IMG/VR virus record: IMGVR_UViG_3300025869_000033
Location: 1-44,847 of that record
Source of the DNA: a virus
Reading direction: 5' to 3' (one strand)
DNA length: 44,847 bases
Positions 1-44,847 of the stretch are shown here, in pieces. Under the pieces are notes generated by a model, which was given only the letters and a program-made list of their open reading frames with translations, searched no databases and was not told the origin of the DNA. How positions within the stretch are numbered: position 1 is the stretch's first letter; each line of letters opens with the position of its first letter. Both the position numbers and the translations under genes were made by a program.

Positions 1-106
1 CCATAAGTCAATGGGTAGTAGACAGTCTGCTTACTGGCGTTAACACGTAACCGTTACGTATACGTTACGTATCCGTGCCACTAAGTGAAGCCCAAACAGA
101 TGTTTT

Positions 107-125
107 GAGAATCATTATCATTATT
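107..125 (-). promoter_or_regulatory. Fur-box-like sequence (left repeat)
   Basis: Read on the minus strand this 19-base stretch matches the classical Fur box GATAATGATAATCATTATC at 16 of 19 positions. The right copy (44552-44570) matches at 17. AT-rich hexamer repeats can match by chance and no Fur-type target has been shown, so this is only a candidate operator. Confidence 0.25.
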
Positions 126-167
126 AATAAATAATATTGATACGTATTCGTATCGTAAGTATTTAAT

Positions 168-244
168 CCGCTCGCGCTACGCGCTCGCTCCCGCGTGATA
201 ACAATGATGATCATGCGCAGAGGAAGCGAGCGAAGCGAGCGGGG
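168..244. repeat. GC-rich inverted repeat in terminal repeat (left)
   Basis: Arms at 168-191 and 222-244, built from GCTCGC/GCGAGC units, can pair into a long imperfect stem in otherwise AT-rich DNA. The loop between them is the block that differs between the two terminal repeats. A cruciform or packaging role is inference. Confidence 0.55.
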
Positions 245-261
245 AATGATAAGATATTCTG

Positions 262-280
262 ACCCCCTATGGGGGTTTTT
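262..280 (+). terminator. Rho-independent terminator facing + (left repeat)
   Basis: CCCCC, a TAT loop, GGGGG, then five T on the plus strand. The minus strand has no U-run after the stem, so it would stop plus-strand, antisense transcription. It is identical in the right repeat. No plus-strand gene is recognised, so its use is unclear. Confidence 0.6.
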
Positions 281-366
281 ATTAGCATTACTTATATAAG
301 ATAGGCTTCACAAATTTATGTTATTTTTTACGAGGTTATAGCTCGCACTCCAAGCCCTCGTTCGTT

Positions 367-1014
367 TCACTCACTCGGGTCGTGCTCGCTCGGCCACATT
401 GCCTCTGAAACAAGGGGAAACTGTTGTATAAGTAAGTGTTTAACGCCAGTTGCAATCAATTGATGTTCATATTGAGTCCCGTTAGCGCATCTTAGTGCAG
501 TATAATGCAACCAAGAGCGGAGAGTACCGTTCATATAAAGTTTAGTAGGTGTTGAGAGGGGAAGAACATCTCTTGCACATTCTTTAGCGACACCAGCGGC
601 TAACATTTCGTTATATAGGGCTAAGGATTGATCAAATAGGTCTTGCGTACGTATTTGGAACTCTTGTTGAGTAAATTCATTAAGATCATCAATACTATTT
701 TGTCTATTGGATGTATCTTGACGTCTAAAGTTAGGTAATGATGGCGTGTTAACGACTTGAGCGTATCTTTGAGAGAATTCTTGAAAACTAAAAGATCTAT
801 GTCTTAAGATTTGACTAGCAACACTTCTGGTAGTGTCAATCTGTACACACATATTAACCATTTCAAAGGGAGACCAATGATTATGTTTAATAAGATATTT
901 AATTAATTTAATACAATCAGGATTATCTTGATTATTAGGATTAGATACTCTAGCCATATAAGCTATCAATTGTTCAGCATCAGGAGTGACATGAACTAAC
1001 TCTACATTATGCAT
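367..1014 (-). CDS. thyX: Flavin-dependent thymidylate synthase ThyX
   Basis: Makes dTMP from dUMP using methylene-tetrahydrofolate and FAD/NADPH, in the cytoplasm. The 215 residues fit the family. The ThyX signature RHR-x7-S is seen as RHRSFSFQEFS at residues 71-81. It starts at the only nearby ATG, with no clear ribosome site. It is the last gene in transcription order, after the large terminase and a 270-base gap, and its last codons lie inside the left terminal repeat. It complements the phage ribonucleotide reductase in supplying DNA precursors. Cyanopodoviruses more often carry talC at the late end of the genome, so thyX here is a notable accessory placement. Confidence 0.95.
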   Translation of the reverse strand: MHNVELVHVTPDAEQLIAYMARVSNPNNQDNPDCIKLIKYLIKHNHWSPFEMVNMCVQIDTTRSVASQILRHRSFSFQEFSQRYAQVVNTPSLPNFRRQDTSNRQNSIDDLNEFTQQEFQIRTQDLFDQSLALYNEMLAAGVAKECARDVLPLSTPTKLYMNGTLRSWLHYTALRCANGTQYEHQLIATGVKHLLIQQFPLVSEAMWPSEHDPSE

Positions 1015-1284
1015 ACAGTAGTATAAGTTGTGGTGGGATTAATGTTTGTGGTGGGATGTTTAATAAGTTCTCACGGGATTCATCTTATTAAAGAAGGTGT
1101 TTATAAAGAATGAAGAAGAGGGAGTGTTTGTCTTTGTGTCTTTGGATCCTCCTCACTCTTCATTAGAGAAATAAGGAGGAATGAGAGCTTGGTGAGTTCG
1201 TAGAACGAACCCATGTCTCGAATTCCTCCCCGTTCGGGGAGTTGGGTCCACCCTTCCCTTCCCCCCTATACATGTGGGGTTAAA
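1015..1284. other. Structured intergenic region between terL and thyX
   Basis: There is no gene in these 270 bases. Several stems are visible: GGAGGAAT (1175-1182) pairs with ATTCCTCC (1222-1229) around an inner GTTCG/CGAAC hairpin (1194-1208); CTCCCC-GTTC-GGGGAG forms a separate hairpin at about 1226-1241; AATGAAGA (near 1109) can pair with TCTTCATT (near 1160). None has a proper U-run, so they are not clear terminators. The large stem is 55 bases, too short for a tRNA. A processing site or a leader for thyX are possibilities. Confidence 0.45.
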
Positions 1285-3009
1285 TTAAACCCAGGTAGGA
1301 ATAGAGTTTTTAGAGTTACCTTTAGCTTGTTGTCTTTGTTGTAAATTCATACCCATTACGAGATGATTAGCAGAGGATTGGGGATCATCAAAGAACTCTT
1401 CTAGCATTGAATTCCACTCTGTACGTTTACGATCTTTAATTGCTTCTAGGGCAGAGATACCCATTGCATCTGTATAATATTGTACACCTTGAGCTAACGC
1501 ATCAATTCTATCATCATGTCTAATTGCACCTTTTTCACGACACATCCTAGACATTTGATAGAATAACATATAAAGAAGACGTTCTTCTGGAGCAGCTTGT
1601 GGGTTAGATTTAAAGTCCCATTCAATTACCGAACGATCAATAACGAGTCGATGTTGGTTGAGGATGGGTTCAAGGGAGTCAATGATTCGATCTTCCTTTC
1701 TAACATTTGCTCTAACTTCTTCAATATCAATATTTTGTCTTGTTTGGATAAGATGTTTTCTGAAAAGCTCGCTAACAATACCATCACCAAAGTTAGTTTC
1801 AATAAGAAGTTTAGTAACGCCATATTTTTTACAACCTTTTAAAATATCAAGTAATGTATTGTCGGAGTATCCGTCTCTGTAAGCACGCATGTCGTGCAAG
1901 TACAGGAAACCGTTACGTTGGGAGATAAAAGCTGCTGCTGTTTCATCTGAGCCACGACCCGACGGATCAACTGAGCAGATTGTTTCTTGGTAAGGATCCC
2001 ATGTTCCTTGTAACTGCATTGGAGAGTAGAAATAGTCTCCAGGTAATCCAACAATGGGGAGGTCTTTGATAACGTTTTGTGGATCGGAGCACCAAACGAC
2101 GGATTCGGGAGCAGTAGTGGGATTAACGCTAGTGACGATAAGGTCAGAGCATTTAAGAGGAAACTTTTCAGCATCGGATAAACTCGTATCTAACATGAAC
2201 TGCAACATAAAGTTGCTACGACCCATTGACGCTTCACGTTCAATCAGGTCATCATTATCAAATCTATCATCTGTTACATCCCATTTCTCTGCACCTTGAT
2301 CTATATCTTCTACTAGCTGAGGCGCTAGAAGGCCTTCGTATTGAGAAACCTTCCTAGGATACCTAGCAGGCCAAACAAAGGGCTTGTAGGCCCTCTCAGC
2401 TAGCTTACGATAGACAGTAAATGTTGTCTGTGGTGTACCAAGAAACATAATACGACTATCATTCTTGGGAGTAAGGATAGATTCAGCTTCAGTACATAAT
2501 TGTAAAAGTTTCTCCCTCATAAATTCCGTCATTGAGTTGCCAGGAACCTCAATGTCGTCAAGAATCATTAAGTCAGCACGAGAACCGGTAAGCTGACCAG
2601 TAATGCCCACTGATTTAACAGAAGGGGCTTGGTGAGGGGAGCAAGCCACATCAAATGAGATCCGACTCCAACGGGAGTCATCAGATTTAGGGCGCAAATG
2701 TACCAACCAGGGTGTTTCAATGATTAATTTTTGTAGGAAGATTGACATGTTATCTGCTCGTTCTTTAGAAGCAGATATAATCATTATTTTCTTTTCGGGG
2801 TTATTAAATAAAGTCCAAAGAACAAAAGCACCAGTAATCCAGCTCTTACCAACTCCCCGAAATGCTTGGATTTGTAAACGCTTTGGACCATATTGAAGGT
2901 AATCAGCAATTGCATATTGAGCACGTGTAGGGTTTGGTAAGTCTAGTTCACTCCATAATGCTTGTAGGAATAGCTTAAAATCGTCTTTAAGGAGGTCTAA
3001 AGTGTTCAT
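1285..3009 (-). CDS. terL: Terminase large subunit (DNA maturase B, gp19-like)
   Basis: ATPase-nuclease that packages DNA through the portal and cuts concatemers at the terminal repeats. The 574 residues are usual for T7-like TerL. The ATPase domain shows a Walker A-like AFRGVGKSW at 49-57 and Walker B LMILDDIE at 148-154. The RNase H-like nuclease shows Asp348 (SVDPSGRGSD), Glu404 (IETN) and Asp500 (HDDRIDAL). It lies downstream of the HNH and LHH-nuclease-like genes, with a 46-base gap to the latter. It starts at the ATG at 3009 with no strong ribosome site. Confidence 0.97.
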   Translation of the reverse strand: MNTLDLLKDDFKLFLQALWSELDLPNPTRAQYAIADYLQYGPKRLQIQAFRGVGKSWITGAFVLWTLFNNPEKKIMIISASKERADNMSIFLQKLIIETPWLVHLRPKSDDSRWSRISFDVACSPHQAPSVKSVGITGQLTGSRADLMILDDIEVPGNSMTEFMREKLLQLCTEAESILTPKNDSRIMFLGTPQTTFTVYRKLAERAYKPFVWPARYPRKVSQYEGLLAPQLVEDIDQGAEKWDVTDDRFDNDDLIEREASMGRSNFMLQFMLDTSLSDAEKFPLKCSDLIVTSVNPTTAPESVVWCSDPQNVIKDLPIVGLPGDYFYSPMQLQGTWDPYQETICSVDPSGRGSDETAAAFISQRNGFLYLHDMRAYRDGYSDNTLLDILKGCKKYGVTKLLIETNFGDGIVSELFRKHLIQTRQNIDIEEVRANVRKEDRIIDSLEPILNQHRLVIDRSVIEWDFKSNPQAAPEERLLYMLFYQMSRMCREKGAIRHDDRIDALAQGVQYYTDAMGISALEAIKDRKRTEWNSMLEEFFDDPQSSANHLVMGMNLQQRQQAKGNSKNSIPTWV

Positions 3010-3055
3010 AGGTAGAATCTAGCGTGTAGGGGGTTAAGAGGGCTTGTAGAGGCTT

Positions 3056-4210
3056 CTAGTTAGGTTTTGATGGAGCTTTACCGGTAAATTTAGGGCTAAC
3101 ACTTTTAATTGTTTCATCCATAGGCTGCCAGATTTCAGCAGTTTCATAAAGATATTTTATATCATCAGATAACATTTGATCCCACAAAACATATAAATCT
3201 TTTGGATTTTTAACTTGTCTAAGTTTTTGAGTAAGTTTAGTTTTACTAATTTCTAAATTTTCACCAGGAAATTGATTAGAGCCTTGAGCACGCATTTCTG
3301 CATGAAAAGTATCGTGAGGTGTTTTAAACATTGGTAACAAATCAGTCTCAACATCTCCAGGCTCTAGGCCACGTTGTTGAGCACGTTTAGCCATATCTAC
3401 TAGATCATTGTATGTCATTTTACCGTCTTCAATAAAATCACGAGCACGATTAAAAACTGCTGCTGATATACCTTTAGGAAATTTATGGTGCAAATCTACT
3501 TGTTCAATAACTTTATCAACACCTTGTTGAAGATCACGTCTTGCATCTTTAATAAATTTACTTTTTATTTCCTTGGCACGAGGTTTTGTCCGTGGGTAAG
3601 CTTGTTCCCTACCTAAACCAAATGCTAACATGTTTGATTCTTCACTACTAACTGCAGGCTTTTTAGCTCCCAAAGCCTTTTGAGCTGCTTTGTATTCTGG
3701 AATTGTTTTTCTAAGCACACCAGGCTTAACACCAGGATTGGCTTCTTCAATGTTTTGTAGAATTAATTTAACATCATCTACTGCATCACGGGTTGCATCA
3801 ACCTTTGCAGGTTGAGTGACATTAAATTCACCTTGAGTTTTAAATTTAAACCTTGCTCCACCTCTTGATACATTAATACCAGGGGAACCGTCAACCATGC
3901 CTAACAAAAGACCAGCTGCCATACCTAAAGCAGGTGAGTTGGTTGTTTCTGAAACAGCATCTGCAGCAAGAGCAGCCCCTTGATCCAGTGCTCCTACAGG
4001 AGAGGCTTCATAACCTGTACTAAGTGCATCAGTTAGATTATCTAAAGTATTGACAATAGGTTCAGGTACAACATCTTCAATAAAACCACTAATTTGTTTC
4101 CTACCATATTCTAGCTCATTACCTATCATACTACCAACACGAACAACACCATTAACAAATTCTAAGGGGTCATTAGCGTATCGTTGTAGGTTCTGTAAAA
4201 ATTGAGGCAT
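3056..4210 (-). CDS. Protein with C-terminal LHH-type His-Me-finger nuclease-like region
   Basis: A 384-residue protein not recognised as a whole. The N-terminal part (1-110) is small-residue-rich with a hydrophobic stretch near 95-106 (ALGMAAGLLLGM). The C-terminal half holds LHHKFPKG at 240-247 and TPHDTFHAEMR at about 297-307. That is the arrangement of HNH/Endo VII superfamily nucleases whose signature is a Leu-His-His motif followed by a second His-bearing helix. Such domains are known from secreted toxins and some phage proteins. It lies between the HNH gene and terL. It could be a packaging-associated nuclease or a virion cargo protein; the nuclease call is from motif only. Confidence 0.55.
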   Translation of the reverse strand: MPQFLQNLQRYANDPLEFVNGVVRVGSMIGNELEYGRKQISGFIEDVVPEPIVNTLDNLTDALSTGYEASPVGALDQGAALAADAVSETTNSPALGMAAGLLLGMVDGSPGINVSRGGARFKFKTQGEFNVTQPAKVDATRDAVDDVKLILQNIEEANPGVKPGVLRKTIPEYKAAQKALGAKKPAVSSEESNMLAFGLGREQAYPRTKPRAKEIKSKFIKDARRDLQQGVDKVIEQVDLHHKFPKGISAAVFNRARDFIEDGKMTYNDLVDMAKRAQQRGLEPGDVETDLLPMFKTPHDTFHAEMRAQGSNQFPGENLEISKTKLTQKLRQVKNPKDLYVLWDQMLSDDIKYLYETAEIWQPMDETIKSVSPKFTGKAPSKPN

Positions 4211-4212
4211 AA

Positions 4213-4542
4213 TTAATTAATATACTCCATAATTAGTTTTTCACGGAGTCTATTAACTCCAAATTTGTCTCTCATCCAACTAAGGACGGGTGTACTTCCT
4301 TTATCCTGATTACATCTGGTACAGGCGCATACAACATTCGTTGCAACATCCTCTCCGCCACGAGCGCGAGGATGAACATGATCGATAGATAGTTGACTAA
4401 GGTCATAGGTTTTTCCGCAATAGATACAAGTATGGTCAAAGTGTTCCTTAATAGAGCGCCTCCACAGACGCTTAGCTTCTGGTGAGGTCATGGCTATTAA
4501 GTTGTAGAGGTAATCGTTAGGGGTAGGAAGTAATGGGGTCAT
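4213..4542 (-). CDS. HNH endonuclease
   Basis: A 109-residue HNH nuclease. CIYC (39-42) and CTRC (74-77) form the zinc ribbon; the catalytic core SIDHVHPRARGG (52-63) is followed by Asn69 and the CN..KG tail (77-82). HNH proteins next to terminase are widespread in phages and in some cases are needed for packaging; others are free-standing homing endonucleases. Position beside terL favours the first, but the sequence does not decide it. Only 2 bases separate its stop from the next start (4210). Confidence 0.85.
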   Translation of the reverse strand: MTPLLPTPNDYLYNLIAMTSPEAKRLWRRSIKEHFDHTCIYCGKTYDLSQLSIDHVHPRARGGEDVATNVVCACTRCNQDKGSTPVLSWMRDKFGVNRLREKLIMEYIN

Positions 4543-4545
4543 AGT

Positions 4546-4872
4546 TTAAATGTAACCGGAACCTTTACGTTTGATGGGTCGCTTTACTTTTGTAGGTTTT
4601 TGAGTAAATTGAGGTGTTGTGCCTGGCATACGATCTTGTGTACCACGCCCAGCATATCCCATTGGTCCTTGGAAATCAGGGCTTACATCATTATTAAAGC
4701 GTCTATCTCCATAAGAAGATTGATTTAAAGGTTGGATCTGTAAATTTTCCAAGCCTTTTTTCTTTAACTCTTGAAAATTATCTAAAACAATTTGGTCACT
4801 TTTAGACCAATCCTTTTTTGCTTTCTTTTTGATTTTAAGAAAATTAAGTAAAGATTCAATGTTAATTTCCAT
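4546..4872 (-). CDS. Hypothetical basic protein
   Basis: A 108-residue protein of unknown function. The N-terminal part (about 10-45) is Lys-rich and predicted helical; the middle is Gly/Gln/Asn-rich and disordered; the C-terminus ends in a basic patch (TKVKRPIKRKGSGYI). It is coupled with its neighbours: its start overlaps the stop of the upstream gene at 4872 and the HNH gene follows after 3 bases. A DNA-binding role would fit the charge but is not shown. Confidence 0.6.
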   Translation of the reverse strand: MEINIESLLNFLKIKKKAKKDWSKSDQIVLDNFQELKKKGLENLQIQPLNQSSYGDRRFNNDVSPDFQGPMGYAGRGTQDRMPGTTPQFTQKPTKVKRPIKRKGSGYI

Positions 4873-5108
4873 TATGCGCGTCCTTTACGTGCTCTGTTTT
4901 TTGATGCTGCTTCGAGGAATGTCTTTCCATTTTTCTTATGGGATACATCCTTGCCATCACCGTTACCGTAGGTTCCACGTTTACGGTTTTCTTTATTTAG
5001 TTTGGATCGTTTAGAGATCTGTAATTTAGAGCCATCATATTTCTTTTGATATGATTTATAATTACCATTAGCGTATTTAGGTCCGCTATGACTAGAGCTT
5101 CGTGCCAT
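4872..5108 (-). CDS. Small basic protein conserved in cyanophage late regions
   Basis: A 78-residue, very basic protein beginning MARSSSHSGPKY, with an internal basic run and a C-terminal NRARKGRA. I place the start at 5108 rather than the in-frame ATG at 5126 because GGAGA sits 5-6 bases upstream of 5108. Even so the start overlaps the end of the small terminase gene. Similar small basic proteins beside terminase genes are familiar in marine T7-like phages, but function is unknown. Confidence 0.7.
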   Translation of the reverse strand: MARSSSHSGPKYANGNYKSYQKKYDGSKLQISKRSKLNKENRKRGTYGNGDGKDVSHKKNGKTFLEAASKNRARKGRA

Positions 5109-5340
5109 AAAGTCTCCGTTGTACAAGTTCAGGATCTACAGTAGGCATAATGCTAACTAGCTTATCTAGTGGACTACCTTCAAAGGCGACACCACTAATA
5201 TCATTCTTTGATAGCCAATCACAAGCTGCTTTTAGATCTTGTGTGGAAGCCTCACCCGATTTAATACGGGCAAGGAATTCCTTTGTAACAAGATTATGCA
5301 ACTCATTAAACTGGTCTTCAGTTGCTTTCTTGTTTGTCAT
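5092..5340 (-). CDS. terS: Probable terminase small subunit (DNA maturase A, gp18-like)
   Basis: An 82-residue acidic helical protein. Its pattern of LH-x-LV near the start, then IKSGEASTQDLKAACDWLSKN at about 31-51, resembles small DNA packaging subunits of T7-like phages, where small terminases are 80-100 residues. It would recognise concatemeric phage DNA and hand it to TerL. It is coupled to the upstream 55-residue gene by an ATGA overlap at 5337-5340. T7 also has gene 18 in this neighbourhood. The call rests on pattern, size and place. Confidence 0.6.
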   Translation of the reverse strand: MTNKKATEDQFNELHNLVTKEFLARIKSGEASTQDLKAACDWLSKNDISGVAFEGSPLDKLVSIMPTVDPELVQRRLYGTKL

Positions 5341-5504
5341 TTAGCCTTTTTAGCTTTAGCTTTAGGTTTAGCTGGTGCTTTAATTTCGTAACGTGTTTCG
5401 TTAGGTTCATGTACTAGATGTGACTCAGCACGTACTGCTTGTGCTTCGGTTTCATATGTACCAAGTACTTTATTGGTATATGAATCAATGATTTGATAGG
5501 ACAT
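5337..5504 (-). CDS. Small protein with Lys/Ala tail
   Basis: A 55-residue ORF: ATG at 5504, TGA at 5337-5339 overlapping the start of the next gene (ATGA). It begins MSYQIIDSYTNKVLGTYETE and ends in an alternating Lys/Ala/Pro tail. The N-terminal part suggests a small beta-strand-rich fold. Tight coupling on both sides supports it being real. Function unknown. Confidence 0.65.
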   Translation of the reverse strand: MSYQIIDSYTNKVLGTYETEAQAVRAESHLVHEPNETRYEIKAPAKPKAKAKKAK

Positions 5505-5506
5505 AA

Positions 5507-5671
5507 TTATACGTTGTAACCTTTACGTTCACTAGGTAGTTTCTTTGCTTGCTTTGGAAATACATCCTTTCCTTGCAAAGGCTTACCCCTTTTGTTAGGG
5601 TCACCACCACGATTTCTAAGCTGGTCTTCTTTCATTTGTTGGATGTAAGACTTTTGTCCGCCTCTAGGCAT
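5507..5671 (-). CDS. Small basic hypothetical protein
   Basis: A 54-residue ORF starting MPRGGQKSYIQQMKEDQLRN, rich in Gly, Lys and Arg, stop at 5507-5509. It is separated from its neighbours by only 2 bases on each side. Tiny basic proteins like this cluster beside the terminase genes here. Function unknown. Confidence 0.6.
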   Translation of the reverse strand: MPRGGQKSYIQQMKEDQLRNRGGDPNKRGKPLQGKDVFPKQAKKLPSERKGYNV

Positions 5672-5673
5672 GA

Positions 5674-5922
5674 TTAATTCCTCAATACGATTTGATCTAA
5701 TTTGTTTTCGATGCGTATCATATGGTCTTCCATACGTTGCACCATTACTGATAGGTCAGCTTTGGATACATAGTCTTGAGCTACACTTAATTCAATAGCA
5801 TCAATACGTCTGTCGAGACCGCTGATACGGTCATGTACATTATTTATTCGGTTGTGTAGTCTGTTGTTTAGAGCTGCCCCACCGCCTATTAATGCGATAA
5901 GAGCAGTAACTGCTGCTTCCAT
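5674..5922 (-). CDS. Membrane-anchored coiled-coil protein (lysis module candidate)
   Basis: An 82-residue protein: an N-terminal hydrophobic segment (about 3-19, AAVTALIALIGGGAALN) followed by a predicted coiled coil to the C-terminus with regular Ile/Leu/Val spacing. One membrane span plus coiled coil resembles haemolysin XhlA-like or spanin-like lysis accessory proteins. It lies between the secreted-protein genes and the terminase genes, where T7 keeps its holin and spanins. The lysis role is inference. Confidence 0.55.
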   Translation of the reverse strand: MEAAVTALIALIGGGAALNNRLHNRINNVHDRISGLDRRIDAIELSVAQDYVSKADLSVMVQRMEDHMIRIENKLDQIVLRN

Positions 5923-6564
5923 CTATTCAAGGGCCACAATTGGTACGATGTCATTACATAAGATTTCAACACGTGATCCAGGTCTAAAGGTAAAACCTTT
6001 TTGCATGATCTCTGTACACTTTAACGCCCTGACTAATTCATAATCAAGACGCATCTTTGCTTCGTGTTTACGGGCGATAGCTTTACAGGTTTCGACCATG
6101 CCACCATCAAGCGGTACAGAAAAACTAACTTGTGCCCCCCAGTTATTATTTTTGGTATAACTATCCCGTTTCATAGGGGTTGTATCGTTACCCATATAGA
6201 AAGGTGCAAACTGCATGGTTGTCCCGTTGCAGCTGTTATTACCATGAAAATATTGTCTAGAAGGTGCTCCGTTGTTTTGAAACTGAACCGCCTGATTGGT
6301 AACATTGCCCGTAGCTGCAGCTACAGGACTAGATGTATTTTGAACCTTAGGATCTTCTGCGTAAGCTGGACTTACTGCGAGAAGATTGATAATGAGGTAG
6401 TAGTAGAAACCTGTTCGATAACTTCGTCGATATCGATTGTTTCCACTACTCCTGCTGCTCTGGTTACCAGTTCCAGTTGAAACTGTTCCCCAGCATTTGT
6501 TACTAAATAGGTTGTAGAGCCATCTGTGATGTCCCCACTTGGTGTTACGTTTGTTCCTGACCAT
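5923..6564 (-). CDS. Exported/membrane protein with Cys-containing domain; start uncertain
   Basis: A 213-codon frame. From about residue 50 it has an export-signal profile (Arg/Tyr, then YYYLIINLLAVSPAYA, likely cut before EDP at about 70), then a 140-residue mature domain with four Cys. The only ATG is at 6564, but 6372-6564 is also covered by the C-terminal part of the upstream gene in another frame. No ATG, GTG or TTG lies near the signal sequence. Real initiation could be at 6564, at a rare codon, or through a -1 shift from the upstream frame. Place suggests lysis or envelope function. Confidence 0.6.
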   Translation of the reverse strand: MVRNKRNTKWGHHRWLYNLFSNKCWGTVSTGTGNQSSRSSGNNRYRRSYRTGFYYYLIINLLAVSPAYAEDPKVQNTSSPVAAATGNVTNQAVQFQNNGAPSRQYFHGNNSCNGTTMQFAPFYMGNDTTPMKRDSYTKNNNWGAQVSFSVPLDGGMVETCKAIARKHEAKMRLDYELVRALKCTEIMQKGFTFRPGSRVEILCNDIVPIVALE

Positions 6565-6719
6565 GATGAATATGCACCACCAACTATTTCGGTTGATATA
6601 GTCCGATCAATATCAACAGTGGTGGTAGTAGTTGACTGCATTGAACCTTGAGTAAAGTTCGGGGTTATCTGTGCTGTAGCTGGACTAGCCAGCATTAATA
6701 AAGCTAGTAAGTACTTCAT
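6372..6719 (-). CDS. Secreted Thr-rich protein
   Basis: A 115-residue protein with a clear signal peptide (MKYLLALLMLASPATAQ, cut after about residue 16) and a Ser/Thr-rich mature part with no Cys. Its start overlaps the stop of the holin-like gene (6716-6719, ATGA). Its last 193 bases overlap the next gene's frame. A periplasmic protein in a probable lysis cluster; nested overlap with another exported protein is also seen in spanin pairs, but it has no lipobox. Function unknown. Confidence 0.65.
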   Translation of the reverse strand: MKYLLALLMLASPATAQITPNFTQGSMQSTTTTTVDIDRTISTEIVGGAYSSWSGTNVTPSGDITDGSTTYLVTNAGEQFQLELVTRAAGVVETIDIDEVIEQVSTTTSLSIFSQ

Positions 6720-7018
6720 TCGTCTTTCTTTTTAGGATCTGATGATTTACTATTTGACTTGTTATTAGATGTAGATAATCCAAATGTTGCCAAAGCTCCC
6801 GTAAAAATAGAGGCAGGAAAAGTTATGTCCCCACCTATACTTTTTTTAAACATTGGTAGCTCAACGTAGTTAAGAGTAATAATAAAACCACTCCAAACTA
6901 CAACACCTAGACGTACAAATGTACCTAGGATTTGAAGCTCGTCTTCTGTGTTTTCCTTTACTTTAGCTAAGAAGTTTTTTGGTTTTCCACCGTCTTCTTT
7001 TTCTTTAACTTGCTCCAT
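6716..7018 (-). CDS. Holin-like small membrane protein
   Basis: A 100-residue protein with charged termini and two hydrophobic segments: about 31-54 (LGTFVRLGVVVWSGFIITLN) and about 66-82 (ITFPASIFTGALATFGLS). The tail is Lys/Asp/Ser-rich. Size, two spans and charged tail fit a class II holin that would release the endolysin encoded at 27590-28042. T7 gene 17.5 holin also lies between the tail fibre and terminase genes. Role inferred from topology and position. Confidence 0.55.
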   Translation of the reverse strand: MEQVKEKEDGGKPKNFLAKVKENTEDELQILGTFVRLGVVVWSGFIITLNYVELPMFKKSIGGDITFPASIFTGALATFGLSTSNNKSNSKSSDPKKKDE

Positions 7019-7428
7019 GCCTGTTTAATAATAGGTTTAAATAGCATCACTAAGTACTTAAAAAGTGATTGTCCAAGTAACGTTGCAGCTACCGAAATAA
7101 ATGCTGTGGTAGCTGCTGTTGTCATAATAGTAGTAGTAGGCATTGGTACTTCAATGTCTGTAAAAGGTACTGCTATTATTTGTGCCTCTGGTGGAACATA
7201 AGGCTTAGTTGGTGGAGTATTTGTTTTAGGTTTATCTTGTTTAGAAGGTGCCTCATCTTTTATGTCAATACCTTTAACACCAGCAGGCGGTCTAAGGTTG
7301 CTAGGAGGCACCACAAGGGGCTTGTATGAAGGCAGAGATGCTCTTGGTACTTCAAGCACTGCATCAGGCATTAGAGGCGCTTCTGGAAGCACCAATTGAG
7401 GGAAGTTAGGTATCTCTTCCCATTCCAT
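6967..7428 (-). CDS. Pro-rich protein with C-terminal membrane segment
   Basis: A 153-residue protein. Residues 1-95 are Pro-rich and extended; about 100-133 are hydrophobic (TAATTAFISVAATLLGQSLF, then YLVMLF); the end is Lys-rich. This fits a C-terminally anchored protein with a long periplasm-spanning arm, a topology compatible with an envelope or lysis factor. It overlaps the upstream 53-residue gene by one base (TAATG) and the holin-like gene by 52 bases. Function unknown. Confidence 0.55.
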   Translation of the reverse strand: MEWEEIPNFPQLVLPEAPLMPDAVLEVPRASLPSYKPLVVPPSNLRPPAGVKGIDIKDEAPSKQDKPKTNTPPTKPYVPPEAQIIAVPFTDIEVPMPTTTIMTTAATTAFISVAATLLGQSLFKYLVMLFKPIIKQAWSKLKKKKTVENQKTS

Positions 7429-7589
7429 TATTTATTAGGAAACAATCCAGCAGAAACAAAAGCAACTACTTTGTCATCAACATCATTATCAGTTGATTTA
7501 GCGTATGCCTTAAGAAGATCAAGAATAAGGAATTTAACCTTTTCTGATTTCATGAACGAGAATAGAATTGGACGGATAAGAGTAATCAT
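7428..7589 (-). CDS. Small amphipathic protein
   Basis: A 53-residue ORF starting MITLIRPILFSFMKSEKVKF and ending in LFPNK. Start and stop are both translationally coupled: ATGA with the fibre chaperone gene (7586-7589) and TAATG with the next gene (7426-7430). Hydrophobic and charged residues alternate as in an amphipathic helix, so peripheral membrane binding is possible. Function unknown. Confidence 0.65.
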   Translation of the reverse strand: MITLIRPILFSFMKSEKVKFLILDLLKAYAKSTDNDVDDKVVAFVSAGLFPNK

Positions 7590-8107
7590 GGTGATGTAGG
7601 CCACTCAGTGGCAAGATTTGGGTTTGCAATCATTGTTAGGTTGCCTTCTTCATCAACAACACCAACACCTTCTTCATTTGTTTGTTGTACTTGTGCAGCA
7701 CCAAAGAACAACTCTTTAAGAGCTGCTACATCAGCAACTGCATTGATCTCTGTTTGACGTGTATTACATGCAGTACGGATAGCGGCACGGTATGTCTTCC
7801 AATTAGATGGAATATTAGTTCCAGTCTCTTTAGCTTTGATAACACGCCAGTCACTAGGAGCTAGCAATGAAGATGCAATAGCAGTTTGTGTGTCAGACCA
7901 TTGTGTCTTTAGTCCAGCTAGATCCTTAGGATTATCAACACCCCAATAGAAACGTTGATCCCAACTGGGAGCATCAGCTACTTCCGTAATACCAATAGCA
8001 TTACGTTCTTCAAGGGAAGACAAACGCAGCCAATTTGCTGGATATTGAATATCAGCATGTGTAAATGCCCTATCGTATGGCAGGGGCTTATTGTTTAGTT
8101 TAAGCAT
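7586..8107 (-). CDS. Tail fibre assembly chaperone-like protein
   Basis: A 173-residue protein. The middle section (ASSLLAPSDWRVIKAKETGT at about 78-97, then WKTYRAAIRTACNTRQ) is the W-x-V ... P-x-W-x-x-Y-R-x-x-L/I-R pattern of phage tail assembly chaperones. The N-terminal part (YPANWLRLSS, WDQRFYWG) resembles versions found in cyanophages. It directly follows the large adhesin gene, the usual place for such chaperones. It would help fold or trimerise the fibre. Confidence 0.65.
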   Translation of the reverse strand: MLKLNNKPLPYDRAFTHADIQYPANWLRLSSLEERNAIGITEVADAPSWDQRFYWGVDNPKDLAGLKTQWSDTQTAIASSLLAPSDWRVIKAKETGTNIPSNWKTYRAAIRTACNTRQTEINAVADVAALKELFFGAAQVQQTNEEGVGVVDEEGNLTMIANPNLATEWPTSP

Positions 8108-8117
8108 AATTAATTAG

Positions 8118-10532
8118 TTAGCGTGCGCGTGAAGTTTTGAAGGGGTGTTCTGCGAAGGCGGCGTATATATAAGTACGTCCACTTCCATTATTTTCATTAG
8201 AAGTACCAGCCATACGAAAACCGTTACTGGTGGTATGAACTGCATATGTTGCAGCTGCTTGTTCTGAGGAAGTACTGTTGGCATACAACCAACCCTCGCC
8301 AGAACTCGCGGTGTCTCTCGTTGTGTCATACATGACCCAAGATCCAGCATGACTTGTACTTGCTACTTTCATCATGACCCAGCGAGTTTTGAACCCGGTA
8401 TAAACAAACGGACCATTTCCAGAAGATCCACCATTGCCAACGTACGAACCAAATGCGCTATACCCTTTGACAGGTGCGAAGCAGTAGGCGATGTTCTCAT
8501 TGTTAAGAGTGTTTAGCCCAGGCGCAGTACCGATAGAAAGCACAGAAGATGTCGGTTCTGTATCCTGCCACCTGTTGCTGTTTGTAAGTGCACTATTAGT
8601 CGAGAAATTAAAGTATTTAGTTGCTCCTGATGCAGAGTGATAAATTTGCCAATTTTGAGTGCCATCTCTGTTTTTCACAATAATAAACTCAGGCGCAGCA
8701 TTCAAGCCATGACCCACGGTGGCATTGGATCCCGTCCCCGTATAACTAACAATCGAGAACCCAGCACTTGGGTTGGCACGTACCTGTGAAGATATGCTGC
8801 CGTCAGTATTAGTTACCGTGGAAGATCCGGCGTCCCACGCCCAAGCTATTGACCCACCAGAACCATAATTTGCGTTGTTGTTTGTACCTGAAGTAAATCC
8901 ATCAGAAGTAAAAGCCAAACTATTATTTAAGTTAGCTTCAGCACTTGTATCATTAGGTGACAGTGCTTTATTTGTACCCCTGACTTGATCCCATAGCTGA
9001 TGTGCGTAAGCATTAGCTCGTGACTTCGTCCATATCAAATCTGGAGAGAAATTAAATCCACTTATAGTTTGCGTTCCATTGTTTGCTGTAAAAGTCTTTG
9101 CATCAAACGCCGTCGAGCCATCTGCAATCGTTGGATCAGGTAGGTTGGCGGTGCATAGACATTTGTAGCCGCTTGGTGCGGTATTCGCAAATGGGGTTGC
9201 TCCAAAATTATAAACAAAGTGACCGTAATCCATGTTATAGGAGACAACTGCTGGAGTTAATTGTGTTCCAACTGTAAATGGAATTGCTCTGTTGTTAATA
9301 GAAGAAATAGTTCCGTTGATGTAAACACTGTATGTCCAGTTGTCTATATCTACTGCCCACCCAACAACATCCTCTAGGACTACAGTGCCTGCGCTAAATA
9401 GAGTTGTTGTTGGCGATCCCCCAGGACCGTACTCATATAAATCACCAGCATCGAACAATGAAACAATATTATCTGCATAAGATCCAGTACCTATAGGACA
9501 AAAGCCAGCTACATGATAATAATTAACACGCGCATAATCAGATTTTAATGTAGTTTCAAAATACCATTTTCCACTCTCGGGGTATGGCATTGTCGAATAA
9601 ACAGTTGTCCACGCGCTAGGACCTGTACAAATTAAATTACCGTCACGAAATGTAGGTTGTACTGTGCCTGAGTGGTCTAAAGGATTCAACGTCGCATAAT
9701 TCCCAGCAACTTCACCACCAACACCAGTATCTGTTTGTGTTCCGTTGGTTGGGGAGTCACGGAAGGAGTCGTTACCTGCACCTGCGGCAACGTTTAAATT
9801 ATTAACCGTCCACGTATTACTATTACCACTTGAATCAGTCCCTAATGCTGCATTAGAGCTGGTGTCAGAGAAGTCAAGGTGGAAACCGTTGGTGCCATAT
9901 GTCCCAGCGTATTCAATCGGTTGCCATACAGAATTTGAATCGTATTGTCCGAAGTCAGATGCAGCTAAGGCTTGACCGTCGATGAAGTGGACGTCTGCTA
10001 GGTAGCCGTCAAGCGCCGTGCTTGCATTGTAATACCCGATTGTGTACGTATGGCCGTTAGTAATAAAAGAACTGGCTAAATTCTGCGACGGCTGGTTTTC
10101 ACCTGAAAAATTAGTTTCACGCACGCCATTGATGTAAATGCGCATCCGGTCGCTAGACGTTGCATTTGTGGAATCATAGACCAAGACAATGTGATACCAA
10201 GCAGAAGGATCTCTAAATTTTCTGCTTGTGGTCAAATCGGCTCCACTGGCAGCAGCAAAACGAAGCTGAAAACCGCCTGGGAGGTCGTTTATCCTTATCT
10301 GATTACCGGTTGAGTTGTTGTCGATAAGGATGGTTTGGTAGACACTACTACTGTTATTTTTCTTTAGCCAAAAAGATAATGTGTAAGTAGTTTGACTACC
10401 GGTTGCGCTAAAAGCTTTCGTAAGCGATGCGCTATCTCCTGGGTTAAATCTCAAGGAACGTTCAATCTCGTAGCCAGCACCACCACCCTGACCGGATGAA
10501 CCAGCCAAGATGTTGCTTCCAATCACGCTCAT
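8118..10532 (-). CDS. Large tail adhesin with LamG- and SPRY-like domains
   Basis: An 804-residue beta-rich protein. Residues 25-200 look like a concanavalin/LamG lectin fold (SLRF, then YTLSFWLKK, WYHIVLVYD, MRIYINGVRE, GYLADVHFIDG). Residues 300-450 resemble a SPRY-type sandwich (GKWYFETTLK, YHVAGFC). The rest repeats the FSPDLIWTKSR / GFTSG / FIIVKNRDG pattern of phage fibre knobs. It likely binds host surface glycans. The start overlaps the stop of the upstream gene (ATGA at 10529-10532). GC content looks higher here than in flanking genes, as expected for an exchanged receptor-binding module. Confidence 0.75.
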   Translation of the reverse strand: MSVIGSNILAGSSGQGGGAGYEIERSLRFNPGDSASLTKAFSATGSQTTYTLSFWLKKNNSSSVYQTILIDNNSTGNQIRINDLPGGFQLRFAAASGADLTTSRKFRDPSAWYHIVLVYDSTNATSSDRMRIYINGVRETNFSGENQPSQNLASSFITNGHTYTIGYYNASTALDGYLADVHFIDGQALAASDFGQYDSNSVWQPIEYAGTYGTNGFHLDFSDTSSNAALGTDSSGNSNTWTVNNLNVAAGAGNDSFRDSPTNGTQTDTGVGGEVAGNYATLNPLDHSGTVQPTFRDGNLICTGPSAWTTVYSTMPYPESGKWYFETTLKSDYARVNYYHVAGFCPIGTGSYADNIVSLFDAGDLYEYGPGGSPTTTLFSAGTVVLEDVVGWAVDIDNWTYSVYINGTISSINNRAIPFTVGTQLTPAVVSYNMDYGHFVYNFGATPFANTAPSGYKCLCTANLPDPTIADGSTAFDAKTFTANNGTQTISGFNFSPDLIWTKSRANAYAHQLWDQVRGTNKALSPNDTSAEANLNNSLAFTSDGFTSGTNNNANYGSGGSIAWAWDAGSSTVTNTDGSISSQVRANPSAGFSIVSYTGTGSNATVGHGLNAAPEFIIVKNRDGTQNWQIYHSASGATKYFNFSTNSALTNSNRWQDTEPTSSVLSIGTAPGLNTLNNENIAYCFAPVKGYSAFGSYVGNGGSSGNGPFVYTGFKTRWVMMKVASTSHAGSWVMYDTTRDTASSGEGWLYANSTSSEQAAATYAVHTTSNGFRMAGTSNENNGSGRTYIYAAFAEHPFKTSRAR

Positions 10533-11062
10533 GAGTAGTTACCCGTGAATACTGTGTGGATGGAAGTGGCAGAGCGCACGACGTAATCGACGCGATCAAC
10601 ACCAGCAGCGGTAGTCGTGAGAGTAGGTGCAGTAGCTGCAGCAAAGTCCCAATAAGATCCCCACGCTGCAGTACGTGAACCTGTTCCATCTTGCACAATG
10701 AAGATAGAGCCAGATTGACCAGCAGTTAGGTTAGTTGGGTTAGCAATAGTACGGTTACCAGCAAGAGTAACAGTGAAGTTATTAGCAGTTGCAAAGTCAG
10801 GAGTAATAGTTGCTCCGTCTGTCAACGTACCAATGGTTCCACGTTGTGCTGCAGTAAATGTTTGAGCTGTATCTGTTACAGCATTGGCTGCTGGTAAAGC
10901 TGCTTGTGTTGAAACAAGGGCTGAACCTTCTTTAACATATAGTTTGTCTTGATCAGTTGCGTAGACAATCTCTCCTTCCTGAATATCAGCAACAGAAGAA
11001 TTAAGATTAGAGTATGTACCCCGTGCTACACGCACAGGTGTTCTATTAGTAGGTGTAGGCAT
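10529..11062 (-). CDS. Fibre or appendage protein with Mtd-like N-terminus
   Basis: A 177-residue protein. Residues 10-50 (RVARGTYSNLNSS, then ADIQEGEIVYATDQDKLYVK) match the short beta-prism motif at the N-terminus of major tropism determinant-type fibres. Residues 85-170 (NNFTVTLAGNRTIANPTNLT, GSIFIVQDGTG) are a repeated beta-fold seen in many phage decoration and fibre proteins. It sits between two fibre genes and is coupled to both by 1- to 4-base overlaps. Probably a virion-surface protein. Confidence 0.65.
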   Translation of the reverse strand: MPTPTNRTPVRVARGTYSNLNSSVADIQEGEIVYATDQDKLYVKEGSALVSTQAALPAANAVTDTAQTFTAAQRGTIGTLTDGATITPDFATANNFTVTLAGNRTIANPTNLTAGQSGSIFIVQDGTGSRTAAWGSYWDFAAATAPTLTTTAAGVDRVDYVVRSATSIHTVFTGNYS

Positions 11063-12735
11063 TAGTCGAAAGATCCTCCGTCAAAAGTTTGAGATGTAGT
11101 TACAAGTGAGCCGCCTGAATCAAAGTTTCCAGCGTCAATAGTTGGTGAGCCACCATTACTCCAAGACATATTTCCACTACCGTCAGTAGTTAATACTTGG
11201 TTTGCAGTACCGTCAGCTGTTGGTAAGTAATAGGTTGTTGTTGTAAATGAAGCTGGAGCTTTAATCGTCAGGAAGTTGTTTGTAGTACCACCATAAATAG
11301 CAAAGCCTCTACGAGTACTTGCAGTATTCATTACGGTGAAATCACCATCCTGATCCATGTTTAGGTGAGGATCAGTACCACTTCCAAAATACAAATCTAA
11401 TCTGTTACTATCTATTCGGAATTTTGTATCACCGTTGACTAAATCTTTAGCATTAACATCTAAATTACCACCAAGTTGTGGTGTAGTGTCAAAGACAACA
11501 TCTGCTCCACCCCAAGATGTATTACCACTACCATCAGTTTTCAGTACATAACCACTTGTACCAGTGTCATTAGGCAGAGTAAACGTATAGTTAGCTGCTG
11601 CACTATGTGGTGGTCCTTTAATCTTGACACCATGAGTATTAACCTCACAGTTAAGAGTGATCTGACCTGAGCCATTTGTTGCATCACCAGTTACTACTGG
11701 AAGATTCTTTGTTAGATAACGAGTCTCTGAATCATTAGCGTAATAACTCATCCATACCCAAGAGGTAGCAGATGTGTCATACCTAAGCCTTACTGTTAAT
11801 CCACTAGCACCTACAAAGCCACTAGGAACGCCTGAAAGGGGGCTAAATGATTCAACACCTGTACTGTCACCAATTTCAATGTAATCGTTGTTAGAGGGGC
11901 TTCCAGGTATCGCTGCTACGTTAGCAACTAGCGTAAATAAGACAGCTTGAGATACAGCAGCACTAGCTGCATTAGCTGTATTAACAGCTGCTGTAGCATT
12001 AGTATCAGCTGTATTAGCAGTAGTAACTGCAGCACTAGCGTTAGTATTAGCAGTATTAGCTGTTGTAGTAGCACTATTAGCTAAATCAATAGCAGTATTA
12101 AAACCACCACTACCATCTGACTCCCGTGAGTTATTTAGTGCAGTCGTAGCATTTGCATCAGCAGCGTTAGCTGTGGTTACAGCAGCACTAGCATTAGTTG
12201 ATGCCGTGTTAGCCGTTGTAACCGCACTAGCTGCATTAGTAGATGCTGTAGTAGCCGTAGCACTGGCAGCATTAGCCGTAACAACAGCTGCACTAGCGTT
12301 GGTATCTGCAGTGTTTGCCGTAGTTGTAGCTGCGTTTGCTGTAGTAATAGCTGTAGCACTATCAGCTAATGCTGTATCAGCTGTTGTCTTAGCTGTGTTT
12401 GCAGTTGCAGTTGCTGATGCCGCGTCAGCATCAGACTCCTGCGTAACATATAAACTTTGAGTAAAGTTTTGGTTTAGATCTTCTGCTTTAATCGCAGAAC
12501 CAGGGAAGAATGTAGCACTCAGTAGGTCAATAGCTGTATCCCTAAAGATACGAATAGCTACACCATTAGCTGGTGCTGTAGTAAATGAAAGCGTTGTCGC
12601 GTTGGCAAATGTAAATGCAGTTGTAGCAACAGTATCAAGTGTTACCTTGACATCTGTTTGTTTTAAATATTCAAATGTAAATGAATAGTTCGTGGTCGAA
12701 CCATTCCCTGTATATGTATTTTGTGTAGTTGCCAT
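11062..12735 (-). CDS. Tail fibre with T7 gp17-type N-terminal domain
   Basis: A 557-residue fibre. Residues 1-104 match the T7 tail fibre N-terminal domain that docks to the tail (NTYTGNGSTTNYSFTFEYL, SAIKAEDLNQNFTQ). Residues 105-262 are a low-complexity Ala/Thr/Asn stalk in heptads, a likely trimeric coiled coil. The C-terminal half is a beta-rich shaft (LGGNLDVN, VLTTDGSGNMSW). It would be the primary fibre linking tail and adhesins. The stop overlaps the next start by one base (TAATG). Confidence 0.85.
   Translation of the reverse strand: MATTQNTYTGNGSTTNYSFTFEYLKQTDVKVTLDTVATTAFTFANATTLSFTTAPANGVAIRIFRDTAIDLLSATFFPGSAIKAEDLNQNFTQSLYVTQESDADAASATATANTAKTTADTALADSATAITTANAATTTANTADTNASAAVVTANAASATATTASTNAASAVTTANTASTNASAAVTTANAADANATTALNNSRESDGSGGFNTAIDLANSATTTANTANTNASAAVTTANTADTNATAAVNTANAASAAVSQAVLFTLVANVAAIPGSPSNNDYIEIGDSTGVESFSPLSGVPSGFVGASGLTVRLRYDTSATSWVWMSYYANDSETRYLTKNLPVVTGDATNGSGQITLNCEVNTHGVKIKGPPHSAAANYTFTLPNDTGTSGYVLKTDGSGNTSWGGADVVFDTTPQLGGNLDVNAKDLVNGDTKFRIDSNRLDLYFGSGTDPHLNMDQDGDFTVMNTASTRRGFAIYGGTTNNFLTIKAPASFTTTTYYLPTADGTANQVLTTDGSGNMSWSNGGSPTIDAGNFDSGGSLVTTSQTFDGGSFD
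11950..12423 (-). repeat. Degenerate 21-base heptad repeats in fibre stalk
   Basis: Codons 105-262 of the tail fibre repeat a seven-residue unit like TTANTAD / TNASAAV about 20 times, interrupted once by a Gly/Ser/Asp insert (residues 201-220). The DNA copies differ mainly at synonymous sites, so selection is on the protein. Repeats like this can change stalk length by recombination. Confidence 0.7.
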
Positions 12736-15700
12736 TAGTAACGAATGTTAAGTGACGAATCAATTCCAGGCATTAAACCTTGTTCAGCTCTTTGACCAGT
12801 CATTTGTTTTTCCATAATACGTTGTTCAATAGAAAGACGTACTGGTGATTCCAATTCACTGAAAGCTAATTCTTCAGCATTTTTTAGTGCTGTATCCAGC
12901 ATCATATGGATCTGGTCATATTTACCAATAGGTACTTGATCAGATTTTATACCACGTCTTCGTGCTTCTTGTAGTTCATTGATAGTATTACGTGCATCTG
13001 CTGTACGCATAATACTTTTGATTTGTTCTCTGAAATAACCTCTTTTACCCATAAGGCTACTTAATTCTGCACGTTCAGTATTAATTAAGTCAACACCATT
13101 ACGTTTCTTAAATGCACTAGATACATCATATTCAATATCATAGAGAAATTGTTCTTCTTTAGACATTGCAGGATGTATTTTAAGTGGTGAATAAGAATTA
13201 TAAACACGTTGTAGCATTGTATATTTATTTGGTGCTTCACCTGTTACAGGACTGATTACAGTAGGTAATCTGTTAGCAGGGTCCATAACACCAAGTAATT
13301 GGTTACGATTAGCAAGATTACTAATTATATCATTATTAATTTCTTTTAAACCACCATCTAAGATCTTACCAAATTCATTACGTAAGCCACCTAAAGGCCC
13401 AAGTGAGTTAATTTGACCAGCAGCGAAAGTAGAAGCAGCATATTGATTACCACTTAAAGTTTCAACAAGAGGGCGTAAAGAAGACAAACCAGCTTGATCA
13501 GTTAAACCAGCTGCAAGTACAAAAGCTGCTTTTTGAAATAAATTCTCTGTAGCTGCTTCACCAAGCATATCAAAATTATCAGCAATGTTAGCTACAGTAG
13601 CAACCCAATTACTTAGACCAGGGCCAAGTACTTCGTTGTATTCCACTCTAATACCACCAGGTCCAATAACTGAACGATCTTTCCAGTTACTGTTTTTAGT
13701 ACGTGCTCTTTGTAACTGTCTGTCAACATTACCGTCACCTGTAATACTAAACAAACCATCACCAAATAGTTTATCTTTTAAAACAGAACCAACAGCTAAA
13801 GAAGTTATAAAAGTACCTATTGCTTTCTTACCTAATGTTTTATTTTTTAAGTCTACAATAGCATTTAACCTAGCTGTTTCATCCATTTGAGTTATTTTAT
13901 AACCACGATTAGTAAGAATATTTTCTACTAATTCAGGTTGTTCTATAAATGTTTCGACAGAAGTATAAGCTAATTCATTAACATCCCTTTGAAAGGAACG
14001 TAAAGGTGCAGGTAAATAATCATCAGCTACTCTAACCATATTAGCCATAGTTCCGGGGAACATGATAAAAGGTCTTAGTCCAGGTATTTCTTGCAGAAGA
14101 CCATTTAGTTGAGTATTTAGCCCAGTATCAAGGTTTAAAGCAATCTCTCCAGTATTATATTTAACTGCTTCATCTTCAATAATACCGTTTTCATTAAACA
14201 TACTATTGTATTCTTTGTCAGCAATCTTTTTAATATTAGCAGGTGTTGCTTCTTTACCAAGACGTTCTAGCTCATCCATAGCACGGAAACGTGCAGTAGC
14301 ATTAGCTAAGTTAGCAGAAGTAAAGCCATCAAAACCAGTAAAGAGATTAGGTGTAATTCTAAATACAGGGTCAGTTGCCATATGTTGTAAACTCTCATAT
14401 TGATCTACAAGAAATTTAAAACCAAGGTTACCTTTTTCTGCTTCAAGTCTAGCAATGTTTTTGTATTGTGCTAGTTTTTTCTCATTCTTAATTACTAAGT
14501 CTAACCTAGTTGCACTAGCTACACTATTAGGATTTTGTGATGCTTTCATGAATAACTTACCAGCATAAGGTAAGGCTTTCATTTGAGTATCAAAGATAGA
14601 ATTGTAAGCCATCCAACCACGTTGAATAGACTTAAGATCTTTCCGTAGCATAGCACCAGCAAAATAAGACACTGGTTCTGCAACCAATCCACTTAAGTTA
14701 CCATATAAAGCTCTACCAGCTGTACCAGCAGAAGACAAAATAGAATTAAAGAAATTAGCTCTAACAGCTTGATCTAAAATATTAGGTGCATCAGGAGTAC
14801 CATCAATAAGTGGTCGCCAACGGACAAAGCTATTAAGAATATCTTCATTCATTTTAGTAATACTATTGATCTTACCGTCACTAAGTTCATATAATTCAAG
14901 GAATGAATCGAGAACTTCTGGGTTATTATCTTGTAAATATTCCCAGCTTTGGGTAAACCTATCACTTTCGTCTTGAATAATACGTAAAGCTTGTGGTGTC
15001 TCCTCTTGAATTTGTCTGACAAGTTGCTCAGGTGTCTTACCGAATGCACGGGCACGCTCACCTAAACGCATGATACCACGTTTCTTATCTAAATAATACT
15101 TAGTAGTACCTTGTAGTTGTTGTAGGTATGCAAGATTATCACGAATCTTTTCTTTAGCTTGATCGACAGCTGCTGAACCTCGGTTAAGTCTAACACCTTC
15201 AGATAGGTCAGCGATTTGACCTGATAAAGAAGTAGCAGTATAAGCTTGTGCTTTAGCAATATCCATACCAGTAAACTCTTTAGCTTGATCATTGATCATC
15301 CTAAAGATACCAGCATAACCTTCATCAGTTAATGTCTCAACACCAAACTCATTTTTTACAATGACTGGATCAAGAATCTTACGAATTTCATCAACACCAA
15401 CAGTAGGGTCAAACAATTCAAGTACTAAGTTATCACCTTGCTCAGAGATTTCATCAAAACTAATTGACCAATCAGCTGCTTCCATACCATAACGGTCAGC
15501 ATCTTTAAGTTGTTTGGTAAGACCAAGTGTAACTTCTTCGACACCACCTGGTGTAGTAATAGCATACTTACGAGCAGGTTCACTAATGAAGTTACCTAAA
15601 CGACCATAAACTGATCCTTTGTTTTTAGCAACACGTACTGCATCAACACTAGCGCCAATGATACCAAAATCATCAAGAGAACGCATCCCAACTTCATTCC

Positions 15701-16859
15701 AATCATAAAGGTCATTTACACCTTTCAATGGGACATTAGCATTAGGATTCATAGCTTGATTGTAGTATCCAAGCTCATCAAGATCTGCTTCTTGTTTAGC
15801 AGCATACCTAGATAGTTCTTCTACTGCATCATCACTTTTAGCAGCTGGTGTTAAGTCATCAATAATCTTCTTAGCTTGTGATGTCTCACCTACCATCTTA
15901 GGTGCTCTTTTAAATACTTGTCCTACTTCATCAATTGCAGAACCAAACTTACCAAGAAACCCTACAAACGGAATAAGAAACCCAAGACCTAGATCTTCAT
16001 TAATGTTTTTAATACGTTTTTCATCAGCACTATCAGTATCTAGTGTAGCCCAGCTATCAGGAATGAAATCATATTGTGGTGGTAAAGCTTTTTTAAGAGC
16101 ACCGAAAGCATTGTCTTCCTCATATTCAGAGCTAAATGCACCGACAGCAACACTAGCACCTGCTTCTATACCTCTGTTCCCAAGGAACTTCATAAAGGCA
16201 GTATTACCTAACCTATTGATGACGTTACCGGCTCCCAGAGCTGTAGTAGAGGCACCTTGTGCTTTAGCTGCTAATGCTACACCAACACCTTGAAGGGCTA
16301 ATGTAGGAACAACAACAGAAGAAATAGCTCGTGCTGCTGATGCTATACCATTTTCATAAGGTGTTACCTTAGGAATCTGTGCACTTTTTGGTAGGAATTT
16401 ATTAGCTAAATCAGTGACTGGATCTAATACACCACCAATAGGTACAGCAGTTGCTAGTTCCATAGCGTATCTAGGATCAGTAGCAAAACCTTCTACGTCA
16501 CTTCTGACACCACCACCCATTTGTAATCGGTTCCATTCATTTCTACTCATGCCTTGGGCTTTGTAATAAGAATAGTCTTTACTTGGGTCAAATGGTTCAG
16601 TTGGATCAAATGATTCAGCAGCCATTTCAGGTTGCATTGTAACCTCACCCGTAGGTGCAGGTTGTTCAGATGTTGGTGCAGTTTGACCTCCCGTAGGAGG
16701 TTGTGTCTCTTGTTCTTGAAGTTGCTGTTGTTGCTGTTCGTAAGCATCAACTCTCTGTTGAATTTCTTCTAGTTGTTCATTAGAGAGTTGCTTGTTACGA
16801 TCTTCTTCACTCAACACATATTCACTGCCAACATTTGAATAATCTAATGGATCGTTCAT
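12735..16859 (-). CDS. Internal virion protein (gp16-like ejection protein)
   Basis: A 1374-residue protein; length and place (last of three internal proteins, before the fibre gene) match T7 gp16, the large core protein that forms the DNA-ejection channel. The N-terminal 60 residues are Gln/Pro-rich and disordered. Hydrophobic, membrane-compatible stretches occur near 170-210 (AISSVVVPTLALQGVGVALA), 290-305 and 1030-1045 (IGTFITSLAVGSVL). I see no lysozyme-like motif here, unlike T7 gp16; that domain is in the neighbouring 909-residue protein. The stop overlaps the next start (12735). Confidence 0.75.
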   Translation of the reverse strand: MNDPLDYSNVGSEYVLSEEDRNKQLSNEQLEEIQQRVDAYEQQQQQLQEQETQPPTGGQTAPTSEQPAPTGEVTMQPEMAAESFDPTEPFDPSKDYSYYKAQGMSRNEWNRLQMGGGVRSDVEGFATDPRYAMELATAVPIGGVLDPVTDLANKFLPKSAQIPKVTPYENGIASAARAISSVVVPTLALQGVGVALAAKAQGASTTALGAGNVINRLGNTAFMKFLGNRGIEAGASVAVGAFSSEYEEDNAFGALKKALPPQYDFIPDSWATLDTDSADEKRIKNINEDLGLGFLIPFVGFLGKFGSAIDEVGQVFKRAPKMVGETSQAKKIIDDLTPAAKSDDAVEELSRYAAKQEADLDELGYYNQAMNPNANVPLKGVNDLYDWNEVGMRSLDDFGIIGASVDAVRVAKNKGSVYGRLGNFISEPARKYAITTPGGVEEVTLGLTKQLKDADRYGMEAADWSISFDEISEQGDNLVLELFDPTVGVDEIRKILDPVIVKNEFGVETLTDEGYAGIFRMINDQAKEFTGMDIAKAQAYTATSLSGQIADLSEGVRLNRGSAAVDQAKEKIRDNLAYLQQLQGTTKYYLDKKRGIMRLGERARAFGKTPEQLVRQIQEETPQALRIIQDESDRFTQSWEYLQDNNPEVLDSFLELYELSDGKINSITKMNEDILNSFVRWRPLIDGTPDAPNILDQAVRANFFNSILSSAGTAGRALYGNLSGLVAEPVSYFAGAMLRKDLKSIQRGWMAYNSIFDTQMKALPYAGKLFMKASQNPNSVASATRLDLVIKNEKKLAQYKNIARLEAEKGNLGFKFLVDQYESLQHMATDPVFRITPNLFTGFDGFTSANLANATARFRAMDELERLGKEATPANIKKIADKEYNSMFNENGIIEDEAVKYNTGEIALNLDTGLNTQLNGLLQEIPGLRPFIMFPGTMANMVRVADDYLPAPLRSFQRDVNELAYTSVETFIEQPELVENILTNRGYKITQMDETARLNAIVDLKNKTLGKKAIGTFITSLAVGSVLKDKLFGDGLFSITGDGNVDRQLQRARTKNSNWKDRSVIGPGGIRVEYNEVLGPGLSNWVATVANIADNFDMLGEAATENLFQKAAFVLAAGLTDQAGLSSLRPLVETLSGNQYAASTFAAGQINSLGPLGGLRNEFGKILDGGLKEINNDIISNLANRNQLLGVMDPANRLPTVISPVTGEAPNKYTMLQRVYNSYSPLKIHPAMSKEEQFLYDIEYDVSSAFKKRNGVDLINTERAELSSLMGKRGYFREQIKSIMRTADARNTINELQEARRRGIKSDQVPIGKYDQIHMMLDTALKNAEELAFSELESPVRLSIEQRIMEKQMTGQRAEQGLMPGIDSSLNIRY

Positions 16860-16875
16860 GTTGTTTGTTTTTTAA

Positions 16876-19605
16876 TTAATTTTGACTAAATCCAAAGCGT
16901 TGCATTGCTCTTTCTCTATGTGGTCCCATTTTTGCAACACCACTTCTTGCAGAAGTTCCAAATGAATCCCGTGCATCCCTGTTTGCTCCAGGGTTACCTG
17001 CTATAACTGTAGTATAAAGATCTTCTAAAGTAGCACCTTGTGTAGACATACCTGCTTTTGCAAATCTATCCTTGAAATATGCTTTTACAGGACCACGTAA
17101 TTGTTCTTCAAAGGACATGCCGGATACAAACCCATAAGCAGCTCTTTCTGATTCGCCCAGTTGAATTATACCTTCATAGTTACCACCTTCTCCACCAACA
17201 ATACCTGCATCATAAGTACCACCAGTTTCAAATCCAATGATAGTAGCAAGATCAATAGGGCTTACACCTAACTCTCCAGCAACCTCTACAAGTGCATTTG
17301 TCTGTTCCACAGGTGCAACTCCAGTACCAGTCATACTAGTTCTCATAGGACCAGGGTTATTTGTAGTATAAGAAATACCACGAGAAATTCTAGCTTGAGA
17401 CCTGTTATCAAAATTAGTAAATAGTTTTTGAACTGAAGGTACTTGATCAAAGATAGCTTCTTCAGCTGGTGAGGCTGTTATCAATTTTCTATTAGTCCCA
17501 TACTTTTCATTAGACGCTTGAATCTGTGCATTAATAGCAGCTATAGGATTTACTCCTGCAACTTTTGCAGCATATTGAATATTTACTGGAATCTTAAAAG
17601 TACCATTATCAGCATAATAAGAATTTATAGTAGTTTCAATTTGAGTTTCAGATAATACAGCATTTGGCATACTAAAGACACTACCAACGTTTGCGCTCTT
17701 TTGTAAAATAAGTTTATTTAATTCATTGCGTTGCTCTTGAGAACTAGCTGATAATTCTTGAGTAGCACCTTGAATGTTTGGAAAAGTTGGTTTATTAAGT
17801 ACGCCTGTGTCTGTATAAAATTTATTTGTTTTATCTGTTGCACCTTTAGCAACATACTCTGTAAGTTGTGCGTAAGCTTGATCAGCAGCTGCATCAACAG
17901 GAACACCTTTATCAACTAAAGCTTTAAAGAAATATTTGTATTCATTTTTAAGAGCATTAGTCACCATAATAGTTGTTCCAGAACCTGGTCCTTCTACAGT
18001 AGGATCAAACTTTGTTAATGTCTTAGCTTCAGAAACTAAACTCTTTTGCATTACAGAATACTTAGGACCATACTTAGCTTCTTCTTGTTGCTTAAATGCT
18101 TTAATAGCTTCAAGCTGTAATTTAGGGTTTTCAATAGAATCAATAAAAGCTGAATCTAATGTTTGTGTTTTAGCTCTAGCTTGAATGGTTGCTACTTCAG
18201 CATCGTAGTTTTCTTTTAACGCTGCTTTCTTTGCTCGTACATAACCGCTAGGTAATGATTGATTAGGATATTTTTCATAGAATTCTTTTTCAAACGTTGC
18301 TGCACCTGCTAGGTCGCCTTGTGCGTCAGCATTTTCAAAGTACTCTTGCATTTGTGGTACAGCACTATCAGCAAAATCCTGTGCTTCTAACCTAGTATTA
18401 GTACGTTCTGCACGTCTATAATCTGTTTGAGCCTTACGTCTAGCTGCTATAGCATCTTGATAACGTTGACTATTACCACGTTCTTCAACAATAGTTTTAT
18501 CACCTAATAGCTTGATGTTATCCAATTCGTCTACTGAATAACGAAATGTACCGTCAGCATTTTGTGCAGAGTATAAAGCAAAGACTTCTTTTAAAGCACC
18601 CTCTCTACCAATTTTAGGGTTTTTTAGTAATAACCTGTAACCCATTCCAACTCTACCTTGAGCTATATGAGACCTTCCTTCTTGAGCAAGGTTATCATAA
18701 GCAATATTAGTTGCTTTATTTGATGCTTGTTGTATTCTAGTACTGCTATAATCAACTACAAACTTACTAGAATCTTCTAAAAATCCTGGTTCAAGTGAAT
18801 TAATATCTAAACCAGTTGCTCCATATAAACCGTTTAGCACTTTACTTAGTACAATACGCATTTTATCAGGATCAGTGACAGCTTCTATACCTGAGAATTT
18901 TTTTCCATTTTCATCGACAAAAAGCTCTCCAGTACTTTGAAGCGCCCTGTCAACAAGCATAGGGGTTTGCTGTTTAATGAATTCATTATAGTAACCCTTT
19001 TTCCAGTAATAACCGCGACCAGGATTAGCTGCAAGACTTTTAGCTGTTTCTAAAGATGAGTCTAAACCTGCTTGCCCAGCGATAAAATTAGCCTGATCAA
19101 GTTTTTCTATATTAACATCAATCTGACCTTCAACTGCTGCGTAGTCATTTTGCCGTTTAGGGCTAGCAAGATACTCTTGACGTGATGCTTGTGCACCTTC
19201 TGCAACCTGATCTGTGATCATTTGCTTGGTTCTTTCAGCAGCTTGTTTACCAAGAGTTGTACTGAAATTAACTAATGATGTTACTGTTGAATTAATCGCT
19301 TCATCTCTAGCCTGAGTTTGTTGTCGCTTTGCTTTCTGCTCAGCTTCAATGTTTAATCGCTCAGTTTTTAAGTTGGTCTGTAAAATTTCCTGATTTTTGT
19401 CTTGTGCACGCTGTTCATAAGCAGCGTTTTCCTTCATTGCTTGCAGGTTTTCCTGCCTTTGTCTGATTGTAGCGTCCCGTTCTTTTTCTAAGTTACGGAT
19501 TACCCTGTTACCTTCTTCTTCCATTCGAGCAATACCAGCCCTACTAAGTTGAATAGGTTGGAATCCTCTTGGTTTCGTAGCGGGTTGGTATTGTAGTCGT
19601 GCCAT
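16876..19605 (-). CDS. Internal virion protein (gp15-like) with C-terminal lysozyme-like domain
   Basis: A 909-residue protein, the middle of the three core genes. Residues 20-130 are highly charged helices (Glu/Gln/Lys/Arg-rich); the body is helical. From about 766 to the end it has a lysozyme-like fold: LGVSPIDLATIIGFETGG, with Glu793 the probable catalytic acid, then GIIQLGESERAAYG at about 812-825. It would cut peptidoglycan locally during DNA entry. In T7 this activity is at the N-terminus of gp16, so the domain has moved to another core protein. Confidence 0.75.
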   Translation of the reverse strand: MARLQYQPATKPRGFQPIQLSRAGIARMEEEGNRVIRNLEKERDATIRQRQENLQAMKENAAYEQRAQDKNQEILQTNLKTERLNIEAEQKAKRQQTQARDEAINSTVTSLVNFSTTLGKQAAERTKQMITDQVAEGAQASRQEYLASPKRQNDYAAVEGQIDVNIEKLDQANFIAGQAGLDSSLETAKSLAANPGRGYYWKKGYYNEFIKQQTPMLVDRALQSTGELFVDENGKKFSGIEAVTDPDKMRIVLSKVLNGLYGATGLDINSLEPGFLEDSSKFVVDYSSTRIQQASNKATNIAYDNLAQEGRSHIAQGRVGMGYRLLLKNPKIGREGALKEVFALYSAQNADGTFRYSVDELDNIKLLGDKTIVEERGNSQRYQDAIAARRKAQTDYRRAERTNTRLEAQDFADSAVPQMQEYFENADAQGDLAGAATFEKEFYEKYPNQSLPSGYVRAKKAALKENYDAEVATIQARAKTQTLDSAFIDSIENPKLQLEAIKAFKQQEEAKYGPKYSVMQKSLVSEAKTLTKFDPTVEGPGSGTTIMVTNALKNEYKYFFKALVDKGVPVDAAADQAYAQLTEYVAKGATDKTNKFYTDTGVLNKPTFPNIQGATQELSASSQEQRNELNKLILQKSANVGSVFSMPNAVLSETQIETTINSYYADNGTFKIPVNIQYAAKVAGVNPIAAINAQIQASNEKYGTNRKLITASPAEEAIFDQVPSVQKLFTNFDNRSQARISRGISYTTNNPGPMRTSMTGTGVAPVEQTNALVEVAGELGVSPIDLATIIGFETGGTYDAGIVGGEGGNYEGIIQLGESERAAYGFVSGMSFEEQLRGPVKAYFKDRFAKAGMSTQGATLEDLYTTVIAGNPGANRDARDSFGTSARSGVAKMGPHRERAMQRFGFSQN

Positions 19606-19619
19606 AGTTAGTTATTTAA

Positions 19620-21152
19620 TTATTTAAAAATATCTTGAATAGAATTATATGCGTTTATACCAGTAGGAATAAAAGAAGCGGCCTGACCTACGACCTCAAG
19701 AACTGAATCAAATCCTGTAGACACACGTGGACCTTTAGGAACTGTAGGTGCTACAAATTCAGGTGGTTCAACAAATCTACGCATTGTCGGCAGCTGTGGT
19801 TCAGGTGCATAATCGAATTCTTCAGGGAATAGGTTAAGGTTTTCTTTAGCTTGAAGGTCTGCACCTTGTTTTTGTACTGCAATTTGATTAATATTACGAC
19901 CCATCTGAGAGGTAGCGCTTTGCAGATTGGCCTCTAGAATTTTGTTGTTATATTTAACTTCATCTTTAGCTGCATTAATACGTAGTTGTGTTTGCTCTTG
20001 TGCTGCATTAATACGTAGTTGTGCTTGCTCTTGTGCTGCATTAATGTTTAGTTTAGATCTCTCCTGTGCTGTAGTAATGTTTAGTTTAGATCTCTCCTGT
20101 GCTGCATTAATGTTTAGTTTAGATCTATCCTGTGCTGCATTAATGTTTAGTTTAGATCTATCCTGTGCTGTAGTAACACCTAATCTAATCCTATCTAAAT
20201 TAAGACCTACTTGTGTCTCAGCAATACTAGCATCAACTTGTAATTTTAATAAGTCAACAGCAGCTTTATTTCTAGAACCAGATAAACTAGAATCAAGGAC
20301 AACTAAATCACGAAACGCTGATGCAGCAGTAGATTGTAAACTTTTTTCACGTGATACACCAGCTTGACCTAAGGCTGCTTTACCGCTTTTCTGTAAACTT
20401 TCTATAAACTTAGCTTCTTTTTCAAAAGTATTTTTCTTGGTAATTTCATTTAAAGCTTGTTGAACTGATTCAGTACCAATTCTACGTCCACTTTTAATAC
20501 CGTATAATTTAGCGCCTTGTTCTAATTTATTAATGCCTGCTGATTTTATCTCAGACATTACATTAAAACCTTCTGTTTTTATAGTATTTAATAAATTAGA
20601 ACGTTGTAATTGAATTTGATTTGCTAAATCAGTAGTTTGTAATTTTATTTGATTTTTTAAATCAGAACGTTGTAATTTTATTTGACTTTCTAAATCAGTA
20701 GTTTGTAATTTTATTTGACTTTCTAAATCAGTAGTTTGTAATTTTATTTGACTTTCTAAATCAGAATGCATTGCTTCACGTTGAAACGCTTGGCTTAAAG
20801 TAAGGTCTTGTATGTAGGCTTCTTGATCACTGACTGCTGTTGCCTCTGCCTGCTTATTGTAATCAAGTTGTCCTTCATAAATATCTCTACTTTTTCCGTA
20901 AGCAGCTAAAGATTTGGCATATTGATAATCTTTAATTTTCTTACCATACTCCCAATTAGTAATAGCAGTGTCGTATGCATACTCACGTTCTTGCTCATAA
21001 TTTTTTTTTTCTGTTTTATATAGATTTAAGTTGTACTGATTAGATAGGCTGGTTTGCGTATTTAAAGATTTTTGCTGTTCTCTTTCAGCAGCCCTTGATT
21101 CTTTGTTTGGATCATCTCCTGAGATCCATCGTGCAATTGTACCAAAAGGCAT
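19620..21152 (-). CDS. Internal virion protein (gp14-like) with coiled-coil repeats
   Basis: A 510-residue protein at the place of T7 gp14, the first of the ejection proteins. Residues 131-190 and 328-399 are two separate arrays of 11-residue repeats (unit 1 like DLESQIKLQTT; unit 2 like AAQDRSKLNIN). Eleven-residue periodicity fits long helices in a hendecad coiled coil. The C-terminal 60 residues are Pro-rich. T7 gp14 is only 196 residues, so the repeats account for much of the extra length. It starts 3 bases after the gp12-like stop. Confidence 0.7.
   Translation of the reverse strand: MPFGTIARWISGDDPNKESRAAEREQQKSLNTQTSLSNQYNLNLYKTEKKNYEQEREYAYDTAITNWEYGKKIKDYQYAKSLAAYGKSRDIYEGQLDYNKQAEATAVSDQEAYIQDLTLSQAFQREAMHSDLESQIKLQTTDLESQIKLQTTDLESQIKLQRSDLKNQIKLQTTDLANQIQLQRSNLLNTIKTEGFNVMSEIKSAGINKLEQGAKLYGIKSGRRIGTESVQQALNEITKKNTFEKEAKFIESLQKSGKAALGQAGVSREKSLQSTAASAFRDLVVLDSSLSGSRNKAAVDLLKLQVDASIAETQVGLNLDRIRLGVTTAQDRSKLNINAAQDRSKLNINAAQERSKLNITTAQERSKLNINAAQEQAQLRINAAQEQTQLRINAAKDEVKYNNKILEANLQSATSQMGRNINQIAVQKQGADLQAKENLNLFPEEFDYAPEPQLPTMRRFVEPPEFVAPTVPKGPRVSTGFDSVLEVVGQAASFIPTGINAYNSIQDIFK
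19956..20171 (-). repeat. 33-base tandem repeat array (unit 2)
   Basis: About six and a half copies of a 33-base unit encoding AAQ(D/E)(R/Q)(S/A)KLNIN, residues 328-399. The central copies are nearly identical in DNA (same run including GTTTAGTTTAGATCT on the plus strand), suggesting recent expansion or gene conversion. Confidence 0.85.
20583..20762 (-). repeat. 33-base tandem repeat array (unit 1)
   Basis: About five and a half copies of a 33-base unit encoding DLESQIKLQTT-like hendecads, residues 131-190. Two copies near 20690-20750 are almost identical, and the array decays toward the 3' end of the gene. Confidence 0.85.
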
Positions 21153-21154
21153 GA

Positions 21155-23698
21155 TTAAGTCCTCCTATAGAATCGTGGTGAATAGTTACCTTCCCACATC
21201 ATTGAAACCAACGATACAGGGTATGGATAATTGCTTGTCACTTTAAGTTCAAAATTAATATTACGTTGGTGAATTGGTATGGTGAAATTATGTTCTTGTG
21301 TTATAGGACTACTATCTGCTAAATAAGTATTAGCATCAGTAACATACTCTACATTTCTCCATTCATCAGAACCACCTGCTTTTACTTTAAATTCAATTGG
21401 ACCTGTCCTACCAATAGAAAATATAACTCTTGATATAGTCAAGGTAGCTGTATAATCAGATGTAGTGGGATCAAGTTTATAATAAAATTTAGGTAAGGTT
21501 ACTTCAAAATCATAACCATAACCTATAACGATACCATCAGCATAACTTGTATAGTCACCTTTAACTTCAAAGTAACGGTAACCTGTACCAATTTCAGTAC
21601 GTTCAGTAGCAGCTAAATAGAATCCAGCATCTGCATCAACAGCTGCAGGTAAGCCTGCATCTGCTTCAGGTACACTAAGAAGCATGATAGCTTCCTTTTG
21701 TTCAAACGGAGTATAAGGTGAGTAGATCTTAGTAACCTCATTGGTTGCGTCATACACCACCGCATTGACCGATGCGTGCGGTTGGACGGGCCTTGCAGCC
21801 ATGTCTAGGCATGTATTACCAGTGATGCTAGTAACGCCTGTTACAGAGCTTCCTGTAGGTATCTCATCAAGTATGATCTTACCTATTGTATATTCATCTT
21901 CATGTTGAGATACAATCACTACAGAGTCATTGATAATGTCTGCAGTTTGAATAGTGCCTGGTAATTCCCATTTAGTCCAAGCCTGGAATAAATCCTTTTC
22001 TCCATTATTATAATAGCGATAAAGATACAAGTAAGATGTATCACTATCAATTAACATAATTACAGAGTTTTGAGGACTAACTGTTAAATTATCTATGGTA
22101 TTAGGCAGCCACTCAAGTACTACTTTACTGATATCAACGACAACAGGGCTTTGCTCTACATCACGTAACTGTAAACTAAACAGTTTACTATAGCCAGGTA
22201 CTCTATTGATAAAGGCTGTAGTGACACCAACATCAACAGGAGGTATGTCAGACGCCATTTCATAATTAGATAAGGATCTAATAACGGTTGTAGTGGGAGT
22301 AAATGTACTAGAATCAGTAGCTAATACTTGAAACTGTTGTCGTTCACTAAACAACATTAAACCTTGTGGGGATGGTAATACATCAGATAAAGTAACAGGT
22401 CTAATACTAGATACATTTAAATCAATCGGATCTGAATCAATTTGTGTCAGAGCTGACTTAACAAAAAAATTATAGTTATCATTTGCTACTCCAAAAAATA
22501 TATTGTCTTGTGATAACAAGCCGAATCTATTAGAATAGAAAAATGTAGTTGTAATTGTTTTCCCAATGAAAGACGGTAAAGGGCTGGTAACATCATTACC
22601 TGCTTTCCGTGCTGACCATGTAATAGGATTAAATTCAAATGTCGTTGGACCTGTATTTTCTAATTGATGTGGCATCGTAGATGCTAATAAACCAGGAGAT
22701 ACATCGCGAGCTATAGTCTCTTCCCAGTAACCTCTACCTCTGTTAAGTGTAGTGTCATAGGCAACGAATTGTACGTGATAATCATCTTCGGCATTAGTTG
22801 TATTACTAACCGTTACATGATGACCACCAAAAGATTCTAAAGGAAGTTTAGTAGCATCTTCTACTTCATCTTCAAATACTTCTAAAGCAGTATTATTGAG
22901 ACCACCTTTAGCATCTATATCAAAGGAGACAGGAGTACCAGTAACAGCACTATAATCAGTCACAACTGCATTAGTACCTGTACTACGTTTAATAACAAGA
23001 CTATCAGGATAACCTTCTAAGTACCATACACCTGCAAAATCTGCATTAGATGCAGCATGTTGTGCTTCAATTGTAGCTTTAATAGCATCTACAATATGAT
23101 GATTAGTGTCTACAGCACTAGCATCATACAGTAACATGTCATCAAAAGTAGTATTGTTTTGAGCAATAACTGTTGAGGTTTGATGTTGAAGGAACACTTC
23201 ATAAGAATATGTCTCAACTAATGAAGTCAACTTAAGTGTAGCAACTGAATTAGCTGTATAGCTACCTGAAGGTTGCATAGCAGCTACAATTGTTTTATTT
23301 GTAATTACTGTGACATCTTGTACACTACGAAAATGATAATCATTTTGTATTGTACCTGTCAAATAGGATGCAGCATTATTAGTAACTGTACATGCAGTTC
23401 CATTATCTGCTGTCCATATGTAAATGTTTGTACCTTTAATAGCACCGATATACGAGCCTGCTGCATCGCGTTCAATAAAAAACCATACAGCATCTGCTAA
23501 TTCAGTTTTAGTAAAATTAGTACCGTTAGTTTTTTTTAAAGTATTAGTAAACTTCATACCTGGTCTTTTTAATAGACCATAAGTAGGATCTGGGTAACCG
23601 TTAATGCATTCAGTTACTTGTCCTAATAATTTTTTGTCATCATTTTGTCGTGAGACACCACCAAGAAAGTTTGGTATTAGTTGAGTTACTGCTGGCAT
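21155..23698 (-). CDS. Tail tubular protein B (nozzle, gp12-like)
   Basis: An 847-residue protein. The N-terminus PNFLGGVSRQNDDKKLLGQ with NGYPDPTYGLLKRPG (about 9-46) is diagnostic for T7 gp12, the tail nozzle. The rest is beta-rich, as in the family's propeller (T7 gp12 is 794 residues). It forms the distal tail tube to which fibres attach. The start overlaps the stop of the gp11-like gene (TAATG at 23696-23700). Confidence 0.93.
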   Translation of the reverse strand: MPAVTQLIPNFLGGVSRQNDDKKLLGQVTECINGYPDPTYGLLKRPGMKFTNTLKKTNGTNFTKTELADAVWFFIERDAAGSYIGAIKGTNIYIWTADNGTACTVTNNAASYLTGTIQNDYHFRSVQDVTVITNKTIVAAMQPSGSYTANSVATLKLTSLVETYSYEVFLQHQTSTVIAQNNTTFDDMLLYDASAVDTNHHIVDAIKATIEAQHAASNADFAGVWYLEGYPDSLVIKRSTGTNAVVTDYSAVTGTPVSFDIDAKGGLNNTALEVFEDEVEDATKLPLESFGGHHVTVSNTTNAEDDYHVQFVAYDTTLNRGRGYWEETIARDVSPGLLASTMPHQLENTGPTTFEFNPITWSARKAGNDVTSPLPSFIGKTITTTFFYSNRFGLLSQDNIFFGVANDNYNFFVKSALTQIDSDPIDLNVSSIRPVTLSDVLPSPQGLMLFSERQQFQVLATDSSTFTPTTTVIRSLSNYEMASDIPPVDVGVTTAFINRVPGYSKLFSLQLRDVEQSPVVVDISKVVLEWLPNTIDNLTVSPQNSVIMLIDSDTSYLYLYRYYNNGEKDLFQAWTKWELPGTIQTADIINDSVVIVSQHEDEYTIGKIILDEIPTGSSVTGVTSITGNTCLDMAARPVQPHASVNAVVYDATNEVTKIYSPYTPFEQKEAIMLLSVPEADAGLPAAVDADAGFYLAATERTEIGTGYRYFEVKGDYTSYADGIVIGYGYDFEVTLPKFYYKLDPTTSDYTATLTISRVIFSIGRTGPIEFKVKAGGSDEWRNVEYVTDANTYLADSSPITQEHNFTIPIHQRNINFELKVTSNYPYPVSLVSMMWEGNYSPRFYRRT

Positions 23699-24582
23699 TA
23701 GCGTTGTAAAGTATGGAACGGTTGATAGCTTTGATAAAAATTACCACCTTTAGGACTACCAAAGAATGTATAATCACCTTGATTACATTCGTATTCTAAA
23801 GCTGTAGATTTAGTAGCAGCTTCTTTTTGTAGTAATACTTGATATTGATTAGGGTCACCAATAATTCTACTAGATACAATTGCTGCTGCTCTTGCAATAA
23901 TAAAAGCTTGAATTACAGTAGGTATACTAGGCCAATCAAAGTACCAAATAATATCAACGTACAAGGTAGCATCAGTCCAGATAAATGAATGAGCAATTTT
24001 ATCGTAAAGTTTGCCTTCACGATTAACACTATCTTTATTCATATTCTGTGTGTAAGATTTATTCAAATCCATTTGAAGAATATTGTTAGCAATAATTACT
24101 TCGTTGGATGAATCAGGAGTAATAGGATAGTCGTATTCTTTATTAAAAGACCAGCCTTCTGATTGTACTTCACGAGACACTTCTCTTAAGGTGTTGAGTG
24201 CAATCGCAACGTCCGGGTTGGTTTGTGATTCAATTCTACTTGTAGCAATAGACTGTGTTAAGATCTGACTGGATACAGTTTGAGATATATTAACAGTATA
24301 GTTATATGTAACAGGGTCTGTAGCTGGAGATACTTCTACACCTGCAACGGCGATAGATGTACCAACAGTTACTCCAGGTCCACCGATATAGGTGCCGACT
24401 GGAATGCTAGCTGTTGTAGTAGTTAAAGTGGTGCCGGAAATAGAACCAGTAAAGCTTGAAACTTCATTTAGTACGAAAGTTTCATCAGTTGTCAATGTAG
24501 TGACAGGAGCCTGACCAACTGACGCCAGGATCTGATTAACAGCTTGTAGCTCAGTATTGGAGCCAGTAGTAGGGAAGGCCAT
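23698..24582 (-). CDS. Tail tubular protein A (gatekeeper, gp11-like)
   Basis: A 294-residue protein that joins portal to nozzle. Family features: LQAVNQILASVGQAPVTTL at 12-30, and ALNTLREVSREVQSEGWSFN at about 136-155. It is longer than T7 gp11 (196) because of a beta-rich insertion at about 45-115 (Thr/Ser/Val-rich). It follows the capsid gene after the terminator at 24618-24645, so its expression depends on read-through, as for T7 gene 11. Confidence 0.93.
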   Translation of the reverse strand: MAFPTTGSNTELQAVNQILASVGQAPVTTLTTDETFVLNEVSSFTGSISGTTLTTTTASIPVGTYIGGPGVTVGTSIAVAGVEVSPATDPVTYNYTVNISQTVSSQILTQSIATSRIESQTNPDVAIALNTLREVSREVQSEGWSFNKEYDYPITPDSSNEVIIANNILQMDLNKSYTQNMNKDSVNREGKLYDKIAHSFIWTDATLYVDIIWYFDWPSIPTVIQAFIIARAAAIVSSRIIGDPNQYQVLLQKEAATKSTALEYECNQGDYTFFGSPKGGNFYQSYQPFHTLQR

Positions 24583-24617
24583 AAATTGATAATGAGTATT
24601 ATTCTCAATAAAGAATT

Positions 24618-24645
24618 AAAAAAAAGGAGCCTCCGAAGAGACTCC
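24618..24645 (-). terminator. Rho-independent terminator after the capsid gene
   Basis: On the minus strand: GGAGTCTC, TTCG, GAGGCTCC, then eight T. A perfect eight-pair stem (one G-T pair) with a UUCG tetraloop and strong U-run, 17 bases after the capsid stop codon. T7 has its T-phi terminator at the same place, keeping capsid mRNA more abundant than tail mRNA. Confidence 0.95.
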
Positions 24646-24662
24646 CATTGGATATAAAAATA

Positions 24663-25787
24663 TCAGAAATCAGAAGGTGCAGAAGCACCAACATACAATT
24701 CAACACTAGCAGCAGGGTTGAGGTAATCACAACCGCAAGCCAAACGACCAAGCATAACGTCACCCTGGTATACCACGGAGACATCACCACTAGTTACTTG
24801 AACCTGAGGACCAATTGCTTCAACCATACCGGCAGCTTCTTTCTGGAAGATAAGACCACAGGACTTAGAACCGAATTCGGTTGCTGTACCATAATCATTA
24901 TTGATACCAGTTTGAGCACCGGATGCATCTTCAAGAGATTCAGCAACAAAGTCACCAGTGTTACCAGGTGCGGTTACACCAGTTGTACCACCGTAAGCAG
25001 TACCATACTTACCAAGGAACGGAATGTTCATTGACTTGTAGATCTTGATGCCAGCAATCTCAACGATGCCTTGGCCACCCTGAAGGGCAGTACCTTGTGC
25101 ATCGCGATTGACCAGACCGTTGGAACCAACAGCTTGGATCAATTCGTAGTACTGACGGGGGTTGAGGACGGCAACACGGCCATCGGAAGTAACACCTTTC
25201 TCATCAAGAGCAGCAGCTGCATCATAGAATGCAGATACCAAGTTAGCAGCAACGTAAGCATCAGAATCATTGGTAGTTGCACCAACACGAATCTGTGTAC
25301 CACCGGGCTCAACATAACCAGTTGCACTGATAGGAGAAGCCTTACGTGCACCACGTGCAATAGCACGGAATGCAAGACGGTCATACTTTTCTGCAAGAGC
25401 GTAGCCGATCTTACGTGAGATCTCAGAACGAAGATCGTAATGAGAAAGTACTTCGTCAAGTTCATAGACGAAAGCTGAACTGATCAACAGGTCATCAACC
25501 GTGATCGTCTTCTCAGCCACAGGAGGCGCACCATTGGAGTCACCAAGAATGCTGTTGCCAGGAGTATGGAACTCTGACTTGGTACGACCTGTGAAGATGA
25601 ACTGCAATGATTTGCCGTTCTTAAGTGTACGCTTCATGATCAAGTCACGAGCGATTGTATTATTCTGGAAGCCTTTGAACATTTCGCCACTGAACAGTTT
25701 AAGATACAGTGCGCGTTTGTCGCCAGCTAGGTTAGCCTGACCCAGCTGTGTAAGCTGAGAGGGGTTAACCGAAGATTGAAAAGCCAT
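24663..25787 (-). CDS. Major capsid protein (gp10-like)
   Basis: A 374-residue HK97-fold capsid protein of the T7 kind. The N-terminus MAFQSSVNPSQLTQ and LYLKLFSGEMFKGFQN (about 27-42) are typical; then DLIMKRTLKNGKSLQFIFTG, YALAEKYDRLAFR and AGIKIYKSMNIPFLG. No frameshifted longer form (T7 gp10B) is evident. There is no Shine-Dalgarno sequence before the ATG; instead two alternative hairpins lie at 25795-25830. It is followed by a strong terminator. Confidence 0.97.
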   Translation of the reverse strand: MAFQSSVNPSQLTQLGQANLAGDKRALYLKLFSGEMFKGFQNNTIARDLIMKRTLKNGKSLQFIFTGRTKSEFHTPGNSILGDSNGAPPVAEKTITVDDLLISSAFVYELDEVLSHYDLRSEISRKIGYALAEKYDRLAFRAIARGARKASPISATGYVEPGGTQIRVGATTNDSDAYVAANLVSAFYDAAAALDEKGVTSDGRVAVLNPRQYYELIQAVGSNGLVNRDAQGTALQGGQGIVEIAGIKIYKSMNIPFLGKYGTAYGGTTGVTAPGNTGDFVAESLEDASGAQTGINNDYGTATEFGSKSCGLIFQKEAAGMVEAIGPQVQVTSGDVSVVYQGDVMLGRLACGCDYLNPAASVELYVGASAPSDF

Positions 25788-25794
25788 TTTAAAA

Positions 25795-25830
25795 GAGAGT
25801 TAATTTATACGACTCTCAAAGATCTTTGAG
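25795..25830 (-). promoter_or_regulatory. Two mutually exclusive hairpins before the capsid start
   Basis: A perfect 16-base palindrome CTCAAAGATCTTTGAG (25815-25830) overlaps a second stem, GAGAGT (25812-25817 on the minus strand) with ACTCTC (25795-25800), ending 7 bases before the capsid ATG. Both cannot form fully at once. No Shine-Dalgarno sequence is present, so the structures may set ribosome access or mRNA stability. Confidence 0.45.
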
Positions 25831-25858
25831 TTATTTAATTTTATTGTGGTCTATCCCA

Positions 25859-25870
25859 CCGTCTAGACGG
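25859..25870. repeat. 12-base perfect palindrome
   Basis: CCGTCTAGACGG is its own reverse complement and lies between the riboswitch-peptide unit and the capsid gene. It could be a protein-binding site or part of the leader fold of the capsid mRNA. Confidence 0.35.
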
Positions 25871-25889
25871 CAAAGGTTATCCTCGTAAG

Positions 25890-25945
25890 GGCCTGTGCCA
25901 ATAGTGATGAGGGGAATTGCACCCCTCTGTAAGATCTATCTCACT
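25890..25945 (-). promoter_or_regulatory. Conserved hairpin element, copy upstream of the capsid gene
   Basis: On the minus strand GAGGGG and CCCCTC pair (25909-25927) around the loop TGCAATT, preceded by ATAGATCTTA and followed by TTGGCACAGGCC. The same element, with changed but still paired stem bases (GGAGGG/CCCTCC), precedes psbA at 27185-27235. It may be a late promoter, a processing site or a structured leader. Confidence 0.6.
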
Positions 25946-25988
25946 TGGTGTACTTTACACCACGATAGCAATAAGTCTTGCCTTGCAT
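25941..25988 (-). CDS. 15-residue YRG-type peptide downstream of riboswitch
   Basis: MQGKTYCYRGVKYTK then TGA. GAGG lies 6 bases upstream of the ATG in a stretch where other late genes lack ribosome sites. The Y-x-YRG-x-x-Y pattern is like the short DUF4278-type motif common in cyanobacterial proteins. It sits just downstream of the glutamine-II (Downstream-peptide) riboswitch candidate at 26015-26062, whose family is named for controlling such short peptides. The last codons form a TGGTGTA/TACACCA hairpin (25946-25962). Confidence 0.55.
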   Translation of the reverse strand: MQGKTYCYRGVKYTK

Positions 25989-26014
25989 AGTAACCTCTTT
26001 AGAAGCCTCCACAA

Positions 26015-26062
26015 GCCCCGTTCCATGCTTATGGTGTCATGCGTCCCGAAGGATGAACGGAC
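26015..26062 (-). ncRNA. Glutamine-II (Downstream-peptide) riboswitch candidate
   Basis: Minus-strand RNA starting 6 bases after the psbA stop codon. CCGTTC (26055-26060) pairs with GAACGG (26018-26023); inside are ATCC-TTCG-GGAC and GCATGAC, and the 3' side is GCATGGAACGGGG. From memory, the CGTTCA-YCC ... GGGACGCATGAC ... GGAACGGGG order is that of Downstream-peptide RNAs of marine cyanobacteria and their phages, which bind glutamine. A 15-codon ORF with its own ribosome site follows after about 25 bases, as expected. The family call needs a covariance-model search. Confidence 0.6.
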
Positions 26063-26068
26063 GTACTT

Positions 26069-27130
26069 CTAGCCGACTGTAGGTGCCTTAGAAGTAGCCA
26101 GGTCGAGAGGGAAGTTATGAGCATTGCGTTCGTGCATTACTTCCATACCAAGTCCAGCTCTGTTAAGAACGTCGGCCCAGGTATTCAAGACATGACCATC
26201 TGAAGACTGGATGGACTGGTTGAAGTTAAAGCCATTCAAGTTGAATGCCATAGTACTAACCCCAAGAGCAGTAAACCAGATACCCACGACAGGCCAAGCA
26301 GCGAGAAAGAAGTGCAAGCTACGGCTATTATTAAAAGACGCATATTGAAAAATGAGACGACCGAAGTAGCCATGGGCTGCAACAATATTATAAGTCTCTT
26401 CTTCTTGTCCGAACTTGTAACCATAGTTCTGACTTTCAGTTTCAGTTGTCTCACGTACAAGGGAAGACGTGACCAAAGATCCATGCATAGCTGAAAACAA
26501 GCTACCACCAAAAACACCAGCAACTCCCAACATGTGGAAGGGGTGCATGAGGATGTTGTGCTCAGCCTGGAAGACCAACATATAATTAAAAGTACCGGAA
26601 ATGCCAAGAGGCATAGCGTCTGAAAAAGAACCTTGTCCAAAGGGATAAACAAGGAATACAGCGGATGCCGCTGCCACGGGTGCGGAGTATGCAACAAAGA
26701 TCCAGGGCCTCATACCAAGTCGATAACTAAGTTCCCATTCGCGTCCCATGTAAGCGTAGATACCGATAAGGAAGTGAAAGACGACCAGTTGAAATGGTCC
26801 GCCGTTGTAAAGCCATTCATCGAGACTTGCTGCTTCCCAGATGGGGTAGAAGTGAAGTCCGATAGCGTTTGAAGACGGGACAACTGCTCCCGATATAATG
26901 TTATTTCCGTACAGGAGCGATCCTGCAACTGGTTCACGAATGCCATCGATGTCTACGGGTGGTGCTGCAATGAATGCAATGATGAAGCAGGTTGTAGCTG
27001 CTAGTAATGTTGGAACCATCAGGACTCCGAACCAACCAACATACAGTCGGTTGTTAGTACTGGTTACCCAGTCACAGAAGTTATTCCATATATTTTTTTG
27101 TTGTTGCTGTAGCGAAATAGTAGCGGTCAT
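26069..27130 (-). CDS. psbA: Photosystem II D1 protein
   Basis: A 353-residue D1 reaction-centre protein, five membrane helices, in the host thylakoid. Tyr162 is redox-active TyrZ and Asp171 a manganese ligand, each one above standard numbering. The C-terminus [15 protein letters not shown] keeps the processing site for CtpA with an 8-residue extension. Residue 131 (standard 130) is Glu, as in high-light D1 forms, within [13 protein letters not shown]. The gene is intact, without intron. It replaces photodamaged host D1 during infection. Its leader carries the conserved hairpin element and a riboswitch candidate lies behind it. No Shine-Dalgarno sequence. Confidence 0.99.
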
Positions 27131-27184
27131 TTAAGTAATAGTTCATTGTTTTTTTGTTCTAGTAAGTAAGACCATTTTAAAGAC

Positions 27185-27235
27185 TTGGCTGTCCAAAGCT
27201 AGGGAGGGAATTGCACCCTCCATTAAATCTATTTA
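27185..27235 (-). promoter_or_regulatory. Conserved hairpin element in the psbA leader
   Basis: On the minus strand GGAGGG and CCCTCC pair (27203-27221) around loop TGCAATT, preceded by ATAGATTTAA and followed by TTTGGACAGCC, about 75-100 bases ahead of the psbA start. Structured RNAs (PhotoRC motifs) are known in psbA leaders of marine cyanobacteria and cyanophages; this may be one. A second copy precedes the capsid gene. Confidence 0.6.
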
Positions 27236-27239
27236 GCTA

Positions 27240-27593
27240 TTAAAAACTATACTTGACACCAAGCTTTGTTCCGTAATCATTTTCATCTGAATCGAAAGCA
27301 GCAGACAGTTCTCCATAAACAGAGACACGCTCACTTGCTTGGATAGAACCACCGACTTTACCAGTCAGTTTAGTTTCTTCTTCGCCACCATCAGGTGCAA
27401 AAATTGTGGGTCCAGCCTGCACGTAGTATGAACCGAAGTTCACACTGTTTTCATACCCCAGGTGAAAATCTGTGGCGTGGCCATTGAAGTTAGAACCAGT
27501 AAATCCAGCATTGTTCTCAATGTTAACATAGGGACCTGCAAGTACAGGGGAAGCAGCAAACAAAGCAGCGGGGAGGATAGCAAGAATTTTCAT
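27240..27593 (-). CDS. Secreted small outer-membrane barrel-like protein
   Basis: A 117-residue protein with a signal peptide (MKILAILPAALFAASPVLA, cut before GPY). The roughly 98-residue mature part is built of alternating strands (FHLGYENSVNFGSYYVQAGP, GKVGGSIQASERVSVYGELS) and ends in VKYSF. A terminal Phe after alternating hydrophobics is the signal for outer-membrane barrel insertion. It is short for a complete barrel. It lies between the lysozyme-like gene and psbA. Possible roles are envelope modification, superinfection exclusion or lysis; none is shown. Its start overlaps the lysozyme stop. Confidence 0.65.
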   Translation of the reverse strand: MKILAILPAALFAASPVLAGPYVNIENNAGFTGSNFNGHATDFHLGYENSVNFGSYYVQAGPTIFAPDGGEEETKLTGKVGGSIQASERVSVYGELSAAFDSDENDYGTKLGVKYSF

Positions 27594-28042
27594 TGTAGTT
27601 TAGTTAAAAAAGAATAAGTATGTTTTGTTCTATTACCATGGATACCCCAGCCTAACCAATGGTAGGCAGCATTCATGTAATAGGGTATTGTTTGATGAGG
27701 AGTTTGAAAAGCACTAAGATCATTCCTAAACTTCATCTCATCTATTAAGTAAGCAGTTTGACATTCCAAACTACTTGGATCATCATTACGTTTAGCACAG
27801 AAAGTACCAAGACCAAGGTAACGATGTTTTGAAGTCCATTGGATTAAACCATAACCTCCACGAAGACAACGATCATAAGGTACGATTGCACCGCCTTCGC
27901 AGATGTTGGGTTTAAATGTAGACTCTTGATAGATGTTACCCAGAATGACAGCAAGAGCAGTTCGATCTGTAACACCAGCAGATGTCTGTAGTTGTTCTAG
28001 AACGTACTGCTGTTGTACAGTACATTGTGGGCAGTCAATCAT
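27590..28042 (-). CDS. Lysozyme-like endolysin
   Basis: A 150-residue protein with the phage tail lysozyme-like pattern: ALAVILGNIYQESTFKPN (about 29-46, Glu40 the probable catalytic acid), RGGYGLIQWTSKHRYLGLG (about 61-79) and TAYLIDEMK. No signal peptide, so it needs a holin for release. This is the best endolysin candidate: it is free-standing, unlike the virion lysozyme domain in the gp15-like protein. It is coupled by ATGA to the 49-residue gene upstream. Confidence 0.75.
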   Translation of the reverse strand: MIDCPQCTVQQQYVLEQLQTSAGVTDRTALAVILGNIYQESTFKPNICEGGAIVPYDRCLRGGYGLIQWTSKHRYLGLGTFCAKRNDDPSSLECQTAYLIDEMKFRNDLSAFQTPHQTIPYYMNAAYHWLGWGIHGNRTKHTYSFLTKLQ

Positions 28043-28188
28043 TTTTTCTTAGCAGTTTTTGCAGCGCGTTTAAAGTTAGCAGCAGTGGGTGCGCCAGAGC
28101 TACCAGGTTTACGCATCTTTTCATTAGAACCTTGTTTAATACGCATGCGTTTAGCATGGATATTAGCGTAGAGACCTTTCTTAGCCAT
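28039..28188 (-). CDS. Small basic cyanophage protein
   Basis: A 49-residue ORF beginning MAKKGLYANIHAKRMRIKQG with a Lys-rich end. ATG at 28188 overlaps the upstream stop (TAATG); its TGA overlaps the lysozyme start (ATGA). I recognise this kind of sequence as a recurrent small protein of marine cyanophages, function unknown. Its strongly basic, Gly/Ala-rich character would suit nucleic-acid binding. Confidence 0.8.
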   Translation of the reverse strand: MAKKGLYANIHAKRMRIKQGSNEKMRKPGSSGAPTAANFKRAAKTAKKK

Positions 28189-28256
28189 TACTTTTTAGTG
28201 CCTTTCTTAGGTGGTCTACCTTTCTGTGATCCGTAAGTTCCTTTACCTTGTGGCAT
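28188..28256 (-). CDS. 22-residue basic peptide
   Basis: MPQGKGTYGSQKGRPPKKGT plus two Lys. ATG at 28256 overlaps the hli stop (TAATG) and its TAA overlaps the next ATG (TAATG). Tight coupling on both sides and a familiar cyanophage-like sequence argue that it is translated. Function unknown. Confidence 0.65.
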   Translation of the reverse strand: MPQGKGTYGSQKGRPPKKGTKK

Positions 28257-28450
28257 TACCATACTCCAGGGATAATTTGACCAGTTAGTGCATACGCTCC
28301 AAGCGCAGCCATCACACCTAGCATAGCTAGGCGACCGTTTAGTTTTTCTGCTTTGTCGTTATGATTCACAGTGTAGTTTTCGTCAGTGTACATGGTAGGT
28401 TCTTTTGCGAAGAGGTTTTGTTGTCCGCGATCGTTGGTGGTAACAGTCAT
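28256..28450 (-). CDS. hli: High-light-inducible protein
   Basis: A 64-residue single-helix chlorophyll-binding-like protein. The C-terminal part AEKLNGRLAMLGVMAALGAY (about 34-53) is the HLIP motif E-x-x-NGR-x-AM-x-G within a membrane helix. Phage HLIPs help photoprotection of photosystems during infection. It overlaps the scaffold stop by one base (TAATG), so it is expressed with late structural genes, 1.1 kb ahead of psbA. Confidence 0.96.
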   Translation of the reverse strand: MTVTTNDRGQQNLFAKEPTMYTDENYTVNHNDKAEKLNGRLAMLGVMAALGAYALTGQIIPGVW

Positions 28451-29094
28451 TAGAATTCTAGGTCAGAGTTTTCAAGTTTACGCATAACGTCAGAACGATA
28501 TGCTGGATCACTATCGTAACGTTTGTCACTCATAGCTGCTACAAGTTCAGATTGACTACGGAATGAATTATCAGCAGCAGGTGCTGCAGAACGTCCAGTC
28601 AATAGCTGGCCTTCTTTACCAACAGCATCTGTATACTTACCATTCAATGCTTGTACAGCAAAGAAGATAGCATTAGCATTACCATCAGCCATTACTGAAT
28701 CGTACATCTCAATCTCTTCTTTAGAAAGAGAATCGCCAGCCCAATTCAACATATCCTTGTAACTAGACTCACCACCAACCATATCAAATAATTGATTGGC
28801 TTGCTGTTCTGTTAGTTTACCAGGATCTGCTTCTTCTTGCGCCTCTTCTTGTTCGTCAGTGGATTGTTCTTCTGTTCGTTCTTCACCGGCTTCCACTTCT
28901 TCACGTGGTTCACCAAGTTTCTTTTGTAATGCTAGGTAAGCTTGTTCAAGAGATTGTGTGTCTTGAAATTTACCTGCTAGTAGCTGTTGTTGTTCCCCTT
29001 CGTTAGCCTCGGCAACAGCGAGAGACTCTTGCTCATCAGCATTAAGTTCAGGCTGATCAGCGGGTGCATCATTTAGTGTTAGTGTTTCGCTCAT
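28450..29094 (-). CDS. Capsid assembly scaffolding protein (gp9-like)
   Basis: A 214-residue acidic protein with a Glu-rich middle (about 60-95) and a helical C-terminal end (SELVAAMSDKRYDSDPAYR). Position between portal and capsid genes, acidity and disorder are as in T7 gp9. It guides procapsid assembly and leaves before maturation. It is coupled to the portal gene by ATGA (29091-29094). It is shorter than T7 gp9 (307). Confidence 0.85.
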   Translation of the reverse strand: MSETLTLNDAPADQPELNADEQESLAVAEANEGEQQQLLAGKFQDTQSLEQAYLALQKKLGEPREEVEAGEERTEEQSTDEQEEAQEEADPGKLTEQQANQLFDMVGGESSYKDMLNWAGDSLSKEEIEMYDSVMADGNANAIFFAVQALNGKYTDAVGKEGQLLTGRSAAPAADNSFRSQSELVAAMSDKRYDSDPAYRSDVMRKLENSDLEF

Positions 29095-30671
29095 TGAATT
29101 GGTGGTTGTTGTTGTTGTTGTTGTTGTTGCATCATCTGTGCTGCTTGCTCACGTTTCTGGTCAACAGCAGCCATTTGTGGCTCTTGTTGTTGTGCCATCA
29201 TCTGTTGTTGTTGTGCCATAGCTTGTTGCTGCTCTTGTTGCCTCTCTTGCATACTCTTAACAAGATTCAATACATCAATACCAGATGATGCTGCCAAACG
29301 TTTAACAACTTCTTCAGAATTAATATACTGTTGAATAGCTTCTGGTCCCATTGTTTGTGCAACAACAGTAAGGAATTGTGCAAGACTTTCTCTGTCTTGA
29401 CCACGACCCAAAGCATTGATACCAGCAACAATAGTAGGTTTGACAATATCACCTTTAGGTAAACGTGGTATCTCACCTGTTTTTTGTGCAACGTTTAGTT
29501 TACGATTAAGATAAGGTATAAGGAACTCAACAGTTAGTAGGCTGAATAATCCGCCAAGTTGACGTTCTAATTCCATCTGAGTCATACGAACTTCTTCAGC
29601 TGTAGTACGTTCAGATTGTCTTACATTAAGAATAAGGAATGCCTCACTCAATCGTTGACTTAAAGTACCTACCATTTGATAAGCAGTTTGAAAGTCAGCC
29701 GTCTTACCAACCTGTACCACACCAATATCATCAGGTCTACCTGTAATGATTGCACCATTGCCTGCCTTAGCAAGCGTTGATGGTTTGGTTGTACTGGAGG
29801 GTGACACGGTAAACACTATCTTAGCAGCTGCTGCGCTGCCTTCAACCAGTGCTTGCGACAGAGCTTCAAGTGACTTTAGATCACCAATGAATTCTTCTAC
29901 CCTACCACGTCCGTAGACCTCACCGTCTACGTGGTTAAATCGTAGCACAAGCCAGGGGTTTGCGTCAAGGGGTGCTTTACTCATTGACTTAGGCAGCACC
30001 TGATCGTCTACCTCCTGATGCCAGACCCAGCGGTTGTTGTCTCTAATACAGTGTGTATAAACATCACATTCATCATCATGACGTGATGAGTTATCGCTTG
30101 GTGTATTAGGTTTTGGCTCTTTGTATTCAGGGTAATTTTTTTTTAATAGTTTTTTTGATATTGTTTCTTTTGTTATAATTTCAATAACATTACCGTTGCC
30201 ATCTCTATCTACTACATATCGGTTTAAAGGATAAAGCTTAAGCCCATCCTTACCCATAAAGATAAGAGCATTACCAGCTACTACAAGATGCTTTAATGCT
30301 TGATGAACGACAACACGATCACTGGAAGCTGCAATAGATTCCATGATGGTACGTTCAACTTTAGCAAATGACAAGTCTAGTTCTGATCTAATCTCTGGTC
30401 CTAATTCTCCAGGAATATTAATATCATTTACCTGTAGCTTAAAGAAACTGGTTTGTGGTGGTAGCAATGCAAGCATTAATTTACTTGCAAGTGTTACCAC
30501 ACCTTTAGCTCCTTGTGATTGCCACGGTGTTGTTAATTTTAACGAGCCTTTAGTATAGGTCTCGTCTTCTCGGATAAGATAAGGTAAAGTTAGATCTGCT
30601 GCTTGTCTAGCAGTGTTTAAAAACTGGGAACGGTCTGAAGACAATCTATCATAACGTGTTTTAGCAGTCAT
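29091..30671 (-). CDS. Portal protein (head-tail connector, gp8-like)
   Basis: A 526-residue dodecameric portal through which DNA is packaged and ejected. Conserved segments: RQAADLTLPYLIRED (about 22-36), TPWQSQGAKGVVTLASKLML (about 48-67), KSLEALSQALVEGSAAAAK (about 268-286), LNVRQSERTTAEEVRMTQME (about 348-367). T7 gp8 is 536 residues. The C-terminus is a Gln-rich tail ending in a poly-Gln run. Confidence 0.95.
   Translation of the reverse strand: MTAKTRYDRLSSDRSQFLNTARQAADLTLPYLIREDETYTKGSLKLTTPWQSQGAKGVVTLASKLMLALLPPQTSFFKLQVNDINIPGELGPEIRSELDLSFAKVERTIMESIAASSDRVVVHQALKHLVVAGNALIFMGKDGLKLYPLNRYVVDRDGNGNVIEIITKETISKKLLKKNYPEYKEPKPNTPSDNSSRHDDECDVYTHCIRDNNRWVWHQEVDDQVLPKSMSKAPLDANPWLVLRFNHVDGEVYGRGRVEEFIGDLKSLEALSQALVEGSAAAAKIVFTVSPSSTTKPSTLAKAGNGAIITGRPDDIGVVQVGKTADFQTAYQMVGTLSQRLSEAFLILNVRQSERTTAEEVRMTQMELERQLGGLFSLLTVEFLIPYLNRKLNVAQKTGEIPRLPKGDIVKPTIVAGINALGRGQDRESLAQFLTVVAQTMGPEAIQQYINSEEVVKRLAASSGIDVLNLVKSMQERQQEQQQAMAQQQQMMAQQQEPQMAAVDQKREQAAQMMQQQQQQQQPPIQ
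29101..29128 (-). repeat. CAA microsatellite in portal C-terminus
   Basis: A run of CAA codons (GTTGTTGTT on the plus strand) encoding the poly-Gln near the portal end. Length change would be in frame, so it would alter tail length without frameshift. Confidence 0.6.
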
Positions 30672-31294
30672 TAGACGTTAATTACTCCAGGTAATGGTGC
30701 TTGTTGTGCTGAACCAGCGGCGATAGCTTTATAAGCAGTTGGGTTTACTTGCAATTGTCTGCGTTTAAACCCTTGTGTTCCTGCAGTTTTTGGTGATTTA
30801 GAACCAGAGCTAATTTGAAACTTACTTTCAAGCCCTGCTCTTGCTGTATTAGCTGCTTGGGTACGCTGACCAATTTCCATCTGTCTTAGTCTTTCCATTT
30901 GACGTTGCTCAGCTTCACGTTGTCTTTGCAATTCAGCTTGTTGTGCATCATATTGTCTGAACACTTGTTGTGCTCCACTTTGAAAAGCCACACCTTCTGC
31001 AGAAGCTTGTTTCCGCATCTCATCGTATGACAATCCAGCCTGACTAGCAGCACTTACAGCTTGCAAACCTGCATGAGCCATCGTTCCTTCATTGCCACCG
31101 TACTTACCAATGAACGTATTACTACGTGCATTGAGATAGTCACGTGCTTTTTGTCCAAAACTAATACCTTCACGTGCAGCTTGTGCTTGGATTTGACGGA
31201 CAGTTAGTCCAGCATCAATTGCTGCTTGCACTCCTTTCATACCAGAGTGACGCATAGTGTCAGTGTTGCCACCGTATCTTTCGATAAAACTCAT
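30671..31294 (-). CDS. Virion-region protein with two N-terminal repeats
   Basis: A 207-residue protein. Residues 3-52 and 61-108 are internal repeats of F-I-x-(R/K)-YGGN-x-x-TM-x-H-(S/A)-G ... AGL ... EG-x-F. A charged Gln/Glu/Arg helix follows (about 110-150), then a Pro/Ala tail. It lies between a small conserved protein and the portal, where T7 has genes 7.3 and 7.7; gp7.3 is a virion protein needed for tail assembly. Equivalence is from position only. Confidence 0.6.
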   Translation of the reverse strand: MSFIERYGGNTDTMRHSGMKGVQAAIDAGLTVRQIQAQAAREGISFGQKARDYLNARSNTFIGKYGGNEGTMAHAGLQAVSAASQAGLSYDEMRKQASAEGVAFQSGAQQVFRQYDAQQAELQRQREAEQRQMERLRQMEIGQRTQAANTARAGLESKFQISSGSKSPKTAGTQGFKRRQLQVNPTAYKAIAAGSAQQAPLPGVINV

Positions 31295-31477
31295 TTAATT
31301 TTCCTCCATATAATTAATGATCCATTCCACAACACTACGTTGCCCGGATCTATACATAATTTTTTCCATCGTATCTTCAGGGTTAGGGTTAGTTGGTGGA
31401 AATGATTCTTCTAATTGGTGTATGAGTCCACGGGACTGCATCCCTAAGACTTCAAGCGTATTGGGGGAGGTTGACAT
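31295..31477 (-). CDS. Small conserved cyanophage protein
   Basis: A 60-residue protein from the ATG at 31477 (MSTSPNTLEVLGMQSRGLIH). A longer frame to 31546 exists, but its first 23 codons are out-of-frame nrdB. The middle PNPEDTMEKIMYRSGQRSVV-EWI looks like a conserved helical motif. It overlaps the NrdB end by 26 bases and stops right before the next gene. Function unknown. Confidence 0.6.
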   Translation of the reverse strand: MSTSPNTLEVLGMQSRGLIHQLEESFPPTNPNPEDTMEKIMYRSGQRSVVEWIINYMEEN

Positions 31478-32177
31478 TACTATGCTCAAAGAACGCTGGC
31501 ATTCTTGCTGCTTTAGTTGCGGAAAGCTCAGGAGCCTTGCCCTCATACATTAAGCGATCACTAGAATCCAGCCAAAATTTTTTATCCAAATATTTATCGG
31601 TAGTATTAATACCTAAAGGTTGCATTACCCAATTGATAGTTGCCTTGCGGAGTTTATCAAGAGAAGGACTGACAGTAAGCCCCAGCTCCCGACAAACAAT
31701 GCTATTGGCAGCAACGTGAATTTGTTCATCTCTGCTTATATCCGCACTGACCGTTCGCATTCCAGCGTCACCATTAAAGCGCATGAATGGTAAAAGAACG
31801 AAGAAAATTGCACGTTCGGCAACCATTGCTTTGAGGATTGTATGATCTGGATGCGCTGTCCAAGCTTCCCTGAGCCTGAGAGCTTCCGATTCAGCTTTTT
31901 CGTCAACCCCGTAAGCATTGGCAATGTAACCAAGTGCCAAGTCGTGATTTTCCTCGTCGGTGATATTTGATTCCAGTAACTCCCTCGATAGTTTTGGTAC
32001 GTCGGTAGCCAATCCATCACGGATAAAATCTCCCACAGGTAGTTCCATATGTCGCAACGCAAGAGCACGGTGTACCGTCTTTTCCGCCCCTGCCTTGCAT
32101 AATCCGGCAGTTGTTTGGACTGGTGTCCATTTCCTTTTTCTGTTCAGTAGTTTTTCGTAAGGGTTCATTCTTGACAA
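31452..32177 (-). CDS. nrdB: Ribonucleotide reductase small subunit, class I-like
   Basis: A 241-residue ferritin-like protein. Metal ligands can be aligned: Glu45, Glu75 and His78 (EENH), Glu121 (AER), Glu151 and His154 (EQIH), with the first pair 30 residues apart as in E. coli NrdB. The place of the radical tyrosine (four after the first His) is Leu82, so a tyrosyl radical like that of E. coli is not possible there. Marine cyanopodovirus RNRs once called class II have been reannotated as class I pairs; this fits. It overlaps the large-subunit stop by 13 bases. Confidence 0.85.
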   Translation of the reverse strand: MSRMNPYEKLLNRKRKWTPVQTTAGLCKAGAEKTVHRALALRHMELPVGDFIRDGLATDVPKLSRELLESNITDEENHDLALGYIANAYGVDEKAESEALRLREAWTAHPDHTILKAMVAERAIFFVLLPFMRFNGDAGMRTVSADISRDEQIHVAANSIVCRELGLTVSPSLDKLRKATINWVMQPLGINTTDKYLDKKFWLDSSDRLMYEGKAPELSATKAARMPAFFEHSNVNLPQYA

Positions 32178-33532
32178 TCACATGTAAGTTCTTCATTTAA
32201 AATGTCCTCCAAATAGTTGTCTACTTCTGATTCATCTAATGCAGCATAAGCACTAGATTTATCTTGTGTATCACTCATCACTTGTAGTGAATAATAGAGG
32301 CTTGTTTGCGGAGACCTAAGCCACTCTTCTACGAACGCATTGTCGTAGGTCACCATATCACTCCAAGAATTGAAGCTGTAACCATGAAGAAGTCCTGTGC
32401 GATTAAGCATCGTCATGATGCCGTCTGCCACTCTTTTATAATTATCCCAGCCTACGTTTGACGCAATCTCTACGTCACCATAGTTGTAAGTTTGTACTCC
32501 GAAAGTACCTGAGTCGCGATCGACTGTCTTCGAGATAGGTGGAGCGATTTCTGGTGTGCTAGTATAGCCATCCAGATCCACGCTTCGATAACTGCAACTG
32601 GCGGTTGGCGCGATAGCAAAGGCTCGAACCATATTATATTCGCGAGCAATTGTGGCTGCTTGGTTAATTCCTGAAGCAATTTGAGAGACAAGTTCATAAG
32701 CAGCAGAGCGGATAGTTTCGTTGTTGTTGTATTGTTCTAATGCACGACCAAATTGATCGTATGTTACTCCGTACCGCCGAAGGAGATTTGCGAGGCCAAG
32801 CATTCCGAGTCCCACTTGTCTATCAACTTCAGGCGGGAGGTATTCTCCAGAATCTCCGACAGCTGTCCTACTATGTAGGCTGCACAACTCGGACATACCT
32901 TCAACAAATGCTCGTGGGATGTCATCGAACTCACAGGCTCCAAGATTGATATGCTGTAGTAGACAGGTACCTCGTGATGGCAGGTATACTTCGAGACAGA
33001 CGTTACCTCTGATGCGCTTTCCTTCATTGTCATATTTTACTTTGTTTAGCCAGATGTCGCCTGATTTGATTCCAAATAATAGTTCTTCCTTGAACGTACA
33101 ATCCTGCCACCACTCTTCAGTAATGTTGATGCATCGTTTGACCCAAGGTAGTTCGGATCTATTAGCAGTGATAAACTCCCTAGCATCAGGATGGGATAAG
33201 TCAAGGTGCAGCACAATCGCACCGTTCTTATAAATGCCCCCACGTCGTAGTATTTCATTTAAAGAAGAGTAAATTTTACCAAAACTTACAGGACCAGAAG
33301 CAGTAACCCCTGACTCTCTTGTATAACCTTTAGGGTCAAGTTTAGAGAGATGAATAGCACAACCTGCACCATACCTGAGAGCATGTGAGGCAAACCTCCA
33401 GCTTGCTTCTATACCATTTGGCCCCTCCATCTCATTCTCTACGGTATAGACCGTACAGCTGACTGGTAAGCGATGTGTAGGATCATCGATCCATGATTGT
33501 ACACGTCCTGTACGTGCGATATAATTAGTCAT
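32165..33532 (-). CDS. nrdA: Ribonucleotide reductase large subunit, class I-like
   Basis: A compact 455-residue catalytic subunit that reduces ribonucleotides to deoxyribonucleotides. The active-site N-x-C-x-E is NVCLE at 177-181; the redox pair is Cys26 and Cys190 (TCLLQHINLG); the C-terminal shuttle Cys are 451 and 453 (CDC). There is no N-terminal ATP cone, so dATP inhibition via that site is absent. The ferritin-like gene directly downstream argues against a cobalamin-dependent class II enzyme. Its start overlaps the MazG-like stop. Confidence 0.88.
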   Translation of the reverse strand: MTNYIARTGRVQSWIDDPTHRLPVSCTVYTVENEMEGPNGIEASWRFASHALRYGAGCAIHLSKLDPKGYTRESGVTASGPVSFGKIYSSLNEILRRGGIYKNGAIVLHLDLSHPDAREFITANRSELPWVKRCINITEEWWQDCTFKEELLFGIKSGDIWLNKVKYDNEGKRIRGNVCLEVYLPSRGTCLLQHINLGACEFDDIPRAFVEGMSELCSLHSRTAVGDSGEYLPPEVDRQVGLGMLGLANLLRRYGVTYDQFGRALEQYNNNETIRSAAYELVSQIASGINQAATIAREYNMVRAFAIAPTASCSYRSVDLDGYTSTPEIAPPISKTVDRDSGTFGVQTYNYGDVEIASNVGWDNYKRVADGIMTMLNRTGLLHGYSFNSWSDMVTYDNAFVEEWLRSPQTSLYYSLQVMSDTQDKSSAYAALDESEVDNYLEDILNEELTCDCQE

Positions 33533-33899
33533 TGAGTAGATCAGTTAGGTTTGGAGGTTTGTAGTTTGGTCCTTTTAAGACCTTACCGTCTGGGCGGTAA
33601 ATAGGTTGTCCATTCTCATCTAGTTTGGACATGTTTGATTTATGGACACGATCCATAGCTTCATCTAGATCCCAGCCTTCATTAGCAGCAAACTGGTAGC
33701 ACACATAGACAAGATCACAAAGTTCTTTTAATTGTTCGTATTTATCTTTGAAATGAAAAGCTTCGTGAAACTCTGACCACTCTTCATCGATCAAAGATTT
33801 CTGAGTCAGCTTCCCATTCTGGGAATTGGGAATCGAATAAGCTGTTCGAAACTCTTTCGCTTGGTCCAATAGTGTCGGTACGTGTGTTTTCAAGTTCAT
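33525..33899 (-). CDS. MazG-like NTP pyrophosphohydrolase
   Basis: A 124-residue all-alpha pyrophosphatase-like protein. The metal site is DEEWSEFHEAF (about 38-48) with ELCDLVYVCYQFAANEGWD (about 59-77), the EExxE ... ExxD pattern. Members hydrolyse NTPs or related nucleotides, and cyanophage versions have been linked to dNTP or alarmone control. It lies between DUF3310 and nrdA, with overlaps on both sides. Confidence 0.75.
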   Translation of the reverse strand: MNLKTHVPTLLDQAKEFRTAYSIPNSQNGKLTQKSLIDEEWSEFHEAFHFKDKYEQLKELCDLVYVCYQFAANEGWDLDEAMDRVHKSNMSKLDENGQPIYRPDGKVLKGPNYKPPNLTDLLND

Positions 33900-34068
33900 T
33901 TTCTAGATAGTGGATTGCTTTTTTAAGATCAGAAACCGCACTATCTTTGTAACCAGCACGGCAGATATATTTCACTGCATTACCAAGATGGTAGTTTAGT
34001 TGTTGGTCTCTGATGAAGTCCCAACATTCAATCTTACCTCTGGTGTAATAAGCGGGTGAGTTGGCCAT
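33784..34068 (-). CDS. DUF3310 protein (gp1.7-related)
   Basis: A 94-residue protein with the DUF3310 pattern: YYTRGKIECWDFIRDQQLNY (about 7-26), LGNAVKYICRAGYKDSAVSD (about 28-47), LKKAIHYLENE. T7 gp1.7, a nucleotide kinase, contains this domain. Its place among nucleotide-metabolism genes fits. It overlaps the MazG-like gene by 116 bases; the last 38 residues could be under relaxed constraint. Confidence 0.8.
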   Translation of the reverse strand: MANSPAYYTRGKIECWDFIRDQQLNYHLGNAVKYICRAGYKDSAVSDLKKAIHYLENELENTRTDTIGPSERVSNSLFDSQFPEWEADSEIFDR

Positions 34069-34265
34069 TGTTTTACTAGATTGGATACGGTGTTAGCTAA
34101 GGCAAAGTTCTGACGTTGTAGCGCCATAAATAAAGTAATAATATCAGTCTTATCAGCTTTAGGCAGTAAATCTTCAAGTCTTCGTATCTTGAAGTCCTGT
34201 TCCACTGTCAACTCTGTAATTGGAGGAGGGGGAAAAGAGTATGGGTTGTTTTGCTCTCCAGTCAT
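33996..34265 (-). CDS. Small conserved cyanophage protein
   Basis: An 89-residue protein if started at ATG 34265 (MTGEQNNPYSFPPPPITELT). The open frame reaches 34382, but those 39 codons lie inside the exonuclease gene and look like out-of-frame sequence. A helical middle (FKIRRLEDLLPKADKTDIIT) follows. It overlaps the exonuclease by 92 bases and DUF3310 by 73. Function unknown. Confidence 0.55.
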   Translation of the reverse strand: MTGEQNNPYSFPPPPITELTVEQDFKIRRLEDLLPKADKTDIITLFMALQRQNFALANTVSNLVKQWPTHPLITPEVRLNVGTSSETNN

Positions 34266-34941
34266 AATCATCTGTGGTAAGGATCTTTGCAAGTCTTGCA
34301 TTTTGTAGTGCAATGTCTTCACTAAGATCTTTCTCAGCAAATGCATCAACAACTGTTTTCCAAGTATAACCTTTATCTTCAAACAAAGCTACTGCTCGTT
34401 TGATTCCAATTCCGGGTACGCCGCTGTAGCCATCGGTTTGGTCTCCTGCAAGCGCCTGTATAAGGTGCCAACGTTGTCCCTCTGCTTCTTCCACATTCAC
34501 GGTTTCATCCATGGTGTAGAGCGTCCCAGGTATCTGTCGCATGTCCTTGTCAGGACTAACGATAATGTTACCAGGATATTTTGTAGCGTAGATACCCATA
34601 CTATCATCAGCTTCAAGAGTCGGTAGTATTACTACTTCGTACTCATCTTTAAGAGCATTGATGACACGTTTGTAACCACAGGGTTTCTTACGATTACGAT
34701 GCCCTTTGTAAGCAGGCATGATTTCCTTACGAAAGTTAGAGCTATCACTAAAGAATAATACAACTTCAGGGACATCCCACATGAACTTGTTTTTAATCTT
34801 ATTTAGTTCACGTTTAACTGAAGAATATGCATCACTGAATTTGCTGACAACTACAATTACATCATCACCAAAGTCTAGATCAGACTCTGCACCAGCGCAA
34901 GCTTTGTAAACAATGTAATCTGCGTCAACAAATAACTTCAT
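34174..34941 (-). CDS. 5'-3' exonuclease (gp6-like)
   Basis: A 255-residue FEN-family nuclease. MKLFVDADYIVY (Asp6), MPAYKGHR (about 85-92), LEADDSMG (about 119-126), VSPDKDMRQIPG and the helix-hairpin-helix QALAGDQTDGYSGVPGIGIK (about 172-191) give the metal site and DNA-binding elements. T7 gp6 removes RNA primers and degrades host DNA with gp3, feeding dNTP pools. Coupled by ATGA with the 42-residue gene. Confidence 0.93.
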   Translation of the reverse strand: MKLFVDADYIVYKACAGAESDLDFGDDVIVVVSKFSDAYSSVKRELNKIKNKFMWDVPEVVLFFSDSSNFRKEIMPAYKGHRNRKKPCGYKRVINALKDEYEVVILPTLEADDSMGIYATKYPGNIIVSPDKDMRQIPGTLYTMDETVNVEEAEGQRWHLIQALAGDQTDGYSGVPGIGIKRAVALFEDKGYTWKTVVDAFAEKDLSEDIALQNARLAKILTTDDYDWRAKQPILFSPSSNYRVDSGTGLQDTKT

Positions 34942-35066
34942 TTACCTTGGCCTCTATATTTCTTCTTACCTTTTCGTGGCTTACTATGCAAACCATTACC
35001 CTGACGGGTTTTCTTTGATGTAAACGGGACTACGGTTTGTACTCCCATCATTGATTTACTTCTCAT
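34938..35066 (-). CDS. Small highly basic protein
   Basis: A 42-residue ORF: MRSKSMMGVQTVVPFTSKKT and a C-terminal Arg/Lys/Gly-rich run ending RGQGK. ATG overlaps the DNA polymerase stop (TAATG at 35064-35068) and TGA overlaps the exonuclease start (34938-34941). Position between polymerase and exonuclease and strong positive charge suggest nucleic-acid binding. Function unknown. Confidence 0.65.
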   Translation of the reverse strand: MRSKSMMGVQTVVPFTSKKTRQGNGLHSKPRKGKKKYRGQGK

Positions 35067-36418
35067 TAGTGGGTTTCACTCCAGTTGATTCCGGTTTTTG
35101 CTTCAGCATCGATTCTGATTCTGAGGTTATAGTATTCTCCAGCTGCGAGACTGCTAAATACCAAGGATGTTGATAAGTCAGCTGTTTGTTCAGGGGAACA
35201 CTCGAATTGCAGTTCGTCATGTATAAAAGCTAGTTGCGAACAACATAAATTTAATTCTTTAATGTTTTGTTGATTGATAACCATCCAACGTTTTGCCAGG
35301 ATGGCGGAATTACCTTGGAGACAGTAGTTTAACGCTTTATGTGGGCTATCCACCATAATTTTTCTACCATCGATAGCTTTGATATATCCTCTTTCTGAAG
35401 CTGTCTTGATAGACGCCAAGAGTTTATCGAGTCCATCAATCGCGTCAATATATGCTGCTCTGATTTCTTTACCTTTTTTCTTGGCATCTTTGGATGAAAG
35501 AAGTTTGTCATAGCTGTGTCCAATTTTTTCGTCACCTGCTCCATACAGAAAAGCATACGTTACAGTTTTTACAAGCTTTCTAGATATTCCTATCTTGTCA
35601 GCATTTACTTGGTGTATATCTCCGTTAAGGAGGATGTCTGCATACCGTCCATCATCATATCTGGCAAGGAAATGAGACAACATACGTAACTCAATCCCAG
35701 ACAAATCAGCAGCGACCATGACTTGACCTGGAGATGGTAAGAAAAGTTCTCTAAATCGTGGGTCACTTGGAACTTGAGCAAGGTTGGGGTTTCGATGAGC
35801 GCATCTAAAAGTAGAAGTAGCAACAGAACAATGATGATGTATTCTATTAGCAGTCGTAGATAGCTTCAGCCATGCGTTCGCGCCTTCTGATATCATTCCA
35901 AGCATCTTCGTTATCGTCAAAATCCGCAGGAATGCAAGGGCAGTCTCTGTACCTATCTCCTTCAATATCGGTTCGTCGATAATAGGCTTCCCAGTAGGTG
36001 TCATCTGGTTCGGATTCCAACCATGAAATGTTTGCAGGATCCATGCTATATGATCTCGTGATGTAGGATTTAATTCTTTAAGGCGTGTAAGTGGAGCGTC
36101 TTTGACATAGCCTTGGGTCCGATTATCTCGCTTAGGAGTAAATACTGGTCCGGCAACGTAAGGATGCCTGTCACGTAGTAATTGATAAGTTTCTTCAAGC
36201 TCTTGTCTGAGAGTTGATGCAAGTTGCCATGCAGCGCGTTCATCAAAGTACCATCCATGTAATTCTTGTTGTGTGAGGATTTCTGCTGACTCATGTTCTA
36301 GCGTGATCCATTCAGGTATGGTTGGAAGTGTGTCCAAAGTTTTCTTGTAACAATAACATCTTGTATCATGTAGTCTTCCATTTCTGGAGACCATTCTTGC
36401 CAATCCGCATCTTTGCAA
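35066..36418 (-). CDS. DNA polymerase, polymerase domain (gp5-like), separate frame
   Basis: The family A polymerase part of T7-type DNA polymerase. Homology begins near residue 32 (IPEWITLEHESAEIL). Motif A is VAADLSGIELRMLSHFLARY (Asp238); motif B KLVKTVTYAFLYGAGDEKIG (Lys284, Tyr288); motif C FIHDELQFEC (Asp401). The first 30 codons overlap the exonuclease-domain gene in another frame, so the polymerase is split by a -1 offset. It may be made by frameshift, as a second polypeptide, or the split may be a sequence error. No own ribosome site is clear. Confidence 0.92.
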   Translation of the reverse strand: MQRCGLARMVSRNGRLHDTRCYCYKKTLDTLPTIPEWITLEHESAEILTQQELHGWYFDERAAWQLASTLRQELEETYQLLRDRHPYVAGPVFTPKRDNRTQGYVKDAPLTRLKELNPTSRDHIAWILQTFHGWNPNQMTPTGKPIIDEPILKEIGTETALAFLRILTITKMLGMISEGANAWLKLSTTANRIHHHCSVATSTFRCAHRNPNLAQVPSDPRFRELFLPSPGQVMVAADLSGIELRMLSHFLARYDDGRYADILLNGDIHQVNADKIGISRKLVKTVTYAFLYGAGDEKIGHSYDKLLSSKDAKKKGKEIRAAYIDAIDGLDKLLASIKTASERGYIKAIDGRKIMVDSPHKALNYCLQGNSAILAKRWMVINQQNIKELNLCCSQLAFIHDELQFECSPEQTADLSTSLVFSSLAAGEYYNLRIRIDAEAKTGINWSETH

Positions 36419-36837
36419 TAATCACCTTTAGCTTCGTTGAGGCGATAACCCCAAGCAGCTAGTGAATGTGATCCGTACAATTTGAGTGGCATACCATTCC
36501 AAGTCTTTTGTTTGTCAATCTCTATCAAGTTCGGGTGATAAAGACGGCTAAGCAAAAGAGTGTCCAAGCAATCACCAATACGTCTAAACCATGGATAAAA
36601 CTTATTGATGATACTAAGGTCATAATTAATAATGTTATGACCGACAATATAATTAGCGTCTTCGAGGTATTGGATACCGCGGACGATAGGTTCCGACGCT
36701 GGTCTCTCTGTAGCTGACGTAAACGATTGATCATTAAAGACCATTGTTTTTTCAGTGTCAGTGTCGTAGATACAAAGACAGTGGATCTTGGTGGCATCAT
36801 TTAGAAGTCCGTTTGTCTCCAGATCGAAGATCAGCAT
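36298..36837 (-). CDS. DNA polymerase, 3'-5' exonuclease domain (gp5-like)
   Basis: A 179-residue N-terminal proofreading domain: MLIFDLETNGLL (Asp5, Glu7), VGHNIINYDLSIINKF (Asp73), YGSHSLAAWGYRLNEAKGDY (about 121-140) and MEDYMIQDVIVTRKLW (Tyr156-x3-Asp160). These match T7 DNA polymerase residues 1-200. The frame stops at 36298 just after LWTHFQPYLNGSR, where the polymerase domain continues in the -1 frame. A thioredoxin-binding insertion is not expected in this part. Confidence 0.92.
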   Translation of the reverse strand: MLIFDLETNGLLNDATKIHCLCIYDTDTEKTMVFNDQSFTSATERPASEPIVRGIQYLEDANYIVGHNIINYDLSIINKFYPWFRRIGDCLDTLLLSRLYHPNLIEIDKQKTWNGMPLKLYGSHSLAAWGYRLNEAKGDYCKDADWQEWSPEMEDYMIQDVIVTRKLWTHFQPYLNGSR

Positions 36838-36928
36838 TATTCCAGTGGTAAGTTTTGTCTACAAATTGTGCACGTTTAATTGCCTCTGCACTAGGAGGGT
36901 TAGGTTTAGAAATCTGTTGTGATGTCAA
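36797..36928 (-). CDS. Possible small protein between primase and polymerase
   Basis: A 43-residue frame from TTG at 36928: (M)TSQQISKPNPPSAEAIKRA, then QFVDKTYHWNNADLRSG. It reads like coding sequence and spans the gap between the primase-helicase and polymerase genes, overlapping both (23 and 41 bases). There is no ATG and no ribosome site, so it may be spurious or reached by coupling. Confidence 0.35.
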   Translation of the reverse strand: MTSQQISKPNPPSAEAIKRAQFVDKTYHWNNADLRSGDKRTSK

Positions 36929-38600
36929 ACGCTGCTGGTTCTGTAGTTTCATTGAATTTACAAGTGGATAGGTTATAGTTTAATCGGCAAGCAATGCCTG
37001 TTTCCCCAGAGTAGCGATTCTTGAGAACTCTAACAGTTGTATCAGAGTGTTTAGCTTCACTCTGTTGATTTCTTTCGAGTCCAATAACTGCATCGCTAAG
37101 CTGAGCGATTGCCGCACTTCCTCTAAGTTGTCCGAGTGTAACACGTGCACCTTCTTCATGGTTTTGATCGGATGATCCCCGTTTTAAATGTGATACTAAA
37201 AATAATGATATGCCAGTGCGCTCAACAAGTGAACGTAAGCGTGTCATTGTTTGGTCTATCATCCGTCTTTCATCTCCATCAAGACCACTCATAAGAATGG
37301 ATAGGTGATCAAGAAAGATAATCTTACAATCAAGTCCTGAGGCTAGGTATTCAATCCTGTTATAAATAATATCAGGATCAAAACTACCAAAGCCATCGAA
37401 AAGATAAAGGTTCCATTGATTAATACTAGAGTCAAACGCTTTTGTAAGTTCGTCATGAGTATGTTCTCCTAGTGCTAGGTTTTTACCTACAGAAGCAGAC
37501 ATCAAACCTAAAGCTGTACGGCGGTTTGACTCTTCAAGTGCCAAGTATCCAACCCGTTCTCCGTTCGATAACAAGTGAGCAGCCAAGTCTCGACAGACGG
37601 ACGACTTTCCTTGGCCCGATCCTGAAGTAATTGTGACAAGTTCTCCGCGCCGAATCCCGTGAAGCTTTGATTGAAGTCCTTGAAATGGATAGTCATAATC
37701 AGCTGGTGGTTGTGGTGTTGTAACTAATTCAAGTAAAGATCTAGCATCTACAATACCATCAGGTCTGAATTCCTTACGTTTAAAGAATGCATCATCGATA
37801 GCCTTGTTATCGTTAGCTTGGAGTGCGTCTGAAAGGTCTTTGTAAGCCTCTAGACGGGCGATGTAAGCCTTACCAGGTGGTAATACACTAGCAGCCTCTT
37901 CAGCAGCCTTCTGACCGGCTTCATCTGCATCGAACCAAAGTACGATTTCACTGTAACCTTGAAGAAACTCTAGGTTTTTTTGGACTGCTTTCTTAGCTCC
38001 TGCTGCACCACTAGGTAATGATACTACAGGCCAAGTTGGGTATAGTTCTGCATAAGACACACAATCTAGCTCACCTTCTGTGATGATTATGCGTTTACCA
38101 CTGCTACCCCATAAATGTTGACCAAAGAATGTACCAGGTGATTCTCCTTCATAAGTAAATTGTTTGTCCTTGGTTTTTATCTTAGCACCTTTTACAATGC
38201 CAGATGGATCATGATAGTAAAACCTTAGCTTGTCCCCATCACGATACACTTTAAATTTCTCACAAGTCTTCTGACTGATCTTGCGTTTCTGCAGCCGTTC
38301 GGCTGAGCCTTTGATCTGCACAATAGAGTTAGTGTGAATGTGTGTTGTTATTTCTTGTCCATCAGTGTAAGTATGGCATACAAAACAATAGCCATGGCCA
38401 TCTGTATAAATACTATTGCCATCAGATGAGCCACAACTATTACATGGTGCATGTCTTACAAACTCAGAGGAACCAGTCGATTGGGATATTGTGGAATGAT
38501 GTCCACGGTATGTTATGTTTGTCACACCATTTAGCGTATGTAGTCTTTGATCCTTTACTAATTTTATTGTAAGGTGATTGAAAGACCATACGCAAATCAA
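36906..38600 (-). CDS. DNA primase-helicase (gp4-like)
   Basis: A 564-codon frame; the fused primase-helicase unwinds DNA and lays primers. Zinc finger CNSC...CFVC (Cys53, 56, 72, 75); TOPRIM ITEGELD (173-179) and WFDADEAG (222-229); Walker A SGSGQGKSS (326-334) and Walker B FLDHLSIL (429-436); LVSHLKR (468-474). The first 46 codons overlap the endonuclease gene. The only ATG is at 38600; a GTG at 38525 is an alternative, nearer the zinc finger. The exact start is unsure. Confidence 0.95.
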   Translation of the reverse strand: MICVWSFNHLTIKLVKDQRLHTLNGVTNITYRGHHSTISQSTGSSEFVRHAPCNSCGSSDGNSIYTDGHGYCFVCHTYTDGQEITTHIHTNSIVQIKGSAERLQKRKISQKTCEKFKVYRDGDKLRFYYHDPSGIVKGAKIKTKDKQFTYEGESPGTFFGQHLWGSSGKRIIITEGELDCVSYAELYPTWPVVSLPSGAAGAKKAVQKNLEFLQGYSEIVLWFDADEAGQKAAEEAASVLPPGKAYIARLEAYKDLSDALQANDNKAIDDAFFKRKEFRPDGIVDARSLLELVTTPQPPADYDYPFQGLQSKLHGIRRGELVTITSGSGQGKSSVCRDLAAHLLSNGERVGYLALEESNRRTALGLMSASVGKNLALGEHTHDELTKAFDSSINQWNLYLFDGFGSFDPDIIYNRIEYLASGLDCKIIFLDHLSILMSGLDGDERRMIDQTMTRLRSLVERTGISLFLVSHLKRGSSDQNHEEGARVTLGQLRGSAAIAQLSDAVIGLERNQQSEAKHSDTTVRVLKNRYSGETGIACRLNYNLSTCKFNETTEPAAFDITTDF

Positions 38601-38817
38601 GTTCAGGGTGTTGTTCTTTTACATTCTTGATCTTACGTCTATCTTCAGGCTCCCAATATCCTTTACATTCTAAATATATCCCGTTGGGTAATAAAAAATC
38701 AGGAGTGTAGATATGTTGGATGATGTATGGAACCTTAGTAGATTCGTATTCATACTTAACACCCAACTCACACATAAGATCAGCTACTCGTTCTTCAAGT
38801 CCTGATCGGAATGCCAT
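38464..38817 (-). CDS. Endonuclease I, Holliday-junction resolvase (gp3-like)
   Basis: A 117-residue nuclease. FRSGLEERV (3-11), YTPDFLLPNGIYLECKGYWE (37-56), EQHPELDLRMVF (68-79) and KGSKTTYAKWCDKH match T7 gp3. Catalytic residues are Glu8 (or Glu9), Asp40, Glu50 and Lys52. It resolves branched DNA before packaging and breaks host DNA. It starts directly after the SSB stop (38818). Confidence 0.95.
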   Translation of the reverse strand: MAFRSGLEERVADLMCELGVKYEYESTKVPYIIQHIYTPDFLLPNGIYLECKGYWEPEDRRKIKNVKEQHPELDLRMVFQSPYNKISKGSKTTYAKWCDKHNIPWTSFHNIPIDWFL

Positions 38818-39384
38818 TTAGAAGTCATCCTCTGTTTCAGTTTCAGTAGGCGTTACATTCGGCTCACTAGCCTTGAACCCTTCAGTCTTACCAAAGAGTG
38901 CTGCAACATTTTCTGCAGACATATCACCGGTATCTACACCAGCTGCTGTATTGAGAGACACCAGTTGTACACCAACCAATTTAAGGCTTGTGCCATACGT
39001 AACCCCATCACGGAGAATATATGGCTTCTGATAGAACGCAAGCTTAACACGACTGCCAGCATACATAGGTGTATTGTCATCAGAAATAATTGTCCCTTCA
39101 GTATCGACAACAGGTGGACGAGATTCTTCATTCCAAGAGAACTTTACTTTATATTGTCCTTCAGTGACTTCTTCCCAAGGTTCAGGCTTAAGGGTAGAAC
39201 GCTTAGGATTCTTTAGTTTAGACTCAGCCCACTTAATGGACTCAACTCTATCATCTTCTAGTGCATCAACCATTGATTGATCAACTAGAGCAGCAAGTGA
39301 ATAACCAAATTTGCTTGGTTTCAGTACAGCTTGATATCCTTCAAGGACAACAGGTTGTGCAGTTTTGTGAATTGTACGTGGCAT
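38818..39384 (-). CDS. Single-stranded DNA-binding protein (gp2.5-like)
   Basis: A 188-residue OB-fold-like protein in the gene order RNAP-SSB-gp3. The C-terminal tail ETETEDDF is acidic with a terminal Phe, exactly the T7 gp2.5 feature that contacts polymerase and helicase. The body has the conserved ESIKWAESKLKNPKRS and LKLVGVQLVSLN. The start overlaps the RNAP stop (39384). Confidence 0.9.
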   Translation of the reverse strand: MPRTIHKTAQPVVLEGYQAVLKPSKFGYSLAALVDQSMVDALEDDRVESIKWAESKLKNPKRSTLKPEPWEEVTEGQYKVKFSWNEESRPPVVDTEGTIISDDNTPMYAGSRVKLAFYQKPYILRDGVTYGTSLKLVGVQLVSLNTAAGVDTGDMSAENVAALFGKTEGFKASEPNVTPTETETEDDF

Positions 39385-41723
39385 TAGCAGAAAAAATAAG
39401 TGGAATCAATTACGGAGCTAGGTTCTAGATCTCCAATAATCGGTGGGTCAGTCTCCGCGCCTATCTGGTCAGCGAAGTCTTGCAAGTAATTGTGTTCGGC
39501 AAAGAGGTGCATATATGTCTCTCGTACAATTGCACTGAGAGAAGACATGTCGGTAGCACGACACAATACAGAATCATGAATAAGAGCGATCGGTGCATTG
39601 AAAGCCAATGCGCTGAAGTGAAGCAAGGAAGCATCGAGTGAATGTATTAAGTTTGGTGCTGTTGCGTTCTTGTGATGTTGTTTGTCAACCTTGTCACTAT
39701 CTTGTGTAGCAACGGTTAACTTACAACGACCAAGCAACTGCAATTCTAATTGAATTGTTTCTTTTTTCATGAGCTTTTGAGTGACAACAAAACCTGATGG
39801 TGTAGACCATGTTAGTTCTGTTTTACCCAAGTCAATTGCTTTAGCAACCTCCTCTTCAATCCAAGTCATGACAGCCATGGGACCAGGTACGACCTCATCC
39901 ATAGCATTTCTAACAGCGATGACAGTTTTTGTCAAGTCATCTTTATCAATCTCAATACCTTTTTCAAGTAATGCGTCTTTGATATATCCACGATTAGAGA
40001 AAGGTTTGGCATTGTAAGGAACAGTCATTACGACACGTTTGACTACCTTTCTATCCATATGATTACGAATAGAACTAGGGCAGAAAGGAATAGCAGTTTT
40101 AGCTACGACAGCATAAGCATCCTGTGGTTTATCAGACGGTAATACGTTAACTAAACTAGCAGTATTCTTATCTTTAGCAAGACCTGCTAATATCTGTAAC
40201 CCGCTACAAGTAGCATCTGTAGCTATAGGCAAGCTTGTAAAATGACGATCACACTTAAGCACACAATGATAATACTGATCACATGCTGCAAGGAATTGCC
40301 ATGGCTCATCTGCTGCCTCCCATTCGTGAATGTGTAAGATAGGATCACTAGCGACACAAGTTATAAGATGAGTATTATTCTTTACCCAATCTAATCTATC
40401 TTGCATAGTAGCTTTATCTAGACCATAAGTAGTAGCTACTTGAAATGCTAACCAGTCTTCAGCTTCAGGAGTCATGTAAGCTGATTCAGCAAAAGACAAT
40501 AAACTTTTTCCAAAGTCTGTATCTTGTGGTGTTAAGAATGCAGGAATTGGGTAAGCTCTACCTCTATAATCAAAAGACCAAGGAATAAAGAACTTATCTT
40601 TACTCTTAAATCTTTGTACAGCTTCCATTGTCATTCTTGTTCTACATGACTTCTTAAACTCTTGAGCTTGTAGATTGTAAACTTCAGCAGCTTGTCTATT
40701 ATAATTATGACGAGCTTCTTTATTAGTTTCTATATCTACAGGTTTAGGAGGTAAGTCATGATGAATAATAGGGAGAAACTTACCGACAGCTCGTTCCAAT
40801 CTATCTAGTTCTTCCGCTACACCCACAGTAAAGGGGTTTAGACGGTAAGCAACCTTCTGAATTCGGTTCAAGAACTCAATAGGTCTCTCTCCCTGTATAC
40901 ATGTGGGGTTACCGCGACGCACCATATCATGACCACGCATTACCTCATTTAATATGTAACCGCCACATTTTTCATGTGTCCAGTCATTAGGTTCAATGAG
41001 CATTGGCCATGCAAGTGGGCTGAATAACTCAGCATCACGCATTACTGCGTCTTTGATCTCAAGAAATTCTGGAGTCGGTACAACATAGTGGACACGTTTG
41101 CGTCCTTCTTGTTGCATGTCTTTTGTGAACCACCCGCTGCTTTGCATGATGCAGTCAAGTAACCAACCTCCAAGTTTAATGCGATTAGCTCTGCCCCATG
41201 TGTCCCATTGTTTGACTTCATAGCGATTCATTAAAGTACGGATCACAACTATTTTTTGTTGTGTACCAATTGAACGGTGCCAATAGTTTTCTTTTAATAC
41301 ATGTAGTAAGCCTGGTGCATGTTTTTCGTAGTGACGCATCTGGCATTCTTGTTCTACAGCAAGACCGATAGCATCACACACATTTACTGTTTGATTACTT
41401 TTGTCTTTATATGAAAAGACTTTATCAAACGTTAGTTTAACAGCTAATGCAGCAGCAGCAAGAGGTTCAACATCAGCAAGATATTGTTGTATTTCTTTGA
41501 ATGCTTTACCAGCTTGACCTTTAGTTAGTCTAGCTGTAGTGTATTCAATACGTGCAACCACAAGAGGCAACAAGGTATCGATAGAAGCAGCTCCGTATAC
41601 AGTAGCAGACGCATACGATTTACTTTCTAAGTCGTAGGTGTTCTTATGTAATCGCTTGAGTCCTTGTGAAATAGCATCACGCTCAAGCTGGATCTGTTCG
41701 TCTATCTGTGCTGGTGTCGGCAA
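39384..41723 (-). CDS. Phage single-subunit RNA polymerase (gp1-like)
   Basis: A 779-residue T7-type RNA polymerase that transcribes middle and late genes. FDYRGRAYP (384-392) is the DxxGR region; motif A ATDATCSGLQ (Asp503); motif B has Arg558, Lys562 and Tyr570, with T7 spacing; motif C LIHDS (Asp717). It is shorter than T7's 883, as in marine cyanophages. The start is TTG at 41723, with GGAGGA 5 bases before it; no ATG fits. Its leader lies in the 47-residue gene upstream and shares a 22-base repeat with another small gene. Confidence 0.97.
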   Translation of the reverse strand: MPTPAQIDEQIQLERDAISQGLKRLHKNTYDLESKSYASATVYGAASIDTLLPLVVARIEYTTARLTKGQAGKAFKEIQQYLADVEPLAAAALAVKLTFDKVFSYKDKSNQTVNVCDAIGLAVEQECQMRHYEKHAPGLLHVLKENYWHRSIGTQQKIVVIRTLMNRYEVKQWDTWGRANRIKLGGWLLDCIMQSSGWFTKDMQQEGRKRVHYVVPTPEFLEIKDAVMRDAELFSPLAWPMLIEPNDWTHEKCGGYILNEVMRGHDMVRRGNPTCIQGERPIEFLNRIQKVAYRLNPFTVGVAEELDRLERAVGKFLPIIHHDLPPKPVDIETNKEARHNYNRQAAEVYNLQAQEFKKSCRTRMTMEAVQRFKSKDKFFIPWSFDYRGRAYPIPAFLTPQDTDFGKSLLSFAESAYMTPEAEDWLAFQVATTYGLDKATMQDRLDWVKNNTHLITCVASDPILHIHEWEAADEPWQFLAACDQYYHCVLKCDRHFTSLPIATDATCSGLQILAGLAKDKNTASLVNVLPSDKPQDAYAVVAKTAIPFCPSSIRNHMDRKVVKRVVMTVPYNAKPFSNRGYIKDALLEKGIEIDKDDLTKTVIAVRNAMDEVVPGPMAVMTWIEEEVAKAIDLGKTELTWSTPSGFVVTQKLMKKETIQLELQLLGRCKLTVATQDSDKVDKQHHKNATAPNLIHSLDASLLHFSALAFNAPIALIHDSVLCRATDMSSLSAIVRETYMHLFAEHNYLQDFADQIGAETDPPIIGDLEPSSVIDSTYFFC

Positions 41724-41826
41724 ATAAGTCCTCCGGTACTGCGTCCTTGATGAATGTGTAGCATTGTGCTAGCTCAGGATAATCCTCACTAAATTCTTCA
41801 AACTGGTCAATCGTAATCAGGCTCAT
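41683..41826 (-). CDS. Small protein overlapping the RNA polymerase start
   Basis: A 47-residue protein from ATG 41826 (MSLITIDQFEEFSEDYPELA). A longer frame to 41874 overlaps the upstream gene further. The C-terminal third contains the polymerase's ribosome site and start codon (41-base overlap), so its translation may open or regulate that start. Acidic N-terminal part, no known domain. Confidence 0.5.
   Translation of the reverse strand: MSLITIDQFEEFSEDYPELAQCYTFIKDAVPEDLFADTSTDRRTDPA
41738..41759 (-). repeat. 22-base direct repeat, RNA polymerase leader copy
   Basis: An exact copy of 42666-42687. On the minus strand it begins ACACATTCATCAAGG and lies just before the GGAGGA site of the RNA polymerase TTG start. 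Confidence 0.9.
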
Positions 41827-42127
41827 TTGTTTTAGGTGAAATAGAGTGTAGTTCGTCTTCAGTGCAGACAACAAATTCGTTGCCGCTCTTCATTAGTTTT
41901 TGGATCTTATTCTCAGCAGCATGTTTCTTTTGATAGATGTGCTCTCTGATCTTACCTTTAGCTGTTGTCTCTCGGATGATACAACATATTGAACTAGGTA
42001 ATTCCCAGCCACTTAGCTTCCAATCAGCAAACTCTTCAAATGTTGGAGCATATAGAAATTCATCGGGAACTTCTTTCCATTGTTGCCAGTTGTTCGGTAG
42101 ATAAGGTTTCTTACCACTCATAATCAT
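41807..42127 (-). CDS. Conserved cyanophage early protein
   Basis: A 106-residue protein (alternative ATG at 42121, MSGKKPY). YLPNNWQQWKEVPDEFLYAP, TFEEFADWKLSGWELPSS and CCIIRETTAKGKIREHIYQK form a pattern I recognise as recurrent in marine cyanophages, function unknown. One CC pair and a basic C-terminal helix (KKHAAENKIQKLMKS). It is followed by the RNA polymerase operon. Confidence 0.7.
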   Translation of the reverse strand: MIMSGKKPYLPNNWQQWKEVPDEFLYAPTFEEFADWKLSGWELPSSICCIIRETTAKGKIREHIYQKKHAAENKIQKLMKSGNEFVVCTEDELHSISPKTNEPDYD

Positions 42128-42290
42128 CTAAAATAATGTTCTTTACGTTACATGATCCACCGGACAATTCAGCAGCAGCCCATGCAGCACGCTCTAAATT
42201 GGGTGCAAGTAAGAACCGCACCTGATCATCTAGTGTTGTAGTGTAACGCCAAGTCTTTGGACGTTCTGATTCTTTTCTCATGGCAATCAT
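42111..42290 (-). CDS. Small early protein
   Basis: A 59-residue ORF: MIAMRKESERPKTWRYTTTL then DDQVRFLLAPNLERAAWAAA, ending DDYEW. An alternative start is at 42281. Its ATG overlaps the previous stop (ATGA at 42287-42290) and its end overlaps the next gene by 17 bases. It reads like a small alpha-beta protein with an Ala-rich helix. Function unknown. Confidence 0.65.
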   Translation of the reverse strand: MIAMRKESERPKTWRYTTTLDDQVRFLLAPNLERAAWAAAELSGGSCNVKNIILDDYEW

Positions 42291-42421
42291 AGAATATCGG
42301 TGGGTTTGATGTACTGTGCTTTAAGAGCCTCTGTACGCTCTTTAAGCTTCTTTAGTTGTCTTTGTACCCAAAGGGTTTGAAAGCCTGCTGTAGGCGCTTG
42401 CGGACGTGTCTCAGGTGTCAT
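42287..42421 (-). CDS. Small early protein with basic helix
   Basis: A 44-residue ORF: MTPETRPQAPTAGFQTLWVQ then RQLKKLKERTEALKAQYIKP. The second half is an amphipathic basic helix. TGA overlaps the next ATG; the start lies 11 bases inside the end of the upstream gene. Function unknown. Confidence 0.6.
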   Translation of the reverse strand: MTPETRPQAPTAGFQTLWVQRQLKKLKERTEALKAQYIKPTDIL

Positions 42422-42551
42422 TGGTTACCTCTTTCTTTAGAATGTCTAATCGTTTGAGAATTAGAAGGTATTCAGCATCAGATGCTCTACCTCGTTTACA
42501 AAACAATCTGTAGATGTCATCACGGATAACATCAATGTATTGTTCAATCAT
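42411..42551 (-). CDS. Small early helical protein
   Basis: A 46-residue ORF: MIEQYIDVIRDDIYRLFCKR then GRASDAEYLLILKRLDILKK. It is predicted fully helical, possibly a dimer. ATG overlaps the stop of the upstream TM-protein frame (ATGA at 42548-42551). Function unknown. Confidence 0.6.
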   Translation of the reverse strand: MIEQYIDVIRDDIYRLFCKRGRASDAEYLLILKRLDILKKEVTNDT

Positions 42552-42664
42552 TTCTTACCGTAGTATCGTGACGTGATGCGATTGGATCGTTGATACACTG
42601 TAGCCGTGGCAAATAAGCCTAACATGCCGACAACAGCTAGAATGATTGTAGTTTCAGTTGGCAA
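42548..42664 (-). CDS. Possible 38-residue membrane protein, TTG start
   Basis: Starting from TTG at 42664: (M)PTETTIILAVVGMLGLFATA then a basic tail ending YYGKK; one membrane span, positive-inside tail. AAGGA lies 7 bases before the TTG. Its leader contains the same 22 bases as the RNA polymerase leader, and both genes start TTGCC. ATG 42625 inside the hydrophobic part is a less likely start. TGA overlaps the next ATG. Confidence 0.45.
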   Translation of the reverse strand: MPTETTIILAVVGMLGLFATATVYQRSNRITSRYYGKK

Positions 42665-42665
42665 A

Positions 42666-42687
42666 ACTGCGTCCTTGATGAATGTGT
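42666..42687 (-). repeat. 22-base direct repeat, small-membrane-gene copy
   Basis: Identical to 41738-41759. Flanking similarity (GGCAAA on the plus strand in both) continues across a 13-base gap, so the duplicated piece included the translation start. Confidence 0.9.
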
Positions 42688-42808
42688 TGTGTATCTGAAA
42701 TTCCCCCAGTATTTGTATTAGTAATACTGAGGGATTACGATTAGTTAATAATAATAATTAATCAGGGTTGTTTGTAAACAAACCACAGTGAGTTAGTAAT
42801 AACTAACA
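42688..42808. other. Hairpin-rich AT-rich gap
   Basis: A 121-base gap with four consecutive inverted repeats and no gene: CAGTATT/AATACTG flanked by CCC/GGG (about 42704-42734), GATTA/TAATC (about 42739-42763), GTTTG/CAAAC (about 42769-42782) and GTTAGT/ACTAAC (about 42793-42808). No proper U-run follows on the minus strand. Candidates: mRNA processing sites between early units, or a replication start region. Confidence 0.45.
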
Positions 42809-43144
42809 CTAAAAGTTACGATTGAAGAAATAGTATTCGCAATCATGATAGATTGCAAAGTAATCACATTGCATTGATTGATGCCATACCATTTCCCAAT
42901 CGATTGCAGTCTGCAAGAATACTGGCATCGCATCGATTGCCTCACTGTAGCACTCACATAGTAAGTCCTCACAGAATGTAGCTTCGTCACGATAACACCC
43001 ACTGTAGGCATCATCTAGCTGCTCTTCAGACTCAATACCATAGCCCTCTAATTCTTTGATGATGGTGTCAACTTTAGCAATGTTGTCGATGTCAAACAAC
43101 TCGCTTATGCGTTGTTGCATATCAGTCAAAGTAGCAGTAGTCAT
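42809..43144 (-). CDS. ArdA-like antirestriction protein
   Basis: A 111-residue acidic protein from ATG 43144 (MTTATLTDMQQRISELFDID); a frame to 43177 exists, but 43144 matches the start context of its neighbours. The section EEQLDDAYSGCYRDEATFCE, EDLLCECYSEAIDAMP, IDWEMVWHQSMQCDYF and EYYFFN follows the C-terminal ArdA pattern (Y-x-G-x-Y ... DF ... IDxE ... GYYVF). ArdA proteins mimic bent B-DNA and block type I restriction. Unusually, it has five Cys. Family call by pattern, moderately sure. Confidence 0.6.
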   Translation of the reverse strand: MTTATLTDMQQRISELFDIDNIAKVDTIIKELEGYGIESEEQLDDAYSGCYRDEATFCEDLLCECYSEAIDAMPVFLQTAIDWEMVWHQSMQCDYFAIYHDCEYYFFNRNF

Positions 43145-43181
43145 AGTGTTGTGAATGTAATTTTTGATTAAAGACAATAAA

Positions 43182-43409
43182 TCAGCCGACGACAGTAGTC
43201 AGATTGCCTTTGCAGTATGCATTGACAAACTTACCAAAAGACTGCTCACCCTCACTCAAAAAGACATCAACGATAGCATCGTAAGCAACATTCTCATAAA
43301 GATAAGTCTTAGCATTGTTCTTGAATTGTACCATCACTTGATTAGTAGATGGGTTCAAAAGAATGTTACGAACAGTTGAAGACTCGATGGTGTTAGGCTT
43401 GAAAAACAT
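43182..43409 (-). CDS. KTSC-like small protein 1
   Basis: A 75-residue protein. SSTVRNILLNPSTNQVMVQF, then YLYENVAYDA and the end FGKFVNAYCKG follow the KTSC pattern (S-x-x-x-x-I-x-Y ... V-x-F ... Y-x-Y-x-x-V ... S-x-G-x-F). KTSC domains are small beta proteins, sometimes next to lysyl-tRNA synthetase-like sequences, with no settled function. The leader has no Shine-Dalgarno sequence. A sequence-related neighbour is at 43454-43705. Confidence 0.55.
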   Translation of the reverse strand: MFFKPNTIESSTVRNILLNPSTNQVMVQFKNNAKTYLYENVAYDAIVDVFLSEGEQSFGKFVNAYCKGNLTTVVG

Positions 43410-43453
43410 GATGGTGATAATTAGGTGAATGAATAGGTGAAAAGGAGTTAAAC

Positions 43454-43705
43454 TCAGACAGTAGCAAATGTGTAGACTTTGTTAACGTCAAACACAAGTG
43501 AATGAGTAGCGTTACTGTTCACACAGTTACGGTTGAACCAGAAACCAAGAGACATAGACTTATTGAACTCAAGGTTAAGCAATGCACGACGTGATACATT
43601 ATAATAGGTGTAGAACTTACCATCTTTAAACTGTACATCACACGAGCCGCGAAGTACATCTGTGCGGATGTAACTGATGAATGAAGATGATTGATAGGTA
43701 AGCAT
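43454..43705 (-). CDS. KTSC-like small protein 2
   Basis: An 83-residue protein: SSSFISYIRTDVLRGSCDVQ, FKDGKFYTYYNVSRRALLNL, NKSMSLGFWFN. Same KTSC-like order as the preceding-coordinate gene (S-x-x-x-x-I ... V-x-F-x-x-G-x-x-Y-x-Y-x-V ... S-x-G-x-x-F-N), so the two probably arose by duplication. No ribosome site. Function unknown; early expression suggests host takeover. Confidence 0.55.
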   Translation of the reverse strand: MLTYQSSSFISYIRTDVLRGSCDVQFKDGKFYTYYNVSRRALLNLEFNKSMSLGFWFNRNCVNSNATHSLVFDVNKVYTFATV

Positions 43706-43776
43706 GTGTATGTGAAATAAAGGTGAATGATGTAGATATGAAATCTACTGAGAGGCAATAAGCCTCAGAGTAAATA
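43706..43776. other. Gap with two hairpins
   Basis: On the minus strand, soon after the 72-residue gene's stop, TGAGGC/GCCTC (loop TTATT) and GTAGAT/ATCTAC (loop TTCAT) can form. No U-run follows, so these are more likely processing or stability elements than terminators. Confidence 0.35.
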
Positions 43777-43995
43777 TCAAGAGTAAGCGTACATAAACTC
43801 TGACAAAGGATTCTCATCGTCTGTACCAGTCTCAACAATAAGCTCAGCGTGTGTCATAGCATTGAGATAGTCAAGATGCTCATCTAATGTGAAGTCATCG
43901 TCAGTAGGCTCAACATCATGCATGAGTTGGATGTACTCAGCTTGCAATGCATCGACAAGCTGTTGGTGTGAGTAGTCAGTTGGAAGTGTTTGCAT
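43777..43995 (-). CDS. Very acidic early protein, DNA-mimic candidate
   Basis: A 72-residue protein with 17 Asp/Glu and no Lys or Arg. MQTLPTDYSHQQLVDALQAE is followed by acid-rich helices (DVEPTDDDFTLDEHLDYLN). It starts exactly where mRNA from promoter 44002-44030 is predicted to begin, so the mRNA may be leaderless. T7 gp0.3 (Ocr), also the first early product, is an acidic DNA mimic against restriction enzymes; sequence similarity to it is not visible, only charge, size class and place. Confidence 0.65.
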   Translation of the reverse strand: MQTLPTDYSHQQLVDALQAEYIQLMHDVEPTDDDFTLDEHLDYLNAMTHAELIVETGTDDENPLSEFMYAYS

Positions 43996-44001
43996 GTATT
44001 A

Positions 44002-44030
44002 ATGATAGCAGATGAAGGAGAGGAAGTCAA
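44002..44030 (-). promoter_or_regulatory. Early host-type promoter 1
   Basis: On the minus strand TTGACT (44025-44030), 17 bases, TATCAT (44002-44007). It matches sigma-70 consensus 5/6 and 5/6 with ideal spacing. The predicted start is the A of the ATG at 43995. Bases upstream of -35 (CTGTCCACTACCGC) are shared with promoters 2 and 3. Confidence 0.8.
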
Positions 44031-44158
44031 GCGGTAGTGGACAGCTTAACGATTGGAACAATGCCACAAGAGAAGAGCTGAGCAACATAATGAGAATCGT
44101 TATCACCAATGATGGATGACAGAAGGATGAAGGGAAGGAGCGTGGTGGTTTTGTTCAT
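44027..44158 (-). CDS. Possible 43-residue exported peptide
   Basis: ATG 44158: MNKTTTLLPFILLSSIIGDN, then SHYVAQLFSCGIVPIVK. The N-terminal hydrophobic stretch is signal- or membrane-like. Its ATG is at the predicted first base of mRNA from promoter 2, the same geometry as the 72-residue gene. Its stop codon is inside the -35 of promoter 1. It is real only if leaderless starts are used here. Confidence 0.4.
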   Translation of the reverse strand: MNKTTTLLPFILLSSIIGDNDSHYVAQLFSCGIVPIVKLSTTA

Positions 44159-44164
44159 ACTGTT

Positions 44165-44193
44165 AGTATGGCAGAGATTGGCGGGAAAGTCAA
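44165..44193 (-). promoter_or_regulatory. Early host-type promoter 2
   Basis: TTGACT (44188-44193), 17 bases, CATACT (44165-44170) on the minus strand. The upstream CTGTCCACCATCGC is shared with the other two copies. It begins right after the stop codon of the 56-residue gene. Confidence 0.75.
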
Positions 44194-44207
44194 GCGATGG
44201 TGGACAG

Positions 44208-44378
44208 TTAGTTGAGTGGCTGATAGTACGTGTGTTCTACACTCCCACTGATTTCATGATGCTGAACACCGTTAATCTTACTCGGTTTGTTACGCTTACC
44301 CTTTGGTACTTTGTTACACCATAACAACTCACGCATAGGCTTATCACCTAAAATGAACGTTGTGTCTTTGAGTCGCAT
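44208..44378 (-). CDS. First early gene, small basic protein
   Basis: A 56-residue protein from ATG 44378 (MRLKDTTFILGDKPMRELLW). I choose this start because GGAGAG lies 3-4 bases upstream; the open frame reaches 44456, but that part overlaps promoter 3. The middle is basic (KVPKGKRNKPSKINGVQHHE). It is the first gene transcribed after entry. Function unknown. Confidence 0.6.
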   Translation of the reverse strand: MRLKDTTFILGDKPMRELLWCNKVPKGKRNKPSKINGVQHHEISGSVEHTYYQPLN

Positions 44379-44397
44379 ACTCTCTCCGTTGTGAATG

Positions 44398-44417
44398 CCG
44401 AAGGCGTTCGCCTCCGG
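44398..44417 (-). promoter_or_regulatory. Stable hairpin in first early leader
   Basis: CCGGAGGCG and CGCCTTCGG pair with a very short loop, just after the predicted start of the promoter 3 mRNA and 20 bases ahead of the first ribosome site. A 5' stabilising stem, or an RNase site, is likely. Confidence 0.5.
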
Positions 44418-44427
44418 TGATGTACAT

Positions 44428-44456
44428 AGTATGGCACAGCTCATACCATAAGTCAA
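44428..44456 (-). promoter_or_regulatory. Early host-type promoter 3
   Basis: TTGACT (44451-44456), 17 bases, CATACT (44428-44433) on the minus strand. The -35 lies inside the right terminal repeat, the -10 outside, so the left repeat copy (near 6-11) carries only the -35 half. Predicted start near 44421. Confidence 0.75.
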
Positions 44457-44551
44457 TGGGTAGTAGACAGTCTGCTTACTGGCGTTAACACGTAACCGTT
44501 ACGTATACGTTACGTATCCGTGCCACTAAGTGAAGCCCAAACAGATGTTTT

Positions 44552-44570
44552 GAGAATCATTATCATTATC
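44552..44570 (-). promoter_or_regulatory. Fur-box-like sequence (right repeat)
   Basis: Minus-strand GATAATGATAATGATTCTC matches the 19-base Fur box at 17 positions. It lies about 130 bases upstream of the first early transcription start, in the entering end of the genome. Candidate only. Confidence 0.3.
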
Positions 44571-44612
44571 AATAAATAATATTGATACGTATTCGTATCG
44601 TAAACATTTAAT

Positions 44613-44714
44613 CCGCTCGCGCTACGCGCTCGCTCCGCCACAATGTGATACATAATCATACATTATTGTACAGTACAAATGCGTATTGACGGGGAGCGAG
44701 CGAAGCGAGCGGGG
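44613..44714. repeat. GC-rich inverted repeat in terminal repeat (right)
   Basis: Arms 44613-44636 and 44691-44714 equal those of the left copy, but the loop differs wholly and includes its own hairpin TTGTAC-A-GTACAA (near 44666-44678). Confidence 0.55.
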
Positions 44715-44731
44715 AATGATAAGATATTCTG

Positions 44732-44750
44732 ACCCCCTATGGGGGTTTTT
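44732..44750 (+). terminator. Rho-independent terminator facing + (right repeat)
   Basis: Same CCCCC-TAT-GGGGG stem and five T as at 262-280, in the plus direction, against all genes. Confidence 0.6.
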
Positions 44751-44847
44751 ATCAGCATTACTTATATAAGATAGGCTTCACAAATTTATGTTATTTTTTA
44801 CGAGGTTATAGCTCGCACTCCAAGCCCTCGTTCGTTTCACTCACTCG

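Follow-up and report, generated by a model that had tools for sequence, protein, structure and literature searches.

In phage T7 the host-type promoters A1-A3 form a cluster at the end of the genome that enters the cell first, ahead of small early genes and the gene for the phage RNA polymerase. For the T4-like cyanophages, Doron et al. are said to have described in 2016 (ISME J) a novel regulatory element that controls the early genes of Syn9 and is conserved within the group. The PeSLs (promoter early stem-loops) of T4-like phages are early promoters that form a portable cassette, flanked by small genes that can be exchanged. For S-PM2 and Syn9, early promoters of the sigma-70-like kind have been reported (PMC2984593). 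The three promoters considered here, P1 to P3, lie in a 44,847-nucleotide stretch of viral DNA (IMG/VR record IMGVR_UViG_3300025869_000033), the whole of which we call the window. They bear out the parallel with A1-A3 drawn in a preliminary description of this DNA, as they sit at an end of the genome, ahead of small genes and of the phage RNA polymerase. They differ from A1-A3 in sharing a 12-bp block and an extended -10, in their predicted leaderless starts and in that each stands directly before its own small gene. Like the element of Doron et al., the block is present in Syn9 and in further T4-like cyanophages, here S-RIM2, S-RIM8, S-CAM8 and S-RIM12, and the T4-like half of our finding may already be described in that work; unlike in that T4-like setting, the phage of the window is T7-like and has a strong TTGACT -35. 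The likeness to PeSLs extends to the portable cassette, but P2 and P3 are without a stem-loop and it is the block that is conserved; identity with PeSLs was rejected on the ground that the stem-loop is absent from P2 and P3; a subset of relatives has one. Promoters that depend on a class II activator resemble this arrangement in the site abutting the -35, the non-consensus -10 and the weak or absent -35 of some members, though the -35 in the window matches the consensus at five of six positions and the activator is here putative. A literature search, itself of incomplete coverage, returned no description of the block, of its occurrence among T7-like phages or of the leaderless placement, and no paper with CTGTCCAC plus 'cyanophage'.

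The record is that of a cyanopodovirus, with genes for a T7-like RNA polymerase (39384-41723), psbA, ribonucleotide reductase and thyX. Among isolates, Synechococcus phage S-RIP1 is closest to it, the two RNA polymerases being 86.8% identical. The early end is the right side of the window and is transcribed leftwards; P1-P3 lie between the terminal repeat and the phage RNA polymerase gene, before the small genes. The terminal repeat (1-377 versus 44446-44847) is imperfect, with near-identical flanks and a differing central segment of about 30-55 nt beside GC-rich palindromes. Terminal repeats of the T7 type are expected to be identical, and the differing segment may come from the mixing of strains in the assembly or may be a genuine variable segment. 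The features of the early end, in the order of transcription, and the copy in the other terminal repeat are:

44459..44470, minus strand: P1 upstream block CTGTCTACTACC, an exact pattern match, spanning -49 to -38 relative to the predicted start
44451..44456, minus strand: P1 -35, TTGACT
44428..44433, minus strand: P1 extended -10 (TG C CATACT), after a 17-nt spacer
44421, minus strand: predicted P1 transcription start, the A of ATC, 7 nt past the -10; relatives conserve R in position +1 and T in position +2
44208..44378, minus strand: P1 gene, 56 aa, its ATG at 44378 preceded by a 43-nt leader that contains a hairpin and GGAG
44196..44207, minus strand: P2 upstream block CTGTCCACCATC, a pattern match
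44188..44193, minus strand: P2 -35, TTGACT
44165..44170, minus strand: P2 extended -10 (TG C CATACT)
44027..44158, minus strand: P2 gene, 43 aa, its ATG on the predicted +1
44033..44044, minus strand: P3 upstream block CTGTCCACTACC, a pattern match, with 93% identity to the window in P3 homologues
44025..44030, minus strand: P3 -35, TTGACT
44002..44007, minus strand: P3 extended -10 (TG C TATCAT)
43777..43995, minus strand: P3 gene, 72 aa, phrog_734 (unknown function), ATG at the predicted +1
43454..43705, minus strand: downstream early gene, KTSC-like
43182..43409, minus strand: downstream early gene, KTSC-like
42809..43144, minus strand: downstream early gene, weakly ArdA-like (antirestriction; Pfam PF07275)
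5..25, minus strand: fourth block with -35, the copy of P1 in the other terminal repeat; the contig end falls inside the spacer

The sequence CTGTCYACYAYCNNTTGACTT is found on the minus strand at 44450-44470 (P1), 44187-44207 (P2) and 44024-44044 (P3), the three places where it had first been noticed, and also at 5-25, an exact copy that had then been missed. These four copies compare with a mean of 0.07 in shuffles of the window, with up to 3 mismatches allowed. At all three promoters TTGACT is followed after exactly 17 nt, within the 16-18 nt of sigma-70-type spacing, by a -10 hexamer (CATACT, CATACT and TATCAT for P1, P2 and P3), and TG directly precedes the -10, making it an extended one. 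The earlier claims of this spacing and of an ATG 6 nt past the -10 at two of the three promoters, P2 (44158) and P3 (43995), both hold. A repeated sequence of about 21 bp in a phage that encodes a T7-like polymerase (39384-41723) could also be a promoter for that enzyme. However, the block is confined, in the window, to the early end and its terminal-repeat copy, never comes without a bacterial -10 at 17 nt and is also used by T4-like contigs (those with gp23) that have no detectable T7-like polymerase; we regard such a promoter as extremely improbable and rejected it on the last two counts.

To search other genomes we used a pattern made of the block and the -35 with the -10 left unspecified, so that the -10 is an independent observation. 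The pattern matches 103 IMG/VR stretches, and its reversed form matches one. The gap between block and -35 is fixed at 2 nt: with a 1-nt gap there is one IMG/VR match, and with a 3-nt gap there are 13, 12 of them without a -10. In every one of the 47 non-redundant copies a -10-like hexamer follows after exactly 17 nt; its second base is A in 46/47 and its last base T in 47/47. Nine contigs from cellular genomes also match, and eight of these have no -10; that the -10 is present in the viral copies and absent from the chance cellular matches is a strong internal control. The ninth (L113, PACT01000003.1) has two full elements and, though assigned to a Crocinitomicaceae genome, resembles a cyanopodovirus fragment misbinned there. 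No cyanobacterial genome is among the cellular matches to the pattern in the exact form searched, and an origin of the exact element from a host genome was rejected, as none of the nine contigs is cyanobacterial.

For a view of conservation that does not depend on the block, we used protein sequence to retrieve ten loci that have a relative of the P3 gene, with the window as the reference for identity. The 58 nt ahead of the block show 29% identity; the figure rises to 93% within the block itself, with 90% for the -35 and 91% for the extended -10, and the conservation upstream of the -35 that had been remarked on before is thus real and covers 12 bases. The block is present at nine of the ten loci, in two of these with one change; at the tenth (L293) the promoter is lost and the P3 gene stands behind a reading frame similar to the P2 gene. 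Homology ends at the block and the genes upstream are swapped, a pattern expected if conservation came mainly from recombination, with the promoter acting as a mobile, PeSL-like cassette that supplies homology for the swapping of small genes. The occurrence of the promoter in different phage families and the stems of up to 10-11 bp that some relatives form across the -35 and spacer fit that account too. Yet the spacers diverge while the block, the -10 and positions +1/+2 stay fixed, and neither P2 nor P3 has a stem-loop, so that we think recombination quite unlikely as the main cause. In the relatives L004, L008, L012, L017, L038 and L079 the -35 and spacer form a stem of 9-11 bp, and the promoter there overlaps a possible terminator-like hairpin. 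The whole P2 promoter is 85-87% identical to intergenic DNA of S-CAM8 and S-RIM12.

A sequence model of the element finds S-RIP1, MedDCM-OCT-S04-C24, S-CAM8, Syn9, S-RIM2, S-RIM8 and S-BM3, some of the weaker hits spanning part of the model only. The same search finds no element in 19 other records, including S-B28, S-CBP1, P-SSP7, Syn5, S-TIP37, S-RIP2, P60, P-SSM2, P-HM1 and S-PM2; P-SSM4 is also negative with the model, yet there too TGTCCACT precedes -10-like sequences by similar distances. A BLAST search with the consensus promoter matched 115 phage records, all of them cyanophages. Among 35 contigs longer than 30 kb, six have a T7-like polymerase and nine have gp23, the T4 capsid protein, with none having both, and the element therefore crosses phage families, being carried by T7-like phages of the S-RIP1 clade and by T4-like Synechococcus phages (S-RIM2, S-RIM8, S-RIM12, S-CAM8 and Syn9). 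The expectation that the block would recur in related cyanopodoviruses thus held for the S-RIP1 clade and failed for most other cyanopodovirus clades tested, while T4-like phages proved to have it as well. S-B28 and S-CBP1 have TTGACA promoters without the block, and since they and most other clades do without it, the block is not needed for early transcription generally. In Syn9 the element (L125:44788-44840) overlaps the start codon given for gp61 in the annotation (44804), and that start is therefore probably misplaced.

The T4-like relatives also separate the block from the -35. Their -35 reads TTGCAA or TTGATT, or is replaced by CCCCAA, CTAGCA, CCCCGT or ACCCAA, and the copies without the usual -35 keep the block, the TGCCATACT-like extended -10 and the start region. 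When the search was repeated with no requirement for a -35, TTG-type hexamers were found in about 31 of 40 copies, and some members of this relaxed set are probably chance matches. Because the block persists in T4-like phages where the -35 is weak or gone, we take it to be a separate promoter element, spanning -49 to -38 relative to a start 7 nt past the -10. Since promoters with an extended -10 can function in the absence of a -35, the missing -35s are not proof of activation.

Judged from sequence, the geometry of the block would suit a proximal contact of the polymerase as well as a site for a class II activator, and of these we infer the activator. Direct reading by the host RNA polymerase itself, through sigma region 4 or the alpha C-terminal domains and with no extra factor, is consistent with the fixed gap to the -35 and with the interval from -49 to -38, which is the place of a proximal alpha site. 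The block is, however, not A/T-rich as known UP elements are, and the exact arrangement is found in no cyanobacterial genome; on balance such reading seems rather unlikely. An operator, where a phage or host repressor would sit beside the -35 for late shut-off or for the exclusion of a second infection, would account for a block that abuts the -35 at a fixed position and that several early promoters of one genome carry. Against this, the block is kept where the -35 has been lost, for which an activator makes more sense, and is common to phages with few genes in common; no repressor gene shared by them came to light in the course of the other searches, and we consider a repressor site unlikely.

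The position of the start codons bears on where transcription would begin. In 26 of 75 copies an ATG lies exactly 6 nt past the -10, and all 26 open reading frames of at least 37 codons; in the remaining members ATGs are mostly 18-30 nt past the -10, with almost none at 7-17. Where there is no ATG at +1, T is found at +2 in 39 of 49 copies (background 29%), and 38 of these 49 have GT or AT at +1/+2. As T at +2 is kept with or without a start codon, +1 would be the initiation site, with the ATG fitted into it. In P3, codons 2-24 are under purifying selection (pN/pS 0.28) and no further ATG comes before codon 25, which argues that translation begins at the first ATG; one P3 homologue (L294) has an in-frame insertion of 7 codons. 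Together these observations support the predicted leaderless starts at 44158 (P2) and 43995 (P3).

P1 has a different layout. Its predicted leader of 43 nt folds at -14.3 kcal/mol (z -2.57) and ends GGAGAGAGT-ATG. The hairpin, at 44398-44417, has 8 bp and a GAAC loop and lies four bases from the predicted 5' end; in the counterpart leader of S-RIP1 a different hairpin looks possible by eye. An ATG that touches the P1 -10 was rejected as the start codon, since it lies upstream of the predicted transcription start. The genes are tightly packed, the TAA of the P1 gene adjoining the P2 block and the TGA of the P2 gene falling inside the P3 -35. The products of the P1 and P2 genes have no match in Pfam, PHROGs or NCBIfam. 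Further downstream, the weakly ArdA-like gene is one that we take to parallel T7 Ocr. Its protein scores 24.4 bits with PF07275, under the cut-off of 27, and 10 of 13 members of its family match; a fold search with the predicted structure (mean pLDDT 63) gave no match in the PDB.

We think it probable that P1-P3 are early promoters for the host sigma-70 polymerase assisted by an activator that binds the block, with leaderless transcripts from P2 and P3. Unmodified host RNA polymerase carrying a sigma-70-type factor would read them as the left genome end enters the cell. Each would act as a composite of the 12-bp block (-49 to -38), the TTGACT -35, the 17-bp spacer and the extended -10, and the block would be recognised by a protein, most likely an activator that contacts the polymerase just upstream of the -35 in the manner of class II. 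Initiation would fall 7 nt past the -10, at the A of the ATG in P2 and P3, giving leaderless mRNAs, and P1 would yield the 43-nt leader with its ribosome site. The products may be small takeover proteins, and read-through would reach the phage RNA polymerase gene. The putative activator is probably encoded by the host, because phages that share few genes use the block, though a host regulator is mildly disfavoured by the finding of the full pattern, in the exact form sought, in no cyanobacterial genome. That one DNA-binding factor, most plausibly a host activator, serves marine cyanophages of the T7-like and the T4-like kind alike, acting at the 12-bp site to start early transcription, including at promoters without a usable -35 and at leaderless genes, is a proposal that we put forward tentatively.

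Two unrelated and abundant lineages of marine viruses appear to take over Synechococcus by way of one common promoter element, and the factor that reads the block would be a testable target of that takeover. The element can serve as a marker of early genes with unknown function, and the ATGs lying exactly on the predicted +1 offer a clean way to study how leaderless messages are translated in picocyanobacteria.
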